From IMG/VR virus record IMGVR_UViG_3300035118_000190, positions 1 to 39,268 of that record: DNA of 39,268 nt; one strand, 5' to 3'. Source of the stretch: a virus. Every line of letters starts with the position of its first letter. The first letter of the stretch is position 1. Shown piece after piece: positions 1-39,268 of this stretch. Below the pieces are notes generated by a model that made no database searches, was not told where the DNA came from, and was given only the letters and a program-made list of their open reading frames with translations. The translations under genes and the position numbers were made by a program.

Positions 1-127
1 TTGGCCGCGTCGCGGAACGCCTCCTCGACCACCAGCCGCTGCGATGAATGCCAGTCGTCGATCATCTCCAGATGAAACGGCGCCGAGGCTTGCGGATGGC
101 GATGCGCGAACAACACCGCATGCGCCG
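1..127. repeat. Terminal direct repeat, left copy (circular contig overlap)
   Basis: Bases 1-127 are identical to 39142-39268. The repeat lies inside the terminase gene, which reads through the junction in frame, so the two ends are one locus. A length of exactly 127 bp equals a common assembler k-mer size, which favours a circular assembly overlap over a biological terminal repeat. The real genome would then be 39,141 bp. Confidence 0.95.
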
Positions 128-179
128 CGTGGCGGTCGCGCGCAAACCGCCGCACCACCGCCTCCAGGCGCGTGCTCAT
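1..179 (-). CDS. terL: Terminase large subunit, N-terminal part (continues at 39268)
   Basis: First codons of the terminase large subunit, whose remainder is at 37341-39268. After the 127-bp overlap is closed, the reading frame runs from an ATG at 179 through base 1 into the right end, giving a protein of 659 residues. This start adds 21 residues (beginning MSTRLEAVV) to the frame visible at the right end. Its ATG overlaps the TGA of the upstream 52-aa gene as ATGA, the coupling used throughout this genome, which supports the start. Confidence 0.85.
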   Translation of the reverse strand, partial: MSTRLEAVVRRFARDRHAAHAVLFAHRHPQASAPFHLEMIDDWHSSQRLVVEEAFRDAA

Positions 180-334
180 TCCTCCTCATCCTCCTCGAGG
201 TCGTCGGGCCAGCCGCGGTCGGCATTCCACAGCGGCCCGTCGTCCTCGTCGCCCTCGACGGCCTCCAGCTCGTCGCCGTCGAGATCGACGACCAGCCCGT
301 CCATCCCCGGGTCGATGAACACCGCCGCCCTCAC
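176..334 (-). CDS. Small acidic protein of unknown function, 52 aa
   Basis: A 52-residue frame starting with GTG at 334 (VRAAVFIDPGMDGLVVD...) and ending in a run of Glu and Asp. It is coupled at both ends: GTGA with the upstream 113-aa gene and ATGA with terL. Its position directly ahead of terL is where a small terminase subunit might be expected, but it is much shorter than known TerS proteins and shows no helix-turn-helix. No family recognised. The coupling and coding-like sequence make it likely real. Confidence 0.6.
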   Translation of the reverse strand: MRAAVFIDPGMDGLVVDLDGDELEAVEGDEDDGPLWNADRGWPDDLEEDEEE

Positions 335-672
335 CCGCCCGGCACGGCCTTCGTCTTCTCCGCCGCCGCCGGTCCTACATGCTCCAGCTTCATCGTCCCC
401 CCCGCCAGCGCCAGCACCTTGTCTCCCGGCGCCGCCTCGTCCCCGCCCACCACCTTCGCCCGGTCGAGCTCCGCATACCCCACCCCGTTCCGGACAATCA
501 GCAGATCCTCCCGCACCTCGATCACCTCCCCGCCCTGCAACACCAGCGTCATCGCCTCCCCCCGCGCCGCCGCATGCGCCCCCGGATGGCCCACCAAGGG
601 GGCATGCTCCTCACCCTTCTTCTCCTCATGATGCCCACCCGCGTCTTGCTCATGCTTCTTCACATCACTCAT
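331..672 (-). CDS. First gene of the late operon, unknown function, 113 aa
   Basis: The frame could start further upstream, but the ATG at 672 has a strong Shine-Dalgarno (GGAGGTGGTGTG then ATG) and is preferred. The N-terminus is His, Glu and Lys rich (MSDVKKHEQDAGGHHEEKK). Residues about 40-110 look like a compact beta-rich domain (GGEVIEVREDLLIVRNG). It is the first gene after the non-coding control region and precedes terL by one small gene, so a packaging role is possible but unproven. Confidence 0.65.
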   Translation of the reverse strand: MSDVKKHEQDAGGHHEEKKGEEHAPLVGHPGAHAAARGEAMTLVLQGGEVIEVREDLLIVRNGVGYAELDRAKVVGGDEAAPGDKVLALAGGTMKLEHVGPAAAEKTKAVPGG

Positions 673-686
673 CACACCACCTCCAT

Positions 687-707
687 CCGGATGGTCCCTC
701 AAGGGGA
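687..707 (-). repeat. Direct repeat copy 1 (boxB-like stem-loop)
   Basis: On the minus strand the core reads GTCCCCTTGAGGGAC followed by CATCCGG. It forms a 5-bp stem (GTCCC/GGGAC) with a 5-nt loop, the size of a lambda boxB element. It sits about 15 bp upstream of the 113-aa gene's start, in the expected leader of the late mRNA. Related copies are at 1032-1052 and 1161-1181 in the same orientation. Confidence 0.7.
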
Positions 708-730
708 CAGTTCCACATGAAACAGCCGTA

Positions 731-759
731 CTTAATCCACCACTTCTACACCCGTTCAA
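731..759 (-). promoter_or_regulatory. Candidate late promoter, leftward
   Basis: On the minus strand TTGAAC (759-754) is followed after 17 bp by ATTAAG (736-731), or after 18 bp by TTAAGT. The -35 is good and the -10 poor, so the site may need an activator. It lies about 60 bp upstream of the first late gene. Confidence 0.3.
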
Positions 760-943
760 TTACAATCGGCGACATCGATCGGGCGATCATTCCCGAAGGC
801 GAGAACCGGAGGCTCTGACACGGCCTAGCGTGCACCACGCAGCGACGGCCCTCTGCACCCTCTTGCTCATCGACGACGGCGCGGCCACACGTTTCGCACT
901 GGGCCCCGCTCGAGCTGCAGCCGCAGCGCCCGTGCACCAGCAC
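746..943 (-). CDS. Possible small Cys-rich (zinc-ribbon-like) protein, 65 aa
   Basis: A GTG-started frame with regularly placed cysteines (CGC near the start, then CETCG, RRC, RPC), suggestive of a small zinc ribbon. It lies in the otherwise non-coding control region and has only a weak Shine-Dalgarno (GGAGCGA). If real it would be a good candidate late regulator, because phage late activators can be small zinc proteins. Chance translation of GC-rich DNA is about as likely. Confidence 0.25.
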   Translation of the reverse strand: MLVHGRCGCSSSGAQCETCGRAVVDEQEGAEGRRCVVHARPCQSLRFSPSGMIARSMSPIVIERV

Positions 944-977
944 TCGCTCCGCGGGGGAACCTACGGAGGGGGCCCCC

Positions 978-997
978 TATCGCTCGGAAGAGCGATA
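978..997 (-). other. Stem-loop with boxA-like sequence
   Basis: A perfect 8-bp inverted repeat TATCGCTC/GAGCGATA with a 4-nt loop. On the minus strand it contains CGCTCTT, identical to the first seven bases of lambda nut boxA. It lies upstream, in the direction of transcription, of repeat copy 1. Either a simple hairpin or part of an antitermination signal. Confidence 0.4.
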
Positions 998-1031
998 ACA
1001 AACCCAATACCCGTCCGAAGGACACACCTCG

Positions 1032-1052
1032 CCGGATGGTCCTCCAAGGGGA
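1032..1052 (-). repeat. Direct repeat copy 2
   Basis: Same 21-bp element as at 687-707 with two differences in the loop region (CCTCCAAGG instead of CCCTCAAGG on the plus strand). The outer stem GTCC/GGAC is kept. A separate 6-bp stem-loop (GCGGCC/GGCCGC, 1061-1078) lies just upstream in the leftward sense. Confidence 0.65.
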
Positions 1053-1160
1053 CAAGCCCAGCGGCCTCTTGGGGCCGCGGCCAGGGGCGCAGCGAGATCT
1101 ACCCCTCAACAACCCGCCTCTCTCATCAAGCCGCACCGCTGTAGCCGGATGTGCATTCCG

Positions 1161-1181
1161 CCGGATGGTCCCTCAAGGGGA
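1161..1181 (-). repeat. Direct repeat copy 3
   Basis: All 21 bases match copy 1. The base beyond the stem differs, so the stem is TCCC/GGGA with loop CTTGA. A partial copy in the opposite orientation (GCCGGATGGTCC on the minus strand) is at 1659-1670, inside the end of the 57-aa gene. Confidence 0.7.
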
Positions 1182-1430
1182 AAAGCGTGACCGAGGCCCC
1201 AGATCGATTGGGAGCCGCAATTCATGCGACGGGGCTCAAGGCGATATTTCCAGCGTCCGTTTTTCATGACGGGGGTCAAAATATTCGGCACCCGTCGGTG
1301 GGAGCCCCGTTTTACCCAAACAGGCCCGGGCCTGCCCACGATCGAGGTCGCGGTAGCCGGGTACCATAGACCGATCGGTATCATCGGCGGATGTGCGCAC
1401 CAGGCGTGCACTTGCTGTGACAGATCGCAT

Positions 1431-1523
1431 GAAACCCCTGATACGAAGGGGTTTCGAGAGCCACTCACTCCCTTGCCTAGGGAGTGCTCTAGAGAGGCAC
1501 GGTACCCTGGTACCGTATCTCTC
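1431..1523. other. Cluster of three consecutive hairpins
   Basis: Three inverted repeats lie end to end. GAAACCCCT/AGGGGTTTC has a 9-bp stem and 7-nt loop (1431-1455). CACTCCC/GGGAGTG has a 7-bp stem and 7-nt loop (1466-1486). GAGAG-GC-ACGGTACC pairs with GGTACCGT-AT-CTCTC, about 15 pairs including a small internal mismatch with a 2-nt loop (1492-1523). None is followed by a T-run on either strand, so they are not classical intrinsic terminators. Confidence 0.7.
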
Positions 1524-1650
1524 CTGGTTTAGGGTTGCCCACTGAGACGCGTGAGAGAGGGGTCGCGATAACCGAAAGACCGTTTCCCGCCATTTCGCTG
1601 TAATGTCCGATTACCGCCGTTTCGCCGCCTGACCGGATGTCGAGGCGCCG

Positions 1651-1824
1651 TCATTGAAGGACCATCCGGCGATCCAAACGAGGACCCCGGCAAAGCGGAG
1701 ACGGAGCCACCCCCAAACCTCGACGCACACGAAGAGGCATAGGGGCTACAGCGCCAAGCCAAGCACGGGCGTAGGTCTGGTGCTTATTCTGAGATGGCGC
1801 TGTACGGCGTTCTCTGGCGCTCAT
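1651..1824 (-). CDS. Small basic protein at the end of the early operon, 57 aa
   Basis: The ATG at 1824 overlaps the TGA of the lambda-P-like gene (ATGA), as elsewhere in this operon. The product is Arg-rich (MSARERRTAPSQ at the start, RRMVLQ at the end). No family recognised. As the last early gene, directly before the late control region, it stands where lambda Q would be, but it is far smaller than Q proteins. Real by coupling only. Confidence 0.4.
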   Translation of the reverse strand: MSARERRTAPSQNKHQTYARAWLGAVAPMPLRVRRGLGVAPSPLCRGPRLDRRMVLQ

Positions 1825-2363
1825 TGCGGGTCGGAGATACCGAGCCGTTTGCGGGCCTGGGCGATCAGGTCGGGGTCGTCGGGCAGCGGCTTGTATTCGC
1901 GGGGCGGTTCGTCCGGCTCGGGTGCGTTGCCCCACACGAGCAGCCCGTTCGGCAGGCGATGGAAGCCGTAGCGGTTGAGGCTGGCCTGGGCTTGCGCAGC
2001 GCGTTCCTCGGGCGAGATCTCGGGCGGCGGTGGCTCCCCTGGAGCGCGCCTGAGCGGTGGTGGCGGCGCGGTCGGGCGATGCCGCGGCGTCGCCTCGCGG
2101 CACAGCCGGATGATGTCGGCCGGGGTCGGGCGGCGGGTCGCCGAGCGGCGCCATTCGCGGCAGGCGCCGGCGACAATGCGGGCCGGGAATTCGCGCAGAT
2201 CCTCGAGCCAATCCTCGTACTTCGCCCTAAGCATCGCCTGGTCTTCGTTTGGGAGCCAGTAATGCGCGATCAGCCGGACGATCTGCTCCAAGACGAGCCT
2301 CTCGTTCTGCGAGGACGGTTGCGGCTGCGCGGGCATGCGCGGTGGCTGGTCCGGTGTGTCCAT
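1821..2363 (-). CDS. Putative replication protein, lambda-P/helicase-loader-like, 180 aa
   Basis: Residues about 20-90 carry a helical pattern (VRLIAHYW, WLEDLREFP, ACREWRR, RRPTPADI) that I associate with phage replication accessory proteins following DUF1376/O-like genes. The rest is Pro-rich, ending in a small conserved-looking tail (NRYGFHRLPNGLLVWG). The start at 2363 has an excellent Shine-Dalgarno (GGAGGAGCCA then ATG), although this places 137 bp of overlap with the preceding gene in another frame. A downstream ATG at 2234 would reduce the overlap to 8 bp but would cut the likely domain. Role assigned by position and weak pattern. Confidence 0.6.
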   Translation of the reverse strand: MDTPDQPPRMPAQPQPSSQNERLVLEQIVRLIAHYWLPNEDQAMLRAKYEDWLEDLREFPARIVAGACREWRRSATRRPTPADIIRLCREATPRHRPTAPPPPLRRAPGEPPPPEISPEERAAQAQASLNRYGFHRLPNGLLVWGNAPEPDEPPREYKPLPDDPDLIAQARKRLGISDPQ

Positions 2364-3168
2364 TGGCTCCTCCGTTGGTTGAGTTCCGTTCGAATTGCGG
2401 GGCTTGCAGCACCCAGGTCCGCCAGGTCGCGGCCGGGTCGGTGGTCAGCGTGCCCTTGGCGACGTGGTGCGCGCGGCAGTGCAGCGCGTTGGTCGCGATC
2501 CAGGCGTCGTCGCGGCCGCGCTGGTGCGCGAACGCGGCATCCTGCGGGTTCGGCAGCCAGTCGGCCGGGAAGCGCTGGCGCGGCTTCGGCCGGCGCCGCT
2601 TGCTCGTTTCCGGAGTTTGGCGCGAAGCATCATCATCGGGCTCGGCTGCGGGGGGGTCGCGCGCCTCGCGCGCGGAACCCCCTGAGCGTAGCGAAGGGGG
2701 TTCTTCTATCGGTGAAGGTGAAGGTGAAGGTGAAGGTGTATTCTCCAAGCATTTGGGAATCATGCTTGACGCATACCCTTCTTCGTTGAACGTGGCGCTT
2801 TTCCGCGCGTTTTCGGCACTCCATCGCTGCTGCGCAGCGCGTCTACTTTTCTCCGAGCGTGCGTTGTACTTTTCCTCTGCCGTCGCGAGTTCCTGGCTCA
2901 CGCGGGCGTGGCGCCAGCCTTCGGAGGTGATTTCGAAGAACGCGGCGATGCTCGGTTTGATCGCGTTCCACCGCTTCAGCGACAGCTTGGCGATGGCGGC
3001 TAAATCCTTGTCGGATGCCTTGAGCAGGCCGCCGGCAACCCAGGTCGCATCGATCAGGCGGCGGTAGGCGCCGTCCTGCTCCGCGTCGAGGTGCATCGTC
3101 TTGCGCAGATAATCGCCGATGTACCACGGCATCCAGGTATCGGGGCGCGATCGGGCCATCAGTCTCAT
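2227..3168 (-). CDS. DUF1376-type phage replication protein, 313 aa
   Basis: The N-terminus (MPWYIGDYLRKTMHLDAEQD, then GAYRRLIDATW) is the signature of DUF1376, a winged-helix-like domain found in phage replication initiators. It is followed by a basic helical stretch (about 100-140), a Ser-Pro repeat linker and a second domain (PADWLPNPQDAAFA to TWRTWVLQA, about 215-275). The ATG at 3168 overlaps the upstream stop as ATGA and is chosen over 3174 or 3159. It likely binds the origin and recruits the helicase loader encoded next. Confidence 0.75.
   Translation of the reverse strand: MRLMARSRPDTWMPWYIGDYLRKTMHLDAEQDGAYRRLIDATWVAGGLLKASDKDLAAIAKLSLKRWNAIKPSIAAFFEITSEGWRHARVSQELATAEEKYNARSEKSRRAAQQRWSAENARKSATFNEEGYASSMIPKCLENTPSPSPSPSPIEEPPSLRSGGSAREARDPPAAEPDDDASRQTPETSKRRRPKPRQRFPADWLPNPQDAAFAHQRGRDDAWIATNALHCRAHHVAKGTLTTDPAATWRTWVLQAPQFERNSTNGGANGHTGPATAHARAAATVLAEREARLGADRPADRALLAPKRRPGDA
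2711..2738. repeat. Hexanucleotide tandem repeat (GGTGAA)n
   Basis: About 4.7 copies of GGTGAA in a row inside the DUF1376 gene, encoding the Ser-Pro linker on the minus strand. Changes in copy number would keep the frame and alter linker length only. Confidence 0.85.
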
Positions 3169-4187
3169 TCCCATCCCGGCAGCATGGGGGCCATGGCTGC
3201 GGCGATTTTTCGGTAGGCTTTGGCGGTGACGACGACCAGCTTCACCTGCGGGTGGTATTTCGCCATGCGCTTGATTTTTGTGATGCTTCGGTCGTCCATC
3301 CATCCCTTGACCTCGTGGTAAGAGACGGAGCCGTTCTTCTCGGTGACGCGGAAGTCCGGCAAGTAGCTGCGGGCACCGCGTTGGATGGCGATGAACCAGA
3401 AAGTTTGCGGCTCGTGCTCCCACTTGGCAATCTGCCCGCGCTCTTTCAGCCACTGGAGATAGCGGGCGTAATTTGCCTCCCAGGACGAGCGGTAATACTT
3501 GCTGATTCCACCGATCTCGCGCCAACCCGACTTCCACGAAGCGTTCGGGCGCGTCGTAACGAGCGTGCCCTTCGCCAATTTGGTTCTCATGCCTTTTTCA
3601 GTTATCGCCGATCTCTCGTCGTCGGAGAGCAAGCGCCTGTATTCAGACGATGAGATCGAGAGGCGTTGCTTGGTTTCTTTGGAGTGCTGCTTGCCGAGCA
3701 TTCCTCGAGGGTGCCCGTTCTTGCGAATCCATTCCTTCTGTCTCACCGAAGTTCCGTCGGCGAGATAAGGCTTGGGCCGGGTTCTGACGGTTAAGCCGAG
3801 TTCGCGGGCCTTGTGCGCGAGATTGGATTTGTGATGGCCCAGCTCGGCGGCGAGATCGCCGAGACGCCCGGTCGATGCATATTGGTGATAGTCGCGCTGG
3901 ATGCGCTCGATGTCCGCTTCCGAGAAGGTCCTGATCGGCTTACCGATACCCAGCCGGACCACCCGCTCATACACGGACTGGCCGCACATCCCGAAAAGTT
4001 CGGCAACACGCCAAACGTTACCGAGTTCGGCGTATGCGCGCGCGATTTGCTCGTCAGATGCCTTCTTTTTTCCGCGGCCTTTGCCTTGCGGTGGGCCGGC
4101 GAGCTCGATGCGGATCTCGGTGGGCGCAATATCGGCGGTGGGCAATGCTCCGGTGGGCGCAGGCGTAATAGTGGCGATACCGCTCAT
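3165..4187 (-). CDS. PD-(D/E)XK nuclease with NUMOD3-like motif, probable homing endonuclease, 340 aa
   Basis: Start chosen at MSGIATITP (ATG 4187, AAAGG upstream). Residues about 45-150 hold two helix-turn-helix-like repeats (DEQIARAYAELGNVWRVAEL; LGDLAAELGHHKSNLAHKAR). A NUMOD3-like motif follows (GMLGKQHSKETKQRLS, about 175-190). The C-terminus has the nuclease core: WEANYARYL, then PDF and EVKG spaced as a PD-(D/E)XK site, ending in a basic tail. This order of DNA-binding modules and nuclease is typical of phage homing endonucleases. It sits in the early operon between a TSCPD-like gene and the DUF1376 gene and ends in an ATGA overlap with the latter. A fused regulator-nuclease is an alternative. 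Confidence 0.7.
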   Translation of the reverse strand: MSGIATITPAPTGALPTADIAPTEIRIELAGPPQGKGRGKKKASDEQIARAYAELGNVWRVAELFGMCGQSVYERVVRLGIGKPIRTFSEADIERIQRDYHQYASTGRLGDLAAELGHHKSNLAHKARELGLTVRTRPKPYLADGTSVRQKEWIRKNGHPRGMLGKQHSKETKQRLSISSSEYRRLLSDDERSAITEKGMRTKLAKGTLVTTRPNASWKSGWREIGGISKYYRSSWEANYARYLQWLKERGQIAKWEHEPQTFWFIAIQRGARSYLPDFRVTEKNGSVSYHEVKGWMDDRSITKIKRMAKYHPQVKLVVVTAKAYRKIAAAMAPMLPGWE

Positions 4188-4201
4188 GCGGTGGCCTTTC
4201 G

Positions 4202-4456
4202 TTAGAGGTGGGTGGGTGCGCCGGTCTCGGGATCGCGGTGCTGAATCGAACGGCTGAGTTTGATGCCGAGCTCGGCGAGCAGGAGGTGGAGCCCGTGGCC
4301 GAGCTTGCCGGCCTCGCAGAAGGCGACCTCGACGAGCTGGCCGGTGGCGCGGTCGTAGCCGAGATTGACGATGACGGGATGGCCGCGCGGCGCCGCGGCG
4401 CTCGCGCCGAGCGTGAACGAGACATTCTCGCAATGAAGGCGGTCGCGCGTCTTCAA
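4202..4456 (-). CDS. Small TSCPD-like protein, 84 aa
   Basis: The core VIVNLGYDRATGQLVEVAF followed by a helix (GLHLLLAELGIKLSRSIQH) resembles the TSCPD fold found at the end of some ribonucleotide reductases and as stand-alone small phage proteins. No ATG fits: an in-frame stop lies just upstream, so the best start is the TTG at 4456 with GGGGGA six bases before it. It belongs to the leftward early operon. Function unknown. Confidence 0.55.
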   Translation of the reverse strand: MKTRDRLHCENVSFTLGASAAAPRGHPVIVNLGYDRATGQLVEVAFCEAGKLGHGLHLLLAELGIKLSRSIQHRDPETGAPTHL

Positions 4457-4497
4457 ACCCGTTCCCCCGCATCAGACGACGCGAACGGGCGCTTAGA

Positions 4498-4689
4498 TCA
4501 TGCCGCGTCCGGGTCGTCGCTCTCGCCGGCGCGCTCGAGCGCTGCCTCGGCAATGTTCATCGCGTCGCACACCTGCTGCGCAAAGTCGGCGTGTACAGTG
4601 AACCCGGCGCCGGTGGTGCGATCGACGATCACCACGACGCGCGCGTCCTGGCGCTCGATGCGCCGCATGAACCAGCGCTCGCGGATCAT
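4498..4689 (-). CDS. Early operon hypothetical protein, 63 aa
   Basis: ATG at 4689 overlaps the upstream TGA (ATGA). It reads as a beta-beta-alpha protein (ARVVVIVDRTTGAGFTVHAD then an amphipathic helix). No family recognised. Coupling and codon pattern make it likely real. Confidence 0.6.
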   Translation of the reverse strand: MIRERWFMRRIERQDARVVVIVDRTTGAGFTVHADFAQQVCDAMNIAEAALERAGESDDPDAA

Positions 4690-5000
4690 CGGGTCACAGG
4701 AGCAGCTTCTGGCCGCGCAGCTTGTCCCGCAGCCACGTCAGCACGACGAGCTGACGCACGATCCACCATCTCCGAATACGCAGCCACCTTGAGTGCATCG
4801 TCGATAGCCTCGAGCTCGGCCTGGCGCTGCGCGATGGCACGAGCCACCAAGGCATAGACCGCCTCCTTCAACCGCGCCGGAATTTTCCCGGTCGTTAAGA
4901 TCCGCTGCGACTGGCGCAGCGAGCAGCCGGTTCCGTTGGCGAGCGCCTTCTTGGCGCGGCCCGGAAACACCGTCTTCAGCATCGTTGCCGCGTCGGTCAT
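4686..5000 (-). CDS. Putative HTH-type DNA-binding protein, 104 aa
   Basis: Start at 5000 (MTDAATMLKTVFPGRAK) is chosen because it makes an ATGA overlap with the upstream gene. An ATG at 5042 with a GGGAG ribosome site is an alternative giving 118 residues. The segment KKALANGTGCSLRQSQRILT looks like a helix-turn-helix, followed by a long helix (about 45-75) and an Ala-rich tail. Third gene of the cro operon, so a regulator or replication accessory, not identified further. Confidence 0.55.
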   Translation of the reverse strand: MTDAATMLKTVFPGRAKKALANGTGCSLRQSQRILTTGKIPARLKEAVYALVARAIAQRQAELEAIDDALKVAAYSEMVDRASARRADVAAGQAARPEAAPVTR

Positions 5001-5365
5001 GCTGGCTCTGTCGGTCGGGGGTAACTCAAGGCCCCTGCGCATCCATCGTCTCCCGTGTGACCTTCTTCGCAGTCACAGGGACGTTGGACATGTGCAGTAC
5101 GATCGACGGCGGACGGCCCAGGGTCTTGGCGGACAGGGCCGACCGCGGGTGGCGGTCGATCGGCGAGATCGTCCATGGCTTGCTCGGCGGCAAAGATCTC
5201 GGCGAGCGTGCGGTGGTTGATAAAGGCGAATGTCCCGGTTGCGGGGCGCGCCGGCCCCTCGTCCATCCGGAAGCTCCTGCGGTGCAGCTTGGCTTTGATC
5301 TCGGGACTGAGCGCGATGATGTAAGCGCCGCGCGGCGAGCCGGGCGCTGGTCCGCGCTGCTTCAC
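4997..5365 (-). CDS. Early operon hypothetical protein, 122 aa
   Basis: GTG start at 5365, a few codons after cro. The first 60 residues look ordered (GAYIIALSPEIKAKL, TFAFINHRTLAEIFAAEQ) and the rest is Pro-rich with a CDCEEGHTGDDGC stretch. It ends in an ATGA overlap with the next gene, which supports the frame. No family recognised. Confidence 0.5.
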   Translation of the reverse strand: MKQRGPAPGSPRGAYIIALSPEIKAKLHRRSFRMDEGPARPATGTFAFINHRTLAEIFAAEQAMDDLADRPPPAVGPVRQDPGPSAVDRTAHVQRPCDCEEGHTGDDGCAGALSYPRPTEPA

Positions 5366-5378
5366 CGCGTCACCCGGA

Positions 5379-5579
5379 TCATGCGGCGGCGCCGTTCAGC
5401 AGAAAGTCGTTCGCCGTGACCTTGCCGCCGGTTTCCCGCTGGATCGCTTCGGCCACAGCACGGCCGGGCCAAGCCATGCCCGAGCAAAGTTGAGTTACGT
5501 ATCCCTGCGTGACGCCGATGCGCCGCGCAAATTCGGTCTGTGTCGAACCGGTCTCTCTAAGCCAGTCGGCGAGCTTCAT
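5379..5579 (-). CDS. cro: Cro/YdaS-like repressor, 66 aa
   Basis: A single helix-turn-helix: TQTEFARRIGVTQGYVTQLC at residues 13-32, with length and form of Cro/YdaS-type phage regulators. It is the first gene of the leftward early operon and diverges from the CI-like gene. Expected to bind the TTAG-N5-CTAA operators at 5592 and 5608. There is no ribosome-binding site, and the promoter -10 ends only 8 bp before the ATG, so its mRNA is probably leaderless. Confidence 0.85.
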   Translation of the reverse strand: MKLADWLRETGSTQTEFARRIGVTQGYVTQLCSGMAWPGRAVAEAIQRETGGKVTANDFLLNGAAA

Positions 5580-5587
5580 GGAATGAC

Positions 5588-5615
5588 ATTATTAGGTGAG
5601 CTAAGAAATAGTCAA
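5588..5615 (-). promoter_or_regulatory. PR-like early promoter driving cro
   Basis: On the minus strand TTGACT (5615-5610), 16 bp, AATAAT (5593-5588). Both hexamers overlap operator sequences, so repressor binding would block RNA polymerase. Start of transcription is predicted at or within 3 bp of the cro ATG. Confidence 0.75.
5592..5604. promoter_or_regulatory. Operator O1 (TTAGGTGAGCTAA)
   Basis: A 13-bp palindrome of form TTAG-N5-CTAA overlapping the -10 of the cro promoter. The flanking bases also match the OL-side copy: ATTATTAGGT-G/C-AGCTAAGAA occurs here and, reversed, at 7061. Confidence 0.8.
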
Positions 5616-5620
5616 GCTAA
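5608..5620. promoter_or_regulatory. Operator O2 (ATAGTCAAGCTAA)
   Basis: Second operator, one mismatch from TTAG-N5-CTAA. Its centre lies 16 bp from that of O1, and it overlaps the -35 of the cro promoter. The weaker left half suggests lower affinity. Confidence 0.7.
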
Positions 5621-5654
5621 GAACTCCGTGCAAACTGCCAACCCCACTATGTGG

Positions 5655-5681
5655 TTGGGAATAAAGGGGTTATCGTATGTT
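5655..5681 (+). promoter_or_regulatory. Candidate PRM-like promoter for the repressor gene
   Basis: TTGGGA (5655-5660), 15-bp spacer, TATGTT (5676-5681). The short spacer makes it weak, as expected of an activator-dependent maintenance promoter. Predicted start is at the ATG at 5688, so this mRNA too could be leaderless, as lambda cI is from PRM. Confidence 0.4.
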
Positions 5682-5687
5682 CACCCG

Positions 5688-6014
5688 ATGGCGCGTCCGG
5701 CGCGAACCCGTCGCAACGTCGGTCATTTCCTCAAGGAGTGGCGGAAACTTCGCGGCCTGTCGCAAGAGCGGCTGGCGGGCCGGATCGACACCTCGGTCGG
5801 GCTGATCTCGCAATGGGAAACCGGCGTCACCAAGCTGACCGAAGACAAGCTCGTGGAATTGGCCAAGGCGCTGCAGTGCGAGCCGGGCGACATTCTCTCG
5901 CGCGATCCGAACTCGGCGGACTATCAGCTCTGGCGCATCATCGTCGCCCTGCCGGCGGACGAGAAGGAACGGACACTCCGCGTGGTCGAGGCGCTCACGG
6001 GGAAAGTCGCGTGA
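5688..6014 (+). CDS. CI-like XRE-family repressor without cleavage domain, 108 aa
   Basis: The helix-turn-helix is clear (LSQERLAGRIDTSVGLISQW, about residues 25-44) and is followed by TEDKLVELAKAL, the XRE pattern. A short C-terminal helix pair (about 75-105) probably dimerises. There is no LexA/CI S24 peptidase domain, so RecA-stimulated self-cleavage is not expected. The ATG at 5688 is chosen because it starts at the conserved domain; an in-frame ATG at 5649 adds 13 residues. No ribosome-binding site is present at either start. Confidence 0.8.
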   Translation: MARPARTRRNVGHFLKEWRKLRGLSQERLAGRIDTSVGLISQWETGVTKLTEDKLVELAKALQCEPGDILSRDPNSADYQLWRIIVALPADEKERTLRVVEALTGKVA

Positions 6015-6017
6015 CGG

Positions 6018-6284
6018 ATGGCTCCTTTGGCTGACTTCGACACCAATCTTATGCGCGCTCAGCTCGCCGCGACTTGGTTTTCTTTGTGCCTGCAGGTCGC
6101 GCGCGACCTTTTCGGGAAGGGATACTTATCGCTTTCGGCGCCTGAGAAGAGTGCTGTTGACCAGATCGTTCTGGCGCAGGTGGGGTCCAACTACCAAGCG
6201 ATAACCCCTGAATGGCTGGCGGCCCAGCAAGCTCGGCCAGCCATGGGTTTCCAAGCCCCCACCGGAACACAGACCCAACCGTAG
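6018..6284 (+). CDS. Hypothetical protein downstream of the repressor, 88 aa
   Basis: Begins 3 bp after the repressor stop, so it is probably co-transcribed with it and expressed in the lysogen. Mostly helical at the start (NLMRAQLAATWFSLCLQVAR), with a Pro/Gln-rich tail. No family recognised. Confidence 0.5.
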   Translation: MAPLADFDTNLMRAQLAATWFSLCLQVARDLFGKGYLSLSAPEKSAVDQIVLAQVGSNYQAITPEWLAAQQARPAMGFQAPTGTQTQP

Positions 6285-6410
6285 ACATCTACTCCTCCCA
6301 AATTCATCCAATCAATGCGCGTATATCAACAATCAATTTGTGCGGTAAGGGGAGGTCGTGACTTATAGCGTCAGCGCTCGATCCGTAGCGTACTCGTTAG
6401 GGAAACAGCA

Positions 6411-6686
6411 ATGCGTAAGATGTTAGCGGGCGCCGTCGCGCTCCCAATACTTTTTGTTTCGTTTAACTCGTTTGCAGGCGGTCCTGCGTTTTGGGGCGGG
6501 GTTGCACAGGGATACCAGCAAGCTGAGATGCAATCGCTTTGTGTGCAAGCAATGCAAAATTATGTTCGGGGCGCGGGTCCGGTGCCGCCAGCGTTTTGTG
6601 CCGCTGCCAGCGCACCGCAGCAGCCCACCGTGACATGTAACACGCAACATTTCGGCAATGGCATGAGTCAGACCACTTGCCGGTAG
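6411..6686 (+). CDS. Small secreted Cys-containing protein, 91 aa
   Basis: A typical signal peptide (MRKMLAGAVALPILFVSF, then NSFAG) predicts export and cleavage near residue 22-23. The mature part has four cysteines, likely two disulfides in the periplasm. It lies with the repressor block, outside the lytic operons, so it may be a lysogenic-conversion gene. No family recognised. Confidence 0.6.
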   Translation: MRKMLAGAVALPILFVSFNSFAGGPAFWGGVAQGYQQAEMQSLCVQAMQNYVRGAGPVPPAFCAAASAPQQPTVTCNTQHFGNGMSQTTCR

Positions 6687-6692
6687 TAACCC

Positions 6693-7034
6693 ATGACAGC
6701 TCCGATTGAATGGGTCGATTGGCTCACCGGCGGCACCGCCGCGGTATTGTCTTATTTGCTGCTTTTTGCCATCGTCGGATTTGGCGCCACAGGGAATGCT
6801 TCCCCTCGTTTCATCGTCATTAGCTCGATACTTCTGTGGGTTCTCGCGTCGTCTGGTTCTTATGAATGGGGGCGAAATGCCGAGCGTTGGGACATGTTTC
6901 ATAAGTCCGCTACTCCGCTCCCCGTAGTAGGACGGGTAGCCACCTCCAGCGGTGGGGCCATCGTCGGCCGCTTACTCCCCATGCCAACTTGCCCGGAGCA
7001 AGCAGTCTGCGCCGACCCGGGCGATTACGACTAA
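6693..7034 (+). CDS. Membrane protein with two transmembrane helices, 113 aa
   Basis: Two hydrophobic helices (about residues 15-33 and 39-55), then a soluble tail with two cysteines (PTCPEQAVC). It starts 6 bp after the secreted-protein gene, so the two form a pair. Phage genes of this type near the repressor often act in superinfection exclusion or alter the lysogen's envelope. That role is inferred from location only. Confidence 0.55.
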   Translation: MTAPIEWVDWLTGGTAAVLSYLLLFAIVGFGATGNASPRFIVISSILLWVLASSGSYEWGRNAERWDMFHKSATPLPVVGRVATSSGGAIVGRLLPMPTCPEQAVCADPGDYD

Positions 7035-7060
7035 GCTAAAACTGTCTGCCCGGACCGTTC

Positions 7061-7073
7061 TTAGCTGACCTAA
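7061..7073. promoter_or_regulatory. Operator O3 (TTAGCTGACCTAA)
   Basis: Perfect TTAG-N5-CTAA palindrome just upstream of the -35 of the rightward PL-like promoter. With its flanks it is almost the reverse complement of O1. Confidence 0.8.
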
Positions 7074-7082
7074 TAATTCTTG

Positions 7083-7111
7083 TTGCGGTGAATTCTTAGG
7101 CTGACTAATAT
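7083..7111 (+). promoter_or_regulatory. PL-like promoter of the recombination/integration operon
   Basis: TTGCGG (7083-7088), 17-bp spacer, TAATAT (7106-7111). It lies between operators O3 and O4, with O4 overlapping the -10. It should drive the rightward genes from 7129 on and be shut by the repressor. Confidence 0.65.
7096..7108. promoter_or_regulatory. Operator O4 (TTAGGCTGACTAA)
   Basis: Perfect TTAG-N5-CTAA palindrome overlapping the -10 of the PL-like promoter, 35 bp centre to centre from O3. Confidence 0.8.
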
Positions 7112-7135
7112 GCTCCATCCAATCGCGGATGGAGC
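7112..7135 (+). other. Hairpin covering the start codon of the first PL gene
   Basis: GCTCCATCC and GGATGGAGC form a 9-bp stem with a 6-nt loop. The ATG at 7129 is inside the right arm and no ribosome-binding site is visible. The structure could limit translation of this gene. Confidence 0.6.
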
Positions 7136-7476
7136 GCTCGTTGCAAGCAATTCCCCGAGACATCGAGGCCGAGACCCAGCGCCAGGCCGATCAGGACGCC
7201 ATCGACGAGCTGTGGCGCGTCCTCCACACCATCATGCTCACCGACGACCTCACCGACCGGATGGGCGCGCCGCTGCATCAGCGCGCGACCGCTGCGCTGC
7301 GCGACGCGGCGCATGTGACGGTGCCGATCGAGGGTGCCGCGCCACTGACGATCGAGGATCTGGCCGAGGCGTGCGCCTACGTCGCCGCCGGGCTGCGCAG
7401 CCTCGACGCAACCCTGCGGGCGCGCGCCGCTGAGCTGCGCGAGGTCGCGCGCGACATGAAACGGCACTCGGCATGA
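7129..7476 (+). CDS. First gene of the PL-like operon, unknown function, 115 aa
   Basis: Largely helical, acidic protein (AIDELWRVLHTIMLTDDL; LTIEDLAEACAYVAAGLRSL). No family recognised. It starts about 18 bp after the promoter -10, and its stop overlaps the next start (ATGA). Confidence 0.6.
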   Translation: MERSLQAIPRDIEAETQRQADQDAIDELWRVLHTIMLTDDLTDRMGAPLHQRATAALRDAAHVTVPIEGAAPLTIEDLAEACAYVAAGLRSLDATLRARAAELREVARDMKRHSA

Positions 7477-7589
7477 TCCGCGCGTTCTTCGGCTACTGGC
7501 GCTGGCAGCGCAGCCGCGAGCGCATCCGCCCGATGACGCGCGGCTCGCTCTTCGCCCGCTGCGCGCGGGTGTGGATCACGCCGCCATGA
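7473..7589 (+). CDS. Tiny basic protein, 38 aa
   Basis: ATG at 7473 overlaps the previous stop (ATGA). The product is rich in Arg and aromatic residues (MIRAFFGYWRWQRSRERIR). No family recognised; supported by coupling only. Confidence 0.4.
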   Translation: MIRAFFGYWRWQRSRERIRPMTRGSLFARCARVWITPP

Positions 7590-7614
7590 CCATCACCCTC
7601 AATGGAGCAACGAT

Positions 7615-8175
7615 ATGAACATCGCAGTACGCAGACAGATTTCGCGACCTCTCAAGGTTCTGATCCCGCTCATCCGAAATGAGCTATCGGCGGGCGACAG
7701 CGCGGGGCTGGAGCATTACAGGCAGGCCGGCCAGATGCTGATCGAAGCGAAAGATCTGCTCACACATGGCGCGTGGGCACCCTGGCTGACCAAGAACTTC
7801 GACCTAAGCAGCCGCACGGCACGACGTTATATGCGGCTCGCCAATATGGCAGAGGAACAGGACGATTTCAAATCGGCCTCGCGCGGCCAAAGTCTATTTG
7901 GTGCAATTGGAGAGAATCGCAGTCGCTCCGCTTGGCGACCAGTGCACGCCGCAGCCGACCGCGTGAATGTCACGCATCTCGCCGATGAACGCCAATCACG
8001 CGAGGCCGAAACCAAACTGCACCGCGACCTCGCAGCGCAACTCATCGACTTGGGTTATCGCGCGCTGGCGACGCGCCTTCACCCTGATCGCGGCGGCTCG
8101 AAGGACGCAATGGCGCGTCTGAATGCCGTCCGTGATGAACTCAAATCCATCGCCGCAACCAGGAGGTTTGTATGA
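7615..8175 (+). CDS. DUF3102-like protein with C-terminal J-like segment, 186 aa
   Basis: Residues about 30-85 (LEHYRQAGQMLIEAKDLL; HGAWAPWLTKNFDLSSRTAR) match the DUF3102 pattern, a helical DNA-associated domain common in plasmids and phages of this host group. The C-terminus (about 140-180) has two helices joined by HPDRGGS, the HPD motif of DnaJ-type domains, which suggests contact with host DnaK. Start ATG at 7615 with GGAG eight bases before. Last codons overlap the next gene (ATGA). Could recruit chaperones to a replication or recombination complex. Confidence 0.65.
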   Translation: MNIAVRRQISRPLKVLIPLIRNELSAGDSAGLEHYRQAGQMLIEAKDLLTHGAWAPWLTKNFDLSSRTARRYMRLANMAEEQDDFKSASRGQSLFGAIGENRSRSAWRPVHAAADRVNVTHLADERQSREAETKLHRDLAAQLIDLGYRALATRLHPDRGGSKDAMARLNAVRDELKSIAATRRFV

Positions 8176-8408
8176 CGAATGAGGTAGTGAAGCCCTCGAA
8201 GCTGATCCGCGGCATGACCTCAGGGATGCGCGCGCATCTCGACGCGGTCGAGCGTGCCCGCGAGATTTATCTGACTGGGATGAAAAATCTGGAATCCGAT
8301 TATTTCACGCGCATCAAACGCGCGATGGAGAATCTTGTCCCCGGTCCGTCGCCATTGGAACCGGAAGCACCGCCGGCTGACGAAGCCGCTCCTGTAACGG
8401 TGAACTAG
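8172..8408 (+). CDS. Hypothetical helical protein, 78 aa
   Basis: ATGA overlap with the preceding gene. One long amphipathic helix (MRAHLDAVERAREIYLTGMK), then a Pro-rich tail. No family recognised. Confidence 0.55.
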   Translation: MTNEVVKPSKLIRGMTSGMRAHLDAVERAREIYLTGMKNLESDYFTRIKRAMENLVPGPSPLEPEAPPADEAAPVTVN

Positions 8409-8484
8409 GGCCTGGGGATGCGGATGACGACGATCATCGAAAACCATCGTGATCGCCGTCATCCAATGCCGCGCCTGGGAAAGA

Positions 8485-8643
8485 ATGAGAATGGAATTTT
8501 CACCCTGGTATTACTGGCTGTGGCGCAGCATTGCCGTTTTTTTCAAGCGCCTGAAACGCAAGTCGCCCTCAACCACGATCATCGAAACAATCGGCTATTT
8601 CGGCGTAATCGCCGTCATCTTCACTATTGCGAGCGTGTTTTGA
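8485..8643 (+). CDS. Small membrane protein, 52 aa
   Basis: Starts MRMEFSPWYYWLWRSIAVFF and has an aromatic, basic N-terminal region and a C-terminal transmembrane helix (IGYFGVIAVIFTIASVF). Starts at 8485 or 8491; a longer frame from 8449 is less likely because that stretch looks like a duplicated fragment. The overlapping frame 8418-8651 has unnatural composition. Function unknown. Confidence 0.45.
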   Translation: MRMEFSPWYYWLWRSIAVFFKRLKRKSPSTTIIETIGYFGVIAVIFTIASVF

Positions 8644-8644
8644 A

Positions 8645-9442
8645 ATGCTGACGGCTGAGCAACAGAGACTTCGCGATGGCAAGCTGACCGCGTCGCGCGT
8701 CGCGTGCCTGATGACCGGCGACGCCGAGAAGATCATGGACCTGTTCCGTGAGATGACAGGCGATCCGACCTATCAGCCCGAAGACCTTTCGGGCGTGTGG
8801 CCGGTGCGGCTGGGCGAAGCGACCGAGGCGCTCAATCTCGAATGGTACGGACGCAAGACCGGCCACCCCGTCACCCGCATGGGCGAGGTTGTCGTTGCTC
8901 GCGAAGCCCCTTGGGCGGCCGCGACTTTAGACGGTTTCGACCCCGTCATGTCGGCCGTCATCGAATGCAAGACAGTCGGCGGGTTCGAGGCGCGCGAGCG
9001 CATCGTCGAGCGCTACCAGCCGCAATGTCACTGGGCGATGATCTGCACCGGCACGCGCAAGACGTTCCTCTCAATCATCGAGGCCGGCCGCGAGCCGGTG
9101 ATCGAAGAGATCACCTTCGACGGCACCTATGCCCTCGAGCTGTGGCGCCGCGCCGAGATGTTCATGAAATGTGTTTGGGATCTCATTCCACCTGCGGTGT
9201 TCGATGCGGTTGCCGCGCCGGTTCCGCCCGAGCGCTGGCGCACGGTGTCGATGGAGGGCAACAACGCTTGGGCTGAGAACGCCTCGCTCTGGATTGAGCA
9301 CCGCTCCGCCTCGAAGAAATTCGATGGCGCCTCGAAAGAGCTGCGCGCGATGGTCGAGGCCGATGTCGGCAAGGCGACCGGCCACGGCGTTTTGGTGAAG
9401 CGCGATCGTGCCGGGCGGTTGTCAATCAGTGCGGAGAGATAG
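8645..9442 (+). CDS. YqaJ/lambda-exonuclease-like recombinase nuclease, 265 aa
   Basis: A 5'-3' double-strand DNA exonuclease of the PD-(D/E)XK fold that makes single-strand tails for the annealing protein encoded next. Visible motifs: LTASRVACLMTG near the N-terminus, GEATEALNLEWY (acidic residue of the site), ATLDGFDP then VIECKT (the D...ExK core, about residues 98-117), and YQPQCHWAMICTG. Start at MLTAEQQ (ATG 8645) lies just after the previous stop. The nuclease-RecT pair is a standard phage recombination module. Confidence 0.85.
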   Translation: MLTAEQQRLRDGKLTASRVACLMTGDAEKIMDLFREMTGDPTYQPEDLSGVWPVRLGEATEALNLEWYGRKTGHPVTRMGEVVVAREAPWAAATLDGFDPVMSAVIECKTVGGFEARERIVERYQPQCHWAMICTGTRKTFLSIIEAGREPVIEEITFDGTYALELWRRAEMFMKCVWDLIPPAVFDAVAAPVPPERWRTVSMEGNNAWAENASLWIEHRSASKKFDGASKELRAMVEADVGKATGHGVLVKRDRAGRLSISAER

Positions 9443-9443
9443 G

Positions 9444-10319
9444 ATGTCCAAGGAAATTGCGCTCTTCACCGTGAGCGACATTCGCGCCATGGGCGAAGCC
9501 ATCGCGCGGTCTGGTTTATTCGGCATGAAGACGCCCGAGCAGGCGATTGCGCTTTGCCTCGTCGCGCAGGCCGAGGGCCGCCATCCCGCTTTGGCAGCGA
9601 GAGATTACGATGTCATAAACGGCCGCCCGGCGAAGAAGGCCGAGGCGATGCTGCGCGACTTCATCGAGGCGGGCGGCAAGGTCGAATGGCACGAGTTGAG
9701 CGACACCAATGCCGACGCGACCTTCTCGCATTCCAGCGGCGGCACGGTGCGAATCACCTGGGATCTGGACCGCGCGAAGATGGCCGGGCTGACGGGCAAG
9801 GACATGTACAAGAAGTACCCGCGGCAGATGCTGCGCTCGCGCGTCGTGTCGGAAGGCGTGCGCACGGTTTGCCCGGCCGCAACCTCGGGCATGTATGTGC
9901 CGGAAGAGGTCGCGGCTTTCGAGCCGCGGCAAGCCACTGACGTTACGCCTGCGCGGACCCCGGCGCCGATCGCCGCGGCAATGCCTGCGCCGCCTCCGGC
10001 CGAGCCGCCGCACGATCCGGCGACGGGCGAAGTGGCGCCGCATCAGATCCCGGTACCGACCGTCGGCGACCGCACCGACTACATCGCCTTTGGCCGCAGC
10101 TTCATCGCCGCCGTGAAATCCGCGCGCGACATGAGCGAGCTGAAGGCGTGGCAGGCCGAGAACAAGGAGGCGCTCGACGAGTGTAAGAAGGCCGCAGTCA
10201 AGGCGTTTAAGAGCATCAGCGGGGCTATCGCGATGATGGAGGACAAGCTGTTGCCGGCGCCGGACGCGGCGGAGTTGGCCGAAGAAAGCGACCTGCCGAA
10301 TATTCTGATCGCCGGCTGA
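9444..10319 (+). CDS. recT: RecT-family single-strand annealing protein, 291 aa
   Basis: Pattern of RecT: MKTPEQAIALCLVAQAEGRH, AKKAEAMLRDFIEAGG, MYKKYPRQMLRSRVVSEGVR and CPAATSGMYVPEE. It anneals the single strands made by the upstream exonuclease. A Pro-rich linker (about 175-215) leads to a helical tail. ATG at 9444 with GGAG upstream. No separate SSB gene is seen nearby. Confidence 0.9.
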   Translation: MSKEIALFTVSDIRAMGEAIARSGLFGMKTPEQAIALCLVAQAEGRHPALAARDYDVINGRPAKKAEAMLRDFIEAGGKVEWHELSDTNADATFSHSSGGTVRITWDLDRAKMAGLTGKDMYKKYPRQMLRSRVVSEGVRTVCPAATSGMYVPEEVAAFEPRQATDVTPARTPAPIAAAMPAPPPAEPPHDPATGEVAPHQIPVPTVGDRTDYIAFGRSFIAAVKSARDMSELKAWQAENKEALDECKKAAVKAFKSISGAIAMMEDKLLPAPDAAELAEESDLPNILIAG

Positions 10320-10723
10320 TGTCGTATCTGCTGATGCGGCGGGAGGGAGATGCGCTGGTGCCAGCCGGCCGGGAGGCGACCGCGGCGCTGGCGCATCTCC
10401 CCGAGGGCAAGACCGTGATGGTGAAGATCGAGCACAAGCGCAACCTCGCGCAATTACGCCAGTACTGGGCCGTCCTCGAACGTGTCGTTATGTTGACAAA
10501 GTGGGAGACGAAAGAGCGGCTGCACATCGCGCTGAAGCTGCGGCTCGGGAGATACGATCTGCTCGACATCGGCGGCAAGCTCGTGCCGGTGCCGCACAGC
10601 ACCGCGCTGGACGAGATGACGCAGGCCGAGTTCAACACCTACTTCGAGGAGGCGATGCATCTGATCGGCGCCGAGATAGTGCCGGACGAGGACATGGATG
10701 CATTCCTCGCGGAGGTGGCATGA
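10319..10723 (+). CDS. DUF1367-like phage protein, 134 aa
   Basis: VMVKIEHKRNLAQLRQYWAV, then LKLRLGRYDLLDIGGKLVPV and MTQAEFNTYFEEAMHLI fit DUF1367, often found beside phage recombination genes (similar in position to Nin-region genes). Its ATG overlaps the recT stop by one base. Biochemical role unknown. Confidence 0.7.
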   Translation: MSYLLMRREGDALVPAGREATAALAHLPEGKTVMVKIEHKRNLAQLRQYWAVLERVVMLTKWETKERLHIALKLRLGRYDLLDIGGKLVPVPHSTALDEMTQAEFNTYFEEAMHLIGAEIVPDEDMDAFLAEVA

Positions 10724-10845
10724 CGAGCGCGAGGCCCCATTGGGACTATCTGACGAAGAGCCTCTTCGCATTCGTGGTGTGGATTGCGATCTTCGCCACC
10801 TTGGCGCTGATCATCACGCTGGCTCTCAACTTCCTGTTCTCGTAG
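10720..10845 (+). CDS. Single-span membrane peptide, 41 aa
   Basis: ATGA overlap with the previous gene. About 15 polar residues followed by one hydrophobic helix (AFVVWIAIFATLALIITLAL). Function unknown; membrane location is clear. Confidence 0.5.
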   Translation: MTSARPHWDYLTKSLFAFVVWIAIFATLALIITLALNFLFS

Positions 10846-10854
10846 GAGCATCCC

Positions 10855-11034
10855 ATGCCGCAAAAATACACGGTCGATCCGGATGTCTACTATCTCGCCG
10901 CGATGTTTGTGTCCGACCTGGACAACGTGACCGACGAGGACAAGCAGGAGCTCGCGCAGATCATCCAGGACGCGATCGAGGCTTGGATACAGGCGAAAGA
11001 AGCCCAAGCACCGCTACCGCCGCCAGCGCCGTAG
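10855..11034 (+). CDS. Small acidic protein, 59 aa
   Basis: Starts MPQKYTVDPDVYYLAAMF with GGAG nine bases upstream. Acidic helices, then a Pro-rich end. No family recognised. Lies between the membrane peptide and the excisionase in the same operon. Confidence 0.5.
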   Translation: MPQKYTVDPDVYYLAAMFVSDLDNVTDEDKQELAQIIQDAIEAWIQAKEAQAPLPPPAP

Positions 11035-11045
11035 GAGAGACGCCG

Positions 11046-11417
11046 ATGATTGACTGGCCGATAACCCTCGAGCAAGCCGCCGAGCGCTTGCGCTGGGTGG
11101 GCGAGTTGCGCCGCCTCAAGAAGATCGCCCGTGCAGCCGGCGCTGGCTACAGTGCAGGCCGAGGTAATTGGCAATTGTTCGAACCGGATTTTCAGATCCT
11201 TGTGGAGACCCTCCGATGCCGCTCCAACTCAAGCGCCGTGCGCGCAGCCCCTACTGGTATGTCCGCGGCACGTTCCACGGCACGCGAGTCAACGAAAGCA
11301 CGCAGAGCACGGATAAAACGGTCGCTCAACGCTACCTCCGCGCCCTCGAATCCGATCTTGCTCGCGGGGTCCAACGTGACGCCATTACCTTCCGCCAAGG
11401 GACGGCGCTCTACCTGA
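11046..11417 (+). CDS. xis: Excisionase-like HTH protein, 123 aa
   Basis: The N-terminus (ITLEQAAERLRWVGELRRLK, then GAGYSAGRGNWQLFEPDFQI) is a winged-helix/MerR-like domain of phage excisionases. The tail is Ser/Arg-rich and reads 202 bp into the integrase gene in another frame. I recall similar long Ser/Arg tails in alphaproteobacterial phage homologues, so the overlap is probably genuine. GGAGAG six bases before the ATG. Adjacent to int and not far from attP, as expected. Confidence 0.7.
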   Translation: MIDWPITLEQAAERLRWVGELRRLKKIARAAGAGYSAGRGNWQLFEPDFQILVETLRCRSNSSAVRAAPTGMSAARSTARESTKARRARIKRSLNATSAPSNPILLAGSNVTPLPSAKGRRST

Positions 11418-12187
11418 AGGCGCATCCGCGCGCGCTCCCCGACGAGCGTGCGATCCAAGCCTTGTGCGATCACCTGATCGACCGGGTGACGCGCTTCGGC
11501 GAGCTCGCTCTCCCCGCCATCAAGCCATACATGGTAACGGCGGCGGCGCTGGCGCTTTATCCAGACCGCGCGGCATCGACCCTCAACCGCATGGTCATCA
11601 TGAACGCGGGCGCGATCATCAACTACTGCGCCGAGCAGGATCTCTGCCCGCCGATCAAGCTGAAGCGGCTGAAGGAGCGCGAGGTCGAGCCGCGGGATGT
11701 CGATGCCGGCGTAGCGCGCGCGCTCGAGGCAGCGGTGGAGGGACGGCAGCAGCTTCTCCTGCTGATGCTGTTCCGCCAAGGCTGGCGCATCGGCGAGCTG
11801 CTGACGATCAAGTGGCCGCAACTCGATCTGGCCGAGGCGGTGATCCTGCACCACAACCATAAAGGCGACGCCTGGAACAAGGTGCCGCTGCATGAGGATG
11901 TCGCGGCCGCACTGGCGCTAATCCCCGAAGCCGAGCGCGTCGGCAAGCTATTCCCCTGGAACAACCGCTGGGATGTCTATCGCTGGCTGAAGCCGTTGGC
12001 GAAGCGGCTAGGCACCACGTTCACGCCGCACCAGGCGCGACACACTTTCGCGACTCGGCGCACGAACGACGGGGCGACCGCGCACGATCTGGTGCTGACG
12101 GGCAACTGGGCCGATCTCAAATCCGTGAAGCGCTATACGCGGGTCGATATCGAGCGGGCGCGGTCGGTCATCAACCGCGTGAAGTAG
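11216..12187 (+). CDS. int: Tyrosine-recombinase integrase, 323 aa
   Basis: The catalytic set is visible: Arg in GWRIGELL, Lys in HHNHKGDAW, HxxR in HQARHTFATRR, and the nucleophile Tyr in SVKRYTRVD. The N-terminus (LKRRARSPYWYVRGTFHGT) is a short SAM-like arm-binding region, small for this family. Start ATG at 11216 with GGAG upstream; a longer in-frame start at 11168 is unlikely. It should recombine the attP at 12671-12723 with a host tRNA-Thr gene. Confidence 0.93.
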   Translation: MPLQLKRRARSPYWYVRGTFHGTRVNESTQSTDKTVAQRYLRALESDLARGVQRDAITFRQGTALYLKAHPRALPDERAIQALCDHLIDRVTRFGELALPAIKPYMVTAAALALYPDRAASTLNRMVIMNAGAIINYCAEQDLCPPIKLKRLKEREVEPRDVDAGVARALEAAVEGRQQLLLLMLFRQGWRIGELLTIKWPQLDLAEAVILHHNHKGDAWNKVPLHEDVAAALALIPEAERVGKLFPWNNRWDVYRWLKPLAKRLGTTFTPHQARHTFATRRTNDGATAHDLVLTGNWADLKSVKRYTRVDIERARSVINRVK

Positions 12188-12212
12188 GAAAAGCATGCCG
12201 GCATGTTCCACG

Positions 12213-12416
12213 TCATTTCACGTCTCCTTTGACGCGCTCGACGGCGGCACCAGCCTGAGGAACATCCTTAACCAGTGTCCACAGCCCCTTTATCAACTCG
12301 TCGATCTTCTCCATCGCATACTGATCGTCGCGATGAACCACGCTCAACGCCGACAATACGGCGTCGGTACACGCAACCAACACGCTGCAAAGCTCATCCA
12401 CGTCCTTGCCGCTCAT
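12213..12416 (-). CDS. Small helical protein, 67 aa
   Basis: Convergent with int; 25 bp, including a CATGCCGGCATG palindrome, separate the two stops. Strong ribosome site (AAGGAGGCGGG then ATG). Reads as two or three helices (MEKIDELIKGLWTLVKDV). Last of three coupled leftward genes. Unknown function. Confidence 0.6.
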   Translation of the reverse strand: MSGKDVDELCSVLVACTDAVLSALSVVHRDDQYAMEKIDELIKGLWTLVKDVPQAGAAVERVKGDVK

Positions 12417-12529
12417 CCCGCCTCCTTCACGCGCTTGATGGCGGTGCGGGCAATATCGCCAGTCTCGCGCTGCACGACCGCTTCCGTCACCGCTATCAGC
12501 TCAGCTATCGTCCGCCGCCTCTCACTCAT
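12413..12529 (-). CDS. Tiny protein, 38 aa
   Basis: ATGA overlap with the following 67-aa gene, and GGGAG upstream of its own ATG. Sequence begins MSERRRTIAELIAV. Helical, basic start; unknown function. Confidence 0.5.
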   Translation of the reverse strand: MSERRRTIAELIAVTEAVVQRETGDIARTAIKRVKEAG

Positions 12530-12530
12530 T

Positions 12531-12674
12531 TCAGTACTCCCCAATCGCCATCCGGGCCAGCGACTTGATGAGCGCGGTGATGGTTTCGTTCATCTCGCCC
12601 TCGGGCGTGTCCGGCTTAAGTAGTGCACAGCGCGTGCACTCTCTGGATCTATCAACAAAATCAACGACAGACAC
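12531..12674 (-). CDS. Small protein starting inside the attP core, 47 aa
   Basis: A GTG at 12674 opens a frame with a CTRC motif and DTPEGEMNETITALIKSL. An internal ATG gives 20 residues only. The start lies within the tRNA-like core, so after integration its upstream region is host DNA. Weakly similar in its centre to the 109-aa protein at 14435 (both have DTP then TITAL). Low certainty on the start. Confidence 0.4.
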   Translation of the reverse strand: MSVVDFVDRSRECTRCALLKPDTPEGEMNETITALIKSLARMAIGEY

Positions 12675-12723
12675 ACCCTTGGTAAGGGAGAGGTCCACAG
12701 TTCAATCCTGTGCGGCAGCACCA
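12671..12723. other. attP: attP core: 3' part of a tRNA-Thr(GGT) gene
   Basis: The bases read as the 3' half of a tRNA: anticodon loop TTGGTAA (anticodon GGT, Thr), variable region AGGTC, T-arm CACAG-TTCAATC-CTGTG, acceptor strand CGGCAGC, discriminator A and CCA. The 5' half is absent. Such a fragment next to an integrase marks the attachment core that rebuilds the host tRNA after integration. One anticodon-stem pair appears mismatched (A opposite A), so the crossover may lie 3' of it. Confidence 0.88.
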
Positions 12724-12783
12724 CCTAAAGTGTTTGAAATAAAAGGATTTTTGGGATTTTCGAGAGAACGGCGACGGAGCGAA

Positions 12784-12804
12784 AAAGCGCGAACAAAGCG
12801 CGAA
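12784..12804. repeat. Tandem repeats AAAGCGCGAA beside attP
   Basis: Two copies of AAAGCGCGAA at 12784-12793 and 12795-12804, about 60 bp from the att core. Spacing of 11 bp (one helical turn) and position fit integrase arm-type or Xis sites. Confidence 0.45.
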
Positions 12805-12882
12805 ACTGAGGGGAAAATGTGCGCACTATGCGCGCACTCCCCCGCGCGATGTTCTAAATGCGTTCCATGGCCCCCTTAGGCG

Positions 12883-13059
12883 ATGACCGAGCAAGAATAT
12901 CTCAACGCAAAACGCGAGTTGCGCCGACTCAATCGACTCATTGACGACGCGCCTATGGAGGCCAAGCCGGTTTTTCGCGGCATCTGCGAGTTGCACGCGG
13001 TGGTCGCTGATTATGAGCGCTATACCAGGGGAAGGACTAGGGAACGCCGATGGCGCTGA
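12883..13059 (+). CDS. Small-ORF cassette gene 1, 58 aa
   Basis: MTEQEYLNAKRELRRLNRL followed by a second helix pair (ICELHAVVADYERY). Basic, helical. Its 3' end contains the leader of the next gene, overlapping it by 10 bp, so its last residues (RGRTRERRW) are encoded by that leader. Function unknown. Confidence 0.5.
   Translation: MTEQEYLNAKRELRRLNRLIDDAPMEAKPVFRGICELHAVVADYERYTRGRTRERRWR
13024..13049 (+). repeat. Cassette leader repeat, copy A
   Basis: A 26-bp sequence (ACCAGGGGAAGGACTAGG then GAACGCCG) directly before the gene at 13050. Its first 25 bases are repeated exactly at 13883-13907. Shorter versions (GAAGGGAACGCC or GAAGGGAAC) stand before the other cassette genes. Confidence 0.85.
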
Positions 13060-13244
13060 AAGAAGTCCGCCAAGACAGCCGAGGCAACACGCTTTACGTC
13101 GAGGATAACGAGGTCGGTGGCCATCGCTATTGGTCCGACGAGGTTGGCGGCGGCGTCGTGGTCTGGGACACCTGTCTCGTATCGGATGAGATGGTGCGGC
13201 TGGCTCTCGACGCCGAAAAAGCATCATTAGCGCAGAAGGATTGA
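13050..13244 (+). CDS. Small-ORF cassette gene 2, 64 aa
   Basis: Beta-rich start (NTLYVEDNEVGGHRYWSDEV, then GGGVVVWD) and a helical, acidic end. Preceded by the long leader repeat with GGGA as ribosome site. No family recognised. Confidence 0.55.
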   Translation: MALKEVRQDSRGNTLYVEDNEVGGHRYWSDEVGGGVVVWDTCLVSDEMVRLALDAEKASLAQKD

Positions 13245-13254
13245 AGGGAACGCC

Positions 13255-13497
13255 GTGACAGACCTAAAAGTGGTCAAGCTGCCGACCGGAAACCTGCAAG
13301 ACATTCCGGCTCTCATTGAGACGGTTGCCAAGCAGACGCGCGAAGGTGAGTTTGGCAAGGTGGTGGCCGGCGTCTGCGTACTGCTCAATGATGATGGCGA
13401 GCCCCAAGTGTTCGGGTGGGGCGACGCCGATGCCGTGCGAAGCATCGGGTTACTGACGCTAGGCGCTCAGTGGCTATCTCGCAAAGTAAAGCAATAG
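13255..13497 (+). CDS. Small-ORF cassette gene 3, 80 aa
   Basis: GTG start after TTGAAGGGAACGCC. Pattern IPALIETVAKQTREGEFGKV then VCVLLNDDGEPQVFGWGD and a C-terminal helix (LLTLGAQWLSRKV), resembling small proteins I have seen in rhizobial prophages, of unknown function. Confidence 0.6.
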   Translation: MTDLKVVKLPTGNLQDIPALIETVAKQTREGEFGKVVAGVCVLLNDDGEPQVFGWGDADAVRSIGLLTLGAQWLSRKVKQ

Positions 13498-13509
13498 AAG
13501 GGAACGCCG

Positions 13510-13752
13510 ATGGCGACCGATCCCATGACTGACGCCGAACTTACGAAGTATCTTGGCTTCAAGTCCGAAGATGATCAGGTAAAGGTCGCGAAGTTCATCG
13601 CCGAACTCTCGCCCGAGCGGCGCGCGCTCTATGACCGCATGCACGAGGTCGAGATAGAGGCGAATCTATGGACGGCGGGAGTAGGGCCGAAGCCCGAGGG
13701 CGTGATCGTCTGCAAACCCAATCATCGCCACTTCGGCAAAATAAAGCGATAG
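13510..13752 (+). CDS. Small-ORF cassette gene 4, 80 aa
   Basis: Preceded by TAGAAGGGAACGCCG. Helical N-terminal half (MTDAELTKYLGFKSEDDQ; VAKFIAELSPERRALYDRM), then a Gly/Pro-containing basic tail. No family recognised. Confidence 0.55.
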   Translation: MATDPMTDAELTKYLGFKSEDDQVKVAKFIAELSPERRALYDRMHEVEIEANLWTAGVGPKPEGVIVCKPNHRHFGKIKR

Positions 13753-13761
13753 GAAGGGAAC

Positions 13762-13899
13762 ATGGACGCGCTCGAACTACTCTATGACCGCGCCGAAGCG
13801 GACTTCCTCGCCTGGATTGCGGAGCACGACCCTGACGGAGAACTGACGCTGCTCGAGCAGATCGACGCCTATTACGCTCACCACCAGGGGAAGGACTAG
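13762..13899 (+). CDS. Small-ORF cassette gene 5, 45 aa
   Basis: ATG after TAGGAAGGGAAC. Acidic helical peptide (MDALELLYDRAEADFLAW). Its final codons (HHQGKD) and stop are encoded by the long leader repeat of the next gene. Confidence 0.5.
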   Translation: MDALELLYDRAEADFLAWIAEHDPDGELTLLEQIDAYYAHHQGKD

Positions 13900-13907
13900 G
13901 GAACGCC
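13883..13907 (+). repeat. Cassette leader repeat, copy B
   Basis: Exact 25-bp match to 13024-13048, directly before the GTG at 13908. The following codons GTG ACA GAC CTA also match the start of cassette gene 3 at 13255. Confidence 0.85.
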
Positions 13908-14081
13908 GTGACAGACCTAATGGACCCAGAATGGCTGCGCCCGTGCATCTGCGCTTATTGGGATGGTGAACGATGGCATCGCCTTCCGCGCTGTCCGCGT
14001 TTTATCGACCGTTGTCATGGCGTCGGAGAGCCAGATCGCCGTGACGTGTCGCTGGTACAAATCATCCGCGTCACGGCTTAG
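13908..14081 (+). CDS. Small-ORF cassette gene 6, Cys-rich, 57 aa
   Basis: GTG start. Four cysteines (CIC near residue 13, then CPRFIDRC at about 29-36) plus His residues could bind zinc. Its first four residues (MTDL) equal those of cassette gene 3. No family recognised. Confidence 0.5.
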   Translation: MTDLMDPEWLRPCICAYWDGERWHRLPRCPRFIDRCHGVGEPDRRDVSLVQIIRVTA

Positions 14082-14093
14082 GAGAAGGGAACG

Positions 14094-14366
14094 ATGGGCG
14101 TTTCAATCATGATGAGGCCCGGCACCGTGATGCGCTCGAAGGGTGACCCGGTGAATATTACCCCAGGTCTACGCTCAAAGGCCGCGGCCGTGATACGGAC
14201 CCATTTTGGAGAGTCGCCAGTGGAGATTGATCGGGACCATGCGTGCACTCTCGCCCTGCTCGCTAATGGAGCCACCGTGTTCGCTGCGGACGAAGATAAT
14301 CTGTGGAAGAAGATGCTTGATGCCGTCCGCGAGCACGGCTGCATTGTCATCACTATGGAATACTAA
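14094..14366 (+). CDS. Small-ORF cassette gene 7, 90 aa
   Basis: Preceded by TAGGAGAAGGGAACG. Alternating strand/helix sequence (SKAAAVIRTHFGESPVEI; LALLANGATVFAADEDNLW; EHGCIVITMEY), a small alpha/beta fold. No family recognised. Confidence 0.6.
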   Translation: MGVSIMMRPGTVMRSKGDPVNITPGLRSKAAAVIRTHFGESPVEIDRDHACTLALLANGATVFAADEDNLWKKMLDAVREHGCIVITMEY

Positions 14367-14384
14367 AAGAGGGGAAGGGAAGCT

Positions 14385-14438
14385 ATGAGCGCGTGGCGCG
14401 ACTTCCCGCTCTCCAACAGCATCGCCCGCGCCCCTTAG
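14385..14438 (+). CDS. Small-ORF cassette gene 8, 17 aa, possibly truncated
   Basis: ATG after GAGGGGAAGGGAAGCT, so it carries the cassette ribosome site, but only 17 codons follow (MSAWRDFPLSNSIARAP). Its stop overlaps the stop of the convergent 109-aa gene. Likely a gene cut short by a recombination event; may be non-functional. Confidence 0.3.
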   Translation: MSAWRDFPLSNSIARAP

Positions 14439-14764
14439 GCGTTGCCCTTGGTCTTCAGCCCGGCACCCATGAGGGCGCTGAGGGCCTTGCTGTACTCGAC
14501 CAATTCGCTGCTCAGCGCCGTGATGGTCGCGAGCGTCTCGTCCTGGGGGGTGTCGTTTTGAATCGCCGCCGTGACGGTCAAAAATATATAAGTCGCGCCG
14601 GCGAAGAACGACGCCCGCATGTCGATGAGTTGCGCCTCGGGCGCGTCCGGCGCGATCGAGGCGTCGCGGAACCCTTGCCATCCCCCCTCGACCAGCTTGC
14701 CCTGGCCGGCGGCCATGAATTTCCGCGAGAGTTCCCGCATCATCGCCCGCTGCTCTTTGTTCAT
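14435..14764 (-). CDS. Hypothetical protein beyond the late operon, 109 aa
   Basis: Helical protein (MNKEQRAMMRELSRKFMAAG; ALSSELVEYSKALSALMGAG) with a mildly hydrophobic centre (FFAGATYIFLTVTAAIQ), too polar for a certain membrane helix. It is separated by 390 bp from the last late gene, so it may have its own promoter. Function unknown. Confidence 0.6.
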   Translation of the reverse strand: MNKEQRAMMRELSRKFMAAGQGKLVEGGWQGFRDASIAPDAPEAQLIDMRASFFAGATYIFLTVTAAIQNDTPQDETLATITALSSELVEYSKALSALMGAGLKTKGNA

Positions 14765-14889
14765 TGGCTAGTCCGCCTCGACATAGGCTATGCCCGGTGC
14801 TGTAGGGTTATCCCACACCCTTCCTGCTGTGATATATAATTTGGCGTTACCCCGAGGCCATGCGAGTCAAGCAACCGGGTGGCCTTACT

Positions 14890-14931
14890 TGAGCGAGGCA
14901 TGGGGGTTCCTACCCGAACATGCCTCGCTCA
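14890..14931 (+). other. Long hairpin just upstream of the DUF6496 gene
   Basis: TGAGCGAGGCATG and its exact reverse complement form a 13-bp stem around a 16-nt loop. The ribosome site of the gene at 14950 begins a few bases after it. A TATAAT at 14835-14840 without a good -35 lies upstream. Probably a leader structure or attenuator, since no T-run follows. Confidence 0.7.
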
Positions 14932-14949
14932 CCTCTTTGAGGAGCAACC

Positions 14950-15159
14950 ATGCCGAACCAAAAGCCGCGTAGCGCCAAAGCCAAGAAAGCGGCCATGCAG
15001 CGCGTGATGGGCGAATTCAAGACCGGCGAGCTGCGCAGCGGCTCGAAGACGGGGCCGCGGGTGAAGAAGCCGAAGCAAGCGATTGCGATCGGGCTGAGCG
15101 AGAGCGGCCAGGCGCGCAAGCCGGGCGCGAAGAAGCGGCTGTCGAACGTCAGCTTCTAA
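14950..15159 (+). CDS. DUF6496-like small basic protein, 69 aa
   Basis: The pattern AAMQRVMGEFKTGELRSGS, then KPKQAIAIGLSESG, matches DUF6496, a short Lys/Arg-rich family found in bacteria and phages with unknown role, probably nucleic-acid binding. It is encoded against the late operon, and its stop codon overlaps the stop of the convergent 144-aa gene. GAGGAG lies eight bases before the ATG. Confidence 0.75.
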   Translation: MPNQKPRSAKAKKAAMQRVMGEFKTGELRSGSKTGPRVKKPKQAIAIGLSESGQARKPGAKKRLSNVSF

Positions 15160-15590
15160 TCCGCCGTCTCGGCCTCGACCTCTTCCCGCTCGGCTTCCGC
15201 CTCGATCAGTGGCAGCGGCTTGATCTCTGTGTGTGTCAGCTTGTCCAGATAGTCGCGCTGATTGCGGGTCAGCATGCGCTCGCTCTCGTCGTGCTTCTTC
15301 AGCTTCATCAAGATCTCACCCAGCACCTCGCGGTTCTGCGATTGGATGCCGAGCGATTTCAGGGCGACATAGCCGTTGATGATGGTGGCGCTCGCGGCGC
15401 GCTGGATCGTCAGCGATCTTACCCACTGGCGATGATCGCGCGGCACCCTGGTCTTGATGATCTCGAAGAGCCGGATCGACGCCGTCGGCACCAGGACTTG
15501 CTCGAAATAGCCGAGCGGGTCGGTTCGCGGGTCGATGGACCGGCGGCGGGGGGCCTTCTGGGGAGGTGGGGCGACCTTTTTGCGCGGCAT
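15156..15590 (-). CDS. Last late-operon protein, unknown function, 144 aa
   Basis: The ATG at 15590 overlaps the stop of the ATP-grasp gene by one base (TAATG). Basic N-terminus (MPRKKVAPPPQKAPRRRS), then a helical domain (PLGYFEQVLVPTASIRLFEI; VLGEILMKLKKHDESERML) and an acidic tail. No family recognised. Confidence 0.6.
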   Translation of the reverse strand: MPRKKVAPPPQKAPRRRSIDPRTDPLGYFEQVLVPTASIRLFEIIKTRVPRDHRQWVRSLTIQRAASATIINGYVALKSLGIQSQNREVLGEILMKLKKHDESERMLTRNQRDYLDKLTHTEIKPLPLIEAEAEREEVEAETAD

Positions 15591-16909
15591 TAGTACTCCA
15601 TTCGGTCTGCAAAGCCGAGCGACTGCACCTTCGGGATCTCGTCGCGCAGGCGCCGGCCGATGTCGATGCGCCAACCGGGGCTGTTCGGGATCTTGATCCG
15701 ATTTAGCGCGCGATAAGCAACCTCCCGGGCCTGCCGCACCGTATCGCCTGTGCCCGTTACCGTCAGCACGTAATCGCCCGCGGTGACGAGACAGGGCGCC
15801 GTCACCACCTCGCCGGCAATATCCTGCGGCGCTTCTCCGACCATCATCTCCAGCGGCGAGACCTTCTCCAGGACCCCCGGGGTGAGGCCGTAGACCGGCA
15901 CGCCGATCACCTCTTTGCCGGTCTGATGCGAGAAGGGGAAGTCGCCAATGGAAACCACGACGCCAACCGCCACCTTGTCGAAGATCAGATGCGGCATGTC
16001 TTGGCCGGTCGCGAGCGCGTGCAGCCATTCGGCATCGTCGCCCTCGTGCAAAGAGCGCTGAATGTTGAGGGTGGGATAGCCGAAGCGCATCGTGAACTCG
16101 AGCGGCCACGGTGTGCCCGCTTCGTCGATGATGCAATTGACATCGACATAGCCGACATAGCCGGTGGCGGCGAGCGCGTCGGCCATTGGCTCCAGCACCA
16201 TCTTTGCCAGCTTGGAGCGCTTCACGTAGCGCATCACGGTGCCCTGCTCGCCGGTGGCGACGCCGAGATCGCCGGCGAGCATCTTCTTGAACTCCCAATT
16301 CTCCAGCCGACCCTCGTTGAAGCCGCCCGGCCCGAACCAGCCGCCGACGGCCATCTCGCAGCCGTCCACCTTCTCCTGCAGGATGAACGAGCCCTTGTGG
16401 CGCTTCGCCTTTTTCCAGCGCTCGAGCATGTAGACGAGATCTGCGGGCGACTTGGCGACATAAGAGAGCGACTTGTCGGGCTCGTCGCCGCACGGCTTGG
16501 AAACGAAGGCGCGGCCCTCCTTTTTCACATAGGCGATGGCGTCATCGTAGTTGGTGAACTCGCGATAGCTCGGCACAGCGATGCCGTGCTTCTCGAAGAT
16601 CGATTGCCCGAGGGTACGGTCGAGCTCCCAGGCGGCGGCGTCCTGGGTCGCGCCGACGATGACCGCTTGCGGATAAGAGCGGCGGAAATTATCGAGCTCG
16701 CGAACGTAGATGGTGTTGCTGGTCAAGACGATGAGATCGGCCCAGCGCAGCCACGGCTTGAAATCGGGGATGCGCTCGACCATGCCTTTGCCGACGAGGG
16801 CCTTGCGATCGGTGTGGCGCACGTACCAGCGGACATCGTGCCCCGCCTTCTGCATGCGCCAGACGAAATCGACCTCGGGCCGGTCGTCGTCGATGACGAG
16901 CAGTTTCAT
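15590..16909 (-). CDS. PurD-like ATP-grasp ligase, 439 aa
   Basis: Four parts of the PurD (phosphoribosylamine-glycine ligase) layout are visible. The Rossmann-like start is MKLLVIDDD. The ATP-grasp lysine is in AFVSKP (about 138), with ILQEKVDGCEM (about 176-186). The Mg/ATP signature PLEFTMRFGYPTLNI (about 269-283) follows, and the C-terminus is YVLTVTGTGDTVRQAREVAY with WRIDIGRR. In true PurD the signature is E-x-N-x-R-F-G-D-P; here Asn is Thr and Asp is Tyr, so the substrate is probably not the purine intermediate. No other purine gene is present. It follows the largest ejection protein by an ATGA overlap, so it is made late. More likely an amino-acid or peptide ligase that modifies a small molecule, protein or nucleic acid. 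Confidence 0.75.
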   Translation of the reverse strand: MKLLVIDDDRPEVDFVWRMQKAGHDVRWYVRHTDRKALVGKGMVERIPDFKPWLRWADLIVLTSNTIYVRELDNFRRSYPQAVIVGATQDAAAWELDRTLGQSIFEKHGIAVPSYREFTNYDDAIAYVKKEGRAFVSKPCGDEPDKSLSYVAKSPADLVYMLERWKKAKRHKGSFILQEKVDGCEMAVGGWFGPGGFNEGRLENWEFKKMLAGDLGVATGEQGTVMRYVKRSKLAKMVLEPMADALAATGYVGYVDVNCIIDEAGTPWPLEFTMRFGYPTLNIQRSLHEGDDAEWLHALATGQDMPHLIFDKVAVGVVVSIGDFPFSHQTGKEVIGVPVYGLTPGVLEKVSPLEMMVGEAPQDIAGEVVTAPCLVTAGDYVLTVTGTGDTVRQAREVAYRALNRIKIPNSPGWRIDIGRRLRDEIPKVQSLGFADRMEY

Positions 16910-19881
16910 TGTGCCGACCTCTGCAGCTCGAGGCGGCCGGCGCGGCGCGCTGCGTCCTGTGCGTCCTTGGCTTTGAAATGCTCCTTCGCCGCGGCTTGCT
17001 GCTCGGTCGGGCTGCTCACGCCGATCTGCTGCAGCAGGAACTGGCTCGGTGTGGTGGTGCCTCCGATGATGCGCTGCGCCTGGCCGATCGGCTGCAGCTT
17101 GGAGCCAACCCAGGCGAGGAGATCGCGGATGAACTGGCCCGGGTGCCCGTCGGTGAGGTTCTCGGGATAGGCGATCGGCAGGCCACTCCAGGAATATTTT
17201 CCGCGAATGAGTTCGATCGGCGCCTCGATCGTTCCAATCGAAAACACTGACTGCGCGCCTTGCGCCGGCCCCTTCTCGCCAGTCGCCACGTCTATTGCCG
17301 CTTGCGGAACCGACATCGCGCCCGGACGCGAGACCTTGGCATTGGGATTGCTGGTGATCGCCTGCCACGCCTTGTCGAGCATGGGGTAGTAGACCGTGAG
17401 CAGCACGCCCAGCATCGCCAGCTTGTCGAGCGTCTCGGCGCGCTGCTTCAGCGGCACGTCCCGCGCCACGAGATCGCGCGCCATCGTCATGTAGGAGGCG
17501 AGGCGGTTGTACTGATAGCGCCCGAACATCGTCGCCAGCGGATGTGTCAAGATCTCGCTGAGCATGCGCTGGCCGAGCACCTGGCCAGGGACGCGGTAGT
17601 TCGGCATGTGCGCTTCGGTCTCGCGGATTGCCTTCTCAAGCGACATGCCCTTACCTTCGAGCTCCTTGATGCGCGCCACCGAGAGCGCGTCGCCGAAGCT
17701 CCACAGCGCCGTGTTCGAGACCGAATAGAGGCTACGGATGAGCTCGACGGGGTTGGCCTTGCCCGCGAGGGTGGCGATGTGCTTCCAGGCGCCGGGATTT
17801 GCCGCGACATCCTCGCCCAGCTTGGAGATGAGCGTGTTGTGCACGTCGCGGGTGATGTTGCGGGCATAAGGCAGGCTCGCGCCGGAGCGCAAGATGCGCA
17901 TGTAGTCGGCATCCTGGGTCGCGACCGAGCGCGCCGCGTTGAGCAGGCTCTTGAAGGTCGAGGGGATGCTGGTCGCGGTGCCGACCAGCCCCTTCTCGAC
18001 GAAATAGTGGTTGGCGACGTTCCGCATATGCGGGATCGGATTCCAGAAGATGCTGCCCTTGATGAAGCTGCCCGCCTTGTCGAGCGCGCTCTCCAGCCCT
18101 TCGATCTCGCGCTGGCGGCCGAGCGCGTCGTCGAGCGCGTCGGCAAGCGGCGCTTCCATGTAGTACTGCCGGAACTGCGGCATCTTCGGGATGCGCCACT
18201 CCCGGCCATTGGTGACGGGCGCGGAGGCATGATCGCTTACCTTGACCGCGACCTTCTCCCAATCGGGCGACGCCTTCATGTCCTCAATGAACTGCGCGTT
18301 GCGCACGGCGCTGCGCAGCTTGGCAACATTGTCGAGCCGGTTGGCGAGGACGTTCTTCTGATAGCGGGTCTGGGCGACCGCCTCGATCTCCTTGGTGGTG
18401 GCGGGCTCGAGCTTCCAGGTCTCGCCGCCGACGCGCACCTTCGAGCCGGCCTCGATCTTCTGTCCTTTGCCGAAGGTGCCGACCTCGCGCGGCTCGGTGG
18501 TGCCATCGAAGCCGAGCACGGTGCCGTCGGTGCCGACATGAACGACGGTGCGCTCGCCGGTCGAGGGGTTGACCGCGTTCCAGAAGCGCCGCGACTTCTG
18601 CGCATCGACGGTCTTGCGCATGGAGCGCCCGGCGGCGCCGCCGAACTTGGCCTCGACGCCCTGCTTCCACTGGTCGAGCACTTCGCCGAAGCTACGGGTG
18701 CGGCCGGCAACATAGCGCGGGGTGTAGCCCTCGCTGTCGGGCTGCGCGGTGAGGTGCTCGCGCTCCTCGACCGGGTAGCCGAAGGTTTCGAGCTTGCTGG
18801 CGAGATTGTCGGCCTCGGCCTTCAGCGGCGCGACGTGCTTGTCGTAAAGATCGCGCTCCTCGGGCGTGAGCGTCACGCCCTTGGGGTCTTCCTCGAAGTG
18901 GTAGAGCTTCTCCCAGGTATCAGACGCCACCCCCTCGGGGACTTCCTTCAGCGCCTTCAGCGTGTCGATCCGGTCGGCAACCTTGTTGCCCTCGAGCTGG
19001 AAGAGCTGATCCTCGAAGCTGCGCGGCTTGGTCAGCACCGGCGGGTGTGCGAGTGCGCCCTCGCTCGGCATGGCGGACGCGGCGGCCGGCGGCGCGGCGG
19101 GCGCAGGCCCAGGTGGGGGACTTGCCGGTGCCGCTGGCGGGACTTCAGGAGGAGCCGCGGCCGGCGGCGCTGGCCCCGTGGCAGCAGCTTCGCCCTCCGG
19201 CGCCGGCGCCGCTACGGCGGTGGGTTTCGGCGCTTCGGTGACAGGCTTCGGCGCCTCGGCGGCGCGTGCCGCAGCAGCAGCCTCCGCCCCGGTGCGCGCA
19301 GCGCCCAGCCCGCCCTTGGGGCCAAGCGCCATCGTGGCCTGGCCGATGGCCTTCTCGCCTTCCGCGGCCGGGATCTGGAAACCCTTGGGCAGCAGGCCCG
19401 TGCCCTTCTCGACGGCCTGGCCGAATGGCTTGGCGACCAGCGCGGTGAAGAGGCCCGAGAGTGGCGAGGTGACGAGGTTGAAGGCATCGACCGCGCTCTT
19501 GCCGGTGGACATCAGCCGGTCGAAATGCGCCTTCTGCTCGTCCCAAAAGTTCTCGGGCGGCGCCTTCGACGGATCGGGCAGGCTGTTGAGGAAATCGGTC
19601 TTCAGTTGCTCCCAGGAGCCTTTGACGGCGCTGCCAACTTCGCCCGCGACATACGAGGCCGCGCGGCCGGGGAGCGTCGTCGGGCTGGGCGCGTCATCCA
19701 CGGGCGTGCCCGCAAACACCATCTTGGGTCCGCCGGCATCATTGGCGGGCGCGGTATCGTTCGCTGGCGCAGCAGGGGCTGCGGGGGAGACGGGGGTACC
19801 CTTGAAAACCATGCGCGGCGGCGGCGCTGCCGCTGGAGACGGCGGCGCGTTATCGACGGGCGTTCCGGCGAATACGGGCAT
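16906..19881 (-). CDS. Large internal virion/DNA-ejection-like protein, 991 aa
   Basis: The longest gene. The N-terminus carries three copies of a VFxGTPVx motif (residues 3-9, 25-31, 55-61) separated by Pro/Ala stretches. Residues about 205-275 form a Pro/Ala linker. The centre and C-terminus are long helices with amphipathic and hydrophobic segments (LDKLAMLGVLLTVYYPML) and end in an Ala/Gln/Lys helix. Size, place after the tail and lysis genes, and composition fit an internal core protein ejected with DNA, as in T7 or P22. No lytic-transglycosylase motif was seen. Assignment by context. Confidence 0.55.
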   Translation of the reverse strand: MPVFAGTPVDNAPPSPAAAPPPRMVFKGTPVSPAAPAAPANDTAPANDAGGPKMVFAGTPVDDAPSPTTLPGRAASYVAGEVGSAVKGSWEQLKTDFLNSLPDPSKAPPENFWDEQKAHFDRLMSTGKSAVDAFNLVTSPLSGLFTALVAKPFGQAVEKGTGLLPKGFQIPAAEGEKAIGQATMALGPKGGLGAARTGAEAAAAARAAEAPKPVTEAPKPTAVAAPAPEGEAAATGPAPPAAAPPEVPPAAPASPPPGPAPAAPPAAASAMPSEGALAHPPVLTKPRSFEDQLFQLEGNKVADRIDTLKALKEVPEGVASDTWEKLYHFEEDPKGVTLTPEERDLYDKHVAPLKAEADNLASKLETFGYPVEEREHLTAQPDSEGYTPRYVAGRTRSFGEVLDQWKQGVEAKFGGAAGRSMRKTVDAQKSRRFWNAVNPSTGERTVVHVGTDGTVLGFDGTTEPREVGTFGKGQKIEAGSKVRVGGETWKLEPATTKEIEAVAQTRYQKNVLANRLDNVAKLRSAVRNAQFIEDMKASPDWEKVAVKVSDHASAPVTNGREWRIPKMPQFRQYYMEAPLADALDDALGRQREIEGLESALDKAGSFIKGSIFWNPIPHMRNVANHYFVEKGLVGTATSIPSTFKSLLNAARSVATQDADYMRILRSGASLPYARNITRDVHNTLISKLGEDVAANPGAWKHIATLAGKANPVELIRSLYSVSNTALWSFGDALSVARIKELEGKGMSLEKAIRETEAHMPNYRVPGQVLGQRMLSEILTHPLATMFGRYQYNRLASYMTMARDLVARDVPLKQRAETLDKLAMLGVLLTVYYPMLDKAWQAITSNPNAKVSRPGAMSVPQAAIDVATGEKGPAQGAQSVFSIGTIEAPIELIRGKYSWSGLPIAYPENLTDGHPGQFIRDLLAWVGSKLQPIGQAQRIIGGTTTPSQFLLQQIGVSSPTEQQAAAKEHFKAKDAQDAARRAGRLELQRSAQ

Positions 19882-19882
19882 G

Positions 19883-21325
19883 TCACGGTTTCTTCTTCAC
19901 GCCTTCGTCATCCTGGAAATACGCGCCCGAGGGGAGAGCATCGTAATCGGCCTGGCTCGTCGGCTTGGCGGGATTATCTTTGGTGCCGGCCGCGTCACCT
20001 TCGAGCGCGTTCTTGGAATCATTCCAAGCCCGCAGCTTGGGGTTGCCCTTGCGCGCGTCGATCATGTCCTTCGCGGCGGCGTCGCGCTGGCGCACCAGGT
20101 CATCGTACTTCTTGCGCGCTTCGGTGCCGACCGCGGGCGGATAACCCATGTTCTTTTGCCGGATGTCGGTGAGCTGGTCGTTGAGGGCCGAGCGCTTGGC
20201 GGCTGCTAGTTCATGAGCGGCCTGGGAGCCCGCGCCGGCTGCTGCGGCCACTCGATCCTGGTGTGAAAGATCCTGCCCGCGCTGCTGCGTCTCGAGGCGG
20301 AGCTTGGCAACGCGCTCCTGCATCTCGGTTCGCTCGGCGGCTTGGGACAGCCCCTTCTCCTTAATCTCGACTTGCTGGTCCTGATACCATTTCGTCTGCT
20401 CGAGCTTGCCTTGGGCAAGCGCCTGCTTGGCGGCCTCGCGATCTGCGTTCGACTTCGCCGCCGCGCCAAGATCGGCGGTCTTATCGCCGGTCGGGGCTAT
20501 CCCAGCCTTCACCAGTAGCTGATCGAGCTTCGATTGCAGATCCGCCGTCTTGCGGTCGTTCAATCCTTGCTGCCCCAATTGCGCGATCTGCATGCGGATG
20601 TCGAGCGCATCGCGCTGCGCCGCGATGCGGTCGGCGCCCTGCGCGATCCGCTGATCCGCTTCTCGGATGCGCTCCTCGAGCGTCTGGGCCTGCATCTGGT
20701 TCTTGAAGTCCTGCATCTCCTGCCGGTACTGCAACTGCGCCATCGGCCCGAACGTGTTGATCGTGTTCGTGACCGCGCGGAAGAGCGTGTCGGGGCGGAT
20801 GTTCGGGTTCGCCTTCTTGATGCGCGCGGCGATCGCATAGGGGTCGAGCGGGTTGCTGCCCGCGGAGCGCGGCTGTGGTTGTGGCTGCGGCTGAGCCTGC
20901 GGTTGCGGCGGACCAACTCCCGGTGGCGCCATCGGGGGACGGCCGCCGGGCGGAACACCGCCGGGCGGCAGCATGCCAGGAGGCGCCCCGCCCGCCCCTG
21001 GTGGACCAGGAGGACCGCCAGGAGGTCTCATCATTGCGGGAGGAGGCGAACCGGGACCGCCGACTGTGGGCGGAACGCCACCGCCGGCCATCGGACCCGC
21101 GCCCATGCTGGGCGGCGCCGGGGGCGGCTGGTACTGGCTGGTATCGTCGATCAGCCCCAAGCCCGCAGCGACGTTCGCCTGATCCTCTTGCTGCTGCTGC
21201 TGGAGCAACTGCTGCGCGCGCGCGGTCTGGACGCGCTGCTCTGCGATCCGCGCCTGCTGCTCCTCGGCCTTCATGTAGCCGGGAGCGATGGCCGATAAAA
21301 AGGACGCGTTGAACCCTGCCACCAC
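19883..21325 (-). CDS. Internal virion protein candidate with Pro-rich and coiled-coil regions, 480 aa
   Basis: GTG start. A helical N-terminus (about 1-50, Gln-rich) is followed by a Pro/Gly-rich stretch (about 65-155), then continuous coiled coil (about 190-430). The C-terminus (SQADYDALPSGAYFQDDEG) is a short motif often ending phage virion proteins. Likely part of the ejection apparatus. The Pro-rich stretch has no assigned function. Confidence 0.5.
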   Translation of the reverse strand: MVAGFNASFLSAIAPGYMKAEEQQARIAEQRVQTARAQQLLQQQQQEDQANVAAGLGLIDDTSQYQPPPAPPSMGAGPMAGGGVPPTVGGPGSPPPAMMRPPGGPPGPPGAGGAPPGMLPPGGVPPGGRPPMAPPGVGPPQPQAQPQPQPQPRSAGSNPLDPYAIAARIKKANPNIRPDTLFRAVTNTINTFGPMAQLQYRQEMQDFKNQMQAQTLEERIREADQRIAQGADRIAAQRDALDIRMQIAQLGQQGLNDRKTADLQSKLDQLLVKAGIAPTGDKTADLGAAAKSNADREAAKQALAQGKLEQTKWYQDQQVEIKEKGLSQAAERTEMQERVAKLRLETQQRGQDLSHQDRVAAAAGAGSQAAHELAAAKRSALNDQLTDIRQKNMGYPPAVGTEARKKYDDLVRQRDAAAKDMIDARKGNPKLRAWNDSKNALEGDAAGTKDNPAKPTSQADYDALPSGAYFQDDEGVKKKP

Positions 21326-21333
21326 TCACCCCC

Positions 21334-22566
21334 TCAGTATGGCGTCGCGACTTGGCCCGGCTGGTTTACCGTGGATGGGTCGTAGTACAGATTCGGATTG
21401 GAATAGGTCTGGTAGTTCGCGCTGCCCGGCGCGTAGGTCGAAGGCGATCCCGATCCGCCAAAGAGACCGCTGAGAGCGCTTTGAACGCCGGAGGTATTAA
21501 GGGTGTTGCCGAATTGCTGAATGCCAGCCCCCATATTCGAGCCGAGCGTCTGCTGCTGGTTGAACAGTTGCTGATTCGCATTTTGATTGGCTTGCACGGC
21601 ATTGAGCGCCCCTGTCGATGCATTCTGCCCATATTGCAGATAGGGCATAAGCGCCGCCATGGTCTGCGCATCCATCCCGTAAGAGCCTTGCAGGAGCTGA
21701 TTATAGTTGCCGATCTGAGTGCCCAAATTCGTCTGCTGCCCGAGGGCGGTCTGATAGGGCAGCCCCGACATGGTTCCGATCTGTCCTGCCGCGCCGGTGT
21801 TGAGGTCGTAAGCGGCTGACACACCCTTGCCCGCCGCATTGACGATGTTGCCGTAGCCCGCTTCTGCGTTGCCGTAGCCTTGCAGCGCTTGCTGATATGC
21901 CTGCGACGCCTGTTGCTGGCGCGCAAGCTGGGCATTCTGCCAGTCGATGTTGAAGTTGGAGAGGCCCTGGCCTTGCACGCCCGCGCCGTAAGGGGTGCCG
22001 CTCAAGCCCTGCATGGCGTTGACCGCCGCGAGCTGGTCGCTCACCTGCTGCTGCGTGCGATTGTACAGCGCGTTTTGTGGGTCGAATCCGGTTTGCGCAA
22101 CCTGCCCCGCAAGGTTCATGCCTTGTCCGGCATACCCCATCCCCTGCGCAGCGTACGGCACCGCGCCCATCCCGAGGCCGTACATCATGTTCGCGCCGCC
22201 TTGGGCCTGCGGCAGGGTTTGCGCGGCGGTCATGTCGTATGCCTGTTGCGCGCCCTGCGTCGCAAGCCCCGCGCCCGGCGTGTTCCCTACTCCCGACAAA
22301 TATTGATTGAGATAGGGCGGCAGCGTGGCTTGCTGTTGAATGCCGCCTGCCCCGTACGTGTTGACGATGTTATTATAAAGTTGATCCATATAGGGCTGGC
22401 CCATCGGCTGGTAGGGCGTTTGCGCAGTCGGGATACCGCCGCCGCTATATCCGCCGCCGCTATATCCGCCGCCGCCGCTGCCGCCCATTGAGCCAGCTAG
22501 CGTGCTTCCCAGCGAAGCCGCCGATGCTGCCAGACCGACGCCCGCACCTACCGCTGCAACTCCCAT
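21334..22566 (-). CDS. Gly/Gln/Ala-rich virion protein, probable ejection protein, 410 aa
   Basis: Starts with a small hydrophobic Gly/Ala segment (AAVGAGVGLAASAASLGSTL) and a GGGYSGGG repeat, then Gln/Asn/Ala/Tyr-rich sequence throughout. Such composition is typical of small P22-like ejection (transfer) proteins. AAGGAAG precedes the ATG. First of three consecutive ejection-type genes. Confidence 0.5.
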   Translation of the reverse strand: MGVAAVGAGVGLAASAASLGSTLAGSMGGSGGGGYSGGGYSGGGIPTAQTPYQPMGQPYMDQLYNNIVNTYGAGGIQQQATLPPYLNQYLSGVGNTPGAGLATQGAQQAYDMTAAQTLPQAQGGANMMYGLGMGAVPYAAQGMGYAGQGMNLAGQVAQTGFDPQNALYNRTQQQVSDQLAAVNAMQGLSGTPYGAGVQGQGLSNFNIDWQNAQLARQQQASQAYQQALQGYGNAEAGYGNIVNAAGKGVSAAYDLNTGAAGQIGTMSGLPYQTALGQQTNLGTQIGNYNQLLQGSYGMDAQTMAALMPYLQYGQNASTGALNAVQANQNANQQLFNQQQTLGSNMGAGIQQFGNTLNTSGVQSALSGLFGGSGSPSTYAPGSANYQTYSNPNLYYDPSTVNQPGQVATPY

Positions 22567-22582
22567 CGGACCACTTCCTTAA

Positions 22583-23641
22583 TCAAGCGCCAAGTTCCAG
22601 GCGATAGAGACTGCCGAATTCTTCCGCGCCAAGCCGGCGATAGAGAGCACCCATCCTTGGACCGTCGCCACGCACACCCGCATAAAAAAGAGCCGCTCGA
22701 GCGCCGCGCGCCTTCAAGGCCGCGAGAGAAGCGCGCTGCAATTTGACGCCGATCCCGGGCATATCCTTGGACACGTAAAAAGTATTGTGCAGGCCGGTGA
22801 ACTCGCCGCGCACCTCGAGCGACGGGTTTAACACCGCCATCAGATAGCCGAACATCCGGCCGTTGGCGCGGGCGGTCGTGATCTGCATGTATCCCGTGTC
22901 GTACATCATTTTCATAAGCGGAAGATCTTTGTTCTTCCAGTTGTCGGGCGCCTCGCCGACCTCGACCAGATGCTCTGCAAACAGCCTCTGGCCGTCGCGC
23001 ACCCAAGCGCCGAAGGTCTCCTGCTGAAAGGTCACCCCGTCGGACGACTGCGGCGGGCGAACCGCAATCTGCGCCCGGCAATGCGCCGCCGCGATCTTCG
23101 CGATCTTGTCCATCGGCTCGCGATAGGAGAGCACGTAGCGGGCAAGCGCGCGCATGTTGCACTGCATGTTTGTTGACCGGCACTGCTCCCACCAGGCCGC
23201 ATCGAACTTGTACGGCAGGCAGTGTTCCCATACCGCCTTGACCACCTCTTCCCTATCCAGATCCGCGTAATCGACGGAGAGGACGTTCGGCAAGCGCTTG
23301 GCGATCTGTTGCAGCTTGGCATCGAGGCGCTCCATGCGAGCGCGCAAGACGGTCTCGGAAAATACGAGAACGCCGCTGAGGTCGAGCGCCATGAGGCTCT
23401 TCACGACATCGGCGACGGGGCGGCGCACGACGACAATGTTTATCGCTGGATCAATGAGCCGCCAGAAGGGTGCAATCGCCGTTTCCGCCGAGCCGTGGAA
23501 GTCTTGCTCGAGCCACGTCTTGGCGTCCTCGAGCGAGCGCAGATAGCGCGCCTCTTCATGCCCGCAGGAATAATCGCCATACGAAAGAAACTTCGACAGC
23601 CAGTAAGTCCGCGACCGGGGAAGAGCGAGCACGAGAAACAT
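22583..23641 (-). CDS. Sulfotransferase-like domain fused to GNAT acetyltransferase-like domain, 352 aa
   Basis: The N-terminus LALPRSRTYWLSKFLS matches the 5'-phosphosulfate-binding loop of PAPS sulfotransferases, and NIVVVRRPVADVVKSLMAL (about 68-86) matches the 3'-phosphate-binding helix. From about 205 a GNAT fold follows (YMQITTARANGRMFGYLMAV; FYVSKDMPGIGVKLQRASLA; RMGALYRRLGAEEFG), with the acetyl-CoA loop near PGIGVK. Start ATG 23641 overlaps the stop of the dioxygenase gene (TAATG). The two genes are therefore translationally linked. Targets unknown; candidates are capsid or tail proteins, cell-surface glycans or a small metabolite. Confidence 0.65.
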   Translation of the reverse strand: MFLVLALPRSRTYWLSKFLSYGDYSCGHEEARYLRSLEDAKTWLEQDFHGSAETAIAPFWRLIDPAINIVVVRRPVADVVKSLMALDLSGVLVFSETVLRARMERLDAKLQQIAKRLPNVLSVDYADLDREEVVKAVWEHCLPYKFDAAWWEQCRSTNMQCNMRALARYVLSYREPMDKIAKIAAAHCRAQIAVRPPQSSDGVTFQQETFGAWVRDGQRLFAEHLVEVGEAPDNWKNKDLPLMKMMYDTGYMQITTARANGRMFGYLMAVLNPSLEVRGEFTGLHNTFYVSKDMPGIGVKLQRASLAALKARGARAALFYAGVRGDGPRMGALYRRLGAEEFGSLYRLELGA

Positions 23642-24219
23642 TATGCGAGGCCGGGATTGTCGGAGCGCTCGTCTTGCTCCCGGCGATACATCTCGAAGAC
23701 CAGATGCAGGGACCGATGCGGCCCCCAATTGGCGGCGCAGTGCCGGACTTGGTGGTCGAAGAACCACAGCGACCCGACCGTCATGTGTTGCATCTGCGGC
23801 CCGGCATACATGAGACAGCCGGGATTGGTGACGAGCGGCAGATGAAACCGGATCGTGCGCTCGCAATAAGGCCCGTCATCGACGCGCCACAAGGGAGTCG
23901 AGCCGGGGTCGAAGCGCGAGATCATCGCCCGCGCCATCTCGCCGCTGAGATACTGGCGCGCGACCGGCTCGGCCATGATTGCGCTCTTGGCTGCGTGCAG
24001 CAGCCGCTGCATGCTGCGCCATGGATGCAGATCGGCGGCGTCGTGCACCGGGAGATCCTCGAGCCAGTTCTCCGGCGTGATGTCGTCGTGGGCGCGCAGG
24101 AGCAGCGACACATCCTCGCCGCGCGCCTCGACCGGCAACCATTTGTCCGGCATCAGCTTCACGAGGATCGGCATCACCGCCATCGTGTCGAAGTGGCCGA
24201 TGAACCGGAACCCGCTCAC
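23641..24219 (-). CDS. Aspartyl/asparaginyl beta-hydroxylase-like 2OG-Fe(II) oxygenase, 192 aa
   Basis: The C-terminal half follows the Asp/Asn hydroxylase pattern: RTIRFHLPLVTNPGC (iron His at 126), then a glycine and FFDHQVRHCAANWG (iron His at 160), then HRSLHLVFEMY (Arg for 2-oxoglutarate). This family uses two His ligands, and both are present. GTG start at 24219 overlaps the endolysin stop (GTGA). It lies between lysis and sulfotransferase-GNAT genes, so it is expressed late. It probably hydroxylates a protein or amino-acid side chain. Confidence 0.7.
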   Translation of the reverse strand: MSGFRFIGHFDTMAVMPILVKLMPDKWLPVEARGEDVSLLLRAHDDITPENWLEDLPVHDAADLHPWRSMQRLLHAAKSAIMAEPVARQYLSGEMARAMISRFDPGSTPLWRVDDGPYCERTIRFHLPLVTNPGCLMYAGPQMQHMTVGSLWFFDHQVRHCAANWGPHRSLHLVFEMYRREQDERSDNPGLA

Positions 24220-24650
24220 GGCCCGAGCACATAGAAGGCGTGGCAGCCGATCACCTTGGCGATCGGCTTAGCCTTCGCCCAGGCAGAGCCGGCGCCGATG
24301 CGCTCGAAATGGGTGGGGTGCCGTCCCTTCGCATCGCAGGCGGGGTCCGGGACATCGCCCTCGAACACGGCGCGCACGATATCGCGAAGCTCGGGCAGAT
24401 CGGGTGCATCGTCGCGGAGAGCGAGTAATGCGGCGCGCTCCGGGTCATTCCGTAACCAGCACGGGAAATGATCGTGTCGCATGCAGACCTCTTTGACCGA
24501 CCGGCCAAAGAGGCCACCCGAGAAAGACCGGGTGCGGATGACCCAGGCGATCGCTTGCTGACCCTCGAGCGGCTCGCCGCGGCAGAGGCCGTAAAGCGTG
24601 CGGGCGGCGATGTCGATGTCAGCGTCGTTGCAGACGCAGACCTCGACCAT
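24216..24650 (-). CDS. SleB-like cell wall hydrolase (endolysin), 144 aa
   Basis: Residues about 14-60 (ARTLYGLCRGEPLEGQQAIA) and 72-88 (VKEVCMRHDHFPCW) match the Hydrolase_2/SleB family of peptidoglycan hydrolases, with the probable catalytic acid position in the RGEP segment. No signal peptide, so a holin is needed. Follows the holin-like genes and the 51-aa gene in one cassette. Confidence 0.8.
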   Translation of the reverse strand: MVEVCVCNDADIDIAARTLYGLCRGEPLEGQQAIAWVIRTRSFSGGLFGRSVKEVCMRHDHFPCWLRNDPERAALLALRDDAPDLPELRDIVRAVFEGDVPDPACDAKGRHPTHFERIGAGSAWAKAKPIAKVIGCHAFYVLGP

Positions 24651-24652
24651 CG

Positions 24653-24808
24653 CTAGGCGGTTCTCGGCCCCAAAGTCTTCGGACTGGGCGCCGTGCCCTC
24701 GCGGGTTGCGCCCTTGTCGATGTCGCCGCCCTTGGTGGTGGCGAAGCCGCTTTTGTCATGGCCCGGCGGATTGTGCCGCTTCAGACCTTCTTTCAGCACG
24801 TCTGTCAT
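24653..24808 (-). CDS. Small hydrophilic protein in the lysis cassette, 51 aa
   Basis: AGGAGGGCC then ATG at 24808 (MTDVLKEGLKRHNPPGHDKS). Ends 2 bp before the endolysin ATG. Gly/Lys/Thr-rich, no membrane segment. Unknown function; strong ribosome site and position make it likely real. Confidence 0.5.
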   Translation of the reverse strand: MTDVLKEGLKRHNPPGHDKSGFATTKGGDIDKGATREGTAPSPKTLGPRTA

Positions 24809-24871
24809 ACCACGGCCCTCCTATCGGAATTCGGCCGCATTGTACGCTCTGGGTTATGTAAAATGAAAGCC

Positions 24872-25072
24872 TCAGCGCGTCGGCAAGCACGTCGCGAGGA
24901 TTTGCGCAAGTAGCTCGGTGCGGCGATCAAGCTGCCGCTCCAAGAACCACATGGTTGAGCCGAGAAAGATCGCGTTGATGAATAGCAACATGAGGAACAC
25001 GGCGGGCAGTCCGGCGAGGATACCACCGCCAACATCAATCGCCTTGTGCAGGATGCCCTTGTCGTCGGTCAC
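24872..25072 (-). CDS. Holin-like single-span membrane protein, 66 aa
   Basis: GTG start at 25072 overlaps the upstream TGA (GTGA). One hydrophobic helix (ILAGLPAVFLMLLFINAIFL, residues 18-37) with a charged C-terminus (ERQLDRRTELL). Size and place beside the endolysin gene suggest holin or a holin partner. Confidence 0.6.
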   Translation of the reverse strand: MTDDKGILHKAIDVGGGILAGLPAVFLMLLFINAIFLGSTMWFLERQLDRRTELLAQILATCLPTR

Positions 25073-25269
25073 AACGGCCGGCGCAGGAGCGGTCCGCCGG
25101 CGAAGAGGCCGACGCGATCGAGCAGGACGAGGATGATGACAAGCGCGAGGATCACCTTCACGACGATATTGAACGGCGGCGGCAGGGGGATCGAATCGAC
25201 CAACCAAACGACGAGCCAGAATACCAGCCCGAGAACGAGGATGAGCACGAGCAGGCTTATGAGGTCCAT
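25069..25269 (-). CDS. Holin-like membrane protein with two helices, 66 aa
   Basis: Start taken at the ATG at 25269 (MDLISLLVLILVLG), nine bases after AGGAG; the upstream ATG at 25278 is too close to the ribosome site. Two hydrophobic helices (about 3-24 and 36-51) with PLPPP between them. It resembles small Thivi_2564-type membrane proteins. First gene of the lysis cassette, after a terminator. Confidence 0.6.
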   Translation of the reverse strand: MDLISLLVLILVLGLVFWLVVWLVDSIPLPPPFNIVVKVILALVIILVLLDRVGLFAGGPLLRRPL

Positions 25270-25286
25270 GTCGGCCATCTCCTTTC

Positions 25287-25323
25287 AAAAAAGCGCCTCG
25301 CATCAGGGGGCCAATGTGAGGCG
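25287..25323 (-). terminator. Intrinsic terminator between tail fibre and lysis genes
   Basis: On the minus strand CGCCTCACA pairs with TGCGAGGCG (one mismatch) around a 12-nt loop, followed after one base by TTTTTT. The T-run lies just before the ribosome site of the first lysis gene. Confidence 0.75.
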
Positions 25324-25381
25324 GCGGCGTTCATAGCCCGAGGGTGGTAGGGCCGAGGCGTCACGCCGAGTTGGCAGCTTC

Positions 25382-26881
25382 TTAGATGTAGTGCTCGATT
25401 ACCCAAACGCCGCCCGAGCCGCCGGCGCCGCCGACATTGCCGCTTGTGCCGGCGCCGCCGCCGCCGCCGCCGCCGCCGACGCCGTAGCCGTAAGACCCGG
25501 CGGCGAGGATCGCGCGAACGAAACCGCCGGCGCCGCCGCCGCCGCCGATGGTGGCGGCGAGGTTCGCACCGGCCCCCCCGCCGCCCGCGCCGCTATTGGC
25601 CGCGCCCGCGCCGCCGGCTCCGGGCGCGTTGTTACCGCCCGACCCGCCGCCGCCGAGGGCCGAGTTACCGCCGTAGCCGCCCGTGGAGGCGCCGCCCGAG
25701 TTCCATACGTTGCCGCCTTGCCCGCCCGCGATATTCATGAAGCCGCCGCTGGCCGTTCCTCCGGTTGTGGGATTACCGGCATTAGCAATCAGCAAGGATG
25801 AGCCGAAGGTTGAGGCTTGTCCTGATTGACCTGCGGTCGATCCGTTTCCCGAGCCATAGCCGCCAGCGCCGCCGCCGACGAGCTGCACCTCGATCCACTT
25901 GACGCCGGCCGGCGAGGAATAGGTTCCCGAGGTGACGGTGAGGAAGCTCTGTATCGTCGGGACATGGATCGCGGCGAGCGCCGCCGCGACGAAGGCCGTG
26001 GTCGCGATCGAGGTGTCGCTGTCGCCGGGCGCGGCGGTCGGCGCGGTGGGGTTGCCGGAGAGCGCCGGCGAGGCAAGGGGCGCATAGGCCGAGACGAAGG
26101 CCGTCGTTGCGAGCTTCGTCGTCGCATCGCCGGCGGTCGGCGTCGGCGCGGCGGGTGTGCCGGTGAAAGTCGGCGAGAGGATCGGAGCGCCGCCGGCCGA
26201 GACGACATCGGCGAGAGAAAGAACAACCGCGCCCGTCCTCGTATTGAAGCTGGCGACGCCGGTGGTCGCGCCCGAAATCGCGTTCGTGACAAACGCCGTT
26301 GAGGCGATCTGCGTCGTCGCGGTGCCGGGTGTGGCGGTCGGGGCGGCCGGCGTGCCGGTGAAGTTCGGCGAGGCGATCGGGGCGCCGCCGACGCTCATGA
26401 CATCCGAGAGCGAGAGCGAGACGGCGCCCGTTCTCGTGTTGAACGACGACACGCCGCTGACCGAACCGGCCACGGCATTGGCAACGAAGGCGGTCGAGGC
26501 GATCTGCGTCGTCGCCGTGCCGAGCGTGGCGGTTGGCGCGGCCGGCGTCCCGGTGAAGGTCGGGCTGGCGATCGGCGCCCCACCGGCGCCGGTGACATCG
26601 GCGGTCGTCAAGGTGACGGCGCCGGTCCTGCTGTTGAAGGACGAGACCGCCGGCGTCGCGGCGATTGCCGCTCCCACGAAGGCGGTGGTGGCGATGCTGG
26701 TGTCGTTATCGCCGGGCGCAGGCGTCGGGGCCTGCGGATTGCCGGTGAGAACCGGGCTGTCCAGCGGCGCCGCATTGGCGTTGACGCTGCTCTGGATCGA
26801 GTTGAAATTCGCCATCACCTTATCGGCGTCGGTGGGCGTGCCGTTGACCAGGGTGTTGGGAACGGGCGGGCAGATCGCCAT
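25382..26881 (-). CDS. Tail fibre/receptor-binding protein with tandem repeats and Gly-rich tip, 499 aa
   Basis: ATG at 26881, with GAAGGG eight bases upstream, is chosen over an upstream TTG. The N-terminus (CPPVPNTLVNGTPTDADKVM) is shared with the neighbouring fibre and should anchor to the tail. Three 60-65-residue repeats follow (each SSFNxRTGAV then PxFTGTPAAPT and STAFV/TTAFV, from residue 79 to about 265). The last 160 residues are Gly-rich (GGGGSGGNNAPGAGG), as in phage fibre tips. No catalytic motif is seen. Confidence 0.75.
   Translation of the reverse strand: MAICPPVPNTLVNGTPTDADKVMANFNSIQSSVNANAAPLDSPVLTGNPQAPTPAPGDNDTSIATTAFVGAAIAATPAVSSFNSRTGAVTLTTADVTGAGGAPIASPTFTGTPAAPTATLGTATTQIASTAFVANAVAGSVSGVSSFNTRTGAVSLSLSDVMSVGGAPIASPNFTGTPAAPTATPGTATTQIASTAFVTNAISGATTGVASFNTRTGAVVLSLADVVSAGGAPILSPTFTGTPAAPTPTAGDATTKLATTAFVSAYAPLASPALSGNPTAPTAAPGDSDTSIATTAFVAAALAAIHVPTIQSFLTVTSGTYSSPAGVKWIEVQLVGGGAGGYGSGNGSTAGQSGQASTFGSSLLIANAGNPTTGGTASGGFMNIAGGQGGNVWNSGGASTGGYGGNSALGGGGSGGNNAPGAGGAGAANSGAGGGGAGANLAATIGGGGGAGGFVRAILAAGSYGYGVGGGGGGGGAGTSGNVGGAGGSGGVWVIEHYI
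26088..26647 (-). repeat. Three tandem about 195-bp repeats in the tail fibre gene
   Basis: Copies start at about 26647, 26452 and 26257 on the minus strand. They encode near-identical segments with FTGTPAAPT and AFV signatures. Copy number could change by recombination and alter fibre length. Confidence 0.75.
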
Positions 26882-26883
26882 GG

Positions 26884-28074
26884 TCAATGCCCTTCCAGCA
26901 CAGCGACGCGCTTGCGCAGGCTTTGGATCTCGGCGACGAGAAAGACGACGAGCCTGCTAGCATCGACGCCCCACGGCTTGAAGCCTGGGTCGCCGGGGTT
27001 GGTCTCCGGGCCGCTGCCGACTGCGACCGCGCCCGGAACGACCTTGACCAGCTCTTGCGCAACGAAGCCGTTGTCGCGTTGCCCGTTCGAGACCCACGTC
27101 CACGACACGGGCGCGAGGCTGTCGATCAGCGCGCCGACATTACCGAGCGGCGTTTCATCCGTGATCGGGGTAACGTCCGTTTTCAGGCGGATGTCCGATG
27201 TCGTGTTGTAGGTGACGCCGGCGTTTCCCGCATTGTTGATGCTGCCGATAATGGAAGCGCCGACGGCGAACACCGCATAAGCGCCGCCGCCGGAAAACGA
27301 GTTGTCGTTGAGGATGATGCCGTCTGCGGTGGTCCCGGCGAAATCGACGCCGAGCGGCGACGGTCCTGTCGATGACGTGGGTGCACCACAGAAGAGCCGC
27401 GTGATTAAAATACTGGGGCCGGTAAACGTGGGGCTTCCCGTAAACGACGGATTGCCTGTGAAGGTTGGGTTTCCTCCCCAGCTTCCCGACATGGCGCTAC
27501 CGCGAAGATCGCAGGAAGTCAAAATAGAAGTGTCGATGTTGCAGCCGTGAATCCCGGCTGAATTAACATCGCCGTTATTGATGCCGCAGGAGTTCAGTGT
27601 TGAGCTGTTGATGGTGCAGGAAGCGAGGCTGCCGGTATTGAAGGCCGACGACACCGAGGTGCAGCTCGTAAGTCCGCTGGCATTGATGTTCGAGGAATTG
27701 ATGGTGGCGGAGGTCAGGGTCGCGCTGTTGATGGCCATCGAGGTCAAGGTGCCGCCGGCGCCCGCAGTCAGCGCCCCGTTGACCGTAAGCCCGGCATTGA
27801 TCGTCAGCGCGCCGGTCATCGTGTCGCCGGCCTTCGCCACCGCGCCGAGCGCGGTCAATGAGCCAGTTGCCGTTGTCGAGCCTGTTCCTCCCTGCGCCAC
27901 CGAGAGCGGCGTCGTCAATCCCGAGAGCGAGGTGATATCGCTGTTCGCGCCGGACTGCGCGAGATTGGTGTTCACGGCGTTTCGCACCGTGTTGAGATCC
28001 GCCATCACCTGGGTGGCGTCGGCGGTGGTGCCGTTTGTCAGCGTGTAGGGATAAGGCGGGCAGACTTCGACCAT
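26884..28074 (-). CDS. Tail fibre with S74 self-cleaving chaperone domain, 396 aa
   Basis: The N-terminus (CPPYPYTLTNGTTADATQVM) is the same anchor as in the next gene. Residues about 110-210 are a pentapeptide-like Ser/Thr/Ile/Asn run (INSATLTSATINSSNINAS) that likely forms a beta-helix. The C-terminus is a Peptidase S74 domain: TTSDIRLKTDVTPI with the Ser nucleophile, then ALIDSLAPVSWTW and GFVAQELVKVVP, ending in a helix (EIQSLRKRVAVLEGH). S74 domains help trimer assembly and then cut themselves off. Confidence 0.82.
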   Translation of the reverse strand: MVEVCPPYPYTLTNGTTADATQVMADLNTVRNAVNTNLAQSGANSDITSLSGLTTPLSVAQGGTGSTTATGSLTALGAVAKAGDTMTGALTINAGLTVNGALTAGAGGTLTSMAINSATLTSATINSSNINASGLTSCTSVSSAFNTGSLASCTINSSTLNSCGINNGDVNSAGIHGCNIDTSILTSCDLRGSAMSGSWGGNPTFTGNPSFTGSPTFTGPSILITRLFCGAPTSSTGPSPLGVDFAGTTADGIILNDNSFSGGGAYAVFAVGASIIGSINNAGNAGVTYNTTSDIRLKTDVTPITDETPLGNVGALIDSLAPVSWTWVSNGQRDNGFVAQELVKVVPGAVAVGSGPETNPGDPGFKPWGVDASRLVVFLVAEIQSLRKRVAVLEGH

Positions 28075-28080
28075 GCTCGA

Positions 28081-30072
28081 TCATCCTTGCGTGACGACGG
28101 CGCCGGTTATCGGAGGCGGGATCAGGATCGGGGCGCCGTAGAGCGGCGCGCGCAGCTTCTGGCGGCGCATGTAGATGCCGCCGATCGCCAGCCCCGGCAC
28201 CGCGCTGACCGAGATGCCCAGCGTGCATTGCGTGAAGACGATCGGCTGCGACCAGGGCAGCGCGCGCTGGCGGAAGACCGACACTTGCGCGGCCCACTGG
28301 AATGCGTCCCAGGTTGCCGCTCCCCATTGCGTGGCAGGATCGCCGTCGCCTTCGAGCACGACCGCCCCGACGAGGCGCGCATTATTCTGATCGTTCATGG
28401 TGACCAGGGCTTTGAGCTGCGGCGGCAGCGCCATGCTCACCGCGGTCTCGCCGAGGTTGTTGAGGGTGAGTTCCTCGTTGGCCGGAAGCAGCACGGTCTT
28501 CAACTGGCACGCCAGCACCGCGGCGTTCTCGGTGTAGGTCGAGCTCAGCAGCGGCGTCACTTCGCTCGAGGAAAGCCCGGCATGAGTGGACGCCCCGCTC
28601 CACAGCGCCTGACCCCAGATAGCCTGACCCCAGAGCTCGGGAGCGGCGGGCTGGGTCGCCTGCACGACCACGAAGCCATGTCCGGAGGACGCGCCCGACG
28701 GCTCTTGCAGCGGCTGGATCTGCGCCGCCGGAAACGTGTGCGGGCCCGAGAACACCTTCTCGGACCAGTGATACCAGTATTCCTGATACGGCGCCGAGCT
28801 GATGGCCCCGTTCTGCACCGAGATCCGCATCACGTTCTGATTGTAAGCGGCGCACATGCGGGTCGGGTTGATCGCGCTTTGAAACGGGACCAGCACGCCC
28901 TCGCCATGCGCGCCGAGCGGCGGGTTGACCTGGCCGATGAAGTTGATGACGCGCAGGCCGTCGGGCGCGATGAAGGCCATGCCGTCGGGCGTCTGGCAGA
29001 TGGTGAGCGGCGCATTGGTGCCGACGCCGATGCCGAGCCCGTTGGCCGCGAGGTTGTTGGTCGCCGGGTCGCCGGTGATCTGATACATGTTGGAATCGCC
29101 TTGGAAGGCGATCAGCGCCTGCAGGATGCCGCTGCTTGACTGGTAGAGCGGCAGGCCGGCGAGCGCCGTGACCTTGAGGCCGTTCTGGAACAGCAGCGCC
29201 TGGGTGGCATTGGTGATCTGGCACGGCAGGGCGGCATCCGAGAACTGCACCCCGTTCTTCACCGCGTAATAGGCGCGGCCATTGAATTGCGCGACCGAGA
29301 CCGGCACGGCGGTGAGCGGGAAGCCGTTGGTGTTGCCGCTATCCCAGACCGGCGCCGCCATGGTGCCGCCCGCGATCGTCAGCGCGACGCCGGTCGCCGA
29401 GGCCGTCGCCGCTTGCGACAGGGTGAGGCTCATCCCGTCGGCGGCGATCGTCTTGATCGTCGTATTGGCCGGGATGCCGGCGCCAGCGATCGTCATGCCG
29501 TTCTGCCAGCCGGCTTGCAGCACATTGGCCGAGAGCCCGTCGATCAGCGCCGTTGCATGCGTGATGCCGGTATGCGTCGTATCGCTGAAGCCGGAGACAT
29601 CGATCCAGCCGAAGAACGGCGTCGCGCCGCCCGTGAAGCCGGGATGAGTGAGGATCACCCTCGTGGCGACTTGCTTCATGATCGGCGGGGTCCAGTCGCC
29701 GAAGACCGAGGGCGACAGCGGCAGCGACGCGGCGCCGCCGGGGATGCTGACAGGGACGAAAGCGCTGGTGGTGAGGTTCCAGCAGAACGGCACATCCTTG
29801 CCGGCATAAGGGCCGGATATGGCCGCGATCATCCCGTAGATGAAATGGCCGACCACGAGCAGCGCGCTGATCTGCGCCGCGCCGGCGGTGACCGGAGAGA
29901 AGTCCTCGACGATGAGCGTCGCGGCCGGGCGCGGCACGACGATGCCGCGATCGCCCGGCGACGGGATCAAGTTCTGCAACACCGACATGGCGCCGGCAAA
30001 CCCGAACGTCCCATCCTTCGTGTCGGACAGACCGCGCGGCCCGATCCGGATGACGCTCGAGTTGCGCTGCAT
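28081..30072 (-). CDS. Tail hub/nozzle protein, P22 gp10-like by context, 663 aa
   Basis: Beta-rich throughout, with repeated blade-like segments (NGRAYYAVKNGVQFSD; LIAFQGDSNMYQITGD; GMAFIAPDGLRVINFIG), as in P22 gp10-type tail proteins. Longer than gp10 (about 470 residues), with an extra domain at about 170-235. Follows the gp4-like adaptor and HNH genes and precedes the fibres, so a nozzle that carries them is likely. Assignment by pattern and order. Confidence 0.6.
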   Translation of the reverse strand: MQRNSSVIRIGPRGLSDTKDGTFGFAGAMSVLQNLIPSPGDRGIVVPRPAATLIVEDFSPVTAGAAQISALLVVGHFIYGMIAAISGPYAGKDVPFCWNLTTSAFVPVSIPGGAASLPLSPSVFGDWTPPIMKQVATRVILTHPGFTGGATPFFGWIDVSGFSDTTHTGITHATALIDGLSANVLQAGWQNGMTIAGAGIPANTTIKTIAADGMSLTLSQAATASATGVALTIAGGTMAAPVWDSGNTNGFPLTAVPVSVAQFNGRAYYAVKNGVQFSDAALPCQITNATQALLFQNGLKVTALAGLPLYQSSSGILQALIAFQGDSNMYQITGDPATNNLAANGLGIGVGTNAPLTICQTPDGMAFIAPDGLRVINFIGQVNPPLGAHGEGVLVPFQSAINPTRMCAAYNQNVMRISVQNGAISSAPYQEYWYHWSEKVFSGPHTFPAAQIQPLQEPSGASSGHGFVVVQATQPAAPELWGQAIWGQALWSGASTHAGLSSSEVTPLLSSTYTENAAVLACQLKTVLLPANEELTLNNLGETAVSMALPPQLKALVTMNDQNNARLVGAVVLEGDGDPATQWGAATWDAFQWAAQVSVFRQRALPWSQPIVFTQCTLGISVSAVPGLAIGGIYMRRQKLRAPLYGAPILIPPPITGAVVTQG

Positions 30073-30073
30073 G

Positions 30074-30616
30074 TTACCAGCCGGTCGGCTCTAGGCGGCC
30101 CGCCAGATCGAGCAAGCGGACGGCGGCAAGATGGCCTTCCTCGATCCTCACGTAGCGCGCGATTGCAGTAAGCTCGCTGCCCGTTCCGTTGTTTTTGATG
30201 TGGTTCGCACGATTTGAAATGATGCGAACATTGCCTCGCACATAGCCGAGTTCTGGAACGATACGATCGAGAGATGGGGAAGTGCGGTTCTGGGACGCGC
30301 GCTTGCCGACGCCCCATTCAAACCGGAGGCCGAGCACGGGGCAAAATTCGGGAATGACGATGTCCTGCTCTGTCAGAGCGAACGGAACGCCAAGTTTTTT
30401 GGCGCGGTTGCGCGCGTGGTTCAAGAGATACCTTGCGGGATTTCGCGCACGGTAGAAGTGCCTTATCGACGCGTGCTTTTCAGGATTGGTGGCGCGATCC
30501 TTCGCCACCCATTCCCGATTGCTTTTACGCGCCCATTCCGGATGAGTCGCCTTGTAGGCACGCGTGGAAGCGCGATGCTTTTCTGGATCACGCCAATATT
30601 CAGATTTTGCCGGCAT
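30074..30616 (-). CDS. HNH/EndoVII-type homing endonuclease, 180 aa
   Basis: The N-terminal 80 residues are basic, helical repeats (YWRDPEKHRASTRAYKATHP) typical of the DNA-binding part of free-standing phage endonucleases. The nuclease part has FCPVLGLRFEWG, then SPSLDRIVPELGYVRGNVRI and SNRANHIKNN, the usual signature. It lies between the adaptor and nozzle genes with almost no spacing, so it looks inserted in the late operon without breaking a gene. Confidence 0.8.
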   Translation of the reverse strand: MPAKSEYWRDPEKHRASTRAYKATHPEWARKSNREWVAKDRATNPEKHASIRHFYRARNPARYLLNHARNRAKKLGVPFALTEQDIVIPEFCPVLGLRFEWGVGKRASQNRTSPSLDRIVPELGYVRGNVRIISNRANHIKNNGTGSELTAIARYVRIEEGHLAAVRLLDLAGRLEPTGW

Positions 30617-30617
30617 T

Positions 30618-31343
30618 TCAAAAGCCCACGGTTTTTGTGTTTGGCAGCGAGGAAAAATTCCGGCTGAAGCGGCGGCGGTCGAGTGTCACGCGCTTGCTGC
30701 GGTTGGCGTTGTCGTCCTTCATCTGGAGATAGCTGCGCAGCACCTCCTCGGCCTGGGCGTAGAAGCCGGCGGCGCGATCGTCGTCGTTGAGATCCATCAG
30801 GATCGAGGAGAGCTGCTTGACGAGGTAGCGCGTGTTCGGGAACCACGGCGCGGTGGCGCTGGTCTCGGGCGTGTCGATGTCGGGCATCTGCGCGCAGTAG
30901 CGCACCATGCAGGGATAGGCGCCGGACGCGCCCGGCCACACCACCGCGACCGGCGGCGTCTGGCTCATATCGGTGGCGAAGATATAGGGGTAGGCCTGGT
31001 TGCCGGCCTGCTGCACGTACCAGTCGTATTCCGAGAGATCGACCGGGATCATCGGATACGGCACCTTCTGCAAGAACCACATCACGTCGTCTTTCTTGCA
31101 GCGCAGGAAATCGTCCGGCAGCGGGTAGGGACCACCGCCGGCCTGGATGTTCGGGTAGGCCGGGTTCACCACCTGCGAGGTGAGGAAGTTGAAGTTGAAA
31201 GTCTTCTTGGCAACGTCGAAATCGTAGGTCTGGCACAGGTCCGAGAGGATCGAGTTAAGCAGTTGCCCGGCCTGCGCGGTGTAGCCCGGCACCCGCGCCG
31301 TCTGGCACGCGAGCGTGACGATCTGCGCGCTGGTGAGCGACAT
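30618..31343 (-). CDS. Head-to-tail adaptor, P22 gp4-like, 241 aa
   Basis: Starts MSLTSAQIVTLACQTARVPG, then QLLNSILSDLCQTYDFDVA, followed by a beta region (PLPDDFLRCKKDDVMWF) and a C-terminal helix (AQAEEVLRSYLQMKDD). This is the style of podovirus tail accessory/adaptor proteins that bind under the portal. Stop of the upstream gene adjoins the ATG. Confidence 0.6.
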   Translation of the reverse strand: MSLTSAQIVTLACQTARVPGYTAQAGQLLNSILSDLCQTYDFDVAKKTFNFNFLTSQVVNPAYPNIQAGGGPYPLPDDFLRCKKDDVMWFLQKVPYPMIPVDLSEYDWYVQQAGNQAYPYIFATDMSQTPPVAVVWPGASGAYPCMVRYCAQMPDIDTPETSATAPWFPNTRYLVKQLSSILMDLNDDDRAAGFYAQAEEVLRSYLQMKDDNANRSKRVTLDRRRFSRNFSSLPNTKTVGF

Positions 31344-31955
31344 TCACGCCCGCTCCTCCGTGATGGCCCGCTTCTGCTCGACCTGCTTGCGCAAGCGCGC
31401 GATCAGCTTCTGCTGGCGGCGCAGATTGACCTGGAGGTTGTTGAGCGCGACCGTGCGCTCGGCCTCGAGCTTGTCCTTATCGGCCTGGACCTCGGCGGCG
31501 GTCTTCTCCATCCGGTCGAGGCGCTGCTTGGTGATGTTGCCCGGCTTGTACGCGCCGCGCTTGTCGCTGCGCGCATGCTCCTGGCGCGCTTCCTGGTCGG
31601 TGACGGCGGCCAGACGCCGCGCCTCCTCGAGCTTGGCGTCGAGGGGGATAATCTTGCGCTGGTGATCGCGCTCGGCCTCGTCGTGGTCGGCCTGGAAGGT
31701 CGCGGCCTGCTCCTCGGCCTGCACGATCAGCTCTTCGAGCTCGACGATCTCGTGCCGCGCCTTCTGGCGGGTGAGCGCGGCGTCGATCTGGTCGAGGCGG
31801 TCATGGAAGAGCTTGGGATCGCCGCTTTGCGGGAAGTCGGTGAGGATGCGCGCCTGGCGGTCCTTGCCGATGTTCACCGTCCACTCGACGTTGAACACCT
31901 TGTCGTCACGTTGCTGCTGCGGCAGATGGGCGATCTTCTCGTTGGGGTCGGGCAT
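31344..31955 (-). CDS. Coiled-coil virion protein, 203 aa
   Basis: After an N-terminal domain (DDKVFNVEWTVNIGKDRQA), residues about 50-200 form almost continuous charged coiled coil (LEELIVQAEEQAATFQADHD). No family recognised. Head-completion region of the operon. Confidence 0.6.
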   Translation of the reverse strand: MPDPNEKIAHLPQQQRDDKVFNVEWTVNIGKDRQARILTDFPQSGDPKLFHDRLDQIDAALTRQKARHEIVELEELIVQAEEQAATFQADHDEAERDHQRKIIPLDAKLEEARRLAAVTDQEARQEHARSDKRGAYKPGNITKQRLDRMEKTAAEVQADKDKLEAERTVALNNLQVNLRRQQKLIARLRKQVEQKRAITEERA

Positions 31956-32546
31956 TTATGCTTCCCCTGCAGCTGAGACGGTGCGGCCGTCGCTGACCCG
32001 TCCGGTGACGACATCGACGAAGCGGCCATCCGGCAGTTGGCGGTTGCGCTTCTTGCCGTCGATCTCGTTCTGGTGCCGGCGCATCCACTGCATGGTTTCG
32101 CGCAGTTGGTTGCCGACATGGCGCTTCTCGACATAGGTCTGGCCGTGGATGTAGCACTGGCCGTTCGGCTGATTGAACTGGATCCACGGCACGTTGGAGA
32201 ATTCGGGGATATCGATGGTGATGCGCACCATGTCCGACAGCACGCCGTTCAGGTGCTCGTTGTCGGCCATCGAGAGCTGCTCGCGGGCCTTCTTCTTCTC
32301 CGCGGCAAGCACCTTGTCTTTCAGCTTGGTCTTGAACTCGCGCTCGGCATCCTTGCGGGCTCGGTAGCGGAGCTCCTCGATCTCCTTGGCGCTGAGCGTC
32401 GGCACGCCGGCGGTCTCGGCCGCGTCGGGCTCGACGGTGGGCTCGGGCGCAGGAAGCGGCGTCTCCTCGGCGCCGAGGGGCATGTCCTCGACCGGCGGCT
32501 CGGCGGCGGGGATTGCGGGCGGCTCGGGTGGCGGTTTTGCTGCCAT
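31956..32546 (-). CDS. Head-region protein with Pro/Glu-rich start, 196 aa
   Basis: Pro/Glu-rich first 50 residues, basic helix (about 55-90), then a domain with DMVRITIDIPEFSNVPWIQF and GQCYIHGQTYVEKRHVGNQL. The stop abuts the next start (TAAATG). Similar proteins follow N4-gp56-type capsid genes in other phages as far as I recall. Function unknown. Confidence 0.6.
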   Translation of the reverse strand: MAAKPPPEPPAIPAAEPPVEDMPLGAEETPLPAPEPTVEPDAAETAGVPTLSAKEIEELRYRARKDAEREFKTKLKDKVLAAEKKKAREQLSMADNEHLNGVLSDMVRITIDIPEFSNVPWIQFNQPNGQCYIHGQTYVEKRHVGNQLRETMQWMRRHQNEIDGKKRNRQLPDGRFVDVVTGRVSDGRTVSAAGEA

Positions 32547-32560
32547 GAGGCTTTCCTCTT

Positions 32561-32866
32561 TCAGGTGTGGGTCCAGGACGTGCCGCCGGCGGCGATCGCC
32601 TGGCGCGAGATCAGGATCGGCCAGCCGCTGCTGTCGGTGGCGACGTAATCGCCGGGGAGCACTTGCAGCACGCCGCGGTTCGGGATGTAGAGCAGGCCGG
32701 TGCGGGCGAAGGCGCCGGGCCAGGCCCGGGTGCTGCCAGCGGCGAGCACCTTGTCATCGAGGATGGCCTGCTGGATCGTGGCGATGTCCGCATCCGACAG
32801 CGACCGCTGGAAGCTGACCGCCGCGAGCGTGCCGGTGCCGTTCGTGCCGAGAGTGACTGTTGCCAT
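32561..32866 (-). CDS. Small protein after the capsid gene, 101 aa
   Basis: Beta-rich start (MATVTLGTNGTGTLAAVSF) and end (VLQVLPGDYVATDSSGWPIL). AGGAGAG precedes the ATG. Size and position fit a capsid decoration or head-completion protein, not proven. Confidence 0.6.
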   Translation of the reverse strand: MATVTLGTNGTGTLAAVSFQRSLSDADIATIQQAILDDKVLAAGSTRAWPGAFARTGLLYIPNRGVLQVLPGDYVATDSSGWPILISRQAIAAGGTSWTHT

Positions 32867-32894
32867 CGAATATCTCTCCTAGTATTCGCAAGTA

Positions 32895-34307
32895 TCATCC
32901 GAAGGCAGCAGAGAAAGCAGAAGAACTCTCTATGCGAGCAAAGAACAGATTATTTTCCAAAAGTGTGCCGTACATGACCTTCCAACCGACTACTCTTACT
33001 TGATTGAGCGGATCGGATTTATCGGGCTTGTCGAGCCAGCTAATCTTGACTTCGTCGAGCGAGACCTGGCCGTAAGCGCCGCGCCCGATGATGAAGGTGG
33101 GGTAAACGGTGACGCCGCTGGCGGGCGCGGCGGGCGGCACCTGGGCCTGGCCGATGCCGGTGATGACGACGGTCTGGTTCGGGGCGAGCTGGGTGGCTTG
33201 CCCGGACATCGGGCCGACCGTCGGCCCCGCGGCGCTGAGGCCGAGATTGGCGGGCGAGGCGGTGGTGCCGATATAGACGCTGAAGGTGTAGCCGCTGAGC
33301 GCGGGCAGCGTGACGTTGACCGAGCCGGTGGCCGGGACGGTGGTGATCGCCGCCGACACCGCATAGACGCGGCTCTCGTACTGGTTCTGCCCGTCCGAGG
33401 CCGTGGCCTGGATATAATACGTTCCGGCGCCGAGCGTGCCGGTGCCGCCGCCGCCGGCGGAGCCGTTGAGGGCCGAGACCCCGACCCAGCTCGGCAGCAT
33501 GTTGGAATGGCACATGCGGGTGCCGCGCCACGAGCCGTATTCGTAATTGTAGAGCTTGTTGATGTCGCTGTAGGACCAGGCGAGCACGACGGTGTTGTTC
33601 TCGGCGAAGTCGGCGAGCACGAAGTCGTTGCCGACCAGCACGTAATGCGGCGAGGCGTAGTTGGCGAGCTTGCGCAGCGCCTCGCTATGCGCGTCGATCT
33701 TCTCGTCGGTCAGGGTCTGCCCGTCGAACATCGGCGCGCCGATGTTGGAGAGTGCGGCGACGGTGCGGTTGATGGTGTGCGGGTCGAGCACGTCGGCGGC
33801 GACCAGCGCCGCGCGCGAGCCTTTGCTGTTGGGGAAGTTGACCTGGGTGCCGGCGAGCAGCGAGTTCCAGGTGTTGCGGTCGAGGGTCTCGCCGATCTGC
33901 AGCCCGAGCACGAAGTTGGCTTGCTTCATCACCGGATGTTTAACCGTCAATTCCGCCACGTCGGTGAGGCGGATGAGGTCGCCCCATTGCTGCGCGGTCG
34001 CGGTGACCTGCGAGATGGTGAGCGACTGGCCCAAGGGTGGCACGCCTTCGGAGAGCGGCGCCTGGGGAAGCGAAATGCGGTTGAAGCGGGTGCCGGTGTA
34101 AGTGACGCCGCGGCCTTTGGGGAGGGTGAGCGGGTCGCCGAGCTGGAAGCCGACGAGCTGGCGCTGCGCCAATGGCAGCACCTCGTCCTGGATGAAGTTC
34201 TCGATGTCGGCCGTGAACTGGCCGGAAGCATTGGTGACGTAGGCGATGTTGGGCGAGTGGTAGCCGCCGAACTCGTCGATGCGCCGGTCGAGGCCGAACA
34301 TATTCAT
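32895..34307 (-). CDS. N4-gp56-type major capsid protein with inserted Ig-like domain, 470 aa
   Basis: The HK97-like shell protein of the N4-gp56 group: LPLAQRQLVGFQLGDPLTLP, QVTATAQQWGDLIRLTDVAE, KQANFVLGLQIGETLDRNTW, and IIGRGAYGQVSLDEVKISW near the end. Between about residues 280 and 398 a beta-rich, Ig-like segment is inserted (TLGAGTYYIQATASDG; SGYTFSVYIGTTASPANLG). The ATG at 34307 has GGAGG six bases before it and is preferred to the GTG at 34313. Confidence 0.85.
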   Translation of the reverse strand: MNMFGLDRRIDEFGGYHSPNIAYVTNASGQFTADIENFIQDEVLPLAQRQLVGFQLGDPLTLPKGRGVTYTGTRFNRISLPQAPLSEGVPPLGQSLTISQVTATAQQWGDLIRLTDVAELTVKHPVMKQANFVLGLQIGETLDRNTWNSLLAGTQVNFPNSKGSRAALVAADVLDPHTINRTVAALSNIGAPMFDGQTLTDEKIDAHSEALRKLANYASPHYVLVGNDFVLADFAENNTVVLAWSYSDINKLYNYEYGSWRGTRMCHSNMLPSWVGVSALNGSAGGGGTGTLGAGTYYIQATASDGQNQYESRVYAVSAAITTVPATGSVNVTLPALSGYTFSVYIGTTASPANLGLSAAGPTVGPMSGQATQLAPNQTVVITGIGQAQVPPAAPASGVTVYPTFIIGRGAYGQVSLDEVKISWLDKPDKSDPLNQVRVVGWKVMYGTLLENNLFFARIESSSAFSAAFG

Positions 34308-34344
34308 CTTCACCCTCCTCAGCGAGGAGAGCGAAGCCGCCTCC

Positions 34345-35070
34345 TCAGAATGTCACATCCGTCAGCCGGTCGGCGGCGGACTTGCCTTTCTTGCCGCGCT
34401 GCGCCGGGACATCGCTGCGTCCGGCGCCGGCTCGGGTCGTCTCGCGCTGCCGGCGCGCATCCGCCTGGCGGCGCTGCTTGTCGGCGGCCTTGGGGGCTTG
34501 CTTCATCATCGCGTCTCCGATCGCCCATCTGAGGATCGTGGAGCGCTCGACAAAGCCGCCGCCCTTGAAGGTCTCTTCGAAGCGGCGCTCGACCTCGGCC
34601 TCGTAGCGGCTGAGGTTTGGCTTCTCCGCCATGAGCGCGCGGAACTCCGAGCGATCCATCCGGGCCGCGACGCGCCGCTCCGCCTGAGCGATCCGGTCCG
34701 TCGTCTGGCGCTCGTTGCGATCGATCAGATACGCCGCCCGCTCGTCGGGCGTCATCAGCGCGAGGCGGTCGCGTTCGGCTTGCTCTTGGGCGGCGCGGTC
34801 GGGCTGGTGGGTGCCGGTCCGGCGCATCGCTTCGAGCTCGCCCTCGAGCCGCGCGGCCCGAAGCTCGGCCTCTTGCGCGCGGCGGCGAACGTTCTCGCTG
34901 CGGGATGGTCGTCGCGGCTCGGGGTCGGCGTCTTCGTCCGAAGCCGGCTCGGCGTCGGGATCGGTGTCCTCCTCGGCTTCCGGCGCATCGCCTTCGGCCG
35001 GGGCCTCGATCTCGTCGTCATCGCCAGGGGTCTCGGTCGAAAGGTCTTCGACCTCGGGATCGTCGGCCAT
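34345..35070 (-). CDS. Capsid scaffolding protein, 241 aa
   Basis: Highly acidic N-terminus (about 1-55), central coiled coil (ENVRRRAQEAELRAARLEGE), basic C-terminal segment (KAADKQRRQADARRQRE): the charge layout of phage scaffolds that bind capsid protein by a basic tail. Directly before the capsid gene, with GGAGGAGAG adjoining the ATG. Confidence 0.75.
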   Translation of the reverse strand: MADDPEVEDLSTETPGDDDEIEAPAEGDAPEAEEDTDPDAEPASDEDADPEPRRPSRSENVRRRAQEAELRAARLEGELEAMRRTGTHQPDRAAQEQAERDRLALMTPDERAAYLIDRNERQTTDRIAQAERRVAARMDRSEFRALMAEKPNLSRYEAEVERRFEETFKGGGFVERSTILRWAIGDAMMKQAPKAADKQRRQADARRQRETTRAGAGRSDVPAQRGKKGKSAADRLTDVTF

Positions 35071-35148
35071 CTCTCCTCCAGCCGCATTACGGGCGGCGAG
35101 CTCGCGGGGGTCGGCCCCGGTGACGAGGGGCCAGCTCGATGGGGTGGA

Positions 35149-35178
35149 ATTTCACACAGGAATTTGTGGAGAAGTCAA
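35149..35178 (-). promoter_or_regulatory. Candidate internal promoter for scaffold and capsid genes
   Basis: On the minus strand TTGACT (35178-35173), 18 bp, TGAAAT (35154-35149), in a 174-bp gap between portal and scaffold genes. The gap also holds an AT-run at 35220-35229. Such gaps are rare in this otherwise packed operon. Confidence 0.5.
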
Positions 35179-35244
35179 GGGCTAACCACAAGCGGCGGGC
35201 CGGGAAGCCGCGCGCGCTACATATATATATGTGTGGTTGCCCGA

Positions 35245-37344
35245 TCAGGTCCGGCGCGGCATGCCCACGGCGCCGGCGGCCGGCATGGCGTCGGGCCGGA
35301 TCATGCCGGGCGGGCCGCGGTTGACCTGGGGGCCTTGAGGCTGCGCCCCCGGCGGGCTCTGCCCCGGCGTGCCGGGCCCGGCGCCGCCCGGCATTCCGGG
35401 CTGGCCCTGGGGCTGCGCCGCCGCTTGCGCCTTTTGCGCCATGCTCATCTGGTGCATCAGGATATGCACCCGGTAGGCGCCGGTCGGATCGCCGCCCTCT
35501 TTCATCGCCTCGAGATGCGACGGCAAGTGTCCGGCGTCGTCGTCGAAGGGCGAGACCCGGACCTCGAAGCCGTCCGCGAGCATGCCGTTCTCGATCTCGG
35601 GGTCGATCGAGAGCTGGCTCTTCACGTCCTTGAAGATCAGCGGCGCGTCGCGCGGCCCGAAGGCCGACATCACCAGCCGCTCCATCGGCACCACCAGCGA
35701 CAGCTCGTAGCCCTTGTAGAGCTGCGGCGGCACGCCGCGCACCACGTTGATGGCGGCGATCTGCTGCTGGATCTGGGCCGCGTTGCGCGCCTGCTCGATG
35801 CCGAACCAGCGGAACTCGTAGCGCTTGCCCATCTGGACCGGCTTCACTTGCTCCATCTTGGCGCGCACGCCCATCGAGCCGAAGGCGCGGATCGTCACCT
35901 CGGTGGTCCGGAACTGCGCGTCGTACTCCATGAAGCGCTCGATCAGCGGCGTCCAAACGCCCTCTTCCTGCACGGTGACGACATCCGAGGTGGTGAGGAT
36001 GTCCACTTGCTGTTCCATGGCCACTTCGGCCTGGTTGCGCTTGGAGCCCGGCTTGCCGCTCTGCTGCGGCACCATCGACGGGTTGACGCCCAAGGTCTCG
36101 AACACTTCCGACTTCGAGGCCGCGACGATCTGGAAAGCGTCGCGCCACAGCGGCGGGAACGAGGCGAACTGCGTGTCCTTCGGGCTGGTCTCCCACACCG
36201 CCGCCAGATCGAGGATCATCGAGCCGACGCGCGGGTTCTTCTCCGGGTCGGTCATGATGATCGGCAAGAGCGCGTAGGTCGCGCTGTCCATGCCTTCGTT
36301 AATCACGTCGTTGGCGCCGTACTGCATCGGCGCGCACGGCATCACGAGGCTCTGCCCTTTGGCGATGCCGAGATTGTCCACCGGCACCGACAGCAGCGGG
36401 CACTTGTCGCACCAATAAGGGTTGCGCTTGGCCCCCAGGATCTTCTCGTCGCCGCCGCCGAAATACACCCGGCACAGCTTCAACACGCCATCGACTTTGA
36501 GCCGCGTCCAGGTCTCGTAGCCGAGATAGTACTTGCCCTTGTCCTTGATGCCGGCGGCGTCCACCAGCTCCTTGCGCGTATCCGTGCGGCCCGAGCTCTC
36601 GACCTTGCGCATCCCTTTCATCAGGGTTTCGCCGGTATCGCCGGCGATCTCGCCGCCATCGATCATCTCGCGCAGCCGCCCCTTCGACCAGCGCCGCAGC
36701 ACCGTCACATGCCCGCCCAGCGCCAGCGCCTCCTCGACGCCCGCGGCGGTCGCCGGATGGATCAGCACATCGGCGTCGGGCAGTACCTCGACCTCGGGGC
36801 CCTCGTCCCACACCGTCTCTTCGTGGATGTCCTCGATCTCCTCGGCGTCGGGCACGGCCATGCCGTCCATCTCGACCGGCCGCGTCTCCGCCCACACCAC
36901 GTCGCGCCGGGTGCGCTGCCACGACACATACACATTATACTGGCCCTCGACGTCGCCGTACTTGTTGAGGGTCGGCGCCACCTTGGTGCGCAGCTTGGCC
37001 TTGCGCACGTAATGCTCGGCCAGCGCCATCAGCGCCGCCGGCTGCTCGCCGTCCTCGTCGATGACCTCGACGCAGCGCCCGGCGCGGGGAAAGATCTGGT
37101 TGGTGAAGCGGGTCTTCCTCGCATTGATCGCGTTGTGCACGATCGGCACGAAGATGCGGCTGTTGCCCTGGTAGGACTGGTTCGAGCCGAGCTTGCAGTT
37201 GTAGATGTCCCAGTAGTCGATCTGGTCGTCGGTGCGCTCGTGCTGCGCGATGAAGCCTTCCTCGACCTCCTTGTAGATCTCCAAGAGCCGCTCGCGGATG
37301 CGCTTCCGATCCGAGAGCTCGTCGTCGCGCACCATCGCCATCAT
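35245..37344 (-). CDS. Portal protein, 699 aa
   Basis: Large podovirus portal that forms the ring for DNA entry. Segments include RKRIRERLLEIYKEVEEGFI, NSRIFVPIVHNAINARKTRF, HYVRKAKLRTKVAPTLNKYG, and the acidic middle region; the C-terminal 80 residues are Pro/Gly/Gln-rich and probably disordered. The ATG at 37344 overlaps the terL stop (ATGA), so the much longer upstream extension is rejected. Confidence 0.82.
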   Translation of the reverse strand: MMAMVRDDELSDRKRIRERLLEIYKEVEEGFIAQHERTDDQIDYWDIYNCKLGSNQSYQGNSRIFVPIVHNAINARKTRFTNQIFPRAGRCVEVIDEDGEQPAALMALAEHYVRKAKLRTKVAPTLNKYGDVEGQYNVYVSWQRTRRDVVWAETRPVEMDGMAVPDAEEIEDIHEETVWDEGPEVEVLPDADVLIHPATAAGVEEALALGGHVTVLRRWSKGRLREMIDGGEIAGDTGETLMKGMRKVESSGRTDTRKELVDAAGIKDKGKYYLGYETWTRLKVDGVLKLCRVYFGGGDEKILGAKRNPYWCDKCPLLSVPVDNLGIAKGQSLVMPCAPMQYGANDVINEGMDSATYALLPIIMTDPEKNPRVGSMILDLAAVWETSPKDTQFASFPPLWRDAFQIVAASKSEVFETLGVNPSMVPQQSGKPGSKRNQAEVAMEQQVDILTTSDVVTVQEEGVWTPLIERFMEYDAQFRTTEVTIRAFGSMGVRAKMEQVKPVQMGKRYEFRWFGIEQARNAAQIQQQIAAINVVRGVPPQLYKGYELSLVVPMERLVMSAFGPRDAPLIFKDVKSQLSIDPEIENGMLADGFEVRVSPFDDDAGHLPSHLEAMKEGGDPTGAYRVHILMHQMSMAQKAQAAAQPQGQPGMPGGAGPGTPGQSPPGAQPQGPQVNRGPPGMIRPDAMPAAGAVGMPRRT

Positions 37345-39268
37345 TGCCTCCCCGGCATGGCGCAGACATAGCGCCGCCCGTCGCTGGTCGTCGCATAGCG
37401 CACGCCGCTCTCCTCGTCGTCCTGCTCGGCCGGCGCGTTGCGCAACAGCCCGGCATAGCTCTCCACGCCTTCCATCAGCGTGCGGTAAATTCCCGGCTCG
37501 GCGCGCTCGGTCAAGAGCCCGCCCTTCGGCAGCCCCATCGCATAGCCGCCGGCGAAGGCGTTGCAGGTCCAGCGCGCGCGCGAGGAGATGCGCACGCACG
37601 GCAAGCCGCGATGCTGGCGCCGGAAGTAGGCGCGGATCTCCTCGCGCCCGAGCTTCCAATCGACGCCCTTGCGCAGCTCGGCCCCGACGCGGCGCAGCGC
37701 CTGGCGCATCCCGACATTGCCCCATTGCTCGAAGTGGCGCGGCTCGCCGACGCAAGTCGGCACGTCGCCGCGGGCGAACATGTTGGCCTCTTTCCAGATC
37801 AGCGGCGCCGCCAGGCCCGGATCGCCCTCTTCAATCCAGTCGGCCAACACTCTTATACCATCCGCGAACTGCAGCAGCACCGCCGTCACATGCCCCGCCC
37901 CGGCGTTGATCGCCAGCCATAAGGGCTTGTGCGGCATCATCGCCAGGTCCTCGATGATGTGCGCCTCGCTGAACTCGTCGTAGATCGGCAAGCCCGGCCG
38001 CAGCTTCAGCGCGTACGCCAAAGCGTTGGGGAAATCGATCGGCGGCTTGGGGAAGTTCAAGAACTGCGCCCGCAGCGCCGCGTCCTCGAAGGCGAACTCG
38101 ATCTCCCCCGCCGCGGCGAACGGCTCCAGCCCCCGGATGAAATCCAGCTTGCCCGGCGGCGCCTTCACCGGCTTCAGGTTCGGCAGCCCGTGCCCGCGCT
38201 TGGCGATCTCCGCCCGGATCGGCTGGCGCAGCCACTCGTTGAGCCCGTCCTCCTCGACCCCCAGCAGCACCGGCTGGAACTTCCGATCGACCTCGAACAG
38301 GTCGGCGATGATCTCCGACGGCATGATCTTCTTCGCCCACCCGTCCCACACCACCAGCTTCGATCCGACCCACGACCACACCGCCTTGGCCGTGGTCGCC
38401 GAGGCCGCGCCCACCGTGCGCGCCGGGTCGTACATCGCATAGGTCGCCTGCCAGGTCCGCGCCCGCGGCCGCAGCTTCCAGAAATCCGGCTTGAACGGCT
38501 TCTGCTCGTGGGTGCCGTCCGCCTCGCACATATACTCTCTGTCCCAGGTGCCGAGCAGCCCGCGCCGCGCATAGGCCGCCCGGCTCTCGTCGATCCATTT
38601 CAGATCGAACATCTCGGGCCAGCTCGCCCGCCACGCGCCGCGCTCGTCGCGGTAGCGGATCGGAAAGCGCCGCGCGTGCCAGTCCTCGTCCTTCGCCACC
38701 TCGGCGATGACGGCGCCCTCGTCCAGCCGGTTCCCCGTCATCCGCACCAAGGCGTCCTTCGCCAAGGCCGGCAGCAAGGTGCCATACAACCATTCCAGCC
38801 GCTCGAGGCGCGCGTCCGGCGTCTTGACGCTGTCCTCGTCCTCGATGTCGTCGATCCAGCAGAAATCCGGCCGCCACTGGTGGAACTTCACCCCGCGCAA
38901 GCTCTGCCCGACGCCGAGGGCTTGAATGACGGCATCATTCCCGATCTGCGCCGTATGCACCGCCCACACCGGGCCTTTGAGATCCCCGAACACCTCGCGG
39001 AATTCCTCGTTGACCTCGATCTCGTGCTTGATGCTCTCCAGGCGCTCCGCCGCGCGCGGCCCGGTCGAGCCGACGATCAGCGCGTTCTTGAACTCGCGGA
39101 ACCCCGCGCGGAGGATCACCGCCTCCTCGCCAATGGTGGACTTGGCCGCGTCGCGGAACGCCTCCTCGACCACCAGCCGCTGCGATGAATGCCAGTCGTC
39201 GATCATCTCCAGATGAAACGGCGCCGAGGCTTGCGGATGGCGATGCGCGAACAACACCGCATGCGCCG
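37341..39268 (-). CDS. terL: Terminase large subunit, main part (N-terminus at 179-1)
   Basis: Packaging motor and nuclease. In the 659-residue circular frame the Walker A variant AFRDAAKST lies at 53-62 and Walker B (FCWIDDIED) at about 153-161. The RNase H-like nuclease has Asp298 (YAMYDPART), Glu356-357 (LLGVEEDG) and Asp429 (PIDFPNALAY). About 220 further residues follow (LWLAINAGAGHVTAVLLQF and on), longer than usual and resembling a second RNase H-like fold. Overlaps the portal start. Confidence 0.88.
   Translation of the reverse strand, partial: AHAVLFAHRHPQASAPFHLEMIDDWHSSQRLVVEEAFRDAAKSTIGEEAVILRAGFREFKNALIVGSTGPRAAERLESIKHEIEVNEEFREVFGDLKGPVWAVHTAQIGNDAVIQALGVGQSLRGVKFHQWRPDFCWIDDIEDEDSVKTPDARLERLEWLYGTLLPALAKDALVRMTGNRLDEGAVIAEVAKDEDWHARRFPIRYRDERGAWRASWPEMFDLKWIDESRAAYARRGLLGTWDREYMCEADGTHEQKPFKPDFWKLRPRARTWQATYAMYDPARTVGAASATTAKAVWSWVGSKLVVWDGWAKKIMPSEIIADLFEVDRKFQPVLLGVEEDGLNEWLRQPIRAEIAKRGHGLPNLKPVKAPPGKLDFIRGLEPFAAAGEIEFAFEDAALRAQFLNFPKPPIDFPNALAYALKLRPGLPIYDEFSEAHIIEDLAMMPHKPLWLAINAGAGHVTAVLLQFADGIRVLADWIEEGDPGLAAPLIWKEANMFARGDVPTCVGEPRHFEQWGNVGMRQALRRVGAELRKGVDWKLGREEIRAYFRRQHRGLPCVRISSRARWTCNAFAGGYAMGLPKGGLLTERAEPGIYRTLMEGVESYAGLLRNAPAEQDDEESGVRYATTSDGRRYVCAMPGRQ
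39142..39268. repeat. Terminal direct repeat, right copy (circular contig overlap)
   Basis: Exact copy of bases 1-127. See the left copy. Confidence 0.95.

Follow-up and report, generated by a model that had tools for sequence, protein, structure and literature searches.

Why should a virus surround its ejection-type genes with an oxygenase, a sulfotransferase–GNAT fusion and an ATP-grasp ligase? Ejection proteins must remain packed inside the phage head until they pass through the envelope and form a transient channel. The first-pass annotation had placed these three enzymes around three such genes in one operon, and all were indeed found, on the minus strand and tightly spaced, in the window (the whole virus record that was analysed, 39,268 bases), whose late genes lie on that strand. 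AspH (the oxygenase), the sulfotransferase–GNAT, the three ejection-type genes and the ATP-grasp gene form a single tight minus-strand operon, listed here in the order of transcription:

24216–24650, minus strand: cell-wall hydrolase (SleB-like endolysin; PF07486, 7.5e-9), directly upstream of AspH and given for context only
23641–24219, minus strand: AspH-type Fe(II)/2-oxoglutarate oxygenase, 192 aa, GTG start (PF05118, 6.1e-10, and alignment)
22583–23641, minus strand: predicted sulfotransferase (about residues 1–190) fused to a putative GNAT (about 200–352) (phrog_10855, phrog_1249, P-loop, Foldseek)
21334–22566, minus strand: gp14-position ejection-type protein P0005, 410 aa (synteny; 293 viral relatives, best 80 read)
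19883–21325, minus strand: gp15-position ejection-type protein P0004, 480 aa (synteny)
16906–19881, minus strand: gp16-position ejection-type protein P0003, 991 aa (synteny; SLT domains in the L217 and PfAn1 counterparts)
15590–16909, minus strand: PurD-like ATP-grasp ligase, 439 aa (PF01071, PF02843; PurD structures over the full length; 46 invariant columns)

A small gene ending at 15156 follows the ligase. Adjoining cassette genes overlap by 1–4 bases or are separated by 1–16 bases, and the G+C content per codon position of the cassette genes (≈ 0.65/0.42/0.76–0.85) is as in real genes. On the opposite (plus) strand, the window carries a YqaJ-type recombinase at 8627–9442 (5.6e-12) and, after it, a weak RecT-like gene at 9408–10319 (0.009).

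The three proteins between the enzymes carry the label “ejection-type” by synteny, that is, by their order and size, and the assignment is to be read as putative. Pfam and PHROG profile searches of the three found no family match, and in the gp16-position protein Pfam found no wall-degrading domain. The relatives supply annotated counterparts: the cultured Pseudomonas phage PfAn1 has, in this order and without an ATP-grasp gene, AspH, an acetyltransferase, two genes annotated as internal virion proteins and one annotated as a peptidoglycan transglycosylase, and the third gene of the set contains an SLT domain in L217 (2.4e-13) and a glucosaminidase domain in L248 (5.2e-18). A direct profile link of the window's gp14- and gp16-position proteins to recognised ejection proteins was dropped, the profile comparisons with PfAn1 and its relatives having given no support for a connection.

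How firmly the enzymes belong to this place was read from three baits. The ATP-grasp bait found 105 or more relatives in viral contigs; where the sequence was long enough (about 45 loci), the order is slot, gp14-like, gp15-like, gp16-like and ATP-grasp, the slot being the place directly upstream of the gp14-like gene. The gp14-like bait found 293 viral relatives, the best 80 of which were read and, clustered at 80% identity with flanks required, gave 48 clusters, the window's near-identical contig counting as one. Just upstream of the gp14-like gene these clusters have AspH (28/48), GNAT (25/48), cupin (16/48), sulfotransferase (4/48) or, in one case, none of them, and 42 of the 48 have ATP-grasp behind the gp16-like gene. 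ATP-grasp is present in all 28 AspH clusters versus 14 of the 20 lacking AspH (Fisher p = 0.003, uncorrected for descent). The third bait, the closer AspH subfamily (283 relatives in viral contigs, best 80 read), has GNAT directly downstream in 69/69 viral loci with room (29/29 clusters), and the gp14-like gene follows where the sequence allows; in one group this gene is too diverged for the model, the order is the same and an SLT domain is present in the third gene.

In many phages, and in Paraburkholderia prophages too, AspH, GNAT and ATP-grasp jointly flank the ejection genes. Independent occurrence of the three genes in relatives, which the first-pass annotation had named as the observation that would speak against a common system, is not what AspH and GNAT display, adjoining as they do in every one of the 69 loci; joint occurrence of all three enzymes is seen in many phages, but the sulfotransferase is present in only 4 of the 48 clusters, and ATP-grasp is missing from six. 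Single-protein searches with the window AspH and sulfotransferase–GNAT returned only the near-identical contig L003, a limit of search sensitivity, and the independence that such matches might suggest was rejected as an effect of it.

The content of the slot varies: GNAT, AspH–GNAT, AspH–cupin and, in the window, AspH–sulfotransferase–GNAT. The sulfotransferase itself appears in several combinations, as a sulfotransferase–GNAT without AspH in L033 (45% identical), as AspH–sulfotransferase–AspH in L013 and L115, and alone, without AspH, in L037 and L090. Some AspH–cupin slots are in records that carry isolate-style IMG identifiers (L114, L121 and L123, for example) and are probably prophages. 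Cupin–SET methyltransferase fusions occupy the slot in L067, L068, L077, L078 and L080 (SET 3.4e-9 in L077); for four of them the coordinates, directly upstream of the gp14-like gene, are:

L067, 4931–5716: cupin–SET fusion
L068, 4165–5301: cupin–SET fusion
L077, 4762–5622: cupin–SET fusion
L080, 3823–4683: cupin–SET fusion

Unrelated protein-modifying folds, SET among them, are swapped within one slot. On the basis of the bait counts, the cupin–SET relatives and the PfAn1 gene order, an exchangeable slot for protein-modifying enzymes adjoins the gp14-like gene, and a separable ligase accompanies it.

In Limnohabitans phage DC33 (L083, PQ492659.1), an AspH–GNAT pair is flanked by terminase-like and portal-like genes; this record is classified under Inoviridae, a misfit for a terminase-bearing genome.

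Do the slot proteins look like working enzymes? The window AspH matches PF05118 at 6.1e-10 (39.6 bits versus a curated cutoff of 22.6), and its family profile matches structures of L-proline cis-4-hydroxylase and AspH. By alignment, both iron-binding histidines are there (H126 and H160), and the column usually holding the 2-oxoglutarate arginine is Ser170, with Arg169 one residue before it. The phage proteins share with the PF05118 enzymes (AspH and L-proline cis-4-hydroxylase) the fold profile and the two-histidine iron site, and differ from them in being phage-encoded, ≈ 190 aa long and fixed beside ejection genes, with the usual arginine displaced in the window copy.

The iron site is not universal in the family. 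Of the 80 domains in the AspH-bait set (the best 80 of 283), 79 keep both histidines; the first histidine is a tyrosine in 30/30 domains of the AspH–cupin loci, and both ligands are gone from the AspH of L024, L029 and L035; R124 and N164 stay in the lineages whose iron ligands are gone. In the AspH–cupin loci (L114, L121, L123, L150 and others) a single-domain cupin follows the tyrosine-bearing AspH, and from their sequences the pair is possibly a pseudo-enzyme with a new metal protein.

Because several AspH lineages, the window copy not among them, have lost their iron ligands, a real rival is that the slot proteins help the gp14-like protein to assemble, as chaperones derived from reused enzyme folds, with catalysis optional or lost. 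The retention of R124 and N164 in these lineages would fit such a role, as would the precedent of T7, where gene 13 immediately precedes genes 14-15-16, its product is labelled by Pfam a probable scaffold, and one record has gp13 needed for gp6.7 incorporation. In position the slot genes do correspond to T7 gene 13, coming immediately before the gp14-like gene. We nevertheless consider this scaffolding role unlikely, since iron ligands are present in nearly all domains of the AspH-bait set, the ATP-grasp and SET motifs look intact, and the folds that replace one another are differing enzyme folds. Nor is homology of gp13 with these GNATs detectable by profile comparison (hhalign probabilities of 3.6% and 0.8%), and gp13 was rejected as their sequence homologue.

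In the fusion, the N-domain matches phrog_10855 (5.3e-8), with a weak Pfam sulfotransferase hit below the cutoff (0.038), and contains a PAPS-type P-loop, LPRSRTxW, kept in six relatives. A first full-length AlphaFold model of the sulfotransferase–GNAT was poor (pLDDT 52); the sulfotransferase domain alone gave a model with a pLDDT of 84.7, whose best Foldseek match is heparan-sulfate N-deacetylase/N-sulfotransferase (1.7e-4) and whose second is human tyrosylprotein sulfotransferase-2 (4.7e-4). The P-loop and the modelled fold together identify the N-part as a predicted sulfotransferase. The C-domain alone matches phrog_1249 (6.6e-5; below the cutoff in Pfam), a GNAT family matched by 36/38 relatives, and the CoA motif of the window GNAT is two residues short.

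The ligase has PF01071 (2.7e-9) and PF02843 (1.7e-8), both above cutoff, and matches the PurD structure 5vev at 2.8e-35 over positions 1–418 of 438, C domain included. Across 42 relatives 46 columns are invariant and the core is kept, and the PurD substrate-side motifs are altered family-wide (DHKR to EFKK, GPNTGGMGA to GVATGEQGT, EFNxRFGDPE to EFTMRxGWP). Because these motifs are changed in the whole phage family, we call the protein PurD-like rather than PurD, and regard it, on its sequence, as a PurD-derived ligase. Its likeness to PurD (GAR synthetase) is thus a full-length profile match, C domain included; it differs in the replaced substrate-side motifs and in a mostly virion-assembly context. 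That it is simply a purD-type purine gene, the other enzymes being unrelated cargo, would agree with the full-length resemblance and is highly improbable in view of the family-wide motif changes, the 42 of 48 clusters that hold it behind the gp16-like gene, and the lack of any purine gene among the window genes scanned.

The ligase is separable from the slot enzymes. Besides the six clusters mentioned, PfAn1, DC33 and MW202665 do without it, as do the long records L128 (46 kb) and L144 (45 kb); of 22 long records with AspH, 13 lack it. The same family also occurs in large-phage-like contigs (L052–L056, L058 and L060), among small genes, where one conserved protein family always follows it and no recognisable ejection genes are near. 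In relatives lacking ATP-grasp, an uncharacterised protein of ≈ 130–150 aa (no Pfam match for that of L106) holds its place behind the gp16-like gene:

L106, 14091–14519: ≈ 130–150 aa protein
L128, 9851–10252: ≈ 130–150 aa protein
L138, 12783–13223: ≈ 130–150 aa protein
L175, 8948–9373: ≈ 130–150 aa protein

What, then, do the enzymes act on? It had been proposed that hydroxylation could create the site for sulfation or acetylation and that the ligase could add an amino acid. We do not favour a single chain of this kind, because the sulfotransferase is rare (4/48) and often without AspH (L033, L037, L090), and the ligase is separable and sometimes absent. The host envelope, offered earlier as an alternative target, fares no better: nothing points there, and AspH and the SET methyltransferase in the slot point to protein targets. 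Both the envelope and the true-PurD readings are ranked low. More broadly, the enzymes might act on host proteins or envelope, in takeover or superinfection exclusion, or be carried into the next host along with the ejection proteins. For GNATs and ATP-grasp enzymes of other phages, modification of host proteins is predicted or known (PMC7824862, PMC4431377), and the ATP-grasp family is found also away from ejection genes; against this, the enzymes sit inside a late structural operon and, in diverse phages, hold the same position next to the gp14-like gene, and we regard a host target as quite unlikely.

The most economical way to read exchangeable protein-modifying folds fixed beside the gp14-like gene is that the ejection proteins are modified late: a virion-maturation cassette whose enzymes would act on the ejection proteins of the phage itself before these are packaged, to which, the target included, we assign a probability of roughly 0.52. 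The slot before the gp14-like gene would supply at least one small protein-modifying enzyme and the place after the gp16-like gene a PurD-derived ATP-grasp, all presumably produced late, together with the ejection proteins, as the operon implies. The ejection proteins would most likely be modified in the cell, prior to packaging, with catalysis, substrate and purpose all predicted. AspH would hydroxylate a side chain of an ejection protein, the GNAT and the sulfotransferase would transfer acyl and sulfo groups to ejection proteins, and the ATP-grasp would use ATP to couple an amine to a small carboxylate, which may be an amino acid. Such modifications would tune the solubility of the ejected proteins, the assembly of the core or the passage through the membrane.

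This late-modification reading is backed by the tight reciprocal linkage and by the conservation of predicted catalytic residues in the AspH–GNAT lineage and the ATP-grasp family. Against it count the iron ligands gone from several AspH lineages, the short CoA motif and shifted arginine in the window, the ATP-grasp genes away from ejection genes, and the window ejection-type proteins having no profile link. As candidate targets, gp14-like residues differing between AspH-bearing and AspH-lacking phages were set aside: the contrast tracks lineage and names no target.

The arrangement, which recurs with swappable enzymes in hundreds of related phages, suggests chemical finishing of injection proteins before packing. 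We tentatively extend this, at somewhat less than even odds, to many podophages and prophages, which may encode a dedicated, modular system of post-translational modification for ejection proteins, with hydroxylation, acetylation, sulfation, methylation and ATP-driven ligation interchanged at set positions, next to the gp14-like gene and after the gp16-like one; the ejected channel would then be a chemically finished structure. A conserved exchangeable enzyme set makes the working of ejection proteins and the role of T7 gp13 directly testable, and would give the phage hydroxylase, sulfotransferase, SET and ligase families defined candidate substrates.

We found no paper in the open-licence literature that links ejection genes with genes for AspH, a sulfotransferase, SET or a PurD-like ligase; the known systems each resemble the cassette in part. 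LUZ24-like phages have an early amidoligase cluster (PMC3890496), likewise in a podovirus and with an ATP-grasp enzyme among its ligase genes, but situated in the early region with an amidoligase and a glutamine amidotransferase and not among ejection genes. The R2K ligases, phage ATP-grasp enzymes with predicted protein-modifying roles, some beside GNATs in bacteria (PMC4431377), are comparable in predicted activity; they belong by description to another ATP-grasp clade, host proteins were proposed as their targets, and linkage to ejection genes is not reported there. One slot member, GNAT/gp13, is already known: the cobavirus paper equated a GNAT beside internal virion proteins with T7 gp13 (PMC6775973). 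T7 gene 13 and the GNATs of cobaviruses and Zobellviridae share with the window genes the place of a small gene directly upstream of a gp14-type gene in a late operon; here that place can also be filled by AspH, a sulfotransferase, a cupin or SET, and the set ends with an ATP-grasp ligase.
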